Below are positions 1 to 64,000 of a DNA stretch of 64,000 nt, piece by piece. The notes under the pieces are model-generated. The model did not search any database. It was not told the DNA's origin and saw only the letters and a list, made by a program, of their open reading frames with translations. Each line of letters begins with the position of its first letter. The stretch's first letter is position 1. Source of the stretch: Paramagnetospirillum marisnigri (GTDB taxonomy: Bacteria > Pseudomonadota > Alphaproteobacteria > Rhodospirillales > Magnetospirillaceae); NCBI RefSeq assembly GCF_001650715.1, contig NZ_LWQT01000047.1:1-64000 (forward strand). The letters run 5' to 3'. The translations under genes were made by a program, and so were the position numbers.

Positions 1-1
1 C

Positions 2-220
2 GTGGTGCCGAGCAAATGGCTGGTCTGGTTGAAGCCCGGCCACGCCTTCCAGGTGGCCATCGACGAGACCGGCAAGACCTATCCGGTCAAGATGGTCCGA
101 ATCGGCGCCCGCATCGACCCCATCAGCCAGTCGGTCAAGGTCACCGGCGCCATCGGCGGCCATTTCCCCGAACTCTCCGCCGGTATGAGCGGGAAGGTGT
201 TGCTCTCCCCGCCGGGCTGA
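2..220 (+). CDS. RND efflux periplasmic adaptor (HlyD family), C-terminal fragment
   Basis: The window opens inside this gene; only the last ~72 residues are present, ending at TGA 218-220. The fragment holds the end of a beta-barrel domain and the membrane-proximal domain typical of membrane fusion proteins of RND pumps: a valine/lysine-rich strand pattern, then 'RIDPISQSVKVTGAI', and the terminal 'LSAGMSGKVLL' in which a glycine precedes the last strand. Such proteins bridge an inner-membrane RND pump to an outer-membrane channel in the periplasm. The partner pump is not in the window, so the substrate cannot be said. A strong hairpin terminator follows at 332-363. Confidence 0.75.
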   Translation: MVPSKWLVWLKPGHAFQVAIDETGKTYPVKMVRIGARIDPISQSVKVTGAIGGHFPELSAGMSGKVLLSPPG

Positions 221-331
221 GGGCTGCCCTCCGCATCGGTGCGGCTCGGTGCAGGCACCGGCCGATGAGGTCCCTTCTCAGCCGTAAATCCGCGTTCGGT
301 ATAAGTGGCATCGGGCCCCCGCAACCAAATT

Positions 332-363
332 AGCCCGCAAGTCCAACGACTTGCGGGCTTTTT
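332..363 (+). terminator. Rho-independent terminator after the efflux adaptor gene
   Basis: A perfect 12-bp stem, AGCCCGCAAGTC pairing with GACTTGCGGGCT around a CAAC loop, is followed by a run of T. It sits about 110 bp after the stop of the adaptor gene. Confidence 0.85.
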
Positions 364-575
364 GATTTTGGGGCTGCAATGGCTCGAAAGTCATGTCAGC
401 GCCATGTCAGCAAATCCCAAGGCGATCGTTGGCGCAGTTTGGCTATAGTTCGTCCCTATTTCCGGAGTCGCCAGTACCGGAAGCCAGATCAATCCATACT
501 TCGTGTTGTTCCGGATCAAGTATTTTGTTTTGCTGCCGTCTTGACGGTGGGGATGCCAAAGGGGAGGTGCCGGTC
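364..575. other. Intergenic stretch between terminator and cysK end
   Basis: With the preceding 221-363 this is a gap of 355 bp without a convincing gene. Besides the terminator it holds a short direct repeat (GCCATGTCAGC-like, 391-410). I see no conserved coding pattern here. Confidence 0.5.
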
Positions 576-1538
576 CTAAAGTCCTTCGAACAGGGCGGTG
601 GACAGGTAGCGTTCGGCGAAGGAGGGGATGATCACCACCACGTTCTTGCCCGCCATCTCTGGCCTTGCCGCCACTTCCAAGGACGCGGCCAGGGCCGCGC
701 CCGATGAGATGCCGACCGGGATACCCTCCAGCCGAGCCGATGCGCGGGCGGTCTCGAAGGCGGTCTCGTTCGAAATGGTCAAGACCTCGTCGATGATGCC
801 GCGATCCAGGATCAGCGGCACGAAACCGGCGCCGATACCCTGAATTTTGTGGGGGCCGGGCGGGCCGCCCGACAGGACCGGGCTGGCTTCCGGCTCCACC
901 GCGACGATGCGCAAAACGGGGCGGCGTGGCTTCAGGACCTGGCCGATGCCGGTGAGGGTGCCGCCGGTCCCCACGCCGCCGACGATCACGTCGACCTGTC
1001 CCTGGGTGTCGTTCCAGATTTCCTCGGCGGTGGTGGCGCGATGGATCAAGGGATTGGCGATGTTTTCGAACTGCTGCAGGATCACGGCATCACGTAACTC
1101 CGAGGCCAGTTCGCGGGCGCGGGCCACCGCACCGGTCATTCCCTTGGCCGCCGGGGTCAGGTCCAGCTCGGCTCCCAACAGCAGCAGCATCTTGCGCCGT
1201 TCCAGTGACATGCTGTCCGGCATCACCAGAATCAGGCGATAGCCCTTGACGGCCGCCACGAAGGCCAGGGCGATTCCGGTATTGCCCGAGGTCGGCTCCA
1301 CCAGCACGGTTCTTCCCGGCGTGATCAGTCCATCGGATTCGGCGGCGTCGATCATCGCCTTGCCAATGCGGTCCTTGACCGAAGCCAGCGGGTTGAAGAA
1401 TTCCAGCTTGGCGAAGACGGAGGCCCTGGCCCCCGCATGATGGGCTAGGCGGTTGATGCGCACCAGCGGTGTGTTGCCGATGGTCTGGGTGATGTCGTCA
1501 TAGGTGCGTCCCCGGCCGGGGGTGGTCTGGGCGGTCAT
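576..1538 (-). CDS. cysK: Cysteine synthase (O-acetylserine sulfhydrylase)
   Basis: 320 aa, the usual length for CysK. It forms L-cysteine from O-acetyl-L-serine and sulfide with PLP in the cytoplasm. Visible motifs are the PLP lysine in 'ASVKDRIG' (about residue 55), the substrate loop '[12 protein letters not shown]', and the phosphate-binding '[12 protein letters not shown]'. The start ATG overlaps the stop of the CooS-like gene as ATGA (1535-1538), so the two are translationally coupled and this is the last gene of the six-gene operon. Placing CysK directly after a CooS-like enzyme and an importer suggests that the upstream proteins supply it with reduced sulfur; that is inference. The O-acetylserine donor enzyme CysE is encoded at 13988-14857. 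Confidence 0.93.
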
Positions 1539-3484
1539 GGCATCTCCTCGGAATCGAAAACGGGCCAGCCGAGCCGACCGCGCTTGGCGGCAAGGTCAGC
1601 GACGATGCGCCGTCCCAGTTCGCCGGGATCGGGGATCACCACCATGCCGCCACCCAGGGTGGCGCGGGTGTCGTGCTCGAAGAAGCGCTGGACATTGGCC
1701 GAGCCGCTGACCGGGGCCGGGATGCAGTGATACGAATCCAGGCCCAGCAGGCGGAAGCTCAGGGCCGCGCCGACCCCCTTTTCATTGGACCATTCGGGGC
1801 TGGAAAAGGCGAAGGGCATGGCGGCGATGGGCTGGCCCGCCAGATCGGCCAGGGCGCGGAACAGGCCCGACGCCCGCGCATTGTCCAGGCATTCGCCCAT
1901 ATGCAGGGCGGGCGGCAGGGCTTGCCGGTCCAGCACGCCGCGCAGGGCGGTCCCGGCGCGGTCGCGGCGAGCCGACGAGCAGAATCCCTGCTTCAGAAGT
2001 GGGAACGAGGCGCAGCCATTGGTCAGCACCAGGATGTCGGCGGCCAGCAATGCCTCGGCCACCCGGGTGATGCCGACCTCGTAGGGCACCTTGGGGTTGT
2101 TGCAGCCCACCAGATTGACGATGCCCCTGACCCGGCCGCTCCGCAGCGCCTCGGCCAACTGGTCGAGGCCGCCGAAGGCCTCGGCGATGTTCTCCACCGA
2201 AAAGCCGATCTCGGCCTCGGCGGATACGGCGGGAATGGTGACATTGGCGGCCTGGCGCAGCGGCTGGTTGGCGATGGCCAGTTCGACGATATGCCGCGCC
2301 ATGGCGCGGGTCTGGTCGATATTGGCGTGGCGATGGTCGTAGCCCAGCGCGATGGCGCCGGGCAATCGGGCGGAATCGCTGGTGGTCACCACCTTGGTGT
2401 GGAAGCATTCGGCCACGTCCATGATGCCGGGATAGACGTCCTGGAGATCGGCCACCCACAGGTCGATGGCGCCGGTGGCCAGGATCAGCTCGGCACCCAC
2501 CGCATTGCCCAGGGGATGGACCTCGCCGTGGCGGTAGAGCCCCGAGAGACCCGAGCAGCAGATGCCGTAGAAGCGGATGCCCTCGGCGCCGATCGCCTGA
2601 GCCTTGGCGATCAGGTCGGGATCGTCGCCCGCCTCCAGGATGGCGGTGGCGAGAACCGGGGAATGGCCGTGGATGGCGATATTGACGAAGCCGGGCGCCA
2701 GCGAGCCCACATTGGTGGTGATGGTGGAGCGCTTGGGCAGGCCGTAGAGGATGTCCATGGCGATGGCCGAGCCCGCCACCGAACTCCAGGAAAAGGCCAG
2801 GCCGCAGCGCAGGAACTGCTTCATCAGGTTCTGCCAGTCGCCATCGGTGCCGACACCGGTGCGGTGCAGCGCCTCGAACACCTCCTGCTGCGAGCCGATG
2901 GGCAGGATGTCCATCTCCCGCCACAAGGCGATGCGTTCGGGCGGCGCCATGGCGTGCAGGGTCTTGTGGTCGCCGGGCAGGGTGCGGCCCAGGTCCTCCA
3001 GCAGCACGTCGGCGACCTCGTCGGCCAGGGTCTCGACGCTCTTGGCCTCGTGGAACAGGCCCAGCGCCTTGGCGACGGATTTCAGCTTCTCGACACCCCG
3101 GATGGGCTGGCCCAGTTTGCCCTGGGCGGCGGCTTTCAGGGCCAGAATGACCTCGCGGCCCCGCGCCCCGTGCGAGGCGACGCCCCCCGCCAGCCAGCGC
3201 AGGATGTTGCGGGCCACGATGACGTCGGCATCGGCACCGCAGGCGCCGCGCGGTGCCTTGGCGGTGATCTGGCATGGCCCCATGTGGCAGACCTTGCAGC
3301 ACACCCCGGTCAGTCCGTGGCCGCAGTGGTTCTTCTGCTTGTCGAAGCGGTCGAAGACTGTGGATATGCCTTTCTCGGCGGCAAGGTCGAGCAGGGCGCG
3401 TACCGCCGGGTCGGGGGTGGTCTCGCGCACCTGGGCGCGCGACGGATAGGAAGCGCGGTGGGCTCTCAATTCCTCGGGAGTCAT
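1535..3484 (-). CDS. CooS-like protein: Ni-CODH catalytic-subunit homologue with an altered C-cluster site
   Basis: 649 aa, close to the ~640 aa of Ni,Fe carbon monoxide dehydrogenase. The start at 3484 is preferred over one 7 codons upstream because it has a GAAAGG ribosome site and overlaps the cooC stop as ATGA. The FeS-cluster cysteines near the N-terminus are present (Cys54, 62, 63, 66, 71, 82), as are 'HGHSP' (His272/274), 'GICC' (309-310), 'GCNN' (Cys461), 'NGCAS' (Cys491), 'MGECLDN' (Cys532) and 'SPEWSNEK' (Lys569). The position of the canonical C-cluster cysteine in 'D-x-Q-C' instead reads 'DLQD' (Asp349). The usual histidine-rich 'AHSxHG' segment is reduced to 'SHGARG'. No cooF ferredoxin or cooA regulator is nearby. 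CO oxidation is therefore doubtful; a hybrid-cluster or sulfur-related reaction is possible. Confidence 0.85.
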
Positions 3485-4263
3485 GGGGCACCTTTCATGG
3501 GACACAGGCAGGCCAGCGACAGGACCAGGCGCCGCAACGCCGGGCGGAAGGACTCGGGAATGTCCGGCGGGCGACCGTCCAGGTCGGCGCGACGGATCGA
3601 ATCGTCCCAGGGCAGGCGCGCCAGGATCGGCCAGTCGCCCAGGGCGGCCTGTACCGCTTCCAGATCGGCATCGCCGCGATCACCCACCAGCACGGGAAAG
3701 ACATGGCGGATGCCGAGATCGCGGGCGAGACCCCGGATGGCGAAGGCGGTCTCGACGCTGCGGCTGCCAGGCTGAACCACGGCGAGAACCGCGTCCACCG
3801 CCGCCGCCGTGCCCCGGCTGAGATGCTCCAGCCCGGCCTCGGAATCCACCACCACCGCGTCGGTGGCGCCGGGGATCACCGAGGACAGCACCCGCTTCAG
3901 CACCGCGTTCTCGGCACAATAGCAGCCCTGGCCGCCGCCCTTGTGCCAGCCCAGGGTCAGCAGCGCGTGGCCGCCGCCCCAGGATTGGCGGATTTCCGGC
4001 AAGATGGCGCCGATATCGGGATTGAGCAGCATCATGCCGCCGGGCAGGCCGCCCCGGCCGGACAGGGCATCCACCAGATCGGCCCGGGCCGCCAGAGGAG
4101 TCACCCGGCGGTCTTCGTCCAGGGGCAGGGCCGAGGCCAGATTGGCGTCGGGATCGGCGTCGATGGCCAGCACCCGATAGCCTTCCTCGGCCAGGGTGCG
4201 GGCCAGCAGCCCGGCCAGGGTGGTCTTGCCGACGCCGCCCTTGCCCGCCATGGCGATCTTCAT
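3481..4263 (-). CDS. cooC: CooC-like nickel-insertion ATPase
   Basis: 260 aa, SIMIBI/MinD-class P-loop ATPase. It has a deviant Walker A 'GKGGVGKTT' (7-15), the 'DADPDANL' segment (35-42), and the metal-binding CXC pair 'GCYC' (Cys114 and Cys116) that marks CooC. CooC dimers bind nickel through this pair and help mature the C-cluster of CO dehydrogenase. The gene overlaps the permease stop (4260-4263) and the cooS-like start (3481-3484) by ATGA. A dedicated maturase next to a CooS protein lacking one C-cluster cysteine suggests the enzyme still carries an assembled metal cluster, although that cluster need not contain nickel. Confidence 0.85.
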   Translation of the reverse strand: MKIAMAGKGGVGKTTLAGLLARTLAEEGYRVLAIDADPDANLASALPLDEDRRVTPLAARADLVDALSGRGGLPGGMMLLNPDIGAILPEIRQSWGGGHALLTLGWHKGGGQGCYCAENAVLKRVLSSVIPGATDAVVVDSEAGLEHLSRGTAAAVDAVLAVVQPGSRSVETAFAIRGLARDLGIRHVFPVLVGDRGDADLEAVQAALGDWPILARLPWDDSIRRADLDGRPPDIPESFRPALRRLVLSLACLCPMKGAP

Positions 4264-5021
4264 GCCGTCCTCCGCCAGGAAAAGCGGCGGATCAGCCCCA
4301 GGCAGACCGCGTCGAGGCCGAAGCCGATGATTCCGATGATGATGACCATGGCGGCCAGCTTGTCGTAGGACAAGGTGTCGCGGGCGTCGTTGATGGCATA
4401 GCCCAGCCCCGAGGTGACCCCCAGGAACTCGGCCGGGACCAGCACGATCCAGGCGACGCCCAGGGCGAGGCGGATACCGGTCAGGATATCGGTGGCGATG
4501 GCGGGCACGATCAGGGTGACCAGGACATGGCGCGGACCGGCGCCGAGATTGCGGGCCACCTTGAACCATTGCGGGTACAGCTTGCGCAGTCCGGCGGCGG
4601 TGGCAAAGGTGACCGGCCAGATTGCGGCGGCGGCGATCAGGAAGACGATGGCGCCATCCCAGGTGGCGAAGGCCATCACCGCCACCGGCATCCAGGCCAG
4701 GGGGCTGATCATGCGCAGGAACTGGAACGGCAGATGGGTCAGGGCTTCCAGGGTCTTGAAATGGCCGATGGCGATGCCCGTGGGCACGCCCAGTGCCACC
4801 GCCCAGGCCAGTCCCTGGCCGATGCGGATCAGGCTGGGCTGGATGGCCCGCCACAACTCGCCGCCGCCCAGCATGGCCAGCAGGGCGGCGAAGGCCGGGC
4901 CGGGAGCTAGTCCGGCGAAGGCGGCGGTGCGCGGATTCGCCGCCGCCCCCAGGCTCGCCAGATGCCACAGGGCGACCAGCAGGGCGATGCCGATTAATGC
5001 GTGGGCGAGGCCTCGCCTCAT
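4260..5021 (-). CDS. ABC transporter permease, NitT/TauT/SsuC type
   Basis: 253 aa with about six membrane segments, starting with 'ALIGIALLVALWHLA' near the N-terminus. The cytoplasmic coupling loop carries the EAA-like signature 'ARNLGAGPRHVLVTLIVPA'. It belongs to the permease family that imports nitrate, sulfonates, taurine, cyanate or thiamine precursors. Both ends overlap neighbours by ATGA (with the binding protein at 5018-5021 and with cooC at 4260-4263). The start is fixed by this coupling; longer reading frames upstream run into the binding-protein gene. The substrate is not readable from sequence; the operon with cysK favours a sulfur compound. Confidence 0.88.
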   Translation of the reverse strand: MRRGLAHALIGIALLVALWHLASLGAAANPRTAAFAGLAPGPAFAALLAMLGGGELWRAIQPSLIRIGQGLAWAVALGVPTGIAIGHFKTLEALTHLPFQFLRMISPLAWMPVAVMAFATWDGAIVFLIAAAAIWPVTFATAAGLRKLYPQWFKVARNLGAGPRHVLVTLIVPAIATDILTGIRLALGVAWIVLVPAEFLGVTSGLGYAINDARDTLSYDKLAAMVIIIGIIGFGLDAVCLGLIRRFSWRRTA

Positions 5022-6211
5022 ACCACCACCTGCTCCACCCGGTTGAAGGGATCGCCCTTGTTGACGCTGGGGTCGTCCTTCCATTCGGGATACTTGACCA
5101 GCGCCTTCTTGACGAAGTCGGTGGTGACCAGATCCTTGACCACGAAATCGGGGTCCAACTTGTCCAGGAAGGTCTTGTCGCCGCTGACCACGGTCTTGGT
5201 CATGGCCTCGACGATCAGCTTGGTGGCGGACGGATAGGGCCAGGGCTGGAAGTCGATGCGGTCGTTGCCCCATTCCTTCTTGTGGCGGTTGGCGCCAAGC
5301 TTGTCGTAGTCGGGGTCGTCGTAATGGGTGACGGCGCGTTCGACCAATGCGGCGGGCAGCGGAATATAGCCCTTGCCGTCCTGGCTGATCAGCCGCGCCA
5401 CCTCCTTCTTGTTCTTGGACGCATAGATCTGGGCCTTGACCACGGCATTGACCACCTTCTGCGACCATTCCGGCCGCTTGACGGTGTCGGCCTCGTGCAT
5501 GGCGACAACGCAGCAGGGATGGTTCTTCCAGATGTCGCCGGTGAAGCGGAGGATGCGCCCGCCCGCCTTCAGCTCGCCCAGGGCGTTGAAGGGCTCGGCG
5601 ACGATATAGCCGTCGATCTTGCCCGCCGCCAGGGCCGGGGGCATCTCGGGCGGTTGCAGCACCTGGAGATTGACCTCGGTCTTGGCCAGGGGCTCGCCCG
5701 CCGCCTTGATGACCGGGGTCAGACCGGCCGAACGGATGCCGATCTGCAGCACGATGTTATGCATGGAATACCAGAACGGCACCGCGATCTGGCGGCCGCC
5801 CAGATCGGCGAAGGAGGTGATGCCGGTATTGCTGCCCACGACCAGCCCCGAGCCGTTGGTATGGGCCCAGGCGACGATCTTGACCGGGATGTTGTTGTTG
5901 TAGCGCATCCATACCGGGATGGGCTTGAGCAGGTGGACCAGATTGAACTTGCCCGCCGCGAAGCCCTCGGCCAGGGGCGCCCAGCCCCGGATCAGCACCG
6001 GCGGCTCGGTCTTCAGGCCTTCTTCCTCGAAGGCGCCCAGGGCATGGGCCACCAGCAGGGCGGTGGCGTCGGTGATGGGCAGGTGGCCGATGCGCACCAC
6101 CTCGTCCTCGGCGGCGCGGGCCAGGCCGCCCTTGGCGGCCATCACGGCGGCGAGGCCTCCGGCGGCCATGAAGTCCAGCGAGCGGCGGCGGCTGATGGGG
6201 GTGTCGAACAT
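5018..6211 (-). CDS. ABC transporter substrate-binding protein, NrtA/SsuA/TauA family, Tat-exported
   Basis: 397 aa. The N-terminus has a twin-arginine signal: 'SRRRSLDFM' (7-15), a hydrophobic Ala/Gly stretch, and a probable cleavage near 'LARA'. Next come family features: 'RIGHLPITDATALLVAHALG', where the bound ligand lies in a cleft, then 'GSNTGITSFADLGGRQIAVPF', and a long C-terminal lobe. Length is at the upper end, like NrtA-type nitrate and bicarbonate binders rather than the ~320 aa SsuA. The ATPase gene ends 15 bp upstream and the permease overlaps the stop. Tat export suggests folding, perhaps with a ligand or metal, before secretion. Substrate unknown. Confidence 0.85.
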   Translation of the reverse strand: MFDTPISRRRSLDFMAAGGLAAVMAAKGGLARAAEDEVVRIGHLPITDATALLVAHALGAFEEEGLKTEPPVLIRGWAPLAEGFAAGKFNLVHLLKPIPVWMRYNNNIPVKIVAWAHTNGSGLVVGSNTGITSFADLGGRQIAVPFWYSMHNIVLQIGIRSAGLTPVIKAAGEPLAKTEVNLQVLQPPEMPPALAAGKIDGYIVAEPFNALGELKAGGRILRFTGDIWKNHPCCVVAMHEADTVKRPEWSQKVVNAVVKAQIYASKNKKEVARLISQDGKGYIPLPAALVERAVTHYDDPDYDKLGANRHKKEWGNDRIDFQPWPYPSATKLIVEAMTKTVVSGDKTFLDKLDPDFVVKDLVTTDFVKKALVKYPEWKDDPSVNKGDPFNRVEQVVV

Positions 6212-6226
6212 GAAGGATGTCCTCCG

Positions 6227-7039
6227 TCAGGATTTGAAGGCGGGGAGGGGGAAAAGCGAAAGAAAGTGGCGGGCAGGTGCTGTGTCGGGTGCGGAATGAG
6301 CGGGCAGCGGTTGCGCCGCCTCGAACGGTTCCAGCACCTGGGCGCGCAGCGCGGCACGGTCGGTGCAGGTTAAGGCGATGTCGGCCACCACCCGACCCGG
6401 CTTGGGCGCCATGACCACGGCCCGCTCGGCCATGATCAGCGCCTCGTCCACGTCATGGGTGACGATGACCAGGGTCAGGCCCAATTGGGCGGCTATGGCG
6501 CGCACCTCTTCCTGGAGGCCGGAGCGGGTGAACGGGTCGAGGGCGGAAAAGGGCTCGTCCAGCAGCAGGACTTCCGGCCTGGTTGCCAGGGATCGGGCCA
6601 GGGCGACCCGCTGCTGCTGGCCGCCGGACAGTTGCTGGACATTGTCCTCGCCATGCTCCGAGAGATGGACCAGGGCCAGCAATTCCTCGACCCGCTCGCG
6701 GATCTCGGGTTTGGGGCGATGGGCGTAGCGCAGGCCCAAGGCGATATTCTCGGCGGCGCTCATCCAGGGGAAGAGCGACGGCGATTGGAACATCATGTTC
6801 CACTTGGCCGATGGCTTTCCGACCGGCTGGCCGCTGATGTGGACGCTGCCCGCGGTGGGGTGGAGCAGGCCGGCAATGATGTGCAAAAGGGTGGATTTGC
6901 CGCAGCCGCTGCGCCCGACCAGCGCCAGGGCTTGACCGCCATCCACCGTCAGATTGATCTCGGACAGGATGGTTGGGCCATGGCGGCTGAAGCGGTGGCA
7001 AAGGCCGGTGAGGTCGATTTTTCCAGGTGGGGCGCTCAT
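6227..7039 (-). CDS. ABC transporter ATP-binding protein, NitT/TauT family
   Basis: 270 aa from the preferred ATG at 7039 (a GGAG lies upstream; a start 15 codons earlier would crowd the promoter element at 7088). Motifs: Walker A 'GRSGCGKST' (42-50), Q-loop 'MMFQSPSLFPW', signature 'LSGGQQQR', Walker B 'LLLDEPFSALD', switch histidine in 'IVTHDVDEAL'. This is the first gene of the six-gene operon and drives import together with the downstream binding protein and permease. The C-terminal ~35 residues beyond the ATPase core are Pro/Ala rich and lack a recognisable regulatory domain. Confidence 0.9.
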   Translation of the reverse strand: MSAPPGKIDLTGLCHRFSRHGPTILSEINLTVDGGQALALVGRSGCGKSTLLHIIAGLLHPTAGSVHISGQPVGKPSAKWNMMFQSPSLFPWMSAAENIALGLRYAHRPKPEIRERVEELLALVHLSEHGEDNVQQLSGGQQQRVALARSLATRPEVLLLDEPFSALDPFTRSGLQEEVRAIAAQLGLTLVIVTHDVDEALIMAERAVVMAPKPGRVVADIALTCTDRAALRAQVLEPFEAAQPLPAHSAPDTAPARHFLSLFPLPAFKS

Positions 7040-7087
7040 GGTCGCGCTGTCGCTCCGTTGTGCTGAAAACGGGTATAGCGCCACTGC

Positions 7088-7123
7088 AATCTATTAGTCT
7101 ACTAAAATTGTAGAAATTAGATT
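7088..7123 (-). promoter_or_regulatory. Candidate operator/promoter of the ABC-cooC-cooS-cysK operon (site A)
   Basis: Read on the minus strand the site contains TAGACTAATAGATT (7101-7088), identical over 14 bases to the site before fccA (12289-12302). Ten bases further on both have an ATA-containing hexamer that could be the -10 (here TATACC). The plus-strand view is an inverted repeat, AATCTA (7088-7093) and TAGATT (7118-7123). It lies about 50 bp before the preferred ATPase start and between two divergent operons, so it may serve both. Confidence 0.5.
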
Positions 7124-7259
7124 GACTCCGTTTCGGGCTTTGCTAGTGTGGTCCCGGAGAGCGCCGATTTGAGGCATCAGCTTGCGGGCGCTTAACAAAT
7201 GCGGCTAAAGCGGTTGGCTTTTCGTCCAGCCGGGACCCCGCCTCCTGGAGGTGAAGACC

Positions 7260-7487
7260 ATGACCCATTCCAAGCGTGTATCCCCCGGCCCTCAACTGGT
7301 CGCCAAGCGGGCCTTCGATCCCTGGCGCCATGGCGAGCCGAGTTTGGCGGAGGTGATGAACGACCCCATCGTTCATCTGCTGATGCGCCGCGACGGGCTG
7401 GTCGCCGACCAGGTCTGGCCGGTGGTCAGGGAGGCGCAAAGCCGCCTCGACAGGCCTCTTTGCTCTGGTGCCGCAAGGGCGGCCTGA
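7260..7487 (+). CDS. Small conserved-looking protein of unknown function, 75 aa
   Basis: ATG 7260 is preceded by a strong GGAGG eight bases upstream, better than the GTG at 7251. The protein is soluble and reads like a compact helical domain: 'AKRAFDPWRHGEPSLAEVM' followed by 'DPIVHLLMRRDG' and 'WPVVREAQSRL'. I recall small proteobacterial proteins with the same 'FDPW...LA.VM.DPIV..LM.RDG' pattern but no assigned function. Its stop TGA overlaps the ATG of the XRE-cupin gene (TGATG, 7485-7489), so the two are cotranslated. It may be a regulatory partner of that protein. Confidence 0.7.
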   Translation: MTHSKRVSPGPQLVAKRAFDPWRHGEPSLAEVMNDPIVHLLMRRDGLVADQVWPVVREAQSRLDRPLCSGAARAA

Positions 7488-8101
7488 TGCCTGGGTCCGG
7501 TTCTCCGCAGGTGGTGGCGCTGCATGCCCCGGCTTCGGTTGACGGCGAGGAAATCCAGCAGGTCGTGGGTGATAACCTGCGGCGCATCCGTATCCGCAAA
7601 GGTCTGTCGCTGGAGCGCCTCGCTAAATCGTCCGGTGTCAGCCGAGCCATGCTTGGTCAGGTCGAGCTTGGCCGTTCAGCGCCCACCATCAGCGTCCTGT
7701 GGAAGATCGCCCGGGCTCTTGATGTGCCGCTCACGGCCTTCACCTCCCCTGATGGAGGCGGCAAGGCCATGGTTTTCAGGGCGCATCGCACCAAGGTCCT
7801 GGCGTCCTTGAACGGGAGATTTTCCAGTCGGGCCCTCTTTCCCACCGAATCGTCCCAGCGGGTGGAATTCTACGAATTGAGGATTGCCCCTCATACCGTC
7901 GAGGAGGCGGATGGGCATCTTCCCGGCACGATCGAGAATATGGTTGTCGCCCAGGGGAGCTTGGAGATTGAGACTGGTGGCGATCGCTATCTTCTGGCGA
8001 AGGGCGACTCGATTCAGTTCCTCGCCGACCAGCCTCATCTCTACCGCAATGCCAGTTCGAGCGAGGCCCTGATCTATTTGGTGATGATTTATGCCGGATG
8101 A
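7487..8101 (+). CDS. XRE-family transcriptional regulator with C-terminal cupin domain
   Basis: 204 aa. An XRE helix-turn-helix covers about residues 27-82 ('LRRIRIRKGLSLERLAKSSG' then 'VSRAMLGQVELGRSAPTISVLWKIARAL'). A small cupin beta-barrel covers about 120-204, with 'GTIENMVVAQGSLEIETGGDRYLL' and 'GDSIQFLADQPHLYRN'. This architecture is typical of one-component regulators sensing a small ligand, often in amino-acid, polyamine or sulfur metabolism. The start is set by the TGATG overlap with the preceding gene; the reading frame is open further upstream but without a ribosome site. Divergent position relative to the ABC-cooS-cysK operon makes it the prime candidate regulator of the sulfur island. 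Confidence 0.88.
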   Translation: MPGSGSPQVVALHAPASVDGEEIQQVVGDNLRRIRIRKGLSLERLAKSSGVSRAMLGQVELGRSAPTISVLWKIARALDVPLTAFTSPDGGGKAMVFRAHRTKVLASLNGRFSSRALFPTESSQRVEFYELRIAPHTVEEADGHLPGTIENMVVAQGSLEIETGGDRYLLAKGDSIQFLADQPHLYRNASSSEALIYLVMIYAG

Positions 8102-8115
8102 GGCTGTCGTGGCGG

Positions 8116-8802
8116 CTATGCCGCCTGTTCCGCAGTCTGGACGCGGGCGAAGTGGTACATGCGGCAGGGCTGGCGAAACAGGATGCGCCCATCATCCTCG
8201 ACGATGCCGTGATGGGCGAAGGCTTCTCGCACCGCGCGTTCATTGATCTGGAAGGCCTTGGCGCGGGCAGGGCTGACGGTGATGATCCGGCGGCGGAAGT
8301 CGTCGAACGTATCGAACCGCTCCACATGGAGGTAGCTGCCCGCGATGATGGGCTTCAAACCCAAGGTCCAGGCCGATGAAATGGCTTCCATGGCCTTGGC
8401 GCGGGCCTGGGTCTGGTCGTCGATCAGTTTCAGAAGTTCGAAATAAGAGCCTTCCGAAAACGGCTCCACGATATGCAGCCGTCCGCCCGGACGCAGAACC
8501 CGATGCGCCTCGACCAGCGCATCTTTCTGGGACTCGGCGGGAATGTGGTGAAAGCTGAAGATGTAAACCACAAGGTCGATGCTGGAATTCTCCAGGGAAA
8601 GAGTGCCACTGCTGCCGGGCAGGAAGCTGATGTTTTCTCCATCGGGACCTGGAGTTTGATCTCCGGTGGGAATGCCGATGACCTTGGCCTTGTGTTCAGC
8701 CAGCAGACGGACCAGGGAGCCATCCCGGCAGCCCATATCCACCGCCATCGCTCCGGGCAGGTCCACGAAGTGCTCAAGATATTTGATATGAACATTGTCC
8801 AT
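8116..8802 (-). CDS. Class I SAM-dependent methyltransferase
   Basis: 228 aa from ATG 8802, which has an AAAGGAGG site five bases upstream. The SAM-binding motif I is 'AVDMGCRDGSLVRLL', with the acidic residue and Gly-rich turn. Motifs further on include 'IDLVVYIFSFHHIP' and 'EAHRVLRPGGRLHIVEP', typical of Methyltransf_11. The substrate cannot be predicted. It lies 83 bp after the cysteine desulfurase gene in the same direction and may be the last gene of the encapsulin operon. It converges with the XRE-cupin gene, whose stop is 14 bp away. Confidence 0.85.
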   Translation of the reverse strand: MDNVHIKYLEHFVDLPGAMAVDMGCRDGSLVRLLAEHKAKVIGIPTGDQTPGPDGENISFLPGSSGTLSLENSSIDLVVYIFSFHHIPAESQKDALVEAHRVLRPGGRLHIVEPFSEGSYFELLKLIDDQTQARAKAMEAISSAWTLGLKPIIAGSYLHVERFDTFDDFRRRIITVSPARAKAFQINERAVREAFAHHGIVEDDGRILFRQPCRMYHFARVQTAEQAA

Positions 8803-8885
8803 GGCGGCCTCCTTTCCACGGCTTCGTGGCAACTGATATCTGAACCCATCATGGCCGTCTCAGCCGGGGGCCGCCCTGAGCCGCC

Positions 8886-10775
8886 TCATCGCTGGCCGCG
8901 TCCCGACTGGATGCGCAGCAGCGCGTTCACCAGGGCGTCCAGATCCTCGAAGGTGTTGTAGAAGGCCAGTGACGGACGCACCGTTGCTTCCAGGCCGAAA
9001 CGGCGCAGGATGGGCTGGGCGCAATGGTGGCCCGATCGCACGGCAATGCCTTCGCGGTCCAGTGCCTTGCCCACATCCTCGGTGCGGCAGCCATCCAGCA
9101 CGAAGGACAGCACCCCCGCCTTGTCCTTGGCGGTGCCGATCAGCCTGAGCCCGGGCACACTCAACAGCCCCTCGGTGCCATAAACCAGCAACTCCTGCTC
9201 CCAGGCGCTGATGGTGGCCATGCCGATGCTTTCCACATAGTCGATGGCGGCGCCAAGCCCAACCGCGTCGGCGATATTGCCGGTTCCCGCCTCGAAGCGG
9301 GCGGGGGCGGGCTGATAGACGGTCTTCTCGAAGGTCACGTCGGCGATCATGTTGCCGCCGCCCTGCCAGGGCGGCATCTGGTCCAGGATGGCCTTCTTAC
9401 CGAACACGGCGCCGATGCCGGTGGGGGCGAAGACCTTGTGGCCGGAAAAGACGTAGAAGTCGCAATCCAGGGCCTGGACGTCCACCGGCATGTGGGAGAC
9501 CGCCTGGGCGCCGTCCACCAGAACCACCGCGCCGTGGCGATGGGCCATGGCGGTCATCTCGGCCGCCGGGGTGACGGTGCCCAGCGCGTTGGACACCTGG
9601 GTCAGGGAGACGAGGCGGGTACGCGGTCCCAGCAGCTTCTCGTATTCCTCCAGGATGATCTGGCCGCTGTCATCCACCGGAGCAACCCGCAGCCGGGCGC
9701 CGGTCTGGGCGCATAACTGCTGCCAGGGCACGATATTGGCGTGGTGCTCCAGCCAAGTGACGACGATCTCGTCGCCGTCCTTGACGTTGCGCGCTCCCCA
9801 GGCCTTGGCGATCAGGTTGATGCCCTCGGTGGCGCCGCGCACGAAGATGATTTCCTCGGTCGAGCCGGCATTGACGAAGCGCCGCGTCTTCTCGCGCGCC
9901 GCCTCGTAGGCGTCGGTGGAGCGCGCCGCCAGGGCATGGGCGGCGCGGTGGATATTGGAGTTCTCATGCTCATAGAAACGGCTCAGGCGTTCGATCACCT
10001 GGCGCGGCTTCTGGGTGGTGGCGGCGTTGTCGAGCCAGATCAGCGGCTTGCCGTGCACCTGCTGCTGCAGGATGGGGAAGTCGCGTTTGACGGCATGGGC
10101 ATCGAACGCCCCCGTGCGCGCGCTGGTCCCCCGGAGGTCGGGCACCAGCTCGGGGCGCAGCTCGATGCCGAGGATGCCGGGATCGACCGAGGGCGAGCGG
10201 GGGGCGGCGGGCTCGGCCCGGCTGGAGACGCCCTGGGCCTCGTCCAGGAAGTACAGCGGCGCGGACGGTGATGACGCGGGCAGGGCGAAGGGCTCGGGTG
10301 GTCCGGGAAGGTTCGGCAAGGCCGTCGGCGGGACTTCAGGGGTCCCATTGGGAATGGCGGGGCCGGAGGCATGATCCGGCGGCACCAAGGAGATGGCCGC
10401 GCCCAGCAGGTTGGGAATGACCCGCAGATCGGCCTCGCCCGGAACGGGAACCGGCGGCGCCGAGGTGGGATTGACGGGCGGCGCGGCGGGGGCGGCCGCC
10501 AGCGGCCCCACCTGCGGCAGGGCGGGCACGGTGGTGATCGTGCCCACCGAGGGTGGCGCCGGAACGCCGGGGGGAACGAGGCCACCGCTGGGGGCGGCCT
10601 CGATCAGCGGAACCGAAGGCGGGGCGACGCCGATGCTGGGGGCTGATTGACCCCCTCCCGATTGCCCGGGTGCCGCCTGGAAGAAGGCATTGGCCATCTG
10701 GGCGATCAGGCGGGCATCGGGCGCCCCGGCGAATCCCGCCGGTTCCGACAGGTCGGTGGGGAAGCCGCGCGTCAT
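8886..10775 (-). CDS. Cysteine desulfurase (SufS/CsdA type) with long disordered N-terminus; predicted encapsulin cargo
   Basis: 629 aa versus ~405 for SufS. Residues 1 to ~222 are rich in Pro, Ala, Gly and Ser, with recurring 'PPSV', 'VPAPP' and 'LP.LP' patches and no predicted fold. The catalytic domain (~223-629) begins 'AFDAHAVKRDFPIL'. It has the PLP lysine Lys447 in 'SGHKVFAPTG' and the sulfur-accepting Cys585 in 'RSGHHCAQP'. It takes sulfur from L-cysteine, giving alanine and a persulfide. The start overlaps the encapsulin stop as ATGA (10772-10775). Family 2A encapsulins are known to load cysteine desulfurases through such unstructured N-terminal extensions; that this one is loaded is inferred from the pairing. 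Confidence 0.92.
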   Translation of the reverse strand: MTRGFPTDLSEPAGFAGAPDARLIAQMANAFFQAAPGQSGGGQSAPSIGVAPPSVPLIEAAPSGGLVPPGVPAPPSVGTITTVPALPQVGPLAAAPAAPPVNPTSAPPVPVPGEADLRVIPNLLGAAISLVPPDHASGPAIPNGTPEVPPTALPNLPGPPEPFALPASSPSAPLYFLDEAQGVSSRAEPAAPRSPSVDPGILGIELRPELVPDLRGTSARTGAFDAHAVKRDFPILQQQVHGKPLIWLDNAATTQKPRQVIERLSRFYEHENSNIHRAAHALAARSTDAYEAAREKTRRFVNAGSTEEIIFVRGATEGINLIAKAWGARNVKDGDEIVVTWLEHHANIVPWQQLCAQTGARLRVAPVDDSGQIILEEYEKLLGPRTRLVSLTQVSNALGTVTPAAEMTAMAHRHGAVVLVDGAQAVSHMPVDVQALDCDFYVFSGHKVFAPTGIGAVFGKKAILDQMPPWQGGGNMIADVTFEKTVYQPAPARFEAGTGNIADAVGLGAAIDYVESIGMATISAWEQELLVYGTEGLLSVPGLRLIGTAKDKAGVLSFVLDGCRTEDVGKALDREGIAVRSGHHCAQPILRRFGLEATVRPSLAFYNTFEDLDALVNALLRIQSGRGQR

Positions 10776-11725
10776 GCGAACTTCTTATCGTAGTCGAAGT
10801 AGTGGTCGACCTCGACATCCTCAAGCACCGCGATGGCGTCCTCGGTGAGGATGGCGGCCGAGCAGTACAGCGAGATCAGATAGGACGCGATGGCCTTGCG
10901 GTTGATGCCCATGAAGCGCACCGACAGCGACGGTGAGACCTCGCCGGGCACACCCGGCTGGAACAGGCCGACCACGCCCTGGCGCTTCTCGCCGGTGCGC
11001 ACCAGCAAGATGTTGGTCTTGCCGGTCTTCTTGCCTTCGGCCGAGATGGTCAGCTTGTCGCTGGGCACCAGCGGCAGGCCGCGCCAGGTCAGGAACGGGG
11101 TGCCGAACAGGTTGACTGTGGGCGGCGGCACGCCGCGCTTGGTGCATTCGCGGCCAAAAGCGGCGATGGCCTTTGGGTGGGCCAGGAAGAAGGACGGCTC
11201 CTTCCACACCTTGGAGATCAGCTCGTCCAGATCGTCGGGAGTGGGGGCGCCCTTGCGGGTCTTGATGCGCTGGGACTTGGCGGTGTTGGTCAATAGGCCG
11301 TATTCGGCGTTGTTGATCAGCTCGAACTCCTGCTTTTCCTTCACCTTCTCGATCAACAGGCGCAGTTGCTCCTGGATCTGGTCGATGGGGTGGGAATAGA
11401 GGTCCGAGACGCGGGTCTGGACGTCGAGCACCGTGGTCACCGCGTTCAGGGAATATTCCCGAGGGTTTTCCTCGTAGGGGACATAGCTTTCCGGCAGGTC
11501 GGCGTCATTGGTGGGGCTGCACTTGACGTCGGAACTGGTGCCGATGGCGCCTTCCTTGACCCGGTTCAGGCGATAGATGCCGGCTTCCACCGGCGTCCAG
11601 GGCAGGAACGAGACCAGCCAGCGCGGCGTGATGCCCGACCATTGGGCGCGGGTCTTGGTGGCGTTGGCAAGTTGGCGGGCCGCCTGCTCGTTCAGGGTGC
11701 GGCGAACCTCGGTATCCTCGGACAT
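10772..11725 (-). CDS. Family 2A encapsulin shell protein (SrpI-like)
   Basis: 317 aa, near the ~308 aa of cyanobacterial SrpI. The N-terminal arm has 'LNEQAARQLANATKT'. Next come the family-typical 'TPRWLVSFLPWTPVEAGIYR', the extended loop with 'YVPYEENPREYSL', a long helix with 'LRLLIEKVKEKQEFELIN', and the C-terminal 'SPSLSVRFMGINRKAIASY'. These proteins adopt an HK97 phage-capsid fold and self-assemble into icosahedral compartments in the cytoplasm. The family is linked to sulfur metabolism and reported to hold elemental sulfur. AAGGAGA lies seven bases before the ATG. It precedes and overlaps its predicted cargo. Identification rests on recalled family sequence features plus the desulfurase partner. 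Confidence 0.88.
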   Translation of the reverse strand: MSEDTEVRRTLNEQAARQLANATKTRAQWSGITPRWLVSFLPWTPVEAGIYRLNRVKEGAIGTSSDVKCSPTNDADLPESYVPYEENPREYSLNAVTTVLDVQTRVSDLYSHPIDQIQEQLRLLIEKVKEKQEFELINNAEYGLLTNTAKSQRIKTRKGAPTPDDLDELISKVWKEPSFFLAHPKAIAAFGRECTKRGVPPPTVNLFGTPFLTWRGLPLVPSDKLTISAEGKKTGKTNILLVRTGEKRQGVVGLFQPGVPGEVSPSLSVRFMGINRKAIASYLISLYCSAAILTEDAIAVLEDVEVDHYFDYDKKFA

Positions 11726-11861
11726 TCAGTCGTCTCCTTAGGGGAGGGTGTTCCATGGGGAAGATCATAAGTGGCGGGGCCTGCTTGCCGAGTCCCGGCT
11801 CAGTCCCGGCTGCGCTTTCCTCCGTCATAGCGGAGGAGCGGCGACTATCTTGGCGGCTTGG

Positions 11862-12206
11862 CTATTGTGGACGGGCGACAGAGGCCAAGGCCTCGGTGAT
11901 GGCGCCGATACCGGTGCTGCGCAGCGGCCGGAACGGCTTGTCGAAGCGGCGGCACAGGCTTTTGACCTTGCTTTGCGCCTGATGGCTGACGCAGCCCACC
12001 GGGAACAGAACCGCGTCGGCGCGTTCCAACTGGTTGGACAGTTTGGTCATGGACTGCTCGACGCCGCCGTCGTGGTGGACGAAGGCGCCGCCCTTTTCCT
12101 CGATGATGCGGCGCAGATGGGCCACGTGCTGGTGGCGTCCGCCCACATAGAGGATCAGGCGGCCGGACAGGTCGATTTCGGAAGGCGGGAGGGGAGAGGC
12201 GGTCAT
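11862..12206 (-). CDS. DUF2325 domain protein
   Basis: 114 aa from ATG 12206 with AGGAGA seven bases upstream. The core has 'LILYVGGRHQHVAHLRRIIE', 'FVHHDGGVEQS' and 'ADAVLFPVGCVSHQA', the recurrent motifs of DUF2325, including the G-x-C-x-S-H segment that may bind a ligand or metal. Function is unknown in the family. It is the first gene of the minus-strand run leading into the encapsulin (gap 136 bp) and shares a divergent promoter region with fccA. A role in the sulfur compartment system is suggested only by position. Confidence 0.8.
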   Translation of the reverse strand: MTASPLPPSEIDLSGRLILYVGGRHQHVAHLRRIIEEKGGAFVHHDGGVEQSMTKLSNQLERADAVLFPVGCVSHQAQSKVKSLCRRFDKPFRPLRSTGIGAITEALASVARPQ

Positions 12207-12288
12207 GGCGATCTCCTGGTGGGTGGGGTCAACATGCCGTCATGGTGGGGCGGGATCGCGTCGCTGTAAACAAAAAACTACACATCAC

Positions 12289-12302
12289 TAGACTAATAGA
12301 TT
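12289..12302 (+). promoter_or_regulatory. Candidate operator/promoter element before fccA (site B)
   Basis: TAGACTAATAGATT, identical to site A before the ABC-cooS operon and oriented the same way relative to its gene. A CTACA motif precedes it by a few bases in both sites, and a CATATC hexamer ten bases after it is a -10 candidate. It is 38 bp before the fccA ATG and 83 bp before the divergent DUF2325-encapsulin genes. Confidence 0.5.
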
Positions 12303-12339
12303 ACAAGGGTGCCATATCCTGTTCCCGGAGACCACAGAC

Positions 12340-12639
12340 ATGCGCACCCAACTGATTCTAGCCACGGTTTCCGTGGCGATCCTGGCGGGGACGGCCCAGG
12401 CCGAGCCGCTGAGCCTTCCCGCCGCCGCCGCGGTCTGCGCCAACTGCCACGGCACCGACGGCCGCATCGACGGCCCCATTCCCGCCATCGCCGGTAAGCC
12501 CGCCACGGTGATCGCCTCGCGGCTGCGCGACTTCAAGGCCGATCGGGTCTCCGGCGCCACGGTGATGCCGCGCCTGGTCAAGGGCCTGACCGAGGCCGAG
12601 ATCGACCAGGTCGCCCGTTACTTCGCCGACATCCGCTAG
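12340..12639 (+). CDS. fccA: Class I cytochrome c, small subunit of flavocytochrome c sulfide dehydrogenase
   Basis: 99 aa. A Sec signal peptide covers residues ~1-21 ('LILATVSVAILAGTAQA'), followed by one heme c site 'CANCH' and a downstream axial methionine in 'ATVMPRLVKGL'. The mature part is ~78 residues, the size of a single-heme sulfide dehydrogenase cytochrome. It sits 13 bp upstream of the flavoprotein gene, as fccA usually does. It would accept electrons from the FAD subunit in the periplasm and pass them to the respiratory chain. Confidence 0.85.
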   Translation: MRTQLILATVSVAILAGTAQAEPLSLPAAAAVCANCHGTDGRIDGPIPAIAGKPATVIASRLRDFKADRVSGATVMPRLVKGLTEAEIDQVARYFADIR

Positions 12640-12652
12640 GGGGAATGCCGTC

Positions 12653-13930
12653 ATGACTCACTTCGATCGCCGTTCCTTCCTGGCCCTGGCCGGTGCCGCC
12701 AGTCTGGCCTCGCTCACCGGCGCCTGCGCCTCCGGCCCGTCCGGCACCGGCCCGCGCGTGCTGGTGGTCGGCGGCGGCTTCGGCGGCGCCACCGCCGCCA
12801 AGTATCTGCGCCTGCTCGATCCCAGCCTGCGGGTGACTCTGGTGGAGCGCAACCAGCGCTTCGTCACCTGCCCGTTCAGCAATGCCGTCATCGCCGGGCT
12901 GCGCGACATCTCCACCATCACCCACGGCTATGACGGGCTGCGCGCCCTGGGCGTCCAGGTGATCCATGCCGAGGTCGCCGCCGTGGACGTGGCCGCCAAA
13001 TCGGTGGTGCTGGCCGATGGCGACAAGCTGTCCTATGACCGGCTGGTGCTGTCGCCCGGCATCGACTTCAAGTGGAACACGCCGGGCTATGACCAGGCGG
13101 CCAGCGAACTGGTGCCGCACGCCTGGAAGGCGGGGGCGCAGACCCTGCTGCTGCGCCGCCAGCTGGAAGCGCTGGAGGATGGCGGCCTAGTGGTCATCAC
13201 CGTTCCCGGCAATCCCTATCGCTGCCCGCCCGGCCCCTATGAGCGCGCCAGCCTGATCGCCCATTACCTCAAGATCAGGAAGCCCAAATCCAAGCTGCTG
13301 GTGCTGGATTCCAAGGATGCCTTCTCCAAGCAGGGGCTGTTCCAGGAAGGCTGGGACAAGCTGTACAAGGGGGTGCTGGAATGGGTGCCCGCCGCCAAGG
13401 ACGGCAAGATCGTCGCCGTCGACGCCAAGACCCGCACGGTGGAAAGCGACCTCGGCACCAAGCACAAGGCGGCGGTGCTCAACGTCATTCCCCAGCAGAC
13501 GGCCGGCAAGCTTGCCATCGATGCCGGGCTGACCGATGCCAGCGGCTGGGTGCCGGTGGTACCCCGGACCTTCCAGTCCACCAAGGCCCCCGATATCCAT
13601 GTGATCGGCGATGCCACCGTGGCGGCGCCCATGCCCAAGTCGGGCTTTGTCGCCAATGCCCAGGCCAAGGTCGCCGCCGCCGCTGTGGTGGCGTCCATGC
13701 GCGGGGTGGACTCGCCCGAGCCGCTGTGGATGAATACCTGCTACTCGCTGCTATCGCCGGTCTACGGCATCACCGTGGCCGGGGTCTATCGGGTGATCGA
13801 CGGCAAGCTGGGCGAGGTGCCCAATTCCGGCGGCGTCAGCCCCAAGGGCGCCACCGAGCAGTTCCGCGCCCTGGAAGCGGCCTATGCGGAAAGCTGGTAC
13901 GCCAATATCAGCAAGGATATCTGGTCGTAA
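12653..13930 (+). CDS. fccB: Sulfide dehydrogenase (flavocytochrome c), FAD subunit
   Basis: 425 aa. A Tat signal 'DRRSFLALAGAASLASLTGA' leads into the FAD-binding 'VLVVGGGFGGATAAKYLR'. Three cysteine sites fit the family: 'RFVTCPFSN', 'YRCPPGPYERA', used for redox chemistry on sulfide, and 'MNTCYSL' in the C-terminal FCSD domain. The enzyme oxidises sulfide to sulfur or polysulfide in the periplasm and reduces the partner cytochrome. A GGGGGAA ribosome site precedes the ATG. Its location between the encapsulin operon and cysE links sulfide oxidation to sulfur storage and assimilation in this region. Confidence 0.9.
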   Translation: MTHFDRRSFLALAGAASLASLTGACASGPSGTGPRVLVVGGGFGGATAAKYLRLLDPSLRVTLVERNQRFVTCPFSNAVIAGLRDISTITHGYDGLRALGVQVIHAEVAAVDVAAKSVVLADGDKLSYDRLVLSPGIDFKWNTPGYDQAASELVPHAWKAGAQTLLLRRQLEALEDGGLVVITVPGNPYRCPPGPYERASLIAHYLKIRKPKSKLLVLDSKDAFSKQGLFQEGWDKLYKGVLEWVPAAKDGKIVAVDAKTRTVESDLGTKHKAAVLNVIPQQTAGKLAIDAGLTDASGWVPVVPRTFQSTKAPDIHVIGDATVAAPMPKSGFVANAQAKVAAAAVVASMRGVDSPEPLWMNTCYSLLSPVYGITVAGVYRVIDGKLGEVPNSGGVSPKGATEQFRALEAAYAESWYANISKDIWS

Positions 13931-13943
13931 GGCTGGAAAAGAA

Positions 13944-13980
13944 GGGGGCGTCGCCGGTGACGGTGGCGCCCCCTGTCTTT
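13944..13980. terminator. Bidirectional terminator between fccB and cysE
   Basis: A stem GGGGGCG/CGCCCCC extended inward by several further pairs lies between the convergent stops of fccB (13930) and cysE (13988) and is followed by TGTCTTT. It probably serves both genes. Confidence 0.6.
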
Positions 13981-13987
13981 GCTCGCG

Positions 13988-14857
13988 TCAGATGGAGTAG
14001 TCGAAGCTCTCGTAGGACAGCGCCTTCAGGATTTCCTCCTTGCTGCGCAAGGCTTCGGGATCGTTGGTGGTCCGGATGGTGCGGGCGGGAATTCCGGCAA
14101 CGGTAGAATTTGGGTCCACCGCCTTCAGCACCACCGAACCGGCGGCGATGCGGGAATAGGCGCCGACCTCGATATTGCCCAGGATCTTGGCCCCGGCCCC
14201 GACAATGGTACCCTTGCGCACCTTGGGGTGGCGGTCGCCGCTTTCCTTGCCGGTGCCGCCCAGCGTGACGTTTTGCAGCAGCGAGACATCGTCTTCCACC
14301 ACGGCGGTCTCGCCCACCACCAGCCCGGTGGCGTGGTCGAGGAAGATGCCCTTGCCGAAGCGGGCGGCGGGGTGGATGTCGGTCTGGAACACATCCGAGG
14401 ACCGGCTTTGCAGGTAGAGCGCGAAGTCACGCTCGCCATTGCCCCACAGCCAGTGGGCCAGCCGGTGGGTCTGGACCGCGTGGAAGCCCTTGAAATAGAG
14501 GAAGGGCTCGATGAAGCGCTCGGTGGCGGGATCGCGCTCGACCACCGCGGCGATGTCGGCGCGCAGTGCCTCACCCAGGCCGGGATCGGCCTTGGCGGCG
14601 CGGTCAAAGGTCTCGGCCAGCAGCGGCAACGATACCAGATCGTTCTTTAGGCGCGATGAGACGCGGTAGAACACCGCAGCCTCGAACGAGGGCTGGTTCA
14701 GCACGGACTCAATGAACAGCGAGGCCAATTGAGGGGCCTTGCCGAGGGCTTCTTCTGCCTCGCGTCGCAACTCTGCCCAGACGGTATCGGCGAAATGGGT
14801 TAGGTCGCGGGCTTGGTCGGTGATGAGGGTCAGGCGACCCGGAGCCGGTCGAGCCAT
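13988..14857 (-). CDS. cysE: Serine O-acetyltransferase
   Basis: 289 aa. The N-terminal half is helical, as in CysE. The C-terminal left-handed beta-helix contains 'DIHPAARFGKGIFLDHATG', with the catalytic histidine, and 'VVGETAVVEDDVSLLQNVTLGGTGK', then 'HPKVRKGTIVGAGAKILG'. It makes O-acetylserine from serine and acetyl-CoA, the second substrate of CysK at 576-1538. AGGAA precedes the ATG at seven bases. The C-terminus ends 'SYESFDYSI'; CysK binding uses a terminal isoleucine in the known cysteine synthase complex, so complex formation is plausible. It carries its own version of the shared promoter element. Confidence 0.93.
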   Translation of the reverse strand: MARPAPGRLTLITDQARDLTHFADTVWAELRREAEEALGKAPQLASLFIESVLNQPSFEAAVFYRVSSRLKNDLVSLPLLAETFDRAAKADPGLGEALRADIAAVVERDPATERFIEPFLYFKGFHAVQTHRLAHWLWGNGERDFALYLQSRSSDVFQTDIHPAARFGKGIFLDHATGLVVGETAVVEDDVSLLQNVTLGGTGKESGDRHPKVRKGTIVGAGAKILGNIEVGAYSRIAAGSVVLKAVDPNSTVAGIPARTIRTTNDPEALRSKEEILKALSYESFDYSI

Positions 14858-14880
14858 GGGATGATTCCTAAATTATCATA

Positions 14881-14900
14881 AATCTACTAGTTATGAGATT
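14881..14900 (-). promoter_or_regulatory. Candidate operator/promoter element before cysE (site C)
   Basis: The minus-strand reading is ATAACTAGTAGATT (14894-14881), matching sites A and B at 11 of 14 positions and in the same orientation to its gene. The full 20 bp AATCTA...GAGATT is an imperfect palindrome. TATGAT follows immediately and may be the -10. It starts 23 bp from the cysE ATG. Confidence 0.4.
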
Positions 14901-14948
14901 GATCGAGCGTGGCGGAGCCGTCAACTTATTAATGATGGGTGGGGTCAA

Positions 14949-15150
14949 AGTTGGATCACGTAAGCGAAGGGAGCTTCCGCTTCCTTGAAGAACTCCCTGT
15001 AGATCCGTTTGCGGATATCAATGAGGCCGGGGCTGGAGCGGTCGCGCGGCCGGGGCGGTGTTCTGGGGTCTGCTTGGCCTTGTTCATCACCCGATAGATG
15101 ACGAAGCGGTCGGAGTCCGGCTCGCCGATGATATACTGGACGCGCAACAC
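14949..15150 (-). pseudogene. Possible frameshifted small-protein remnant
   Basis: Two minus-strand frames each look protein-like over part of this stretch. The upstream frame gives 'YIIGEPDSDRFVIYRVMNKA'. A +1 shift near 15040-15090 gives 'GLIDIRKRIYREFFKEAEAP' ending in 'FAYVIQL' at a TGA. Together they resemble one short gene split by a frameshift, either a decayed gene or a sequencing error. I do not recognise the family. Confidence 0.3.
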
Positions 15151-15455
15151 GGATTATCTGCTCATCGCTTGTGTTTCGCGGAGATACAGGGAGGCGATCT
15201 TTTTCTGCGTCGCAGTTTCATCATTGCTCTCAAATGACTCGGGCAGGGGATGTCCTCTCGAAAGTGGAGTTTCACCTGCGACCGCCCTATGATACTTCGC
15301 TATCGGTGGACAGCCACTGCCCATATCATCCACTCACTGCCCGAGACTGTTTTCCGGCAGCATCCGTTGACATAGGGAATGTTGGAATGGGGCGCAGACA
15401 CGCGATTAAAGCCATCGCCTACTTGTCAGTAGACCTGTTCACAAGATATCTGCCA
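15151..15455. other. AT-richer intergenic region before the solute-binding-like gene
   Basis: Together with 14858-15150 this makes ~600 bp between cysE and the next confident gene. Base composition falls visibly below the neighbours. Open frames exist on the plus strand (the SBP frame stays open upstream to 15171) but lack ribosome sites or sensible protein character. I see no RNA gene. Confidence 0.4.
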
Positions 15456-16232
15456 ATGAAATTTGCTCGTGCTGTTTTTTGGCGGGGAGCAACGACACTT
15501 ACTCTCTGCATTCTGAGCTTTTCCGCCCATGCAATAACGCTGTGCCATGATGATGGTGAGCAATATCCATGGATTATAAAAAACGGAAACGGCCTGAATA
15601 TCCGTCTCCTGGAAATGGTCGCGGCAGGAACGGGCGAGACGCTGGAACTGACCGGCATGCCATGGAAACGCTGCCTGGAGGGTGTTGAAAAAGGCGATAT
15701 TGCCGGTGCGTTTGCTGCCAGCTACACCGATGAGCGGGCAAAATACGCTGTCTATCCGATGGCGGAAGGTAAACTCGACCGGACCCGCCGCCTTCATACC
15801 GATGGCTATACGCTCCTTCGCCTCAAGGGCAGCAGCGTTGGCTGGGATGGCAACACGTTCAGTAATCTCACCGGGCCGATCGGTACTCAGGCCGCGTATT
15901 CGATCGCGTCCGATCTTGTCAGATGGGGTGTGAGCGTCGACAGCAATTCAGACACACCCGAGACGCTGCTGAGGCGTTTTGGTGCCGGACAGTTGCAGGC
16001 CATTGCATTGCTGACAGGCGAGGCCCAGTTCGCGATGAGAAAGCCGTATTTGGCAGACAGGGTTGAAATCGTCTCCCCGCCTTTGACGGAAAAGCCGTAC
16101 TTTCTCATATTTGGCCGCGGCTACTACGATAAGAATAGAAAAACAGTCGATGATCTTTGGTCGATGATCGAGAAAATTCGGGAATCGGCGGAATATAAGG
16201 CCATGCAGCCCGGTGAACAGTCTTCCCGATAG
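15456..16232 (+). CDS. Periplasmic solute-binding-like protein (family 3 type), probable sensor partner
   Basis: 258 aa from ATG 15456. A signal peptide covers ~1-25 ('LTLCILSFSAHA'). The rest looks like an amino-acid-type binding fold: 'NIRLLEMVAAGTGETLELTG', 'PWKRCLEGVEKGDIAGAFAA' and 'YAVYPMAEGKLDRTRRLHTD', close to the SBP_bac_3 pattern in which the W-x-R-C-L motif is common. No permease or ATPase is near. The gene is followed after 10 bp by the first hybrid kinase, so a sensing role is likely. The coding sequence is AT-richer than its neighbours, which may mean recent acquisition. Confidence 0.72.
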   Translation: MKFARAVFWRGATTLTLCILSFSAHAITLCHDDGEQYPWIIKNGNGLNIRLLEMVAAGTGETLELTGMPWKRCLEGVEKGDIAGAFAASYTDERAKYAVYPMAEGKLDRTRRLHTDGYTLLRLKGSSVGWDGNTFSNLTGPIGTQAAYSIASDLVRWGVSVDSNSDTPETLLRRFGAGQLQAIALLTGEAQFAMRKPYLADRVEIVSPPLTEKPYFLIFGRGYYDKNRKTVDDLWSMIEKIRESAEYKAMQPGEQSSR

Positions 16233-16242
16233 TGAGACATCC

Positions 16243-20717
<4,475 letters not shown>

Positions 20718-20721
<4 letters not shown>

Positions 20722-23700
20722 CCATATCCGCCCGCCCCCTCGTCACGTGGTTACTTGCCGTCCTGACATCGCTGATCGCGGCGTTCGGGGCCGTCGAGGT
20801 GATGCGCGTCTCCCTTGAACATGGCTACAAGGATGTCTTGGAGACGGAGGTCAGGCGCCGCGCCATCGAGGTTACGGCCCAGACTCTCAACGGTAACATC
20901 ATGGGGGCGGTGGCTGTCCTGGGGCTGGTCAATCCACCGATCAAAAGTGTTGTAACCGGTGCCGCGCCTCCGGCTGATCCAGTCGTCATGGATGCCCTGC
21001 AAGCCATCGGCGGCGCCTACCAGGCCAGCGGCGTGTTCGTGGTGAACGGAAGTGGGATTGTTCGCTCGTCCTGGGATAATTCCGGCAAATCCAGTACGGG
21101 CCTGGACATCAAGTTTCGCCCGTATTTTCAAATCGCCATGCAAGGCAAACAGAACATCTATGCCGCCGTCAGCCTCACCACCGGCGAGAGGGCTCTCTAT
21201 TTCTCAGCCCCCGTCCATGGCGAGGCTTCGGTCCATTCGCCGGTCATCGGAGCGGCGGTGGCCCGGCTTGATCTCGGTCGGGTCGATTCCGTGCTGAAGG
21301 CCTGGGCGGGGCCGGCTTTGCTCTTGTCGCCGCAGAATGTGACCTTCGCGAGCAACCGGGGCGATTGGGTGGCCCATGTGGCTGGGCAACGGACACCTCA
21401 GCAATTGGAGGCAATCCGGGCGCTCAAGCAGTTTGGCAAGGTCTTCGAAAGCGGAACGCCAGAGGTTCTTCCCTTCGACATCACGACGGATCTGGTCGCC
21501 TTTGATGGTCATCGCTACGCCGTCGCCCGTGCGCCGGTGCAGTGGAACGATCCCAATGGCGAATGGGGGCTCGTGCTGCTGGGCGACCTCGCCGAGGTGA
21601 TGCCCGTCTCCCGGAAGGTCAGTATCGGCGGGGCGACCTGCGTCTTGGTGTTCGGCCTCTGCGCCTTGTTCCTGGCCTGGCGAGGCCGGCTGCATCAGGC
21701 CAACAGGGAACGTCTGCGCGCTGAAGAGGAATTGAAGGCCTACACCGGCAAGCTGGAGGTCGATTCCGCAACCAAGTCGTATCTGGCGGAGGTTTCCTCG
21801 GCGCTTCACCGGGCTGGTTCCTTGGCGGAGTTCTCCCGGACATTCCTGCAAGACATCGCCCCCCGGATCAATGCCGAGTATGGCGCCTTTTACGTTCTGG
21901 ATGACGAGAGCCGGATGCTGGTCCCGGTGGGGGGGTATGGCGCTTTACCCCAATCCCTGGAGAAGGTCGCCATCGGCCAAGGGCTGGTCGGCCAATGTGC
22001 CAAGACCATGACCACACTCGTTGTTCCCGATTCACCCGAAACCGATATTCGCATTGTCTGGGGGGAGGGCAAGGCAACTCCGAAATCCATCCTGATCCTG
22101 CCCATCGTGCAGTCGAACCGCTTGTTGGGTGTGGCCGTCCTGGCGGCGCTGCGATGCTTCGACGCGGATAAGCGTGCGTTGTTGGACGCCATGCTGCCCA
22201 TGGTGGCGATGAATCTTGAGATTCTGGAACGCAATCTCGGCACCGAGCGTCAGGCCGAGGCCCTGCAACGGCAGCAGGACTATTTGCAGGAAACCGAAGC
22301 CTGGTATCGCGGCATCATCGAATCGGCCCCGGATGGCATGCTGGTGGCCGATGAACGCGGGATCATCATTCTCGCCAATCCGAAAATCGACGCCATGTTC
22401 GGCTATGAAGCCGGTGCCTTGGTCGGCAGGGCGATCGAGGAGCTGGTTCCAGCTTCCGCCCGTTCTCTCCATGTGGGACAACGCGAAGCTTATACCCTTG
22501 GCGGCGCAGCCCGCACCATGGGAGCCTTGAACAAGGAGCTTCGCGGAATCCGCAGCGATGGCGTTGAGTTTCCAGTTGAAGTCGGGCTGTCCCGTTTGCC
22601 CGCCCTGGGCGCTCGCGGTCTGTGCGTTTGCGCCTCGGTGCGCGATATCACCGAGCGGAAGCAGAACGAAGCCGCTCTGGCTGCGTTGGAGGAGCGTTCA
22701 CGCTTGATCCTGACCGCCGTGGGTGACGGGATCGTCGGCATGGATATCGATGGGCGGATCAGCTTCGTCAACCCGGCCGTGCCCGCCATGCTGGGCTATG
22801 CCGAGGACGAACTGATCGGCAAGGCGATGCATCCCCTGGTGCACCACACCTATCCCGATGGGCGCGAATTTCCCCGGGCGGAATGTTCCATGTACATGAC
22901 GTCTCGCGATGGCGAGGCGCGCAAGGTCGATAGCGAGGTTCTGTGGCGAAAGGATGGCGCCGCGATACCGGTGGAATACGCCACGACACCGGTCATCAAG
23001 GACGGCAAAATCGTCGGCTCGGTCATCACCTTCCGCGATATCAGCGAGCGCAAGGCCGCCGCCGAGGCGCTGGTGGCCGAGCGCGAGCGGTTGCAGAATA
23101 TTCTGGACCGCGCTCCGATCGGCATCGCCTTCACCACCAAGGGGCAGATCCGCTTCGCCAATCCCCTGTTCATCGAGACCTTTGGCGCAGGGCCTGGCGA
23201 CATGGTGCCGCAGCTCTACGTCAATGCCGAGGACCGCGACCTGCTGCTCGCCCGCCTGCAGCGCGAGGGGGTGGTCCTGAACGGCGAAGTCAAGGCATAC
23301 GACCGCCTCAAACGTGTGCGCGACATGCTGATCACCTATCTGCCCATCCCCTTCGATGGTGAAGACGGCGTCCTCGCCTGGGTTTTGGACATCACCGAGC
23401 GCAAGGTCGCCGAGGATTCGATCCGCCAAGCCATGGAGACGGCGAAGGCCGCCTCCCAGGCCAAGGCCGACTTCCTGGCCAATATGAGCCACGAAATCCG
23501 GACCCCCATGAACGCCATCATCGGCATGAGCCATCTGGCGTTGAAGACCGACCTCAATCCGCGTCAAAGGGATTACGTCAAGAAGATCCAGCAATCTGGC
23601 CAGCACTTGCTGGGCATCATCAACGATATCCTGGATTTCTCCAAGATCGAGGCCGGCAAGCTGGCGGTGGAATCCTCCGAACTGTATCTCGACAAGGTGC

Positions 23701-25643
23701 TGGAAAATGTCGGCAACCTGATTTCCGACAAGGCCGCCGCCAAGGGGCTGGAACTGTCGTTCCTGGTGGCCCCCGATGTGCCCCACGACTTGATTGGCGA
23801 TCCCCTCCGGCTGGGGCAGGTTCTGGTCAATTACGGCAATAACGCGGTGAAGTTCACCGAGACGGGCGAGATTGTCGTGGCCGTGTCTTTGGTCGAGGAT
23901 TTCGGTTCCGAGGTCATGCTGCGCTTCGAGGTCAAGGATACCGGCATCGGCCTGACCGAGGAGCAGATGGGGCGTCTGTTCCAAAGCTTCCAGCAGGCCG
24001 ACAGTTCGACCACCCGCAAATTTGGCGGCACCGGTCTGGGGCTGGCCATTTCCCGCAAACTATCCGAGTTGATGGGGGGCGAGGTGGGGGTCGAAAGTAT
24101 TCCCGGCAAGGGCTCGACCTTCTGGTTCACCGCCCGCTTGGGCAAGGGCACGCCGCGCCGCCCCCTGTTGCCCAATCCTGACCTTCGCGGCCGCCGCATG
24201 CTGGTGGTCGACGACAACGAGAACGCCCGCACCATCATGGCTGATATGTTGACCGCCATGTCGTTCCAGGTCGATACCGCCGAGTCGGGCAAGGCCGCCA
24301 TCGACGCGATTCGTGACGCCGTTCTGAGCACACCCTACGACGTGATCTTCATGGACTGGCAGATGGTGGGCATGGACGGCCTGGAGACCATCGACCGGAT
24401 CAAGGAACTGAGGCTGCCATTCCTGCCGCATTTCATCATGGTGACCGCCTATGGCCGCGAGGAGGTGATGAAGGGGACCGAAGCCCTGGATGTCGGCGAG
24501 GTGCTGATCAAGCCGGTGACGCCCTCGGTCTTGTTCGACAGTATCATGCGTGTCTTCAGCGCCGATGCGAAGGGCGAGGTCGTTAATGACGACGCGACCC
24601 CCAGCTATGACCTCAGCTCCCTGCGCGGGGCCCTGGTTTTATTGGTGGAGGACAATGACCTCAACCAGCAGGTGGCCTCGGAGCTGCTGAGCGATGCGGG
24701 CTTCATCGTGGATATCGCCGAAAACGGCCAGGTTGCGGTGGACAAGGTTCTGGCGACATCCTACGACATCGTCTTGATGGACATGCAGATGCCGGTGATG
24801 GACGGCGTTACCGCCACCACCGAAATCCGCAAGCTGGGATTCGCCGATCTTCCCATCGTCGCCATGACCGCCAACGCTATGCAGGTGGATCGGGATCTGT
24901 GTTCGGCGGCGGGCATGGACGATTACCTCTCCAAGCCCATTGATTGCGATGCCCTGTTCGCGGCCTTGCTGAAATGGGTTCGCCCCCGCAAGTTTGCCGT
25001 TCCACCGGAAGCACCGCCAAAGCCGACCGCCGCCATTGCCATCGATCCCGACGCCCTGGGACGAATCTGCGACCGTCTGTCCGGCCTGCTGGCCGATAGC
25101 GATTCCGAAGCCGAAGACCTGATGGAGGCCTATGGCGATCTGCTGAGGGCCGCCTTCCCCGACCGCTACGATACAATCGCGCGCCATATCCGGGATTTCG
25201 ACTTCGACAAGGCCTTGGTTCGACTGAACGAGGCTGTCGCCGAAAGGATGGGGGCCAGGAACAAGGAACCGATGCGCCCGGCACTTCCCGACATGGACCC
25301 CGATATCTTCGACTTCGATGTGCTGGGGCCGATCTATCGTTGGGACGTGGCCAAGCTGCGGGGGGTGCTGAACGGCTTTCTCGGCGATACCCAAGGCAAG
25401 GTCAGCGCACTGGAAGCCGCCCAGGCCAAGGGGGATCAGGCAGCGATCAGACAGCTCTCCCACGGCCTCAAGGGCTCGGCCAACACGGCGGGGGCCACCC
25501 GGCTTGGCACTCTATCGGCGAATATCGAGGCGATGGTGCTTGACGCTAATACGGAAGCGGTAGACATGTTGGTGCCGCTGTTGGCATCCACCCTCGCCGA
25601 ACTCCGCGAGTCCCTCGCGCCCTTCCTCACTCCCACCCCATAG
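20718..25643 (+). CDS. Hybrid histidine kinase, periplasmic sensor-GAF-PAS3-HisKA-HATPase-REC-REC-HPT
   Basis: 1641 aa. TM1 is ~7-29, a large periplasmic PDC/Cache-like domain ~35-290 ('[20 protein letters not shown]', '[16 protein letters not shown]'), TM2 ~301-323, GAF ~358-504, three PAS domains ~528-898, HisKA with the phosphoacceptor in '[14 protein letters not shown]' (~925), HATPase, receiver 1 ('[11 protein letters not shown]'), receiver 2 ('[11 protein letters not shown]') and an HPT ('[14 protein letters not shown]', ~1541-1637). From GAF onward it closely parallels the upstream kinase, including the unusual PAS insertion around 'LVHHTYPDG', so the pair probably arose by duplication with swapped sensory regions. 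Confidence 0.9.
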
Positions 25644-25651
25644 GGATCACC

Positions 25652-26056
25652 ATGGCAGAAATCGACTTGAAGCGGCTTAAGGTTCTGCTGATCGATGATG
25701 AGTGGTTCGTCCGCTCGACCATCCGCCAGATTCTGATCCAGATCGGCCTCAACAATATCTACGAGGCCGGGGATGTGGAAGCCGCCATCAAGGAAACCAT
25801 GCGGACCCAGCCCCATCTGGTGCTGTGCGACATCCATATGCCGGGCGATGACGGGCTGGTCTATGTCGCCAAGTTGCGCAAGGCGCCCTTGCCCAATGTG
25901 GCGGCCATCCCGGTTGTCATGCTGACCTCGGACAGCACCGAAGAGGCCGTGACCACCGCCAAGAACCTTCATGTGGATGGTTATCTGGTCAAGCCGGTCT
26001 CCATCGCCTCGGTCAAGAAGGCGATCGAACGTGCCTTGAAGATCACGTTGCCCTAA
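25652..26056 (+). CDS. Single-domain response regulator (CheY-like)
   Basis: 134 aa, receiver only. Acidic pocket 'LLIDDEW' (13-19), phosphoacceptor Asp60 in 'LVLCDIHMPGDDG', Thr in 'VVMLTSDS', Lys in 'YLVKPVS'. It starts 9 bp after the second kinase, so it is likely a phosphate acceptor or shuttle in the same relay, passing phosphate between the kinases and the HD-GYP protein that follows 13 bp downstream. Confidence 0.93.
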   Translation: MAEIDLKRLKVLLIDDEWFVRSTIRQILIQIGLNNIYEAGDVEAAIKETMRTQPHLVLCDIHMPGDDGLVYVAKLRKAPLPNVAAIPVVMLTSDSTEEAVTTAKNLHVDGYLVKPVSIASVKKAIERALKITLP

Positions 26057-26069
26057 CGGAGCTCCTCGC

Positions 26070-27224
<1,155 letters not shown>

Positions 27225-27294
27225 GTCACCAATATGGTGCCGTGTCGGTGTTTAGAGCCCATTGCGATTCGGTTGATGCACCCTGCCGGGCTTG

Positions 27295-28464
27295 TCAGGC
27301 CGCGAAGACCGGCGCGAAGCCACCGCCCAATGTGCGGAAATTGGTGGTCTGGCCCTGGTACAGCCGGGCCGCCAGTTGCGCGACCTCGCCCCGCCAGGCA
27401 TTGGCGCGGATGTCCAGCTTCAGGGAGGTTTCGGCGTGATCCAGGTGGATCCGTGACGGCGGAACATAGCGCTGGGCCACGTAGGGGCTGGCCAGGATGG
27501 TCGCCCAGGTGCTCCGCGACAGCTTCTCGCCGCGATAGGCGGCCTTGCCCGCATGCCCCCGGACGGGCTTGAAGAACCAGTCGCGCCGCCGGTCCCACAG
27601 GGCTTCCTCATCCTGCGCCCTCACCAAGACAGTGGGAGGGACAACCCGCGCCACCGAACGCGCCAGATCGGGGGCCACTCCCAGTCCGGTCAGGGCATCG
27701 GGATCGCAAAGCAACGTCATGGCACGCTTGTCGGAATACTGGAAATGGGCGCGGGGACCGGGAGTCAACACCGTCTCGCCGCTCCGCCACGCCTGGGCCA
27801 AGGCGGCATGTCCGGGCGCCTCCAGGGCGAAATCCACCAGCCGGTTATAGACCAGATCACTCGATCCGGGAGCGAAGGCGGCGGCATCTTGCACCTCGGC
27901 CCGGATGCCCGCCCTCTCGAACAGGCGGCGGTACAACTGGAACTCGGGCCACAGATATTGGGCCGGCGGATCGTCATCCACCACCGCCACCGAGGCCAGA
28001 GGCCGATCCGGGCGCTGCTGGCGCCATTCCTGGTGAAAGGCGGCCAGGATCGTGCCTTCAATCTCGGTGGGCGGCGCCAATCTCGGATCAAGGGCGGTCA
28101 GGGCGCGTCCTTGCACCGCCACCGCCAGCATGCCGCCAGGATTGGTATTGATCTCGATCAGCCGGGGGCCATCGGCCTCCAGATGGAAGTCGAATCCGAG
28201 GATCCACTCCCCGGCTCCGGGATCGGCCAAGCCCTCGCCCCCCGCCAGGACCAGCACCGCCGCCGCCACGGCCGGGTGGCGCAGGACGGCATAAAGGTCG
28301 CGCACGGCGCGGCGCACTGCCTCCTCCTGCTCGCGGGACAGCAAGAGGGCGCAAGGCGACAAAAGGCCGTGGCGTTGGCGCAGGGCACCGCTCAGGCCCG
28401 GCTCGGCCAGATCGGTTTCGATGGCCGCCCAAAGATCATCCTCGGCGAAGGAAATCGCCCTCAC
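27295..28464 (-). CDS. ATP-grasp-like protein of unknown function
   Basis: 389 aa from GTG 28464, which overlaps the NosL stop (28461-28463). The middle contains 'WILGFDFHLEADGPRLIEIN', and 'TNPGG' follows directly: the acidic and Asn residues resemble the magnesium site of ATP-grasp or glutathione-synthetase-like enzymes. Further on 'WFFKPVRGHAGKAAYRGEKL' resembles a nucleotide-binding loop, and the order of the two parts is unusual for ATP-grasp. No signal peptide. It is cotranscribed with a NosL gene at the end of the copper island, so it might modify a peptide or small thiol; this is a guess. Confidence 0.55.
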   Translation of the reverse strand: MRAISFAEDDLWAAIETDLAEPGLSGALRQRHGLLSPCALLLSREQEEAVRRAVRDLYAVLRHPAVAAAVLVLAGGEGLADPGAGEWILGFDFHLEADGPRLIEINTNPGGMLAVAVQGRALTALDPRLAPPTEIEGTILAAFHQEWRQQRPDRPLASVAVVDDDPPAQYLWPEFQLYRRLFERAGIRAEVQDAAAFAPGSSDLVYNRLVDFALEAPGHAALAQAWRSGETVLTPGPRAHFQYSDKRAMTLLCDPDALTGLGVAPDLARSVARVVPPTVLVRAQDEEALWDRRRDWFFKPVRGHAGKAAYRGEKLSRSTWATILASPYVAQRYVPPSRIHLDHAETSLKLDIRANAWRGEVAQLAARLYQGQTTNFRTLGGGFAPVFAA

Positions 28465-28949
28465 TTCACCCCGCCCTTGTCGAGGCCGTTGAGCAATTCG
28501 GCGCCGACTTGATCGAAGGTCAGGATGCGCTTGCCCTTGTGGTCGGCCATGAATTCCTCGGCATCCTGGCGAGAGGCCAGCGGCACCAGTTCATGGCCCA
28601 TGGGACCCAGCACGTCCGAGCCCACCACGAAGAAGGCGGAGCGGGCGTCCATGGTCTTGACGGCGTAATAGTCGGTGACCGCCACCGTGACGATATCGGC
28701 TTCGGAATGGCCGGAATCGTAGCGCTTCACCTCGCGCAGGAACTTGAACAGATCCTTGGCGCCGTCGAAATAGTGGGTATGGCCGTCCTTGAGCACCACG
28801 ACCGCCACCCATTCCGGATATTTGGCCACGAACATGCCGCAGACTGGACAGACGCTGTTGGGGCCGGGCGGCGCCACCACCACCTCGCCCGCTTGGGCGG
28901 GGGCGGCCAGCAGGAACAGGATCAACAGCAAGGTGGTGACCAGACGCAT
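28461..28949 (-). CDS. NosL-family periplasmic copper-binding protein (1)
   Basis: 162 aa. A signal peptide ~1-20 ends 'APAQA'. The family motif 'SVCPVCGMFVAKYPEW' is followed by 'VVVLKDGHTHYFDGAKDLFKFL' and 'MGHELVPLASRQDAEEFMADH'. NosL binds Cu(I) and supplies nitrous oxide reductase. No lipobox is seen. No nosZ is in the window, and a second NosL homologue lies just upstream (29083-29682). It is translationally coupled to the ATP-grasp-like gene downstream. Confidence 0.87.
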   Translation of the reverse strand: MRLVTTLLLILFLLAAPAQAGEVVVAPPGPNSVCPVCGMFVAKYPEWVAVVVLKDGHTHYFDGAKDLFKFLREVKRYDSGHSEADIVTVAVTDYYAVKTMDARSAFFVVGSDVLGPMGHELVPLASRQDAEEFMADHKGKRILTFDQVGAELLNGLDKGGVK

Positions 28950-28970
28950 GACGAATCCTCCGAGTACAGA

Positions 28971-29072
28971 CTGTCATTCCGAGCATTGCGAGGAATCCCC
29001 GCCTGCTCCAACGGTTCCGGTTCGGCACTGCCAGTGCCGACGGAGATCCCTCGCCAAGGCTCGGGATGACAG
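28971..29072. repeat. 102-bp inverted-repeat intergenic element between the two nosL-like genes
   Basis: The ends are CTGTCATTCCGAGC (28971-28984) and GCTCGGGATGACAG (29059-29072), complementary except one position. The inside is GC-rich and non-coding. It fits the common class of palindromic intergenic repeats with 'TGTCATTCCGAGC' ends. It can fold into a long hairpin and may act as an mRNA processing or partial termination element between the genes. Confidence 0.6.
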
Positions 29073-29082
29073 GTTTGGGCCC

Positions 29083-29682
29083 TCAGCCCTTGTGCTGCAT
29101 CTCGCCCATCATCTTGCGGCGCTTTTCGTCGCGCTTCATGCGGATCATCATGGTGTCCTCGGCCATGCCCATATAGGTGGCCATCAGCGCCTTGTTGAAA
29201 TCCGCGATTTCGCCGTCGCCCTTGGCGGCCTCGGCGGCCACCTTGGAGGCGAAGGAGGTCTTGGCCTTCTTGCTCATGACATTGCGGTGGGCGCCACCGA
29301 TGACATAGGTGGCGGCCTCGGCATTGGTCAGCGGCTTGAGGGCCTCGCCCGAACCGTTGTCGGGGGCGTAGATGGCCTTGGGCATCCGGTCGAGATTGAG
29401 CGACAGCGAAATGGCGGCGCAGTGCAGCGAACAGGTCCCGTCCACCAGATCATCCGAGTAATGGATCAGGTGGCGGCTGAAATGGTATTCCTTACGGTCC
29501 ATGCCGCAATAGGGACACTTGGGATACTTGGTCATGTCATCCACCAGCGGGGTGGGGTCCTTGGGCTTCTTGGGCATGAATTGCATGGGGGTGCCGTCGC
29601 CCTCGGCGGCGAAGGCGGGAACGGCCACGGTGGCGGCCAGGCCCAATGTGCTACCGGCGGCCAGGAATTGACGACGCTTCAT
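29083..29682 (-). CDS. NosL-family protein with Tat-type signal (2)
   Basis: 199 aa from ATG 29682; an AGAGGAGAG purine run precedes it, while an earlier ATG in frame has none. The signal 'MKRRQFLAAGSTLGLAATVA' carries a twin arginine. The domain has 'KCPYCGMDRKEYHFSRH' and 'IHYSDDLVDGTCSLHCAAIS', where CxxCGM and the later Cys and His residues can bind copper. A lysine- and methionine-rich tail ('MMIRMKRDEKRRKMMGEMQ') could add metal ligands. It lies 23 bp after the TauE/SafE-like gene. Confidence 0.83.
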   Translation of the reverse strand: MKRRQFLAAGSTLGLAATVAVPAFAAEGDGTPMQFMPKKPKDPTPLVDDMTKYPKCPYCGMDRKEYHFSRHLIHYSDDLVDGTCSLHCAAISLSLNLDRMPKAIYAPDNGSGEALKPLTNAEAATYVIGGAHRNVMSKKAKTSFASKVAAEAAKGDGEIADFNKALMATYMGMAEDTMMIRMKRDEKRRKMMGEMQHKG

Positions 29683-29705
29683 CTCTCTCTCTCCTCTTGT
29701 TGAAC

Positions 29706-30395
29706 TCACCAGTTGGCCAGGTTCTTCATGACCCAGAAGAATCTCAGCCCCTGCATGAGGGTGGCGACGCCGAGCGCGATCACCACCAACGCGGCCGCTT
29801 TCAGCAGCCAGCCCCGCGCCTGCGCCCCTAGGCGCCCCAGCACGAAACTCACGAACAGCATGGAGGGCAGGGTGCCCAGCCCGAAGGCCAGCATCAGCAG
29901 GCCGCCTTGCCAGACCTGCGGCGCGGCACTCGCCTTGACCGCCACGGCCAGGGTAAGCGCGCAGGGCATCAGCCCGTTCATCAGACCGGCCATGGCGGCG
30001 CCCCGCACCGGTCCCTTGGAGACGGCGGCGAAGTAGTATTTGCCGAAGACGGCCATGGGGATGCCGATCAGCGGCAGCCGCCGGGGCAGCAGCCCCAAGA
30101 TGTCGAGGCCCAGCAAGATGACGATCAATCCGGCGACAATCTGAAGGATGCCCTGGACCTTGCCGACGATGCCGGTGGACACCAAGGCAAGGCCCAGCGC
30201 CGCCGCGACGAAGCCCACCAGCACATAGATTGCGACCCGCGACCCGTGATAGGCCATGGCCGGAACCGCACCCTTGCCCGCTTCACCCATGCGGACGAAG
30301 CAGGCCGAGACCAGCGAGCCGCACATGCCGACGCAATGGCCGCTCCCTAGGATGCCGGCCATGAAGGCGAGCGTGTAGTCGATCTCGACGTCCAC
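29706..30395 (-). CDS. TauE/SafE (UreH-like) membrane protein
   Basis: 229 aa, six or more membrane segments. The start is GTG 30395, immediately after the TAA of the copper ATPase. The motif 'GSGHCVGMCGSLVSA' near the N-terminus is the mark of the group of SafE/UreH/DsbD-like membrane proteins found next to copper ATPases and cytochrome oxidase assembly genes. A second 'NGLMPCALTLAVAV' provides the paired cysteine seen in DsbD-type proteins. A role in metal or thiol transfer across the inner membrane fits the operon. Confidence 0.82.
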   Translation of the reverse strand: MDVEIDYTLAFMAGILGSGHCVGMCGSLVSACFVRMGEAGKGAVPAMAYHGSRVAIYVLVGFVAAALGLALVSTGIVGKVQGILQIVAGLIVILLGLDILGLLPRRLPLIGIPMAVFGKYYFAAVSKGPVRGAAMAGLMNGLMPCALTLAVAVKASAAPQVWQGGLLMLAFGLGTLPSMLFVSFVLGRLGAQARGWLLKAAALVVIALGVATLMQGLRFFWVMKNLANW

Positions 30396-32807
30396 TTAAC
30401 GGTCCTTCTGCAGCCGCAGCGAGTTGGTCACCACCGAGACCGAGGACAGCGCCATGGCCGAGGACGCCACCATGGGGCTGAGTTCGCCGAGCGCCGCACC
30501 GGGAATGGCGATGGTGTTGTAGCCCATGGCCCAGACCAGGTTCTGGCGGATGATGCGCATGGTCTTGCGCGACAGTTCGATCATCTCGGCCACCTTGGCG
30601 ATATCGCCATTGACCAGGGTGACCGGCGCCGCCTCGATGGCCACATCGGTGCCGGTGCCGATGGCGAAGCCCACATCGGCGGCGGCCAAGGCGGGCGCGT
30701 CGTTGATGCCATCGCCGATCATGCCCACCGATTCGCCCGCCGCCCGCAACTCGGCGACGATCTCCTGCTTGCGGGCAGGCGAGGCCTGGGCCACCACCTC
30801 GGGAATGCCCACTTCGGCGGCGATAGGATGCGCCGCCGCCGCCACGTCGCCGGTGACCATGATGGTGCGGATGCCCAAATCGTGCAGACGGGCGATGGCC
30901 GCGGCCGAAGTGGGACGGGGCCGGTCCGAGATGCCGAACAGGGCGGCGAAGGTCCCGTCGATGGCGGCCAGGACCGGAGTCTGGCCGTCGAGGGACGGAA
31001 CCTGGACCGCCACGCCTTCTTCCGCCAGATAGGACGCGCTGCCCACCAGCACCACATGCCTGCCGATGCGGGCGCGAATACCGCGTCCAATTTCCGCCGA
31101 AAAATCATCGACCGGCTGGGGCTCGATCCCGCGCGAGCGGGCGTAATCCACCACCGAGCGAGCCAGATGATGCTCGGACCCCGCCTCGGCGGCGGCGACC
31201 AGGGCAAGAACATCGTTGGCGTCGAAGTCGGGCTGGGAAACGAAATGAGACACCACCGGACGGCCTTCGGTCACCGTCCCGGTCTTGTCGAACACCAGGA
31301 CGGTCAAGCCCGAGGCGGTTTCCAACGCCTCGCCATTGCGGATATAGATCCCCCGCCGTGCCGCTTGGCCCGTGGCGGCCATGATGGCGGTGGGCGTGGC
31401 GAGCCCCAGGGCGCAGGGACAGGCGATCAGCAGCACTGAGACGGCATTGCCCAAGGCGGTGGAGACCCTTGCCCCCCCCGCCAGCCAGGTGGCGAAGGTC
31501 ACGCCCGCCACCGCCACCACACCCGGCACGAACACCGCCGACACCCGGTCGGCCATGCGCTGCACCGGCAGCTTGGTGGCCTGGGCGTGATCGACCATGC
31601 GCACAATGCCGGCCAGAACCGTATCCTGGCCCACGGCACTGGCGCGCATGCGGAAGCTTCCCGCCCCGTTGATGCAGCCGCCGATCACCGAATCGCCCGG
31701 TCCCTTGACCACCGGCATGCTTTCGCCGGTGACCATGGACTCGTCCAAGGTGGTGCGGCCGCCCACGACGGAACCGTCCACCGGCACCCGCTCGCCGGGG
31801 CGCACCACCAGGATGTCGCCGACGACGAGGTCATCGACCGGAACCACCACCTCGATCTCGCCGCGAATGACCGTGGCGGTGGGCGGTTGCAGGTCGAGCA
31901 GGCGGCGGATGGCATCGCCCGCCTTGCCCTTGGCGCGTTCCTCCAGCCAGCGGCCCAGCAGCACGAAGGACACGATGCCCGCCGCCGCCTCGAAATAGAG
32001 GTGATGCTTTCCTGCCAGCATGGAGCTCACCGAATGGCCATAGGCCGATCCGGCCCCCAGCGCGATCAGGGTATCCATGTTGGCGGTGCGGTTCCTGGCC
32101 AGCTTGACGGCGCGGGTGAAGAATTGACGCCCCGCCCCCAGCACCACCGGGGTCGTCAGCGCGAATTCCACCAGATGCCACAGCCGGGAGCGCGGCATGG
32201 CCATGCCGATGACCATTACCGGCAGGCTGAGCAGGCAGGCCGAAATGGCCCGGCGCTTGGCATCTCGCTCATGCTGGCGCTCGCGCTCGACGATCAGGCG
32301 GCGCTGGCTGAGTGTATCCATGGGCCGCGCCTCGTAGCCCAGGGCATTGACGCGGGCCTCCAGGGCCGGGCGGTCCAGACTGCCCACCACCGTGGCGGTG
32401 CCGGTGGCGTAATTGACGCTGGCGGACCGGATGGCGGGGTCGCGGTTGAGACTCATCTGGATCAGGGCGGCGCAAGACGCGCAGGTCATGCCCTCCACCG
32501 CCACCGAGACCTCGGCCAGTTCTGAGCCGTCGAGGACTGGCGATGGGAGAGGGGGCTGTTTCGGCGCGCGGGCCAGGTTGCCGGCCACGGTATCGAGCAG
32601 CCGCAGCAGGGTGTCCGTCGGCAGTTGGCGAGGGTCGAACCGCACCGCCAGCGAGGCCAGGGCGGGGACCACCCGTACCTCGCGGATGGCGGCGTGCTTG
32701 CGCAGCAGGATTTCCAGCAGGCACAGCCGTTCGGTCTCGCCCTTCAGGGCCGGGACCAGCACCCGGACCCGGCGCCGCAACCGGTGGACGACCTGGATGG
32801 CCTCCAT
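30396..32807 (-). CDS. Cu(I)-type P1B ATPase (CopA/FixI-like)
   Basis: 803 aa from ATG 32807, which overlaps the preceding stop as TGATG. Residues 1-80 resemble a degenerate metal domain without cysteines. A proper HMA domain follows with 'GMTCASCAALIQ' (Cys109, Cys112). The core has 'DKTGTVTEG', transmembrane 'CPCALGLATP', 'GDGINDAPALA', 'MGYN' and 'MALSS', which together indicate Cu(I) export. The conserved 'SEHPL' of the nucleotide domain reads 'SEHHL' here, an unusual change next to the ATP-contacting histidine. It pumps copper from cytoplasm to periplasm, where the NosL proteins of the same operon could take it up. Confidence 0.92.
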   Translation of the reverse strand: MEAIQVVHRLRRRVRVLVPALKGETERLCLLEILLRKHAAIREVRVVPALASLAVRFDPRQLPTDTLLRLLDTVAGNLARAPKQPPLPSPVLDGSELAEVSVAVEGMTCASCAALIQMSLNRDPAIRSASVNYATGTATVVGSLDRPALEARVNALGYEARPMDTLSQRRLIVERERQHERDAKRRAISACLLSLPVMVIGMAMPRSRLWHLVEFALTTPVVLGAGRQFFTRAVKLARNRTANMDTLIALGAGSAYGHSVSSMLAGKHHLYFEAAAGIVSFVLLGRWLEERAKGKAGDAIRRLLDLQPPTATVIRGEIEVVVPVDDLVVGDILVVRPGERVPVDGSVVGGRTTLDESMVTGESMPVVKGPGDSVIGGCINGAGSFRMRASAVGQDTVLAGIVRMVDHAQATKLPVQRMADRVSAVFVPGVVAVAGVTFATWLAGGARVSTALGNAVSVLLIACPCALGLATPTAIMAATGQAARRGIYIRNGEALETASGLTVLVFDKTGTVTEGRPVVSHFVSQPDFDANDVLALVAAAEAGSEHHLARSVVDYARSRGIEPQPVDDFSAEIGRGIRARIGRHVVLVGSASYLAEEGVAVQVPSLDGQTPVLAAIDGTFAALFGISDRPRPTSAAAIARLHDLGIRTIMVTGDVAAAAHPIAAEVGIPEVVAQASPARKQEIVAELRAAGESVGMIGDGINDAPALAAADVGFAIGTGTDVAIEAAPVTLVNGDIAKVAEMIELSRKTMRIIRQNLVWAMGYNTIAIPGAALGELSPMVASSAMALSSVSVVTNSLRLQKDR

Positions 32808-33502
32808 CACTTCGCCACCTTCTTCGGCAATGCGCCCTTGCGATAGCGCACCAGCAGGAAGGTGAGATAGACCACGGTCAGCCACTGGTAGCGATGGGTC
32901 CAGGGCTTGGGCAGCCATTGGCCGATGATGCGGTCCCAGTGCTGGCGGATGAGATAGAAAGCCACCAGATCGTTGCAGAAATGGATCAGCCATTCCTGGA
33001 CGTCGACGCCGCCGGGCACCGGCTTGCCGGTCTTGATGGCGACGATCTTGGAAACCACGTCGATCTTGGCCTTGAGATCGTCATAGCGGCTGCGAACCGC
33101 CTGGACCGGAGCGCTGGCCTTGATCCGCTCCAGCCAGCCCGGCGGCACCACCTCACCCTCGATCACCATGGGAACCGAGGGCGGTGGCGCGGCAACATCC
33201 ATGTCCACGGCATCGACCACCAGGGCGGCCAAGGCCTTGGCGATGTCGGCAAGGCCGCAAACATCCTCCATATAGCGGATGGACAGCTTGCCCGCGCCAA
33301 GGAAGACATGAACGCGGTAGACGCCTTCGATCCGCCCCAGGCCGCTTTCCAGGACCAGGGCTGCCCCAGGTGTGCGAAGGGCATCGGGCAGATCGAAGCG
33401 GATATGGCCGTCCGAGCGATACCGCACGGCCATCGCCTGCCATAGCGCCTTGGCGCGGGCCTCGCGGGCGGCCTTGGCCGCCTTCCCCCTTATGGCGATC
33501 AT
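32807..33502 (-). CDS. Uncharacterised protein linked to the copper ATPase
   Basis: 231 aa, no signal peptide. The N-terminal ~100 residues ('VRYRSDGHIRFDLPDALRTPGA', a string of conserved-looking strands) resemble a metal-domain-like ferredoxin fold but without cysteines, similar to the degenerate N-terminus of the downstream ATPase. The C-terminal part has amphipathic helices and a probable membrane-associated segment 'WLTVVYLTFLLVRYRKG'. It overlaps the ATPase start and follows a small membrane protein after 16 bp. Possibly an accessory subunit of the ATPase. Confidence 0.65.
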   Translation of the reverse strand: MIAIRGKAAKAAREARAKALWQAMAVRYRSDGHIRFDLPDALRTPGAALVLESGLGRIEGVYRVHVFLGAGKLSIRYMEDVCGLADIAKALAALVVDAVDMDVAAPPPSVPMVIEGEVVPPGWLERIKASAPVQAVRSRYDDLKAKIDVVSKIVAIKTGKPVPGGVDVQEWLIHFCNDLVAFYLIRQHWDRIIGQWLPKPWTHRYQWLTVVYLTFLLVRYRKGALPKKVAK

Positions 33503-33518
33503 GGCGGACTCTCCCCCG

Positions 33519-33812
33519 CTATTCCTTGGCCTTGGCTTCCTCGGCCTCGCGGGTCTCCTCGACCAGATCGGCCAGGTTTTCCTTGGCGTTCAGCACCATG
33601 TCCTTGCCCATGTCACTGGCCTTGGCCACGGCGGCGGTGATCTCCTTGCGGTATTTGTAGCCGTAATAGCCGATGGCGATTCCCGCCCCCAGCATCACCA
33701 CCGGGTTGAGCAGCAAACGACCCAACAGACTCCGTCCCGCAACATATCCGACAGCCATGACAGCCCCCTTTCCAAGTTCATGTCCAAGATGGTTGGTTTC
33801 ATTGGTCATCAT
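33519..33812 (-). CDS. Small single-pass membrane protein, YtxH-like
   Basis: 97 aa. One hydrophobic segment 'LLNPVVMLGAGIAIGYYGY', then a charged helical tail ('KENLADLVEETREAEEAKAKE'). Two in-frame ATGs (33812 and 33809) both lie inside the end of the upstream 58-aa gene, so the frames overlap by 11-14 bp. Similar small membrane proteins accompany P-type ATPases in alphaproteobacteria. Function unknown. Confidence 0.7.
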   Translation of the reverse strand: MMTNETNHLGHELGKGAVMAVGYVAGRSLLGRLLLNPVVMLGAGIAIGYYGYKYRKEITAAVAKASDMGKDMVLNAKENLADLVEETREAEEAKAKE

Positions 33813-33975
33813 TTTTGTTCCCCTTGTCCTTGGTGGCGGCGTCCGGGTTCAACATCACCCAGATGCCCCGACAGCCTTCACAACAGAAGGCGAGTTCCTT
33901 TTTCCCGGTCTTCAAGTGTAGGCCGTCGTTGAGGACCGGCAGACCGCAAAGGTCGCAGGTCTCCGCCTCGCTCAT
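33799..33975 (-). CDS. Free-standing metal-binding domain of the P-type ATPase N-terminal type, 58 aa
   Basis: A very short gene with complete coupling: its ATG overlaps the stop of the thioredoxin-like gene (ATGA, 33972-33975), and its stop lies within the start of the next gene. The protein has 'CDLCGLPV' (Cys7, Cys10), then 'FCCEGCRGIW' (Cys31, Cys32, Cys35), the pattern of the zinc-ribbon-like putative metal-binding domain found at the N-terminus of some copper ATPases (PF12156 as I recall it). Here it is a separate polypeptide, perhaps a copper shuttle for the ATPase encoded three genes downstream. Confidence 0.75.
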   Translation of the reverse strand: MSEAETCDLCGLPVLNDGLHLKTGKKELAFCCEGCRGIWVMLNPDAATKDKGNKNDDQ

Positions 33976-34460
33976 AGCAATTCCTCCAGCTTGCGCCGGA
34001 AGGTGGCCTCGTCGGTCTCGCCCAGGATGCGGCCCTTGATCCTGCCATCACGCCCCACGAACAGGGTCATGGGCAGGCCGGTGACGCCGTATTGGCGGGT
34101 GACCTTGGAGCCGGGGTCCAGCAGCACCGGATAGGTGACGCCCAGTTTGGCGATGAAGGCGTCGATGTCGCCCTTGTCCTGTCCGGCATTGATGGCCAGA
34201 ACCTCGAACCCCTTGTCGCGGGACTGGCTCCAGACCGCCTGGATCATCTTCATCTCGTCCTTGCAGAACGGGCACCACGTCGCCCAGAAGCGCAGAACCA
34301 CCACCTTGCCGGACAGTTGGGCGGGATAATCCACCGCCGCTCCGTCCATGGCCGTCAGTTTGAATGGCGGCGGCGCATCGCCCACATGGGGGGCCTTGCC
34401 CCCCTCCTCGCCACACCCGGCCAGCAGCAGCAGGATGGCCAACAGGCGGATCACTCTCAT
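33972..34460 (-). CDS. TlpA/ResA-like thioredoxin-fold lipoprotein
   Basis: 162 aa. The N-terminus 'LAILLLLAGCGEEGG' is a lipoprotein signal with the lipobox LAGC. The redox motif is 'WATWCPFCKDEM' (CPFC), with the cis-proline in 'GVTGLPMTLF'. Predicted to be anchored in the inner membrane facing the periplasm and to reduce disulfides, for example in copper sites or apocytochromes. ATGA overlaps on both sides place it in the middle of the copper/thiol operon. Confidence 0.9.
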   Translation of the reverse strand: MRVIRLLAILLLLAGCGEEGGKAPHVGDAPPPFKLTAMDGAAVDYPAQLSGKVVVLRFWATWCPFCKDEMKMIQAVWSQSRDKGFEVLAINAGQDKGDIDAFIAKLGVTYPVLLDPGSKVTRQYGVTGLPMTLFVGRDGRIKGRILGETDEATFRRKLEELL

Positions 34461-35494
34461 GGCTGGCCTCCGGGCAGAAAGAACAAGAGCCGTTCGGGCT
34501 CGATCAGGATCAGGTGCGAGCGCCAGATCAGCCAGACCGTCACCGCCCCGAACAGGCCGAATCCGGCCATGGACGAGCCGACGCAACGCCGCATGATCCG
34601 AGGCGCCGCCTCGGCCAGACTCTGGATGCGGGCGGCGGGCTGGGCGATGCCTCCCCCCAGCCCCAGGGCGGCGGCGGCGAAGAGCGGCAAATAGAGGGCA
34701 TAGCCCACATGGCCGTACTCGCCCTTCAGGATGCAGAACGGGCAATGATGGTGCGGCAGCTCATAGACATAGACCGAGATGGCCGCCACCACCGCCTCCA
34801 TGGCCATGGCGAAGGCGACCAGGGAGAGAAGGGCGAAGACCACCGCTCCCTTACCGGTGGCCAGGGCCCGGCGCCCAGCCACCATCACCAGCCCCAATGC
34901 CGCCACCAACCCGGCCAGCGAGGCTTCCGGCGCGATGGCCGCCAGCTTGTCGGAGGTGACCTGGGTCGCCCCGGAAAACAGGGTCGAGCAGCACGACGCG
35001 ATCACATCGGCACGCAGGCCCAGGAAATAGGCCAGTTGCACGCCTGCCGCCACCGCCATCAGCGGTGCCAGGATCATCAACGCGCCATACTTCACCCGCA
35101 CCAGGGGATAGTCGAAGCCGCGCGAGTCCACATGGTTCAGCACCAGCCAGGCGCTGGCGGCGAAGAAGACGATGATCTTGAGATAGAGGGTGGGAAAGCC
35201 GAACTCGTTGACGTTGAGCGTGCCCACCGCGCACATGGCGCCGACGAACAGCGAGGACATGCGATCGGCGTTGAAGACGAACAGGATCAGTGACGCCAGT
35301 TCGGACAGCAGCACCACCACCAGCAGGGTGGAGACCAGATAGGTGCGCTTTTCCATCTCCAATTGGGATTCCGAGCCGCTGGCGGTGTCCCAAAAGCGCA
35401 GCACCCGCACCGCGAACGGCAGCGAGGCGGTCACCATCATGGTGCCGACCAGGGAGGCCAGCAGCAGGGCGATGATGGCCGGTTGGAAGATCAT
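34457..35494 (-). CDS. Polytopic membrane protein with His/Cys-rich loop
   Basis: 345 aa with about eight to nine membrane segments. A loop between two of them has 'ELPHHHCPFCILKGEYGHVG', giving three histidines and a CxxC pair, and an earlier segment has 'ASCCSTLFSG'. These could bind metal or carry electrons across the membrane. I recall similar proteins near NosL and ABC pairs of the LolD/FtsX type but cannot name a family. Overlaps both neighbours by ATGA. Confidence 0.65.
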   Translation of the reverse strand: MIFQPAIIALLLASLVGTMMVTASLPFAVRVLRFWDTASGSESQLEMEKRTYLVSTLLVVVLLSELASLILFVFNADRMSSLFVGAMCAVGTLNVNEFGFPTLYLKIIVFFAASAWLVLNHVDSRGFDYPLVRVKYGALMILAPLMAVAAGVQLAYFLGLRADVIASCCSTLFSGATQVTSDKLAAIAPEASLAGLVAALGLVMVAGRRALATGKGAVVFALLSLVAFAMAMEAVVAAISVYVYELPHHHCPFCILKGEYGHVGYALYLPLFAAAALGLGGGIAQPAARIQSLAEAAPRIMRRCVGSSMAGFGLFGAVTVWLIWRSHLILIEPERLLFFLPGGQP

Positions 35495-36171
35495 GCGCCG
35501 CTGTCCACCAATTGGCCATCATGAAGCGTGACCACATGGTCCACCACGGCGGTGTCGCAGACCAGTGGGTCATGGCTGGTCATCAGCACTGTCTTGCCCG
35601 ATGCCTTCAGGGTCTCGACGATGCCGAGGAACTGTCTGGAGCGCTCGCTGTCCAGATTGGCGGTGGGTTCGTCGGCGATCACCACCTCGGGGTCGTTGAT
35701 CAGGGCGCGGGCGATGGCTACCCGCTGGGCTTCGCCGCCCGACAGCCATTCGGCCATGGACTGGGCCTTGGCGCCGATGTCGAGGCTTTCCATCAAGCCA
35801 TGGGCGCGGCGGCTCAGGTCCTTGCGGTCATGCCCAAGGGGATAGGCCGGGATCATGACGTTCTCCAGGGCGCTGATCCCCTTCAGCAGGTTGAACTGCT
35901 GGAACACGAAGCCGAAGGTCGAGCGGCGGATATCGGTGAGGAACCGCTCGGGCAGGCCGGAAATATCGCGGTCCTTAAGCCGCACCCGGCCCGAGGTCGG
36001 CCGCGCCAGACAGCCCACCAGGGTCAGCAGCGTGGTCTTGCCCGAACCCGATGGGCCCCGGAACACCGTCACCTTCCCCGCCGGGACCGACAGGTCGATT
36101 CCCTTCAAGGCCCAGAACTCGTTGGCCTTGCCCTGGTTGAAGGCCTTCCTCACATCGCTGAGATGGATCAT
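35491..36171 (-). CDS. ABC transporter ATP-binding protein, LolD/MacB type
   Basis: 226 aa. Walker A 'GPSGSGKTTLL', Q-loop 'FVFQQFNLLKGISALENVM', signature 'LSGGEAQRVAIARAL', Walker B 'VVIADEPTANLDSE', and 'MTSHDPLV'. The length and the 'FNLLKGISALEN' segment match the LolD/MacB/FtsE class that works with FtsX-like permeases. These mechanotransmitters act on periplasmic or lipoprotein substrates rather than pumping small molecules. The gene overlaps the permease (36168-36171) and the membrane protein downstream. Confidence 0.9.
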   Translation of the reverse strand: MIHLSDVRKAFNQGKANEFWALKGIDLSVPAGKVTVFRGPSGSGKTTLLTLVGCLARPTSGRVRLKDRDISGLPERFLTDIRRSTFGFVFQQFNLLKGISALENVMIPAYPLGHDRKDLSRRAHGLMESLDIGAKAQSMAEWLSGGEAQRVAIARALINDPEVVIADEPTANLDSERSRQFLGIVETLKASGKTVLMTSHDPLVCDTAVVDHVVTLHDGQLVDSGA

Positions 36172-37301
36172 CGCATCACCGTATCGGGATCGACGATCGC
36201 CGCCCGCCAGATGGGCACCACCGTGGCGATGGTGTAGGGAAACACCGTGAAGAAGAACAGGGTCGCCACCTGCAACTCATCGACAAAGGGTGTCAGCTTG
36301 TATTTCGGATACAGCACCGCCCAGCCCTTCAGCACCGGCTCGAAAAGCCCGGCGCCGAAGTGGAAGACATGGGCATAGGCCAGCAGATAGCCGACCAGAA
36401 AGGCCGACAGCGACACCACCAGGCCTTCCAGCATCTTCAGGCGGATGACGTCGCCGGTCTCCCAGCCCACCGCCTTCAGGATGCCGATTTCGCGCCGCTC
36501 CTCCGCAGACAGGCCCGAAGCCTTCTCCCAGGAGAAGATGGCGAAGGCCAGGATGGAACCCGCCAACAAGACCAGCAGCATGCCCTCGCGCCAGTCGAAC
36601 ACCGACTCATAGGTGCGCAGTATCTCGTCGCGCAGGATGATGCGGGTGTCCGGCAGGGCGGCGTCGATCTTCTCGGCGATCTTGATGACCTCGCGCGGAT
36701 TGCGCACGGATACGGCCAGATCGGTGAACAGGCCCGGCGCGATACCGAACAGACGGCGGAAATCCTCCTCGGCCACCAGGAACAGATCGGCCGACACCAG
36801 GGCCGAGTCCCGCGAGATGGTGTGATCCACCTTGAACTGAACCAGGGAACCGTCATGGGCGCGGAAGCTCATCAGGTCACCGGGGTCGGCGCTGCGGGCC
36901 CGCACCACCCCGTCCCCGATCACCACCTTGCCCGGCTCGATGCGGGGATTGGTCGGCACCATCAAGGTGTAATTGGCCACGGCGGCGGGATCGAACAGAT
37001 AGCCCCACAGCCGCCCTTCCGCCGATTGCACGCCCCGGATACCCTTGATGGCGTCGAGATGGCGGGCGGGAATCAGATCGTGACGCCCCGCCACCATGCG
37101 CTGGACCAGCACTTCCGGGCTCTTGGCCAGGACGGTGGCGGCTTCCCGCCGGATGGCGTGGGAGAACAGCATCACCGAAGCCAGCAGGAAAACGATACTG
37201 GTGTAGACCGCCAGCATGCCCAGGGTCTTGCCCCGTCGCCGCGACAGCGACGACAGGCTGAAATCCAGCAGGTTGCGCTGCTTGTTGAGCCATAGTCTCA
37301 T
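36168..37301 (-). CDS. ABC transporter permease, FtsX/MacB-like
   Basis: 377 aa from ATG 37301, chosen because it overlaps the upstream stop as ATGA and has GGAAGGG before it. TM1 'MLAVYTSIVFLLASVMLFSH' is followed by a large periplasmic domain (~45-250), then three membrane segments at the C-terminus, ending 'FTVFPYTIATVVPIWRAA'. This is the MacB/LolC topology. Partner of the LolD-like ATPase. The absence of a HlyD-like adaptor argues against a macrolide pump. A role in placing lipoproteins or assisting metal-loaded periplasmic proteins is possible. Confidence 0.87.
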   Translation of the reverse strand: MRLWLNKQRNLLDFSLSSLSRRRGKTLGMLAVYTSIVFLLASVMLFSHAIRREAATVLAKSPEVLVQRMVAGRHDLIPARHLDAIKGIRGVQSAEGRLWGYLFDPAAVANYTLMVPTNPRIEPGKVVIGDGVVRARSADPGDLMSFRAHDGSLVQFKVDHTISRDSALVSADLFLVAEEDFRRLFGIAPGLFTDLAVSVRNPREVIKIAEKIDAALPDTRIILRDEILRTYESVFDWREGMLLVLLAGSILAFAIFSWEKASGLSAEERREIGILKAVGWETGDVIRLKMLEGLVVSLSAFLVGYLLAYAHVFHFGAGLFEPVLKGWAVLYPKYKLTPFVDELQVATLFFFTVFPYTIATVVPIWRAAIVDPDTVMR

Positions 37302-37591
37302 GGCCGTCCCTTCCAAATGGGCGGCGGCAGCAACGACCCCGAGGGAAAGTGATCCATGGCGAAGGGATGATCCTGGAAGGCGGAATGCAGATCGGCCTGG
37401 CTGGGATGGCGGGTGTAGCGGGCCTCGGTGAACAGCACCAGATCGGTCAGACCCAATTGCTCCACCATATCCGCCTTGGCCGCCAAGCTCTGCTGCGCCG
37501 CGCCGACACCGCGCACGGCATCGGCGAAGCTGGCGCCGAGCAGGCCCAGTAACGCCACGGTGAAAGTCAAAAAGGCGTCGGATCGGCGCAT
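37298..37591 (-). CDS. Small exported or membrane-anchored protein, 97 aa
   Basis: A hydrophobic N-terminal segment 'FLTFTVALLGLLGASFADA' may be a signal peptide or anchor. The rest is polar, with several His residues ('YTRHPSQADLHSAFQDHPF' and 'MDHF'). No family recognised. Its ATG overlaps the previous stop as TGATG and its stop overlaps the permease start as ATGA, so it belongs to the same translationally coupled operon; histidines may bind a metal. Confidence 0.65.
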   Translation of the reverse strand: MRRSDAFLTFTVALLGLLGASFADAVRGVGAAQQSLAAKADMVEQLGLTDLVLFTEARYTRHPSQADLHSAFQDHPFAMDHFPSGSLLPPPIWKGRP

Positions 37592-37779
37592 CAGACTCGG
37601 GCCGCCGCCTTCATCAGCACGACGCGGAGCGCGCCGGTCAGGCTGGGCCCGACCCCAAGGCTCTGCGACAGGGCGGGAACCAGAATCAAGGACGCAACGG
37701 TCAGGCCGGTGCCCAAGACCAGTGATCCCAGGCCGACCTCATTGGTCTTGGCCGTGCTTTTGACGGTGGAAACGCTCAT
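37591..37779 (-). CDS. Small hydrophobic protein, 62 aa
   Basis: ATG 37779 has GGAGG seven bases upstream, better than an earlier in-frame ATG. One membrane segment 'GLGSLVLGTGLTVASLILVP' is followed by an amphipathic end. No family recognised. Coupled to the next gene by TGATG. Confidence 0.6.
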   Translation of the reverse strand: MSVSTVKSTAKTNEVGLGSLVLGTGLTVASLILVPALSQSLGVGPSLTGALRVVLMKAAARV

Positions 37780-37836
37780 GTCTCGTCCTCCAATCTCCAT
37801 GACAGACGGAATCGGCCAAGGCCGAGCCCTAAAGGG

Positions 37837-38253
37837 TCAGGAGAAAGAGGGCGGACCGCGTTGGGGATGGGGAAGATGCCCTGGATTGCCAACCGCACCG
37901 CGATCGGCGGGCGGCATGACGGTGTACAGCGGCACCGGAGTGGGGGCCACGTTCCACGCCAATGCCGGCAGCAGTAATTTGGCACCCGCGTTAATCTGGC
38001 AGAACTGGCAATGGTCGTGCGTGACCTTGGCGGGGGTGGGAATGCTGTCGGTCGAGTTGGAATGGCAGATGGACGCCGCCAGTTCCTGATCGATCGACAA
38101 GGCCGCCTGGGCCGGAGCCATCGGCAGCAGGATCTGGAGCACCAAGGCAAGCACGCCCGCCCAAGCGGCAATCCGCCCGAGGCAGTTCCCCCGCTTCCTA
38201 GCCGTCGATGCGTTACCCTGGAACGAAACCATCAAACCCCACATTGCCGCCAT
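37837..38253 (-). CDS. DUF2946-like exported protein
   Basis: 138 aa; an internal start at 38232 is also possible. A hydrophobic signal 'VLALVLQILLPMAPAQA' is followed by 'ICHSNSTDSIP' and 'THDHCQFCQINAG', a Cys/His spacing typical of DUF2946 proteins found beside copper genes. The mature part is short and likely periplasmic. It opens the main run of the copper island; a perfect palindrome lies just upstream at 38262-38273. Confidence 0.7.
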   Translation of the reverse strand: MAAMWGLMVSFQGNASTARKRGNCLGRIAAWAGVLALVLQILLPMAPAQAALSIDQELAASICHSNSTDSIPTPAKVTHDHCQFCQINAGAKLLLPALAWNVAPTPVPLYTVMPPADRGAVGNPGHLPHPQRGPPSFS

Positions 38254-38261
38254 GGGCGGTA

Positions 38262-38273
38262 TAGGAATTCCTA
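38262..38273. promoter_or_regulatory. Palindrome TAGGAATTCCTA upstream of the copper island
   Basis: A perfect 12-bp palindrome nine bases before the longest start of the DUF2946-like gene and 36 bp after the stop-side end of the preceding small gene. It could be an operator; the binding protein is unknown. Confidence 0.3.
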
Positions 38274-38308
38274 ATGTAGCACGCGCTTTCGCGCCAAATC
38301 CACCGCCC

Positions 38309-38539
38309 TCATCCCGGACGCTTCACTGGGTCGTTGGTGTAAAGAGTGTGGTGCCAGTAGGACAGCCCCAACAGCGCCACCCCGGCCACCACATGGGCCA
38401 ATCCGGCATTGCGTCCACGCAGGAACCCGGTCAGCACTAGCGCCCCCATGGAAACCGCCATGCCGGTCTTGGCCAGGGAGCGGTTGCGCAATAGACGCTC
38501 ACGCCGCACCGAGGCGGGTTTTGCAATGGCGTCGGCCAT
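38309..38539 (-). CDS. Small membrane protein, 76 aa
   Basis: ATG 38539 follows GGAG at seven bases. Two hydrophobic stretches, 'TGMAVSMGALVLTGF' and 'AHVVAGVALLGLSYWHHTLY', suggest two membrane helices. No family recognised. It lies in the same direction as the copper island, 56 bp before the DUF2946-like gene, and is divergent from uvrD. Confidence 0.6.
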   Translation of the reverse strand: MADAIAKPASVRRERLLRNRSLAKTGMAVSMGALVLTGFLRGRNAGLAHVVAGVALLGLSYWHHTLYTNDPVKRPG

Positions 38540-38682
38540 ACCCATCTCCATGCCTAATCCAGCACTGAAACCTGGGCGTAATTCAATTCCAGGTCATTGA
38601 CCTTGGTCAACACCATTCCACCCGCCGGGCCGGAGCGAAAATAGCTGCTGCGGCCCGGCCCTGCTTCGGCCAATATCCCGCC

Positions 38683-40980
38683 ATGTCCGATCTTGATCCA
38701 TTCTCCCTGAATGACGATGTCGTTCCGCCATCGCGCCTCGCCAGCGGCCCCTTGCCGGTGGCTCCCGATGCCCCCTGGCTGAAAGGCCTCAACCCCGAGC
38801 AGTTGGAGGCGGTCACCAGCCTCGACGGCCCGATACTTGTGCTGTCGGGGGCGGGAACCGGCAAGACCAAGGTGCTGACGGCGCGGCTGGCACAGCTTCT
38901 GGCATCGCGCCGGGCCCAGCCCTGGCAATGCCTGGCGGTGACCTTCACCAACCGCGCCGCGCGCGAGATGCGTGACCGCGTCGCCGCCCTGGTCGGGCCA
39001 CCGGCCCAGGATCTGTGGCTGGGCACCTTCCATTCCCTGTGCCTGCGCATCCTGCGCCGCCACGCCGCCCTGGTGGGGCTGGGAAGCGACTTCACCGTGC
39101 TGGACGCCGACGACCAGCTCCGCGTGTTGAAGCAGGTGATGGAGGCCGAGCGTATCGACCCCAAGGCGACGCCGCCCCAGGCGCTGATGGGGGTGATCCA
39201 GCGCTGGAAGGACCGGGCGTTGACCCCCGACAAGGTGGCGGGCGAGAGCGGCGCCGATCTGGCGGGCGGTCGGGCGCGCGAGCTGTACCGGCTGTACCAG
39301 GACCGGCTGCGCGGCCTCAACGCCAGCGATTTCGGCGATCTGCTGCTGCATACGCTGACGGTGTTCCTGTCCGACGCCTCGGTGCTGGACCACTGGCAGG
39401 GCCAGTTCCGCTATCTGCTGGTGGACGAGTACCAGGACACCAATGTCGCCCAGTATCTGTGGCTGCGGCTGCTGGCCCAGAAGCACCGCAACATCTGCTG
39501 CGTCGGCGACGACGACCAGTCCATCTATTCCTGGCGTGGCGCCGAGGTGGGCAACATCCTGCGCTTCGATAAGGATTTTCCCGGCGCCCGCGTGGTGCGC
39601 CTGGAAAGCAATTACCGCTCGACGCCGCATATCCTGGGGGCGGCCTCGGCCCTGATCGCCCATAATGGCGGGCGGCTGGGCAAGACGCTGCGGCCCGGCC
39701 TGTCCTTCGATCCCGAGACGGTGGAGAAGATACGCACCCACGCGGTATGGGACGGCGAGGCCGAGGCCCGGCTGGTGGTCGAGGAGATCGAGGCGCTTCA
39801 GCGCAAGGGTGAAAGGCTGGCCTCCATGGCCATCCTGGTGCGCGCCGGTTTCCAGACCCGCGAATTCGAGGAACGCCTGATCACCACCGGCCTGCCCTAT
39901 CGGGTGGTGGGCGGGCCGCGCTTCTACGAGCGCCTGGAAATCCGCGACGCCATGGCCTATCTGCGTCTGGTGGCCTCGCCCGCCGACGGTTTGGCGTTCG
40001 AGCGCATCGTCAACACGCCCAAGCGCGGCCTGGGCGAGGCGGCGGTGCAAAGCATCCATATTCATGCTCGGGAATTGGATATATCGCTTTGGGACGCAGC
40101 AAGAGTTCTTTCTAACAGAACCGAACTGAAGCCCAAGCCGCGCCAGGCCCTGGCCAAATTCGTCGAGGATGTGGGCCGCTGGCGCTCGCTGCTGGACACC
40201 ATGCCCCATGCCGAACTGGCCGCCACCATCTTGGACGAATCCGGCTATGTGGAGATGTGGAAGGCTGACAAGCAGCCCGATTCTCCCGGCCGGGTGGAAA
40301 ACCTGAAGGAGCTGGTGGCGGCGCTGGAGGAATATTCCAGCCTGGCCGAGTTCCTGGAGCATGTCGCCCTGGTGATGGAGAACGACGAGAAGGCCGAGGC
40401 CGACCGGGTGGTGATCATGACGCTGCACGGCGCCAAGGGGCTGGAATTCGACTCGGTGTTCCTGCCCGGCTGGGAGGAGGAGGTGTTCCCCCATGCCCGC
40501 GCACTGGCCGAGACCGGCACCCAGGGATTGGAGGAGGAACGCCGCCTTGCCTATGTGGGCATCACCCGCGCCAGGAAGCGGGTGCTGGTGACCTTCGCCG
40601 CCAATCGCCGCATCTATAACCAGTGGAAGTCGCAACTGCCGTCTCGCTTCGTCGAGGAATTGCCCGAGGCCCATGTGGAGCGCTCGGCCGATCGCGGTCT
40701 GTATGGTGGCGGCGGATTGCAGGAGTCCCGGGCGGCCTGGAACGATCCGGGCTGGAGCGGTTCCCGGCGCGGCGGCGCGGCGGCGGTGCGGGCGCAGGTT
40801 CCCGCCTGGACGGCCCCCCGGCCCGAGGCCGGAAGCGGCGGTTTCAAGGCGGGAGACCGGGTGTTCCACGACAAGTTCGGCAACGGCACCGTTCTCGCCT
40901 CGGACGGTGGCAAGCTGGAAATTGCCTTCGACAAGGCCGGGACCAAGAAGGTATTGGACAGTTTCGTTGTGGCGGTTTGA
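38683..40980 (+). CDS. uvrD: ATP-dependent DNA helicase UvrD/PcrA family
   Basis: 765 aa, SF1A helicase. Motif I 'LSGAGTGKTKVLTARLAQLL', motif Ia 'TFTNRAAREM', motif II 'LLVDEYQDTN', motif III 'VGDDDQSIYSWRGAE', motif IV 'LESNYRS', motif V 'MTLHGAKGLEFDSVFLPG', motif VI 'VGITRAR'. A C-terminal Tudor-like segment 'GDRVFHDKFGNGTV' is typical of the PcrA/UvrD group that contacts RNA polymerase. It unwinds DNA 3' to 5' in nucleotide excision and mismatch repair. It stands alone here. Confidence 0.94.
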   Translation: MSDLDPFSLNDDVVPPSRLASGPLPVAPDAPWLKGLNPEQLEAVTSLDGPILVLSGAGTGKTKVLTARLAQLLASRRAQPWQCLAVTFTNRAAREMRDRVAALVGPPAQDLWLGTFHSLCLRILRRHAALVGLGSDFTVLDADDQLRVLKQVMEAERIDPKATPPQALMGVIQRWKDRALTPDKVAGESGADLAGGRARELYRLYQDRLRGLNASDFGDLLLHTLTVFLSDASVLDHWQGQFRYLLVDEYQDTNVAQYLWLRLLAQKHRNICCVGDDDQSIYSWRGAEVGNILRFDKDFPGARVVRLESNYRSTPHILGAASALIAHNGGRLGKTLRPGLSFDPETVEKIRTHAVWDGEAEARLVVEEIEALQRKGERLASMAILVRAGFQTREFEERLITTGLPYRVVGGPRFYERLEIRDAMAYLRLVASPADGLAFERIVNTPKRGLGEAAVQSIHIHARELDISLWDAARVLSNRTELKPKPRQALAKFVEDVGRWRSLLDTMPHAELAATILDESGYVEMWKADKQPDSPGRVENLKELVAALEEYSSLAEFLEHVALVMENDEKAEADRVVIMTLHGAKGLEFDSVFLPGWEEEVFPHARALAETGTQGLEEERRLAYVGITRARKRVLVTFAANRRIYNQWKSQLPSRFVEELPEAHVERSADRGLYGGGGLQESRAAWNDPGWSGSRRGGAAAVRAQVPAWTAPRPEAGSGGFKAGDRVFHDKFGNGTVLASDGGKLEIAFDKAGTKKVLDSFVVAV

Positions 40981-40992
40981 CATTTATGTAGT

Positions 40993-41071
40993 CGTCATGG
41001 CTGGACTTGATCCGGCCATCCATGGACTCCCGGATCACCCCCGGACTTGATCCGGGGGCCGGGGGTGACGA
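40993..41071. repeat. Palindromic intergenic repeat after uvrD
   Basis: Contains two copies of a 'GGACTTGATCCGG' palindromic core with flanking 'GTCATGGCTGG' and 'GGGGGTGACGA'. It resembles the element at 49541-49638 and the common alphaproteobacterial repeat built on 'GACTTGATCCGGCCATCCA'. It is non-coding and may fold at the end of the uvrD transcript. Confidence 0.55.
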
Positions 41072-41120
41072 GGGTTAAACTGAGGAAGGTTAAGCTGCCT
41101 TTCCATTCTGGAGCTTTGTT

Positions 41121-42020
41121 ATGCCCCCCGTCTTTCCTGAAATCTGGCGCTTGCGCCTGACCATCTCCATGGAGGCCGTGCCGGTGTTCGAGGAGGTGTT
41201 CGAACGCTTCGCCGAGGCGGTGACCATGTTCATGGAGGACCGCTCGGGCATTTCCGATGGTGATTGCGACTGGTTCCTGGAAGGCTTCTCGCGCACGCCG
41301 CCGGAACGGGTGGCCATCGTCTCGGCCCTGTCCGCCGTGGCCGCCGCCAACGGCATGGACGCGCCCGCCCTGGAGATCGAGCGGCTGCCCAATGTGGATT
41401 GGGTGCTGGAGAATCTGCGCGACTTCCCGCCCATCGCCGCCGGTCGCTTCTTCGTCCATGGCTCGCACTGGCAGGGCAGGCCGCCGGTGGGCAGCTTCGG
41501 CATCGAGATCGACGCGGGCACCGCCTTCGGCTCGGGCGAGCATGCCACCACCCGGGGATGCCTGCTGGCGCTGGACGCCATCGCCAAGCAGGGACGGCGG
41601 ATTCGGGTGCTGGATCTGGGCTCGGGCTCGGGAATCCTGGGAATCGCGGCGGCCAAGGTTTGGTCGGCCAAGGTGGTCTGCACCGATATCGATCCGGCGG
41701 CGGTCAAGGTCTGCGCCGGCAATGCCGCCAATAATGGCGAGGCCGCCCGCATCACCGCCGTGGTCAGCGACGGCTACCGCAACCGGGTGGTGGGCGAGGG
41801 GCGTCCCTATGACCTGATCTTCTCCAATATCCTGGCGCGGCCGTTGTGCCGCTTCGCCCCCGATCTGGCCGCCCATCTGGCGCCGGGCGGACTGGCGGTG
41901 CTGTCGGGCCTGCTGGAACGCCAGGAACGCATGGTCATGGCCAATCACGAGAAGCAGGGGCTCACCCTCAAGCGCCGGGTGGTCATCGACGGCTGGGCCA
42001 CCCTGGTGATCGGACGCTGA
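41121..42020 (+). CDS. prmA: Ribosomal protein L11 methyltransferase
   Basis: 299 aa. The N-terminal alpha/beta domain ends with 'GRFFVHGSHWQGRPPVGSFG'. The methyltransferase domain has 'IEIDAGTAFGSGEHATTRGC', 'RVLDLGSGSGILGIAAAKVW', and 'YDLIFSNILARPLCRFAPD', where the NILA motif matches PrmA. It trimethylates lysines and the N-terminus of L11 with SAM. The start ATG at 41121 lies 50 bp after the palindromic repeat. Confidence 0.9.
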   Translation: MPPVFPEIWRLRLTISMEAVPVFEEVFERFAEAVTMFMEDRSGISDGDCDWFLEGFSRTPPERVAIVSALSAVAAANGMDAPALEIERLPNVDWVLENLRDFPPIAAGRFFVHGSHWQGRPPVGSFGIEIDAGTAFGSGEHATTRGCLLALDAIAKQGRRIRVLDLGSGSGILGIAAAKVWSAKVVCTDIDPAAVKVCAGNAANNGEAARITAVVSDGYRNRVVGEGRPYDLIFSNILARPLCRFAPDLAAHLAPGGLAVLSGLLERQERMVMANHEKQGLTLKRRVVIDGWATLVIGR

Positions 42021-42311
42021 CTCTGTGAACGGCAAAGGACTGGCGACATGGTCTTGCCAGACGGGGTGCTCCCTCCGCCCGATGGTCGTCGGTATGACAG
42101 GTCATTTCATTCGGCGACCGGCGTGATCGCCCCTGTGTGGGGAACTGGCCCTGGCCTCGGGCGATCTGTCCGTCCATATCCCCCATACAGGGGCGGATCG
42201 AGGGCATTCCTGTTCCCTTGACCCTGGTTCGCGGCTTGACGCCCGAGCCGGTGGCGGCCTGACGAATCAGAATTCGTTACAGAGAATCACCCGAAGTGGG
42301 TGGATCGGACA
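42021..42311. other. Intergenic gap between prmA and the GAF gene
   Basis: With 42312-42373 this makes 353 bp. No convincing gene, RNA or repeat was found in it apart from the inverted repeat listed separately. Confidence 0.5.
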
Positions 42312-42345
42312 ACCCGGGACACTGAATATAGTATGTCTCCCGGGT
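42312..42345 (+). promoter_or_regulatory. Inverted repeat around a possible -10 of the GAF gene
   Basis: ACCCGGGA (42312-42319) and TCCCGGGT (42338-42345) flank an AT-rich spacer with TATAGT, 28 bp before the next ATG. Could be an operator over the promoter. Confidence 0.3.
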
Positions 42346-42373
42346 CGTTTCGGCCCTGAAATCGCAGGGTCCC

Positions 42374-42922
42374 ATGTCCCAGGCCGTATCCCAGCTCGCC
42401 ATCGTCGATGCTTTCACCCCCCAAGCGATCCGGCGCATGGATCCGGCGGTGGCGTGGGTCAGCGGACCGGCGCGGCGGTTGCGGCGGATGCTGCGGAGCA
42501 TTCCCGGCTGCTCGGATATCTGCCACGTCTCCCTTTCCATGCATGAACCGGCGACGGATATGCTTTGGTCCTTCAGCGTCACCGAGGATGACAACGAGGC
42601 GGTGGAGGTCCAGGAAGTGGACATGGTCGACGTGCCGTCCTTGGTCCTGCTGGCCGACCAGCGCAGCCCGCGGGTGATTGCCGATCTGGCGGAGTTCAGC
42701 GAGCCGGGGCGGTTCCAGTCCGCCAATGCGCGGTCCGCCGGATATCGCTCCTGCATGACGGTTCCCCTCCATTGGGAGGGGGAGTTCCTGGGCTTCGTGA
42801 TGTTTGGGGCCTCGGCCGCCAACTATTTCGATGCTGCCGTCCGTGATGTCCTGGATACCTATTCCGAGGCCTTCGCCATTCTGGTGGCCCGGTCCCTCGA
42901 CGCCACCGCCCTCCGCTACTAG
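42374..42922 (+). CDS. GAF domain protein
   Basis: 182 aa, soluble. A single GAF fold: 'ICHVSLSMHEPATDMLWSFS', 'QRSPRVIADLAEFS', 'ARSAGYRSCMTVPLHWEGEF' and 'GFVMFGASAANYFDAAVRDV'. The ligand is unknown and no output domain is present, so it probably acts on a partner. It is preceded by its own candidate regulated promoter and followed by an unrelated cyclotransferase gene. Confidence 0.75.
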   Translation: MSQAVSQLAIVDAFTPQAIRRMDPAVAWVSGPARRLRRMLRSIPGCSDICHVSLSMHEPATDMLWSFSVTEDDNEAVEVQEVDMVDVPSLVLLADQRSPRVIADLAEFSEPGRFQSANARSAGYRSCMTVPLHWEGEFLGFVMFGASAANYFDAAVRDVLDTYSEAFAILVARSLDATALRY

Positions 42923-42984
42923 GAGCCACAAGGCCAGCTTGCGCCCGTCTCCGGGGATGGTAAATTGCGGGAGGAGGGACGGGC

Positions 42985-43434
42985 ATGACTGACGATCTGC
43001 ACACACGCGGCATGTTCTTTTTCGGAACGCTGATGGATTTGGATCTGCTGGCGCTGGTGCTGGGCCGCAGGCCGGATACCGCCCAGCGCGAGGTGGCATT
43101 CCTGCGGGGCCAGCGCCGGGTCTTCGTGGCGGGCAAGCCCTATCCCATGCTGGTGCCGCAACAGGGGGGACGGGTCGAGGGATTGCTGGTGAACGGGCTC
43201 AGCGATGCCGATGTGGAGCGTCTGGCCTATTACGAGGGCTGGGAATACGTCACCGATCCCGTCACCGTGCGGACATTGGCGGGGCGCGAGGTGGCGACCG
43301 AGATGTTCACCGCTTCGTCCGGCGTGTTGCCCGACTCCACCCGCGACTGGAAGTTGGACTTGTGGCAACGCAAGTACAAGCCCGAGGCCCTGGTTCAGGT
43401 GGCCCAGACCATGGCCCGCTACGGCCGGTTCTAA
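42985..43434 (+). CDS. Gamma-glutamylcyclotransferase-like (AIG2/GGCT) protein
   Basis: 149 aa. The start has the family motif 'FFGTLMDLDLLALVLG' (usual form Y/F-G-S/T-L), followed by 'RVEGLLVNGLSDADVERLAY' and 'YEGWEYV', where the glutamate of 'YEG' matches the catalytic acid. Such proteins cleave gamma-glutamyl bonds, releasing 5-oxoproline, or hydrolyse ADP-ribose links in related groups. Stand-alone gene. Confidence 0.8.
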   Translation: MTDDLHTRGMFFFGTLMDLDLLALVLGRRPDTAQREVAFLRGQRRVFVAGKPYPMLVPQQGGRVEGLLVNGLSDADVERLAYYEGWEYVTDPVTVRTLAGREVATEMFTASSGVLPDSTRDWKLDLWQRKYKPEALVQVAQTMARYGRF

Positions 43435-43454
43435 CCGGCCGCCATTAGAGCGTC

Positions 43455-43485
43455 GAGCCCCATGAGAAACTCACATATGGGGCTC
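43455..43485. terminator. Hairpin between the convergent cyclotransferase and dacA genes
   Basis: A 9-bp stem GAGCCCCAT/ATGGGGCTC with a 13-base loop lies 20 bp after one stop and 12 bp before the other. No clear U-tract, so termination is uncertain. Confidence 0.4.
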
Positions 43486-43496
43486 GCCGCCCTAAC

Positions 43497-44789
43497 TCAA
43501 CTGTTGGGATTGACCAGCTTGCAGGCCTTGCCCGCCCGTTCCAGCCGCTTGCAGGCGGCGCGGGCCTGGTCCTCGTTGAAGCCGGAAATGCGGGCGCGAT
43601 AGACCAGCTTCTTCTTGGCGCCGGTCTTGTCGATGTCGATGGAGCCCTTGGCCACCAGACCGCCCAACTTCTTGGCGGCATCGGTGGCGGCCTTATGGGC
43701 GGGGCGGTACTCGTTGAAGGCTCCCACCTGGATGGACCAGGTCGGCGGGTCGGCATCGCCCACCGCCTCGTCATCGTCATCGTCGTCATTATTGGCGGCG
43801 GGCTTGGCGGCGCCGCGCATGGCGACCTTCTGGGGCTTGGCCTTGGTGACCTTGTTCGGCGCCTTGGCCTTGGCGACTTGGGCGGCGGCGACCAGTTCGT
43901 CGATATTGGGCAGGTCATCCGAGGCTTCGGCCTCGGCCATTTCCACGGTCTCGCCCTTCTTGACCCGGGCGAAGCCCTTGTCCAGCAACTGCGCCATGTG
44001 CTTGTCGCGCGACGCGCCGGTCGTGCCGCCGAACACCACGCCGATGATGCGCTTGTCACCGCGCTTGGCCGAGGCGATCAGATTGAAGCCCGAGGCGTGG
44101 ATATAGCCGGTCTTGATGCCATCGGCGCCGGGATAGTTCAGCATCAGGCGGTTATGGGTGTTGATGGGCTGACCCTCGTAGACGAACTGCCGGGTCGAGA
44201 AATACCTGTAGTAGCCGGGATGATGTTCGATCAACGCCCGGGCCAGCAGGGCCTGGTCGCGCACGGTGGAAACCTGGCCGGTATCGGGCAGGCCCGAGGC
44301 ATTGCGATAGGTGGTGGAGCGCATGCCCAGCGCCCGGGCCTTGCGGGTCATCATCTGGGCGAAATTGGCTTCGGAGCCGCCCACCGCCTCGGCCACCACC
44401 ACGGCGACGTCGTTGGCCGACTTGGTGACCAGCGCCAGGACGGCGTCACGCACGGAAATGCGGTCGCCGGGGTCCAGGGCCAGCTTGGACGGGGCCTGCG
44501 CCGCCGCATGGGCCGAAACCGGCAGCATGGAATCAAGCCGGAAGCGGCCCTTGTCCATTTCGTCGAACAGCAAGAACAGAGTCATGACCTTGGTCAGCGA
44601 CGCCGGATAGCTCCGGGCATCGGGACTGGCGGCATGAAGGACGGCGCCATTGTCGGCGTCGATGACGATGGAGGCGTAGCGGCCGGCCTCGGCCGGATTG
44701 GTTGAGCCCAGCAGAGTGGCCAGACCGATCGTGGTGCCGATCAGGGCGAGGCGAAGGGCTTTGATGAATCCGGTTCGATTCAGGTGCAA
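43497..44789 (-). CDS. dacA: D-alanyl-D-alanine carboxypeptidase (PBP5/6 type) with SPOR domain
   Basis: 430 aa. N-terminal signal 'ALIGTTIGLATLLGSTNPAEA'. The active-site SxxK is in 'RSYPASLTKVMTLFLLF', SxN is in 'KSANDVAVVV', and KTG is in 'DGIKTGYIHASG'. After a linker rich in Lys and Ala, with an acidic 'NNDDDDDDEA' stretch, the C-terminus is a SPOR domain ('PTWSIQVGAFNEYRPAHKAA'), which binds denuded septal glycan. This is unlike E. coli PBP5, which ends in a membrane anchor. It trims the terminal D-alanine of peptidoglycan stem peptides in the periplasm. Confidence 0.92.
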   Translation of the reverse strand: MHLNRTGFIKALRLALIGTTIGLATLLGSTNPAEAGRYASIVIDADNGAVLHAASPDARSYPASLTKVMTLFLLFDEMDKGRFRLDSMLPVSAHAAAQAPSKLALDPGDRISVRDAVLALVTKSANDVAVVVAEAVGGSEANFAQMMTRKARALGMRSTTYRNASGLPDTGQVSTVRDQALLARALIEHHPGYYRYFSTRQFVYEGQPINTHNRLMLNYPGADGIKTGYIHASGFNLIASAKRGDKRIIGVVFGGTTGASRDKHMAQLLDKGFARVKKGETVEMAEAEASDDLPNIDELVAAAQVAKAKAPNKVTKAKPQKVAMRGAAKPAANNDDDDDDEAVGDADPPTWSIQVGAFNEYRPAHKAATDAAKKLGGLVAKGSIDIDKTGAKKKLVYRARISGFNEDQARAACKRLERAGKACKLVNPNS

Positions 44790-44990
44790 CGTCTCGACCT
44801 TCCGTTCAGCTGCGGATCAGGATTATGCTAGCCGGGGAATCCTAAAGAAATTACGAATCGGTGTCCAGCCTTGGAGCAGCCAAATTTCGGCCATTTTGGC
44901 CTGCTACAAGGTCGATTCCACCCCCCAGGCAATGAAATTCTCCACGGGGTGGGCAAGGATTCAGTCTCGGGATTGCAACCCTAAGGACTC

Positions 44991-45665
44991 ATGATGGTGT
45001 ATCATTCACGAATGGCGATTCTGTTTGCGGCGCTTGCCGCGCTGGCGGGGTGTTCGTACAAGGGCGGCGACATCGGCGATCCGTTTCACCGGAAGTTCCA
45101 TTGGGCGTCGTTCGTCAAGGGCGAGGATATCGCCCAGACCTGCGATGCTTCGGCTCCCGATCGATTCCGCCTGGTCTACAACGCCATCTGGGGCGAGCAG
45201 GTCAGGGTCTATGAGTGGGATTCCATCCGTGAGTCGTTGCGGATTCGGGTGGTTGGCGGCGGCAATCTGCGCGACATGACCCTGGGAGATCCCCTGGCGG
45301 CGTGGCGTGCGGCCGAGGCCTCGGTGCCTCTCGACCGGACGGCGCGCGACGGGTTGGTCAGGGCCCTGGCCGAGGCCAAGGCCTTCGGCCCCCCGGCGGT
45401 CGGGCTGGAACTGCCGTCACGCTCGTATTACTGGGCGTCGGCCAGTTGCTACCAGGGCCGGTTCACCTTTACCGGCTGGGCCTATCCATCGGTCGAGTTC
45501 GACGCCGCCCGCTTTCCCGCCGCCTTGTTCGCCCAGGACCCGGGGCGCGACACCGTTCGTCCGCCTGCCGCCATCCCCATGGACGTGATGTACGAATACG
45601 ACAAAAGGCGTGGTGCGGTGATGGAATTCACCCTTCGGGTGGATGCCCCGGTCTTGGGAAAATGA
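44991..45665 (+). CDS. Putative lipoprotein of unknown function
   Basis: 224 aa from ATG 44991 with AAGGA six bases before it. Signal 'RMAILFAALAALAGCSYKGG' contains the lipobox LAGC. The mature part has 'FRLVYNAIWGEQVRVYEWDS' and 'YYWASASCYQGRFTFTGWAY'. No family recognised. Probably a periplasmic-side lipoprotein. Followed 132 bp later by the phasin gene, which has its own promoter. Confidence 0.7.
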   Translation: MMVYHSRMAILFAALAALAGCSYKGGDIGDPFHRKFHWASFVKGEDIAQTCDASAPDRFRLVYNAIWGEQVRVYEWDSIRESLRIRVVGGGNLRDMTLGDPLAAWRAAEASVPLDRTARDGLVRALAEAKAFGPPAVGLELPSRSYYWASASCYQGRFTFTGWAYPSVEFDAARFPAALFAQDPGRDTVRPPAAIPMDVMYEYDKRRGAVMEFTLRVDAPVLGK

Positions 45666-45673
45666 TGCTTATG

Positions 45674-45743
45674 TTGCAGCGCAAAAAACGGCATTGACTC
45701 TGCTCGTGCCAGTGGAGCATATTGAGGTCATGTTGCATTGCGG
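45674..45743 (+). promoter_or_regulatory. Phasin promoter with two TTGC-N3-GC(A/G) sites
   Basis: A perfect TTGC-AGC-GCAA dyad (45674-45684) and a degenerate TTGC-ATT-GCGG (45733-45743) flank a possible sigma-70 promoter: TTGACT (45694-45699), 18 bases, CATATT (45718-45723). The dyad resembles the TGC-N3-GCA sites reported for the polyhydroxyalkanoate repressor PhaR, which would fit a phasin gene. Confidence 0.45.
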
Positions 45744-45797
45744 CATGATCCCGGTCGGGATCGCTGCATCACCCCAAAGCCCAGGAGCCACCTGACC

Positions 45798-46673
45798 ATG
45801 ACCACCCAGAAGGCCAAGCCGGCCACCGCCGCCGCCACTCCCGCCGTCAAGGCCCCCGCCCCGGCCCCCAAGGCCACCAAGGCCCCCACCGCCATTGCTC
45901 CCGTCGTCGCCGCCCAGGCCGAAGCGGTCAAGAGCATCGAGGAAGCGGTCAGCGTCGGCAAGGAAACCATCGAGACCGTGGTCAAGGCGTCGTCCACCGC
46001 CGCCGCCAAGGGCTTCGACAAGGCCGCCAAGGGCTACGACAAGGCCGTGGCCCTGTCCAAGGAACATGTGGAAGCCGCCGTCGCCGTCGGCAAGGAAACC
46101 ATCGAGAGCGTGGTGAAGGCCTCGACCGACGTTGCTTCCAAGAGCTACGACAAGGCCATTGCCCTGGGCAAGGAACAGGTTGACGCCGCCGTCGCCGCTG
46201 GCAAGGAAACCCTGGACACCGTGGTGAAGGCTTCGGCCGATGCCGCCGCAAAGGGTTACGACAAGGCCGTCTCCCTGTCCAAGGAGCAGGTCGAGGCCGC
46301 CGTGAAGGCCCAGTCCGTCGCCTACAAGGGCTACGAGGACTTCATCGCGCTCGGCAAGGACAATGTCGAAGCGGTGGTCAAGGCCTCCAACATCTTCGGC
46401 AAGGGCCTCCAGGACATCTCCAAGGCGTTCATCGCCCTGACCCAGTCCGCCATCGAGGAAAACGTCGCCGCCTCCAAGGCCCTGCTGGGCGTCAAGACCC
46501 TGCAGGAATTGATCGACGTCCAGACCGGCATCGCCAAGTCCAACGTGGACAAGGCCGTCGCCGAGGCCACCAAGCTGTCGGAACAGTCGCTGAAGCTGGT
46601 GGAAGAGGCCCTGGCCCCCATCGGCGAGCGGGTCAAGGTCGCCGTGGACAAGCTGGTGAAGTCGGCCGCCTGA
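45798..46673 (+). CDS. Phasin family protein with 37-residue internal repeats
   Basis: 291 aa. After a Lys/Ala/Pro-rich start there are tandem helical repeats on the pattern 'AV.VGKETIE.VVKAS', then 'KGYDKAVALSKEQVEA': 45945-46076 (44 residues, with a small internal duplication), 46077-46187 and 46188-46298 (37 residues each), then a partial copy. The C-terminal ~110 residues are the phasin_2-type domain ('YKGYEDFIALGKDNVEAVVK', 'SKALLGVKTLQELIDVQTGI'). Phasins coat polyhydroxyalkanoate granules; the amphipathic repeats would extend surface contact. ATG 45798 is preceded by AGGAG. Confidence 0.9.
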   Translation: MTTQKAKPATAAATPAVKAPAPAPKATKAPTAIAPVVAAQAEAVKSIEEAVSVGKETIETVVKASSTAAAKGFDKAAKGYDKAVALSKEHVEAAVAVGKETIESVVKASTDVASKSYDKAIALGKEQVDAAVAAGKETLDTVVKASADAAAKGYDKAVSLSKEQVEAAVKAQSVAYKGYEDFIALGKDNVEAVVKASNIFGKGLQDISKAFIALTQSAIEENVAASKALLGVKTLQELIDVQTGIAKSNVDKAVAEATKLSEQSLKLVEEALAPIGERVKVAVDKLVKSAA

Positions 46674-46698
46674 TCGGCGATCCTTCGCAGTCTGCAGG

Positions 46699-46738
46699 AC
46701 GGCCCGTCGGGGGATGCCCCGGCGGGCCGTTTCGCTTT
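46699..46738 (+). terminator. Terminator after the phasin gene
   Basis: ACGGCCCG pairs with CGGGCCGT, extended by a G-rich/C-rich inner stem, followed by TTTCGCTTTT, 25 bp after the stop. Confidence 0.75.
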
Positions 46739-46858
46739 TCAAGCCCGGCCAGCAATGCCGGTTTAGAATGGTTCCATGCAAGAGCCCCCCTTTTCCTTGG
46801 CCTGAAACACCCAATATGATTAGGGTGTGACGAGGACAATTCCTGAGCACGCGAGGCC

Positions 46859-47191
46859 ATGAGCGACGACGGCAACGACAAGCGACATGACGACGGCAAT
46901 CAGACGGGCGTGGTCATCAAGACCCGGCCGAAGACCAAGAAGCCGGCCATGTACAAGGTTTTGATGCTGAATGACGACTACACCCCCATGGAATTCGTCA
47001 TTCACGTCCTGGAACGGTTCTTCAACAAGAACCGGGAAGAGGCGACCCGCATCATGCTGCACGTTCATACCCGTGGCGTGGGAATTTGCGGCGTCTACAC
47101 ATACGAGGTAGCGGAGACCAAGGTGACCCAGGTCATGGACCTGGCGCGTCAGAACCAACATCCGCTGCAGTGTACGATCGAGAAGGAATGA
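46859..47191 (+). CDS. clpS: ATP-dependent Clp protease adaptor
   Basis: 110 aa. The N-terminal tail is polar. The core '[20 protein letters not shown]' and '[19 protein letters not shown]' are hallmarks of ClpS, including the N-end-rule pocket residues around 'NDDYT'. It delivers N-degron substrates to ClpAP. Located 18 bp before clpA, the standard pair. Confidence 0.95.
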
Positions 47192-47209
47192 CCCAGAAAG
47201 GAGCGGTCC

Positions 47210-49513
47210 ATGCTGTCGCGCAACCTGGAGCAGAGCCTGCACCGTGCCTTGTCCTACGCCACTGATCGGCGGCACGAATACGCCACCCTTGAACACCTGC
47301 TGCTATCGCTGACCGAGGACCAGGACGCGGTCGCGGTGCTGCGGGCCTGCAACGTCGATATCGACAAGCTGAAGCGCGACCTGACCGAATTCATCGACAC
47401 CAGTCTGGTGGATCTGGTCAGCCCGCGGGCCACCGAGCCCAAGCCCACCGCCGGGTTCCAGCGGGTGGTGCAGCGGGCCGCCATCCATGTCCAGTCATCG
47501 GGCCGCGAGGAAGTGACCGGCGCCAATGTGGTGGTGGCGCTGTTCTCGGAACGGGAAAGCCACGCCGTCTATTTCCTGCAGATGCAGGACATGACCCGGC
47601 TCGACGCCGTCAACTATATCAGCCATGGCGTCGCCAAGGCGCCGGGACGCGGCCAGAGCCGCACAGTGCACGGCGCCGATGAGGACTCTGGCGGCGAGAA
47701 GGTGGTGAAGAAGGGGCAGGAGGCCCTGACCGCCTATTGCGTCAACCTCAACAAGAAGGCGACCCAGGGCAAGATCGACCCGCTGATCGGCCGCGACGAG
47801 GAGATCGACCGCACCATCCAGATCCTGTGCCGCCGCTCCAAGAACAACCCGCTCTATGTGGGCGACCCCGGCGTCGGCAAGACCGCCATCGCCGAGGGCC
47901 TGGCGCTGCGCATCGTCAAGGGCGAGGTGCCCGACGTGCTGAAGGACGCCACCATCTTCGCGCTGGATATGGGCTCGCTGCTGGCGGGCACCCGCTATCG
48001 CGGCGATTTCGAGGAACGCCTGAAGGCGGTGGTGACCGAGCTGGAGAACTATGACGGCGCCATCATGTTCATCGATGAAATTCATACGGTAATCGGTGCG
48101 GGGGCCACCTCGGGCGGCTCCATGGACGCGTCCAACCTGCTCAAGCCGTCACTGGCGGCGGGGTCGCTGCGCTGCATCGGCTCGACCACCTACAAGGAAT
48201 TCCGCAATCACTTCGAGAAGGATCGCGCCCTGGTTCGGCGCTTCCAGAAGATCGACGTCAACGAACCCAGCATCCCCGACACCATCAAAATCCTGAACGG
48301 CATCAAGAGCTATTACGAGAGCCACCACAAGGTCCGCTACACCCCCGACGCCATCAAGGCGGCGGTGGAGCTTTCGGCCAAATACATCAACGACCGCAAG
48401 CTGCCCGACAAGGCCATCGACGTCATCGACGAAGTGGGCGCGTCCCGCATGCTGCTGCCGGAATCCAAGCGCCGCAAGACCGTGACGGTAAAGGATATCG
48501 AGGATGTGGTGGCCAAGATCGCCCGCATTCCCCCGAAAAGCGTCTCGACCGACGACATGGCCGCGCTCAAGACCCTGGACCGCGACCTCAAAACCCTGGT
48601 GTTCGGCCAGGACAAGGCCATCGACGCCCTGGCCTCGGCCATCAAGCTGGCCCGTGCCGGTTTGCGCGAACCGGAAAAGCCCATCGGCTGCTACCTGTTC
48701 TCCGGCCCCACCGGCGTCGGCAAGACCGAAGTGGCGCGCCAGTTGGCCAAGATCATGGGCATCGAGCTGACTCGCTTCGACATGTCGGAATACATGGAGC
48801 GGCATTCGGTCTCGCGCCTGATCGGCGCCCCGCCCGGCTATGTCGGCTTCGACCAGGGCGGGTTGCTGACCGACGCCATCGACCAGCATCCCCATTGCGT
48901 CCTGCTGCTCGACGAGATCGAAAAGGCCCATCCCGACCTGTTCAACATCCTGTTGCAGGTCATGGATCACGGCAAGCTGACCGACCACAACGGCAAGAAT
49001 GTGGATTTCCGGAACGTCATCCTGATTATGACCACCAATGCCGGGGCCTCCGATCTGGCCAAGCCCACCATCGGCTTCGAGCGGGACTCCCGCGAAGGCG
49101 ACGACACCGAGGCCATCAACCGCATGTTCACCCCGGAATTCCGCAACCGGCTGGATTCCATCATCGGCTTCGCCAATCTGACGCCGGACATCGTGTCGCA
49201 GGTGGTGGACAAGTTCATCATGCAGCTGGAGACCCAGCTGGGCGACCGCGACGTGGTCATCGAGCTCACCGACGAGGCGCGCGCCTGGCTGGCGACCAAG
49301 GGGTATGACAAGGCTTTTGGTGCCCGGCCACTGGCCCGGGTGATTCAGGAATACATCAAGAAGCCCCTGGCCGAGGAACTGCTGTTCGGCAAGCTGGCCA
49401 AGGGCGGTATCGTGCGGGTCAAGGTGGACGAGGCCAGCAAGAAGCTGGCCTTCGACTGCATCTCCGCCCCGCCCAAGCCCACCAAGACTCCGGAACCGGA
49501 ACTGGTGGGGTAG
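47210..49513 (+). CDS. clpA: ATP-dependent Clp protease ATP-binding subunit ClpA
   Basis: 767 aa. Clp N domain ~1-145; first AAA+ module with Walker A 'GDPGVGKTAIAEGLALRI' and 'IMFIDEIHTVIGAG'; second with 'FSGPTGVGKTEVARQLAKIM' and 'HCVLLLDEIEKAHPDLFNIL'. Lacks the long middle domain of ClpB, as expected for ClpA. It unfolds substrates and feeds them into ClpP. An AAGGAG ribosome site precedes the ATG. Confidence 0.95.
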   Translation: MLSRNLEQSLHRALSYATDRRHEYATLEHLLLSLTEDQDAVAVLRACNVDIDKLKRDLTEFIDTSLVDLVSPRATEPKPTAGFQRVVQRAAIHVQSSGREEVTGANVVVALFSERESHAVYFLQMQDMTRLDAVNYISHGVAKAPGRGQSRTVHGADEDSGGEKVVKKGQEALTAYCVNLNKKATQGKIDPLIGRDEEIDRTIQILCRRSKNNPLYVGDPGVGKTAIAEGLALRIVKGEVPDVLKDATIFALDMGSLLAGTRYRGDFEERLKAVVTELENYDGAIMFIDEIHTVIGAGATSGGSMDASNLLKPSLAAGSLRCIGSTTYKEFRNHFEKDRALVRRFQKIDVNEPSIPDTIKILNGIKSYYESHHKVRYTPDAIKAAVELSAKYINDRKLPDKAIDVIDEVGASRMLLPESKRRKTVTVKDIEDVVAKIARIPPKSVSTDDMAALKTLDRDLKTLVFGQDKAIDALASAIKLARAGLREPEKPIGCYLFSGPTGVGKTEVARQLAKIMGIELTRFDMSEYMERHSVSRLIGAPPGYVGFDQGGLLTDAIDQHPHCVLLLDEIEKAHPDLFNILLQVMDHGKLTDHNGKNVDFRNVILIMTTNAGASDLAKPTIGFERDSREGDDTEAINRMFTPEFRNRLDSIIGFANLTPDIVSQVVDKFIMQLETQLGDRDVVIELTDEARAWLATKGYDKAFGARPLARVIQEYIKKPLAEELLFGKLAKGGIVRVKVDEASKKLAFDCISAPPKPTKTPEPELVG

Positions 49514-49540
49514 GGGGCGTTCGCGATAAATATGGAAGGC

Positions 49541-49638
49541 GTCGTGCCCGGACTTGTTCCGGGCATCCACGTGATTCGGGCGGTATCGCGCCAGACGGAA
49601 AGACGTGGGTGGCCGGGTTAGGCCCGGCCATGACGATG
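49541..49638. repeat. Palindromic intergenic repeat after clpA
   Basis: Starts 'GTCGTGCCCGGACTTGTTCC' and ends 'GGCCCGGCCATGACGA'. It shares the palindromic GTCATG-GCCGGG style with the element at 40993-41071. Non-coding. Confidence 0.5.
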
Positions 49639-49723
49639 ATGTAAATCTATAGCACTTACACTCGGCCTTGCCATTGCGGCGGCGACGGTGGCCATTGACG
49701 GACCGTCCCGCCCCTTCTTCCTG

Positions 49724-50134
49724 TCACCCCAGGGCGTTGGAAATCAGGTACTGGGCGATATCGGCGGGCTTGACCTTCAAGGTCTTGGGCTCCTGGTTGG
49801 TTTCCAGCGCGATGCGGATGCGCATGGAATTTTCCACCTTCATCAGGTCGATCTTAACTAGGCCCCTGGCGCCCTTGATCTTCGGGTAGTAATTGGGGTC
49901 AACCAGCTTTTCCTTGCGGGCGAGGCGGTCCAGCAGCGCCTGCTCGGTGGTATCCTCCACCTCCTGGGCCTTGATCAGTTCCCAGTCGGAGAAACCGGCC
50001 AGGCCGGCGGCCAGGATCGATGCCGGGTCGGCGTCCTCGGCATAGCCGATCTTGTAGAGCGTGTTCTTGCCCAGCCCGACATCGGCCCCCCAGGCCTGGA
50101 GCCCCTTGCTTCTGGCGACGTAGACGATGCCCAT
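49724..50134 (-). CDS. GIY-YIG/T5orf172-like protein
   Basis: 136 aa from ATG 50134, with a GGAGAGGG purine run upstream. The start 'MGIVYVARSKGLQAWGADVG' and then 'LYKIGYAEDADPASIL' follow the 'VYV...YKIG.A' pattern of the GIY-YIG superfamily subgroup T5orf172. The usual catalytic arginine and glutamate are not obvious: 'TEQALLDRLARKEKLVDPNY' could supply them. It may be a degenerate nuclease or a nucleic-acid binder. No partner genes. Confidence 0.5.
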   Translation of the reverse strand: MGIVYVARSKGLQAWGADVGLGKNTLYKIGYAEDADPASILAAGLAGFSDWELIKAQEVEDTTEQALLDRLARKEKLVDPNYYPKIKGARGLVKIDLMKVENSMRIRIALETNQEPKTLKVKPADIAQYLISNALG

Positions 50135-50332
50135 ATCCCTCTCCGGCGGATGATGATGCTCCACTGGTAACACGGTCCTCGGCGCGATGGAACCGCCTTG
50201 CCCAAGCTTTGGCATATGCGCGGTTCATTGGTATCAAAACCAGTATTTATGCCCGTTTCAGGGGTTCTCTGTATTGCGGAGCCGGGGGAATTGTCCTAGA
50301 TCAAGCCCCGGAGAGGGAGAGGACCGACCACT

Positions 50333-50512
50333 ATGCTTGCCACCCGTATCGCGCTGACGGAACCGCGCAACGTCCAGCTTCGCTGCGGCGCCTGCCGCTA
50401 TTTCCTCCACGACCGCTGTAGCCATTCATCGGCGCGGCTGGATGAGCAGGAAACCAAGACCGGCGAGTGCCCCTATTTCCGTTTTTCGCACGGGCATCAG
50501 GTCGGCTACTGA
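50333..50512 (+). CDS. Small cysteine-rich protein, 59 aa
   Basis: Very short, complete frame with purine-rich GAGAGGGAGAGG upstream. Four cysteines: 'LRCGACRYFLHDRCSHSS' and 'GECPYF'. This spacing (CxxC, C, C) may bind zinc or an FeS cluster. I do not recognise a family, although the arrangement resembles small 'benzylsuccinate synthase gamma/HiPIP-like' or zinc-ribbon peptides. Stand-alone; a hairpin terminator lies 29 bp after the stop. Confidence 0.6.
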   Translation: MLATRIALTEPRNVQLRCGACRYFLHDRCSHSSARLDEQETKTGECPYFRFSHGHQVGY

Positions 50513-50540
50513 CCGTCTCTTTTCCGATGTCCCAAAGACG

Positions 50541-50568
50541 AAGGGCCTGGAGTTTCCTCCAGGCCCTT
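50541..50568. terminator. Bidirectional terminator between the Cys-rich gene and rpsI
   Basis: An 11-bp perfect stem AAGGGCCTGGA/TCCAGGCCCTT with a six-base loop, followed on the plus strand by TGTTTCTTG. It lies between convergent stops at 50512 and 50599. Confidence 0.8.
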
Positions 50569-50598
50569 GTTTCTTGTCCACCAGGGGACGAAGCGCGA

Positions 50599-51069
50599 TC
50601 AGCGCTTCGAGAACTGGGTGGAGCGGCGAGCCTTGTGCTTGCCGTACTTCTTGCGCTCGACCACGCGGGGGTCGCGGGTCAGGAAGCCGCCAGCCTTCAA
50701 CGCCGGACGCAGGGCCGGGTCGAAGAAGGTCAGGGCGCGGCTGATGCCGTGGCGCAGGGCGCCGGCCTGACCGGACAGGCCACCACCGGTGACGGTGCAG
50801 TTCACATCGAACTGACCCTCGACCCGGGCGGTCTGGAACGGCTGGTTGATGATCATGCGCAGCACCGGCCGGGCGAAATACACCGGCAGTTCGCGGCCGT
50901 TGACGATGATCTTGCCGGAACCGGGCTTCACCCAGACGCGGGCGACGGCGTTCTTACGCTTGCCGGTGGCATAGGCGCGGCCCTGGGCATCGACCTTGCG
51001 GACGTGGACAGGCTGGGCCTGGGCCGGGGTCGCGGCCTTCAGATCGGCCAAGCTGGAGAGATCGGCCAT
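50599..51069 (-). CDS. rpsI: 30S ribosomal protein S9 (uS9)
   Basis: 156 aa with an N-terminal extension typical of alphaproteobacteria. '[20 protein letters not shown]' opens the conserved core, and the end '[17 protein letters not shown]' is the universal tail reaching the P-site tRNA. Four bp after rplM, the usual order. Confidence 0.97.
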
Positions 51070-51073
51070 GGGA

Positions 51074-51541
51074 CTACCTCTTATTCTTCGGGTTCAGCGC
51101 GCCGACATCCAGCGCGGCAGGCGCCTGAGCCTCGTGCGGATGGGCGGGGCCGGCATAGACGCGCAGGTTCTTCATCTGCTGACGGCCGAGCGGACCACGG
51201 GTGATCATGCGCTCGACGGCCTTTTCGATGACCCGCTCGGGGAAGCGGCCGGACAGCAGCTGACCCATGGTCCGGTCCTTGATGCCGCCGGGATGGCCGG
51301 TATGCCAGTAGAAGCGCTTGTCGGCGAGCTTGTTGCCGGTCAGCTTGACCTTCTCGGCATTGACGACGATGACGTTGTCGCCCATGTCCACATGCGGGGT
51401 GTAGGTGGGAAGATGCTTACCGCGCAGCCGCATCGAGACGATGCTGGCGAGGCGGCCGAGCACGACGCCGTCCGCGTCGATCACAACCCACTTCTTTTCA
51501 ACTTCGGACGGTTTGGCGTTATAGGTCTTCATGGCACCCAC
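51074..51541 (-). CDS. rplM: 50S ribosomal protein L13 (uL13)
   Basis: 155 aa. Core motifs '[20 protein letters not shown]', '[18 protein letters not shown]' and '[20 protein letters not shown]' are those of L13. First gene of the rplM-rpsI operon. Upstream, 51542-51677 is a short AT-rich promoter-like gap. Confidence 0.97.
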
Positions 51542-51677
51542 GGCAAAACCAGTTGGCGATGCCGGAGCGAATCCCCGGCGTCGAGGGCGCGGAGTATGCC
51601 ACAGGGGGATATTCTGTCAATGCCAATTAAATCATTTAAATTCAAAGACTTATTGTTGCGGTACCTGGGTACCGCGT

Positions 51678-53408
51678 CTAGATGTGAGCGTTGATGCCGC
51701 TTTTGTCGGCCTGGTGAACCGGACCGCCCTTGGGAAAGGCCACCAGGAAGGTGCTGCCCTGGTCGGGGACCGACTCCACCCAGATGCGGCCGCCATGATG
51801 CTCGGCGATCTTGCGGCAGACCGCTAGGCCGATGCCGGTGCCTTCGTACTGTTCGCGGGTGACCAGACGCTGGAAGACGCCGAAGACCCGCTGCAGGTCG
51901 CCCTCGGCGATGCCGATGCCGTTGTCGGTCACGCTCATGACCCATTCGGCGCCAGTGTCGGCGCAGGAGACCTTGACCCGGGGCGGCCGGTCGGGGGCGC
52001 AATACTTGATGGCGTTGCCAATGAGGTTCTGGAACAGCCGCACCAGTTCGGAGCGATCGCCGGACACGGTGGGCAGGTGGGCGGCCACCACCACGTCACC
52101 TTGTTGCTCGGCAATGGCCACTTCCAGATGTCGGGTGGCGTCCTGCAGGACCTGGTTGAGGTCGATGGGTTCCAATGGATCGTTCTGGCGGCCGATGCGG
52201 GAATACTCCAGCAGGTCGATGATCATGCGATCCAACCGCTTGGCGCCATCGATGGCGAAACCGAAGAAGGTGCGGGTGTCGTCGTTGAGGCTGGGCTGCA
52301 GGGTCTTGAACAGCATGCCGAGATAGCCGCTGATCATGCGTAGCGGCTGGCGCAGGTCGTGCGACGCCACATAGGCGAACTGTTCAAGCTCCTGGTTGGA
52401 GCGGTGCAGTTCCTCGACCAGGTCGGCGAGACGGGCTTCGTTCAGTTTCTGCTGGGTGATGTCGGTCTTGATGGCGAGGAAGTTGGTGATTTCGCCTTCC
52501 ACATTCTGGATCGGCTGAATCGAGGCCAGTTCCCAATAGAGTTCGCCAGTCTTGCGCCGGTTGATCAACTCCCCTTCCCATTTTTCCCCGGCGCTCAGCG
52601 CCGCCCACATGGCGGCGTAGGTCTCGGGCGGGGTCTTGTCGGATTTCAGGATGCGTGGATTGCGGCCCATGACTTCGTCGGCGTCATAGCCGGTGATCTT
52701 GATGAACTCGCTGTTCACATACTGAATCTTGGCCGACAGGTCGGTGATGACGATGGAGACGGGGCTTTGTTCCACCGCCCGGTTCAGCATGTGCATGCGA
52801 TGGGCGGTTTCCACCGCGGCGGTGATATCGGTGCCGGTCCCGCGATAGCCCGCGAAACTGCCATCGGGATGGAAGCGAGGGATGCCATTGACCTTGACCC
52901 AGCGCGGCCGCCGGCCGCCATCCTCCAGCCAGTATTTGAAGTCGCGGAACGGGCGATGGGCGGTGAGATCGGCGATATGGGCCTGCCACTGCTCGGAATC
53001 GATCTCCATTCGCTCGCTGGCCACGTCCCAGCGGCGCTTGCCCAGCAGGTTGGTGGGAGGGATGCCGATGGTGGTTTCGAATTCGTCGGAAATCCAGGTG
53101 AAACGCTGCTCGGAATCCGTCTCCCAGTACCAGTCGGCGATGGTTTCCGACAGTTCCCGATACCGGGACTCGCTTTCCTCGAGGGTGGCGAGGCGGGCCT
53201 TCAGGGAATCGCGCTCCTCCTCCATCTGACGCAGCGCCTTGAAGGCCCCGGACAGCGAGCGCGCCGTCAGGTAAAGGAGGGCCAGCATCACCAGCGCCAT
53301 GGCGCCGATGGCATGAAGCGGAAGATCGGGAAGGGATAGCGTCACGATGCTCACGACGGCGACAAGGCCAAGGCCGATGGTCGACAGGATGGGCTTGCTG
53401 AGGATCAT
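51678..53408 (-). CDS. Membrane-anchored PAS-PAS sensor histidine kinase
   Basis: 576 aa from ATG 53408; a GTG four codons upstream is an alternative. Two N-terminal membrane segments (~8-50, 'TIGLGLVAVVSIVTL', 'AIGAMALVMLALLYLTARSL'), a coiled region, PAS1 ('TIADWYWETDSEQRFTWISD'), PAS2 ('MLNRAVEQSPVSIVITDLSA'), HisKA with the phosphoacceptor in 'YVASHDLRQPLRMISGYLG', and HATPase ('FQRLVTREQYEGTGIGLAVC'). No receiver is attached and no response-regulator gene is adjacent. The HisKA type resembles bacteriophytochrome-like kinases. Confidence 0.88.
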   Translation of the reverse strand: MILSKPILSTIGLGLVAVVSIVTLSLPDLPLHAIGAMALVMLALLYLTARSLSGAFKALRQMEEERDSLKARLATLEESESRYRELSETIADWYWETDSEQRFTWISDEFETTIGIPPTNLLGKRRWDVASERMEIDSEQWQAHIADLTAHRPFRDFKYWLEDGGRRPRWVKVNGIPRFHPDGSFAGYRGTGTDITAAVETAHRMHMLNRAVEQSPVSIVITDLSAKIQYVNSEFIKITGYDADEVMGRNPRILKSDKTPPETYAAMWAALSAGEKWEGELINRRKTGELYWELASIQPIQNVEGEITNFLAIKTDITQQKLNEARLADLVEELHRSNQELEQFAYVASHDLRQPLRMISGYLGMLFKTLQPSLNDDTRTFFGFAIDGAKRLDRMIIDLLEYSRIGRQNDPLEPIDLNQVLQDATRHLEVAIAEQQGDVVVAAHLPTVSGDRSELVRLFQNLIGNAIKYCAPDRPPRVKVSCADTGAEWVMSVTDNGIGIAEGDLQRVFGVFQRLVTREQYEGTGIGLAVCRKIAEHHGGRIWVESVPDQGSTFLVAFPKGGPVHQADKSGINAHI

Positions 53409-53635
53409 GAAAGAGGACACACCGGATCGCTGAGATTACCCGAAAGGCTCCTCGCCCCGCGGCACCCCACTCCCGCCCGCGTCTTGCGTCGCGGCTACGA
53501 AACCGGGTGCGAAAGTATAGTCCTGCCGTGTGCGGATTTCACGCCTTAATCCCAGGGGTGAGACTGCGCAACGGACTTTGCCGGACGAGGCGAACGGGGA
53601 TATGATCATTGGACAAGATCAAAAAGACGGTGATC

Positions 53636-54052
53636 ATGAAAGCTGTCCTTGCCGCCTGTCTTCTGCTGCTTGCGGGTTGTGCCTTGCCGCCGCCGGACCA
53701 GCCCGCCCATTTCGTCCGAATGGGGCGCTTTGTCGGACTGGTGGCGAATTGTGGCTGTTCCGATATCACGCCCGATCGCATGCGCGCCGATTACGCGCAG
53801 ACCCTGGGAGGGCGCTATTCTGCGGCGGAGATCACGGCCATGAAGGGCTATGTGGACCTGGCGGCCTCCGAGCAATGGCAGAATCGTTCGCTGGTCTGCG
53901 CCGAGGTCTGCTCACAGGCCTGCATGGTGCAGTCGGTGGTGGAGCCGCTGGGGGGGCGTCGGGTTGCCGCTGTCGGCTGCCTGGTCAACGAGCGTGATCT
54001 GCATCTGACCGACGGTTCGCAACTTGACCAGCCGGGGTCGGGACGAGACTGA
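53636..54052 (+). CDS. Small cysteine-rich putative lipoprotein
   Basis: 138 aa from ATG 53636. Signal 'AVLAACLLLLAGCALPPP' with lipobox LAGC. The mature region has 'LVANCGCSDITPDRM' and 'SLVCAEVCSQACMVQSV', giving six cysteines that may pair as disulfides. No family recognised. Stand-alone between the PAS kinase and the RsbU-like gene. Confidence 0.65.
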   Translation: MKAVLAACLLLLAGCALPPPDQPAHFVRMGRFVGLVANCGCSDITPDRMRADYAQTLGGRYSAAEITAMKGYVDLAASEQWQNRSLVCAEVCSQACMVQSVVEPLGGRRVAAVGCLVNERDLHLTDGSQLDQPGSGRD

Positions 54053-54181
54053 ATTCATCTGTGTTCGTCAGTCATTTACGATCGGTTGATGCATGGAATG
54101 GACCTTTGTCATGCCTATGCGTTAGGATTAGATGTATGACGAAGGGATTATACGCTTTCGGGGTCTGACGGGGATGGCGAA

Positions 54182-55498
54182 ATGAATGATTTGGCGGGCA
54201 CCTTGGCGCCAAAGGTGGGGGGGCGTCTGGTCAAATTGCCGAGTCGATCCGTCGGCTGGGGTGTGGACCAGATTCTTCGCCAGTCCTCCTTCGTCCCCCA
54301 GTTGACGGTTTGGCGTCCCAACAAGGACCGGCTGCAGGTGCTGCTGGTGGAAGACGAGCCCGGCGACGCCAAGCTGGTGGAATTCGCGTTGCGGATGTCC
54401 TCCGCGCCGCTGTTCCTGGTCGCCCATGTCACCACCCTGGCGGCCGCCATCGCCCATATCGCCAGTGGTGCCGAGGTGGATGTGGTGCTGCTGGATCTCA
54501 GCCTGCCGGATTCTTCGGGGATTTCCACGGTGTCGCGCATGCAGGAGGCGGCGCCCAAGACGCCGCTGATCATCATGACCGGCATGGACGATCCGCGTTT
54601 CGCCACCTATGCGCTGGAGGTCGGCGCCCAGGACTATCTGATCAAGAGCGATGATCCCGAAAAGACGGTGGGACGCGCCATTCGCTATGCCATTTCCCGC
54701 ATGGCCAGCCAGTTGGAGCGCCAGGCCCTGATCGAGCGCATCGCGGATCAGCAGCGCCATCTGGTGGAGGAGGTGGAGGCCGCCCGGCGGATGCAGTTCG
54801 ATCTGCTGCCGCGCCCCGAGCGCGTCGATCCCCGGCTGGAGGAAATGGGCATCGAGGTCGAGGCCTTTTTCGAACCGTCTTCCGGGATTGGCGGCGATCT
54901 GTGGGGGTGTATGGATTGCGGCGACAACCGCATGAGCTTCTACAGTTTCGACTTCAGCGGCCATGGAATCGGTGCCGCCCTGAACGTCTTCCGGCTGCAT
55001 GCCCTGATCAGCGACCACTGGGATCCCAGGCTGAAGCCGGGCTTTCTGCTGAAGATCCTGGGGATGGCGCTGCGCGGCCTTTTGGGTCGCGGCCAATTCG
55101 CCACCATGTTTATCTGCACGGTGGATACCGAGCGGGGCGAGATCGAGTGGGCCTCGGCCGGAGCACCGGCCCCCGTGCTGCTGACGGGGGGCGATTTCCG
55201 TTTCCTGGACGCCAGCGGCGTTCCCCTCGGGCTCAGCCGCACGCCGGAATATTCCGAGCATCGCGAGGAATTTCCGCCGGGCGCCAGCTTGCTCATGTAC
55301 AGCGACGCCATTACCGATGCGCCGGTGGGCGATGAAAAGACTTTTGGCGAAGAAGGGTTAGGGCGTCTGATGCGCGATATCCTGGGCGCTGATGGCGGGC
55401 TTCGGGTTGAACATCTGATCGACGGTTTGTACGAACGGGTCCGGACGCCCTTGGAGGACGACCTGACCGCGGTCTGCATCCGGCGGCTTGGAGGCTGA
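54182..55498 (+). CDS. Receiver-PP2C phosphatase (RsbU/SpoIIE-like) response regulator
   Basis: 438 aa. Receiver ~52-170 ('VLLVEDEPGDAKLVEFALRM', phosphoacceptor in 'VVLLDLSLPDSSG', Lys in 'YLIKSDDP'), a coiled linker, then a PPM phosphatase: 'FEPSSGIGGDLWG', 'FSFDFSGHGIGAALNVFRLH' style residues, 'GQFATMFICTVD' and 'EDDLTAVCIRR'. It would dephosphorylate the STAS anti-anti-sigma protein encoded two genes downstream (56334-56639). First gene of the partner-switching set. Confidence 0.9.
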   Translation: MNDLAGTLAPKVGGRLVKLPSRSVGWGVDQILRQSSFVPQLTVWRPNKDRLQVLLVEDEPGDAKLVEFALRMSSAPLFLVAHVTTLAAAIAHIASGAEVDVVLLDLSLPDSSGISTVSRMQEAAPKTPLIIMTGMDDPRFATYALEVGAQDYLIKSDDPEKTVGRAIRYAISRMASQLERQALIERIADQQRHLVEEVEAARRMQFDLLPRPERVDPRLEEMGIEVEAFFEPSSGIGGDLWGCMDCGDNRMSFYSFDFSGHGIGAALNVFRLHALISDHWDPRLKPGFLLKILGMALRGLLGRGQFATMFICTVDTERGEIEWASAGAPAPVLLTGGDFRFLDASGVPLGLSRTPEYSEHREEFPPGASLLMYSDAITDAPVGDEKTFGEEGLGRLMRDILGADGGLRVEHLIDGLYERVRTPLEDDLTAVCIRRLGG

Positions 55499-55500
55499 CC

Positions 55501-56274
55501 ATGGTTGCTCGGACCTCATCCGGATTGGATGCCGTCTCCATTTGCAGTCCACAGCGGCCCCTCACCCTTGTCTGTCAGGGGGGGGGCACGGAGGATGTGG
55601 GGGCGCAATGCGCCGCCCTTGGATTGCGGTTGGCGAGTATTCCCGAAGGGGTGGACGGTGATCTCCTGCTGATGGGCAACGCCGACGAGGCCAATGTGCG
55701 CGCCGGTTTGGCTTCGCCTTATGGCGGGTTCATCGAATTGGGTGTCGAGGGATTGCTGGGGGTGGGGCTTCGCTGTTTCGAGACGGCTCGCGCGGGCGGT
55801 CTGGCCTTGTCGCTGAAGACCAGTTCGGTCTATGCGCTGAGCACCCTCGAACTGGTCAGCCAGGCCATCCGGACCAATCCGCTGCTGGCGGCGGGCGAAG
55901 CGGCCGATTTCGTCGATATCTGCCTGGGCGAGGCTATCAGCAATGCCGTGATGCACGGCAACCTGGATGTTCCCGCCCATCTGCGGATCAACTCCAAGGG
56001 CTTCCAGCTGTTCCGGCAGGTGATGCAGGAACGTTTGGCTGATCCGGTCCTGGCCTGCCGCCGGATCGAAATCAATGTGGTTCCCCGGGGCAACGGCTAC
56101 ATTTCCGTGCTGGTTTCGGATCAGGGGCGCGGCTTCGACCTGGCCGAGCAGCTTAGCCGAACCGTGGATTGCGATGCCAAGCGGGGCCGCGGGCTCGGCC
56201 TGATCAACCGGATCTGCTCGTCCTTGCTGACCGAGGACGGCGGACGAACACTTGTGATGACATTTGCGAAATGA
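55501..56274 (+). CDS. Anti-sigma/serine kinase (RsbW-like HATPase)
   Basis: 257 aa; begins two bases after the RsbU-like stop. The C-terminal half is an HATPase_c_2 domain with N-box 'GEAISNAVMHGN' and G-box 'VSDQGRGFDLAEQL' plus 'GRGLGLINRICSSL'. The N-terminal ~100 residues are an extra domain without a recognisable family, so the protein is longer than the ~150 aa of RsbW. It would phosphorylate the STAS partner and sequester a target, perhaps a sigma factor elsewhere. Confidence 0.85.
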   Translation: MVARTSSGLDAVSICSPQRPLTLVCQGGGTEDVGAQCAALGLRLASIPEGVDGDLLLMGNADEANVRAGLASPYGGFIELGVEGLLGVGLRCFETARAGGLALSLKTSSVYALSTLELVSQAIRTNPLLAAGEAADFVDICLGEAISNAVMHGNLDVPAHLRINSKGFQLFRQVMQERLADPVLACRRIEINVVPRGNGYISVLVSDQGRGFDLAEQLSRTVDCDAKRGRGLGLINRICSSLLTEDGGRTLVMTFAK

Positions 56275-56333
56275 TGGCGATATATGGCGCTGTGCGTGCA
56301 CGCGCCAGGGTGGAATGGTGAAGGAGGTGGATT

Positions 56334-56639
56334 ATGCAATTTCGCGTCAAGGATGATGGCGCCACTGTCCATGTCTCGCTGGAAGGGCAGTTGAACTTCG
56401 CGGCCAATGAGGACTTCCAGGCGCTGCTGAGCCAGTTGGGTGCCTTCAAGAACAAGAAGGTGATCTTCGACATGACCGCGCTCAGCCATATCGATTCGGT
56501 CGGCTTGGGCCTTCTCTACATCGCGCGCGAGGACATGAGCGAGGCGGGGTCCACGGTGGTCCTGGCCAATCCGCGCGACAATGTGCTGCGGATGCTGCAA
56601 CTGACCGAGGCTCACAAGACCTTCGAAATCCAGCGCTGA
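56334..56639 (+). CDS. STAS-domain anti-anti-sigma factor (RsbV-like)
   Basis: 101 aa, the whole being one STAS domain. The phosphorylatable serine is Ser55 in 'SHIDSVGLGLLYIA'. GGAGG lies six bases before the ATG. It closes the phosphatase-kinase-STAS trio and is followed 27 bp later by a chemoreceptor, so the set may instead control motility or chemotaxis output rather than a sigma factor. Confidence 0.9.
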   Translation: MQFRVKDDGATVHVSLEGQLNFAANEDFQALLSQLGAFKNKKVIFDMTALSHIDSVGLGLLYIAREDMSEAGSTVVLANPRDNVLRMLQLTEAHKTFEIQR

Positions 56640-56666
56640 TTTCCGACGAAACTGGAGCGAGCGAGC

Positions 56667-58379
56667 ATGTCCAGGGCGGTTTGGCAAAGCCTGCGTTTGC
56701 GGCAGCGGTTCATGATCGCGGTCGGGCTTGGCGTTATCGTCATGGCGACCCTTATTGTCGTGTTCATTGCCCGCTTCGAGGAGCAGGCCCTGGAGCGCAA
56801 GCTTCACGAGCTCAGCGTCAACGAGATGACCTCGCTGCACGCCCTGATCCTCAATGTCATGGCCACCCGTCCCGAGGATGCCGACAATATCGGCATCAAG
56901 GTGTTCAACAAGTGGTTCGACAGCCGTAACATCCATTACGCGGGCAAGGTCTGGAGCGTGTGGGGGCCCAAGGTCGCCGCCCATATGAAGGAGGCCGAGC
57001 CCGAGCGCCAGCCCAAGAGCGCCCAGGATGACATCGACCAGGAGGCCCTGGTCAGCGGCAAGCCGGTGGGGCGCATGGTCGGGGGATACTATCGCTATGC
57101 CATGCCCATCGTGCTCGGCGTCACCGACGGCGCCAAGGACGAGGTCTGTTATGCCTGTCACGGCGGTATGGGCATGCAGGATGGCGATGTCATCGCCGTG
57201 CTGTCGTCGTCGCTGTCCAATGCCGAGGAAAAGGCCGAGCTGAACAAGGTGCTGATGGCGCTGATCGGCTTCGGCCTGGGAGCGACGGTCCTGTCCGTCT
57301 TCGGCATCCGCTCCATTCTGACCCGGGTGATCACCCGCCCCATCGGCCGCATGACCACCCTGATGGCCAAGCTGGCCGACGGTGATACCTCGGTGGAGAT
57401 CGAGGCGATCGAGCGCAATGACGAGGTCGGCGACATGGCCCGCACCGTTCAGGTGTTCAAGGAGCACATGCTGGACGCCGACCGCCTCCGTGCCAGCCAG
57501 GAGGAGGATCGCATCCGCGCTGCCCACGACCGCGATCTGGCCATGCGCCAGATGGCAGACAGTTTCGAAGGCACCGTCAAGGCCAAGGTGGCCGAGGTGG
57601 AGGCCTCGACCTCCGGTATCCGGGGCACCGCGCACTCCATGGCCAATCGCTCGGAAAAGAGCGGCGGCCGGTCGCTGGAAGTGGGCGAGGCGGCGGAAAT
57701 CACCACCGAGCGCGCGGCCGCCGTGTCCGAGGCCACGCGCAAACTGGCCCTGTCCATCAATGAGATCGCCCAGCAGGTGGGTGAATCCAGCCGGATCGCC
57801 CAGCAGGCGGTCAGCGACGTCAATACCACCGCCAGCCAGATGACCGGCCTGTCGCAGGCGGTCCAGGCCATCGGCAATGTGGTGCAGTTGATCAACGACA
57901 TCGCCGCCCAGACCAATCTGCTGGCGCTCAACGCCACCATCGAGGCCGCCCGGGCCGGCGAGGCGGGCAAGGGCTTCGCCGTGGTGGCCAACGAGGTCAA
58001 GAACCTGGCCAACCAGACCGCCAAGGCCACCGAGGAAATCTCGGTCCAGGTGGCGGCGGTGCAGGGCTCGACCCGCGAGATGACCGCCAGCATCCAAGGC
58101 GTGGTGGAGATCATCCGCACCATCGATAGCATCTCCAGCGCCATCGCCACGGCGGTGCAGCACCAGGAGAGCACCACCCACGACATCGCCTCCAATATCG
58201 ACGAAGTCGCCCATCAGGCGGGTGAGGTGTCGCGCAGCGTCACCGACCTGTCCAAGGCCTCGGCCATGAGTTGCGCCGGAACCATCCGGGTGATCTGGAG
58301 TGCGAAGAATCTGGCCAGGGTGGTGGAGGAACTCAGCCACGAGGCCGAACAGTTCCTGGTTTCCGTTCGCGGGAAATAA
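56667..58379 (+). CDS. Methyl-accepting chemotaxis protein with periplasmic c-type heme motif
   Basis: 570 aa. TM1 ~15-35, periplasmic domain ~36-196 of the DUF3365/Tll0287-like kind, with '[12 protein letters not shown]': Cys161, Cys164 and His165 form a CxxCH heme c site. TM2 ~197-217, HAMP ~217-270, and a signalling domain whose hairpin tip is '[20 protein letters not shown]' and '[14 protein letters not shown]'. It probably senses redox or gas ligands. The C-terminal helix from '[18 protein letters not shown]' departs from the usual repetitive Ala/Ser pattern. No CheB/CheR-binding pentapeptide tail is seen. Confidence 0.9.
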
Positions 58380-58526
58380 GGGTGGACTCAAAGCCGCATC
58401 GGGAAGGTGGATTCCGCCCCGGATGCTGATATAGGGTGAAGACCTGAGATGGTTGCCGCGTTACTATGCGGCAAAGGTGAATTCCGCATTTTGCATCGAC
58501 ACGGTCAGAGCATCAGGGGAGAAGCC

Positions 58527-59945
58527 ATGGGCTCGCGGCGGATGTTGGTGTTGGCGGCGCTGCTGGCGCTGTGGCCGGGCTTGTCCGCCCAAGCCGCATG
58601 CTCGGTGCGTCCGTCGACCTCCTCCGATCTCGCAGAATGTTCCGTCGCCGCCAAATCCGGCGATGCGGTGGCGGCACTGTTGCTTGGCGACGCCATGGCC
58701 GACATTTCGACCCGGCTTTATGATCCGCTGGCCGCCGCCGGATGGTGGGACCAGGCAGCCCAGGGCGGCAGCAGCGTGGCCTTGCGGCGCCTGTTCGATG
58801 CCTATTGGTATGGTCGCGGGGTGGACAAGGATGTTGCCAGGGCCCGTGGCTATCTGGACCGGGCGGCGGCCGAGGGGGCGCCCTGGGCGCGGCTGACCCG
58901 GGCCCTGCTGCTGGAAAATGAGAACAAGGGCGAGGCCGCCGAGCTTTATACCGCCCTGGCGGCCGAAGGGAATTGTCTGGCCCAACTGCGGCTCGCCCAT
59001 GGCCATGACCGGGGCGGCTGGCTGGAGAAAAATCCGGCCCAGGCCTATTACTGGGCCAATGTGGCCGCGGCCAGCGCCCGCGCCCAGGGGCGGGCGGAGG
59101 GCCATCCCCTGTTCGAAAACCGTTTTCATTACGGTGATTGTTCGACCGAGTCCTATTTCTTCCGGCAGGAATCGGGTAAGGCCTTGCCCGCCGACCTGCG
59201 GCAGAAGGTGGACGCTTCGGCGGCGTCCTGGCGTCCCGGCCGCCTTCCCGAGCGGCAGGGACCGGTGGAAGTCCCGGCGGCCCTGGGGGTCGCCCCCGCC
59301 GGTCAGGGAGCCACGAGCGTAACCGCGCCGCGCCTGCCGGCCTGGCAACCGCTTCCGGCCGCGCTGCGCCGCGCTCCCGGCCGGGGGCAGGTGGGCGCCG
59401 AGGAGGTGTTCGCCACCGTTGGCCGTTCGGTCCATGTGGTGGTGGCCGCCCGCACCGAGGAGGACGTCAAGGCCAACCGGGTCCGCTTCGGCTCGGCGGT
59501 GGCCATGGACGAACGGACCCTGCTGACCAATTGCCATGTCATCGAGGAAATGGCGGTGATCTGGCTGCGCAAGGGCAATCAGATGATCAGGGCGACTCCG
59601 GCGGGCGGCGACGGTCAGACCGACCGCTGCCTGCTGACCGTCTCGCCGGGGCGCCTGTCGGCGGTGCCCGGCGTCAGAGCCTGGGAAGATCTGAGGGTGG
59701 GGGAAACCGTCTATTCCATCGGTGCCCCCAAGGGGCTGGAGGCGACCCTGGGCCAGGGATTGGTTTCCGGCCTGCGCGCCATCAAGGGCGTCCGCTATGT
59801 CCAGACCACGGCTCCCATCTCGGCGGGATCATCGGGGGGCGGCCTGTTCGACGCGGCGGGCAATCTGGTGGGAATCACCACCTTCCACCTGCGCGATGCC
59901 GACGGCCTCAACTTCGCCATCGCGGCGGAGGAATATTTCCGCTGA
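58527..59945 (+). CDS. Exported Sel1-repeat/trypsin-like serine protease fusion
   Basis: 472 aa from ATG 58527 with GGGGAG before it. Signal peptide 'MLVLAALLALWPGLSAQA'. Sel1-like repeats cover ~30-190 ('AAGWWDQAAQGGSSVALRRL', 'ARARGYLDRAAAEGAPWARL'). A Pro-rich linker precedes a trypsin-2-type domain from ~300: His in 'LTNCHVIEEM', Asp in 'GGDGQTDRCLL', Ser in 'APISAGSSGGGLFD'. All three catalytic residues are present. Likely a periplasmic protease whose repeats bind a partner. It meets the next gene tail to tail. Confidence 0.85.
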   Translation: MGSRRMLVLAALLALWPGLSAQAACSVRPSTSSDLAECSVAAKSGDAVAALLLGDAMADISTRLYDPLAAAGWWDQAAQGGSSVALRRLFDAYWYGRGVDKDVARARGYLDRAAAEGAPWARLTRALLLENENKGEAAELYTALAAEGNCLAQLRLAHGHDRGGWLEKNPAQAYYWANVAAASARAQGRAEGHPLFENRFHYGDCSTESYFFRQESGKALPADLRQKVDASAASWRPGRLPERQGPVEVPAALGVAPAGQGATSVTAPRLPAWQPLPAALRRAPGRGQVGAEEVFATVGRSVHVVVAARTEEDVKANRVRFGSAVAMDERTLLTNCHVIEEMAVIWLRKGNQMIRATPAGGDGQTDRCLLTVSPGRLSAVPGVRAWEDLRVGETVYSIGAPKGLEATLGQGLVSGLRAIKGVRYVQTTAPISAGSSGGGLFDAAGNLVGITTFHLRDADGLNFAIAAEEYFR

Positions 59946-60935
59946 TCAAACGTCCTTGGCGGTTCCGGCGGGCGGCAGCGGCCAGCGCAGGCTGAGACTG
60001 TCCGAGACCGGAGTGGCACCCTTCCCCGCCAGCCCGGGGGCGGGGGGAATGCGGGCGGGGAAGAACGGGCTTTCCGGTTCCACCGCGCTGGCGAAGGCCT
60101 CGGCCGCGCTCATCGGCGCCACATGGGCGACCACGGCGGCCACCGCCTCGGTGGTGGCATTGCTCGGCGGAGCCTTGGCGGCGGCCAGGCTGGGGGCGGT
60201 TTCGGCCACGGAATCGCGATCGGGGCGGGGAAGCGGGCGCGGCGGCAAGGCTCCGGCGCTGGCCAGCAGGGCGGGCTTGCCCGCATCGGCGTGGTCGTCG
60301 CCCAATGCGGTCTTGAAGCGGGCCTGCACCGTCTTGTACAGCCCCGCCACGGTCCCGGCTTTTCCGAAGACATCGGGATTGGCCCGGGCGGCGTCGGGCA
60401 GCAGCGAGCGGGCGGAATGCCGTGGATTGTCCTCCATGCCCTCGATGACGCGGGCGGCGCCGCCCGCGCCCAGGAAGTGGGCGAGATAGAGGTCGGAAGC
60501 GGTGGCGGCGCGGCCCAGCCGACGTTCCAGCACCTTGGCGTTATCCTTGGCGAACTCGGCGGCCATGATCGAGGACAGCTTGGGATCCTTGCGTAGGTCC
60601 AGGATGGCCTTCTTCAGGGCCTTGTCCTTCACATCCAGTTTCCCGTCCTCGCCTTTGACAATGGCGGCGGCCTCGGCATCCAGCCCATGCTCGGCGCCGT
60701 GGCGCTTGATCATGTCCAGCCAGGTCGGCGTGGTGAACTGGAACAGCCCGGCGGCGGAAGACCGCTTGTTGCGGGCCTGGGGATCGAGGCCGCTTTCCTG
60801 GGTGGCCTGGGCCAGCAGGTAATTGAATGACACGCCGGTGGTGTCGGCGGCCTCGCGGATGCCGGAAACCACATGACCGCCTTGGCGCGGTTCGGGGGTT
60901 TCGGTACGGATCACATCGGTGGTGGGGCTCTGCAT
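59946..60935 (-). CDS. Lytic transglycosylase-like (SLT domain) protein
   Basis: 329 aa from ATG 60935. No signal peptide. Residues ~25-200 are SLT-like: 'NYLLAQATQESGLDPQARN', with the catalytic Glu in 'QES', then 'SSAAGLFQFTTPTWLDMIKR' and 'DLYLAHFLGAGGAARVIEGM'. The C-terminal third is Pro/Ala rich and disordered. Similar proteins are flagellar or phage-like muramidases exported without a Sec signal. Its stop is adjacent to that of the protease gene. Confidence 0.8.
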   Translation of the reverse strand: MQSPTTDVIRTETPEPRQGGHVVSGIREAADTTGVSFNYLLAQATQESGLDPQARNKRSSAAGLFQFTTPTWLDMIKRHGAEHGLDAEAAAIVKGEDGKLDVKDKALKKAILDLRKDPKLSSIMAAEFAKDNAKVLERRLGRAATASDLYLAHFLGAGGAARVIEGMEDNPRHSARSLLPDAARANPDVFGKAGTVAGLYKTVQARFKTALGDDHADAGKPALLASAGALPPRPLPRPDRDSVAETAPSLAAAKAPPSNATTEAVAAVVAHVAPMSAAEAFASAVEPESPFFPARIPPAPGLAGKGATPVSDSLSLRWPLPPAGTAKDV

Positions 60936-61253
60936 GGGATGCCTCGGACTGCGACCTGGAGCCACTATAGCAGCAAAAGGTTACCAAGAATCGACTCGAT
61001 CCGCGCGGTGTTCCGCCGGGGGGGCTTTTCGGCGACTCTTTCACTTGACGGGGGGGGGCTGGATAAATAGGATGCCGCCTCTCCCGGGAGACCGGTGTAC
61101 GGCCATGGCCGAATTCTGGGTTTCTTTTGGGGGAGAGACAATAATTTCAACGCCGAACGGGTCGGCGACCGGAACCCGAATAAAACCCCGGTGGAAAAGC
61201 CGCCGGCGGTTTTTTCTTGGTTGCGTCGATTCGTGTGAAGGGAAAGTGACTGA
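60936..61253. other. Leader region of the str operon
   Basis: 318 bp without a convincing gene. It contains the promoter listed at 61045-61073 and a ~180-base untranslated leader before rpsL. Confidence 0.5.
61045..61073 (+). promoter_or_regulatory. Sigma-70-type promoter of rpsL-rpsG-fusA
   Basis: TTGACG (61045-61050), 17 bases with a G-tract, TAGGAT (61068-61073). It lies ~180 bp before rpsL. Confidence 0.5.
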
Positions 61254-61625
61254 ATGCCCACGATCAATCAATTGATCCGTAAGCCGCGCCAGCCCGTGGC
61301 GGCGCGCAACAAGGTCCCCGCCATGGAGGCCTGCCCGCAGAAGCGCGGCGTGTGCACCCGCGTCTACACCACGACGCCGAAGAAGCCGAACTCGGCCCTT
61401 CGTAAGGTCGCCCGTGTGCGCCTGACCAATGGCTTCGAAGTGACCAGCTACATTCCGGGCGAAGGCCACAACCTTCAGGAACACTCGGTGGTGATGATCC
61501 GCGGCGGTCGTGTGAAGGATTTGCCGGGCGTTCGCTACCACATCATTCGCGGCACTCTGGACACCCAGGGCGTCAAGGATCGCCGTCAGCGCCGTTCGAA
61601 GTATGGCGCGAAGCGTCCGAAGTAA
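61254..61625 (+). CDS. rpsL: 30S ribosomal protein S12 (uS12)
   Basis: 123 aa, standard length. '[14 protein letters not shown]' and '[20 protein letters not shown]' carry the lysine (in PKKPNS) where streptomycin-resistance changes arise in other bacteria; it is wild type here. '[20 protein letters not shown]' completes the match. First gene of the str operon. Confidence 0.98.
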
Positions 61626-61638
61626 GGAGTAGATACAG

Positions 61639-62109
61639 ATGTCCCGTCGTCACGCTGCCGAGAAGCGCGAGATCACTCCCGACGCCAAGTTCGGTGATTT
61701 TGTCGTCGCCAAGTTCATGAACTGCCTGATGCTGGATGGCAAGAAGTCCGCCGCCGAGGCCATCGTCTATGGCGCCCTGGACAAGATCCAGGCCAAGACC
61801 GGCCAGGACCCGCTGAAGGTCTTCCACGAGGCCCTGGACAACGTCAAGCCGGCCCTGGAAGTCCGTTCCCGCCGCGTCGGCGGCGCCACCTATCAGGTTC
61901 CGGTCGAAGTCCGCACCGACCGTCGCCAGGCCCTGGCGATCCGTTGGCTGATCGACTACTCGCGCAAGCGGTCCGAGACCACCATGATCGACCGCCTGTC
62001 CGGCGAACTGCTGGATGCCGCCAACAACCGCGGTGCCGCCGTGAAGAAGCGTGAAGACACGCATCGCATGGCGGAGGCCAACAAGGCCTTCTCGCACTAT
62101 CGCTGGTAA
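61639..62109 (+). CDS. rpsG: 30S ribosomal protein S7 (uS7)
   Basis: 156 aa. '[20 protein letters not shown]', '[20 protein letters not shown]' and '[15 protein letters not shown]' are diagnostic. Thirteen bp after rpsL, with AAGGAG before the ATG. Confidence 0.98.
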
Positions 62110-62133
62110 CCTCGAGCTCCGAGTAGACACACA

Positions 62134-64000
<1,867 letters not shown>

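Follow-up and report, generated by a model that had tools for sequence, protein, structure and literature searches.

Genomic context of a clade-B nickel carbon monoxide dehydrogenase homologue in Paramagnetospirillum marisnigri suggests a role in sulfur assimilation

What does a carbon monoxide dehydrogenase (CODH) homologue with an altered active site do in an operon that ends with a cysteine synthase gene? The question is raised by the window analysed here, a stretch of 64,000 nucleotides from Paramagnetospirillum marisnigri (contig NZ_LWQT01000047.1). The cooS homologue lies on the minus strand (1535..3484), where the open reading frame translation runs from an ATG at 3484 to a stop at 1535 and yields 649 amino acids; the plus strand of this interval holds a shadow frame only. 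The protein matches PF03063 and barely reaches the NCBIfam model for the Ni-CODH catalytic subunit CooS (TIGR01702, 478.6 bits, cut-off 478). Asp349, in the motif DLQD, occupies the position of the second C-cluster cysteine and, in an alignment with three solved CODHs, is matched to the Cys of their D-x-Q-C motif, which confirms the claim of the initial annotation that an Asp replaces a cluster cysteine. The ligands His272, Cys310, Cys461, Cys491 and Cys532 are kept, and the canonical set of one His and five Cys is incomplete at Asp349 alone. The same annotation had asked whether another cysteine fills the site. Comparison of 94 rows of clade B, the Ni-CODH clade discussed below, with 60 rows of other CODHs revealed no substitute specific to that clade: Cys502 is Cys in 94/94 clade-B rows and also in 18/60 other CODHs; neither Cys227 nor Cys587 is invariant. 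The acid-base residues H105 and K569 are kept in all 94 clade-B rows. The segment SHGARG, which had been singled out as altered, thus retains its base histidine, whereas its second His is indeed replaced by Arg, as it is in 73 of the 94 rows.

Judged by its defining features, and with a tree of our own set of sequences, the protein is a member of clade B, structural group B-2. An Asp at the second C-cluster Cys, together with a NitT/TauT transporter, has already been described for groups B-1 to B-3 of this clade (Inoue 2019, PMC6344411; this and the other surveys are cited from the passages available to us), and the substitution itself is therefore not new. The window protein agrees with group B-2 in the Asp, the kept His and Lys, the type II D-cluster, Cys-(X)7-13-Cys-Cys (Cys54, Cys62 and Cys63), the absence of a His-rich extension and the adjoining NitT/TauT transporter. 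In contrast to that group, the window adds cooC and a translationally coupled cysK; the term "cysteine synthase" is absent from the text of Inoue 2019. What is new here is the sulfur context of clade B.

The carboxylate is fixed throughout the clade. Asp is present in 80/80 relatives at 54-80% identity (the best 80 of 230 relatives), and the enlarged set has Asp at this position in 92/94 and Glu in 2/94 clade-B rows and Cys in 60/60 other CODHs. A FastTree tree with 155 rows shows one change at the site. All other ligands and the base residues are invariant in the 94 clade-B sequences, which, by record title, come from several phyla. Conservation in 80/80 and 94/94 sequences and a single change on the tree argue that the substitution is not the product of chance, sequencing error or decay. 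By the same titles, the carriers include rumen-type Selenomonas, clostridia, relatives of Geobacter, and green and purple sulfur bacteria. The initial annotation had asked for a phylogeny to see whether the Asp is conserved in a clade linked to cysK: it is fixed clade-wide and is not confined to members beside cysK. Moreover, a relative with Cys at the site (L109) also adjoins cysK, which indicates that the sulfur link is independent of the Asp.

The operon comprises six genes on the minus strand in the order ATPase, binding protein, permease, cooC, cooS, cysK. The first three encode a dedicated ABC transporter: its ATPase (6227..7084, PF00005), a solute-binding protein of the NMT1_2/SsuA-like type (5018..6211, PF13379) and a NitT/TauT-type permease (4260..5021, PF00528; the top NCBIfam models are below cut-off). 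They are followed by an ATPase with a C-x-C motif, GCYC (3481..4263, Pfam CbiA; no NCBIfam model above its cut-off), which we take to be CooC-like, then by cooS and by cysK, cysteine synthase A (576..1538, TIGR01139 424.3 bits, cut-off 350.95). The start of cysK and the stop of cooS share an ATGA overlap. Three more such overlaps occur further up the operon, one joining the stop of the CooC-like gene to the cooS start and one at either end of the permease gene. A divergent HTH-cupin protein on the plus strand (7199..8101, HTH_3 and Cupin_2) is a possible regulator of the operon. The minus strand also carries a family 2A encapsulin system (8886-11725), of which both the cargo cysteine desulfurase (8886..10775, NF041166 863.3 bits, cut-off 800) and the shell protein (10772..11725, NF041162 520.1 bits, cut-off 380; PF19307) exceed their model cut-offs, and a serine acetyltransferase-like gene named by eye from its translation (13988..14857). 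The shell and cargo genes resemble the described pairing of this encapsulin with a cysteine desulfurase (PMC8049743, PMC8346489); terms for a linkage to CODH or to ABC transporters are absent from both papers.

To place this arrangement among its relatives, we compared 93 clade-B loci, namely the best 80 of 230 relatives and 13 more from Clostridia, the window and L109 being kept apart, with 60 loci of other CODHs. The controls consisted of 14 of 16 other-CODH rows of the first set (two fragments in genome G046 were left out) and 46 of 72 such rows from Clostridia, mostly at least 8 kb from a contig start and taken in output order; four more clostridial rows were already in the set. A CysK or OAHS-like gene lies within 8 kb at 34/93 clade-B loci compared with 2/60 controls (Fisher p 4e-7), by a gene-label panel derived from clade-B neighbours and with full flanks at 49/93 and 52/60 loci, many clade-B loci being cut by contig ends (summed flanks 1200 kb and 909 kb). 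The remaining 59/93 clade-B loci have no such gene within this distance. Both positive control loci (L086 and L087) come from genomes (G005 and G045) in which a clade-B cooS is present at another place. OAHS here means OAH/OAS-sulfhydrylase-like, the scanned member of that cluster scoring 468.6 against a TIGR01326 cut-off of 495.1. Among evenly drawn Clostridia the gene occurs at 9/19 clade-B and 0/50 other CODH loci, or 6/13 and 0/46 when six clade-B loci are omitted. Profile models gave 7 CysK hits within 10 kb where 0.68 were expected, and 9 OAHS where 0.67 were expected, in 50 genomes hand-picked from 80 after the neighbourhoods were known. Same-strand gene chains with sulfur genes, scored with the same clade-B-derived panel, were found at 17/93 clade-B loci (one by LarE alone) and at 0/60 controls; LarE near cooS was likewise found in 0/60 controls. 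Sulfate-transporter genes (6/93 and 2/60, p 0.33) and SAT (5/93 and 0/60, p 0.08) showed no significant enrichment. This recurrent sulfur-gene context supports the initial suggestion that the CODH has been repurposed, perhaps for a sulfur compound, as far as the genes go; the activity itself we infer. A nitrogen compound had been the other suggestion, and it was rejected together with a nitrogenase link: no nitrogen-oxide, nitrogenase or other nitrogen-substrate family was found among the annotated neighbour clusters, for which ORFs were called by length alone, several clusters being shadow frames and the small clusters 34, 35 and 43 to 46 being left unannotated.

The transporter beside cooS is of the NitT/TauT type by Pfam and by its best NCBIfam models, which are below cut-off. 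The solved relatives of the binding protein include NrtC/CmpC domains, 3un6, NrtA, CmpA and SsuA, and its best model is SsuA-type, although the Ssu/Tau/Ntr models all stay under their cut-offs (SsuA_fam 90.5, cut-off 163.5; ntrB 118.6, cut-off 209.05; SaoX 54.8, cut-off 300). An alignment that took in 86 of the 95 rows that could have entered it, the other nine lacking any frame longer than 700 bases, revealed an invariant Cys233-Cys234 pair and His117, with His151 in 81/86. Reading TGA as U gave no open frame in the broken binding-protein genes of L030 and L032, and selenocysteine was rejected there; the breaks look like frameshifts. Among 391 Clostridia, 21 genomes carry the binding protein, and each of them is one of the 22 that have a cooS of the present kind (figures that count two fragments and the genome of L109). 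The fact that the two are nearly always found together suggests that what the transporter brings in is handled by the enzyme. The same binding protein is also carried by 12 genomes of Pseudomonadota that lack a CODH match, with the Cys-Cys pair in 13/13 loci. There it stands beside the gene of an acyl-CoA-dehydrogenase-like flavoprotein in 9/13 and a CMD/peroxidase-like gene in 8/13 loci; OsmC and a related protein are present at both L156 and L157, and encapsulin 2A with its desulfurase at L156 alone. Flavoprotein, CMD and cooS occur together in L004 (Rhodocyclus tenuis) and L006. We would guess this flavoprotein to be an O2-dependent desulfurase; specific models were far under cut-off or unmatched, L160-L168 being scanned through one member per cluster.

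In the SsuABCD and TauABCD systems of sulfonate uptake and desulfonation, an ABC transporter delivers its cargo to an enzyme that desulfurises it for cysteine synthesis. The operon may work like these systems, with a related transporter feeding a desulfurising enzyme; in contrast to them, its six genes lack SsuD/TauD and have a CODH-like enzyme instead, and its binding protein has the invariant Cys-Cys. We tentatively propose, at a little under even confidence, that this clade-B member works in sulfur assimilation by splitting an imported compound and delivering sulfide to CysK. The ABC transporter would import a small sulfur-bearing compound, and the CODH-like enzyme, with its Asp-ligated and probably still nickel-bearing C-cluster, would split it without oxygen, either by electron transfer or by attack of an iron-bound hydroxide. 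Sulfide, the presumed product, would be fixed into cysteine by the co-translated CysK; sulfur may then be stored or passed on by the encapsulated cysteine desulfurase encoded nearby. Thiocyanate, or a compound resembling COS or a sulfonate, is our guess at the substrate. More broadly, the gene neighbourhoods suggest that anaerobic bacteria use this family to obtain sulfur and not to live on CO. A bolder version, to which we give only about one chance in three in our own estimation, is that clade-B enzymes are nickel-iron desulfurising enzymes which, with a dedicated transporter whose binding protein has the Cys-Cys pair, draw sulfide from a small imported sulfur compound in the absence of oxygen. 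They would then be the anaerobic counterpart of the flavoprotein and OsmC/CMD module that serves this transporter where CODH is lacking, and it may be that the change from Cys to Asp was a later retuning of a system that served sulfur with Cys, as in L109. If true, a sulfur role would provide clade B, a branch of an ancient enzyme family to which no function is assigned, with a testable physiology. It would also mean one more route, based on nickel and iron, by which sulfur is acquired without oxygen, and it would warn against taking clade-B genes as evidence of CO use.

Inoue 2019 (PMC6344411) reads the clade-B transporter as a metal importer. A transporter for nickel or another metal, beside a CODH-like enzyme working on CO/CO2, would suit the presence of CooC or a His-rich tail in 83/94 clade-B rows (counts uncorrected for kinship), the Cys-Cys pair and the two histidines of the binding protein, and the closeness of its Firmicute form to S. 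aureus 3un6 (E 1.7e-67), metal-binding according to the same paper. We nevertheless consider this unlikely, because the same protein is found in genomes with no CODH match, where its neighbours are mostly flavoprotein genes and those for CMD or OsmC, because its top model, though sub-cut-off, is SsuA-type, and because no nickel genes were found among the annotated neighbour clusters, whereas sulfur genes were. Canonical CooS of clades E and F shares with the window protein all other cluster and base residues and a CooC in the operon and differs in the cysteine that is Asp here; its context is a hydrogenase, ferredoxin or acetyl-CoA synthase (PMC6344411). Less probable still is an enzyme with an Fe/S/O hybrid cluster, comparable to CooS-V or HCP, that would reduce hydroxylamine, NO or another such oxidant. 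It would belong to the same superfamily (PF03063), and CooS-V of Carboxydothermus hydrogenoformans shares the CODH fold and a carboxylate for one C-cluster cysteine (PMC9311411). However, that carboxylate is a Glu at the first cysteine, Cys295, and group D-1, to which CooS-V belongs, has Tyr at the base His (PMC6344411), whereas the protein studied here has its Asp at the second cysteine and keeps both the Cys295 equivalent, C310, and H105, as do 94/94 clade-B rows. It is thus not of the CooS-V type, and the analogy drawn initially is weak. The HCP model TIGR01703 gives only 21.2 bits (cut-off 360.8), and the frequent CooC or His-rich tail and the lack of nitrogen-oxide families among the annotated clusters also argue against a hybrid cluster.

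Shared control could by itself bring these genes together, the enzyme giving low-potential electrons or guarding Fe-S clusters in sulfur limitation, not acting on the imported compound. The set and order of sulfur genes around cooS do vary among clade-B loci, and the sulfur-neighbour label changes 22 times on the clade-B tree, against a shuffled mean of 28.9 and a lowest shuffled value of 22; the fact that cooS and the binding protein almost always go together in Clostridia speaks against this account, which we regard as improbable to about the same degree as the hybrid cluster. A decayed, non-catalytic CODH would explain the one changed ligand, and degenerated function is raised in a 2026 eLife survey (PMC13056359), but with Asp/Glu, the other ligands and the base residues invariant in 94 sequences from several phyla we hold it to be very improbable. 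In the available passages, surveys from 2019 to 2026 (including PMC6344411, PMC13056359 and PMC13240472) list the transporter neighbours of clade B and leave the function of the enzyme open, the 2026 marine survey calling its role unknown (PMC13240472). In a 2024 human-gut survey, cysteine synthase appears as one of the lesser contexts of cooS, chiefly in Megasphaera, and the available passages contain no sulfur proposal (PMC11338639). No previous description of clade-B proteins as sulfur enzymes was found in the open-licence literature, a scope that makes the absence weak.

No paper on cysteine regulation that names the cooS homologue was found among open-licence papers. A SAM riboswitch lies about 210 bases upstream of the cooS ATG at L058, the one such case in 43 loci scanned. 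A second hairpin with a T run, seen by eye, is located between this riboswitch and cooS.

The cooS homologue lies on the minus strand of the window (ATG at 3484, stop at 1535), encodes 649 residues and is the one cooS copy in the P. marisnigri genome. The product matched PF03063 at 446.8 bits and barely passed TIGR01702 (478.6 against a cut-off of 478). In an alignment to solved CODHs, residue 349, within DLQD, aligned with the Cys of the D-x-Q-C motif, a position that corresponds to Cys333 of CODH-II. The remaining C-cluster ligands and the bases His105 and Lys569 are retained. Asp349 was found in all of the best 80 of 230 relatives recovered in a scan of genome contigs, and the initial annotation was therefore sound in reading Asp for a C-cluster Cys. 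It had also reported SHGARG for the His-rich segment; the following His is indeed Arg, the commoner state in clade B (73 of 94 rows), but the base His is retained and not lost. Among 60 genomes, its own and those of relatives, a CooS match was present in three (its own, one congener at 80% identity and one member of the same family at 37%), and the trait is therefore patchy.

The 94-row clade-B set consisted of the best 80 of those 230 relatives, 13 sequences from Clostridia and the window. The second C-cluster Cys site held Asp in 92 rows and Glu in two, as against Cys in 60/60 other CODH loci. On a FastTree tree of our own 155 rows, from which the ligand-site column was left out, clade B had full local support; the acidic residue, whose standing as a clade trait the initial annotation had left to a phylogeny, belongs to the whole clade and arises once. 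L109, a Cys-bearing relative tallied apart (40% identity, long branch), joins beside clade B, although the program warns that long-branch joins can be false. The substitution is real and conserved, but it is not new, because Inoue 2019 (PMC6344411) already takes an acidic residue (Asp or Glu) in place of this Cys, with the His and Lys kept, as the defining feature of groups B-1 to B-3, and assigns Cys at that site to group B-4. The window CooS fits group B-2. The parallel once drawn with CooS-V is weak, since in PMC9311411 the altered residue of CooS-V is a different cysteine (Cys295 to Glu), whereas the window CooS carries Asp at the second C-cluster Cys.

The minus-strand gene order is ABC ATPase, binding protein (NMT1_2/SsuA-like), permease, CooC-like ATPase, CooS and CysK, with an ATGA overlap at each of the four junctions from binding protein/permease to CooS/CysK. 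This CysK was classed as cysteine synthase A by profile score; the genome holds two further CysK/CysM-family matches, one of them above cut-off. Adjoining the operon on the - strand are a family 2A encapsulin shell with its cysteine desulfurase cargo (8886-11725; NCBIfam/Pfam profiles) and a serine acetyltransferase (SAT) gene, identified by eye. A methyltransferase gene (8116-8832; Pfam) and a flavocytochrome c sulfide dehydrogenase-like gene (12653-13930; by eye) lie among these sulfur genes. Searching ORFs from the first 81 loci at E 1e-40 gave no relative of the divergent HTH-cupin gene beside the operon (7199-8101, + strand; Pfam).

When the neighbours of clade-B cooS were clustered, the families that followed the transporter included OAH/OAS-sulfhydrylase-like (OAHS-like), CysK, desulfurases, SAT-like, sulfate transporter parts and LarE. 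Clade-B loci were compared with 60 control CODH loci; 14 of these came from the same set of genomes, the other 46 from Clostridia. Within 8 kb of cooS, OAHS-like or CysK genes occurred in 34/93 clade-B loci versus 2/60 controls (p 4e-7), and in evenly drawn Clostridia alone in 9/19 versus 0/50 (p 1.6e-6). At the same distance, desulfurases of the encapsulin type or relatives were found in 8/93 versus 0/60 (p 0.016), SAT in 5/93 versus 0/60 (p 0.08), and the binding protein in 88/93 versus 0/60; sulfate transporters showed no significant excess (6/93 versus 2/60). Profile-model matches to CysK and OAHS within 10 kb of clade-B cooS ran at about ten times genome-wide expectation in 50 hand-chosen genomes. 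Same-strand chains linked cooS to sulfur genes in 17/93 clade-B loci and in L109, and in 0/60 controls. Because the Cys-bearing L109 has cysK in its chain (cysK-cooS-binding protein-permease-ATPase), the sulfur link may predate the Asp. The sulfur-neighbour label requires 22 changes on the clade-B tree and therefore comes and goes within the clade. It is this gene context that points to sulfur, and it backs the sulfur side of the earlier suggestion of a repurposed CODH; we found no earlier proposal of clade B as a sulfur enzyme in the open-licence literature searched.

Inoue 2019 (PMC6344411) also reports a NitT/TauT transporter beside clade B and proposes metal import. The transporter is dedicated and has a second partner elsewhere. 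Its binding protein occurred in 21 of 391 Clostridia genomes, all 21 among the 22 with cooS of the clade-B kind, a number that includes two fragments and the genome of L109. At 49% identity or more it was also present in 12 of 299 Pseudomonadota genomes besides P. marisnigri, and 0/12 had a match to a CODH query that recovers P. marisnigri's own gene. All 13 loci of these genomes keep the Cys-Cys pair; 9/13 carry an acyl-CoA-dehydrogenase-like cluster and 8/13 a CMD/peroxidase-like cluster, labels taken from one scanned member each. L160-L168 combine the transporter with the acyl-CoA-dehydrogenase-like gene, and eight of these nine with the CMD-like gene. L156 and L157 have an OsmC-type gene and a flavoprotein-related gene (41-44% to its L017 counterpart, no Pfam match of its own), and L156 additionally has a SAT-like gene and the 2A encapsulin with its desulfurase beside the transporter; L158 and L159 yielded neither a permease nor an ATPase belonging to these clusters. 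The same partners also stand together with cooS elsewhere: flavoprotein and CMD genes do so in L004 and L006, OsmC and flavoprotein genes in L017 and L021. An AraC-Cupin_6 regulator was confirmed in both L160 and the cooS-bearing L004. This exchange of partners argues for a sulfur compound as the cargo, rather than a metal for CODH; CooS would be the partner that serves under anoxic conditions. Across 86 aligned binding proteins, Cys233-Cys234 and His117 never vary, and S. aureus 3un6, a near relative of the Firmicute form, retains the Cys pair. The names given to solved relatives refer to nitrate, bicarbonate, sulfonates and taurine. Binding-protein frames are broken at L030:9940-10928 and L032:9970-10947, and reading TGA as selenocysteine does not account for the breaks.

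Nickel appears to reach the site still. A His-rich tail was present in 72/94 clade-B rows, CooC in 11/94, both in 0/94 and neither in 11/94 (counts that ignore kinship), versus CooC in 22/60 and the tail in 2/60 controls. This exclusivity suggests delivery to the C-cluster by one of two routes, and would speak against maturase loss as a mark of metal loss. The window CooC has a C-x-C motif, presumably with a role in nickel handling.

Triatomic molecules that resemble CO2 bind to CODH, and COS reacts with it. In cubane clusters, an iron ligated by Asp is labile and accessible to other ligands. The carboxylate fixed at an iron-ligand position, the retained His and Lys, the cooS/cysK overlap and the dedicated transporter are the observed groundwork for a candidate mechanism. 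A sulfur compound would bind the Asp-ligated iron and the nickel of clade-B CooS, sulfide would be freed by two electrons via clusters B and D or by an iron-bound hydroxide, and CysK would take up the released sulfide.

Among 43 scanned loci, one, L058, has a SAM riboswitch (3581-3681) upstream of its clade-B cooS, and another hairpin lies between the riboswitch and the cooS start; the eight control loci scanned had none. A LarE-type sulfur transferase lies near clade-B cooS in L009, L010, L032, L040 and L099 (the model check covered L040), and the 2A encapsulin with desulfurase recurs in L005, L008 and L042.
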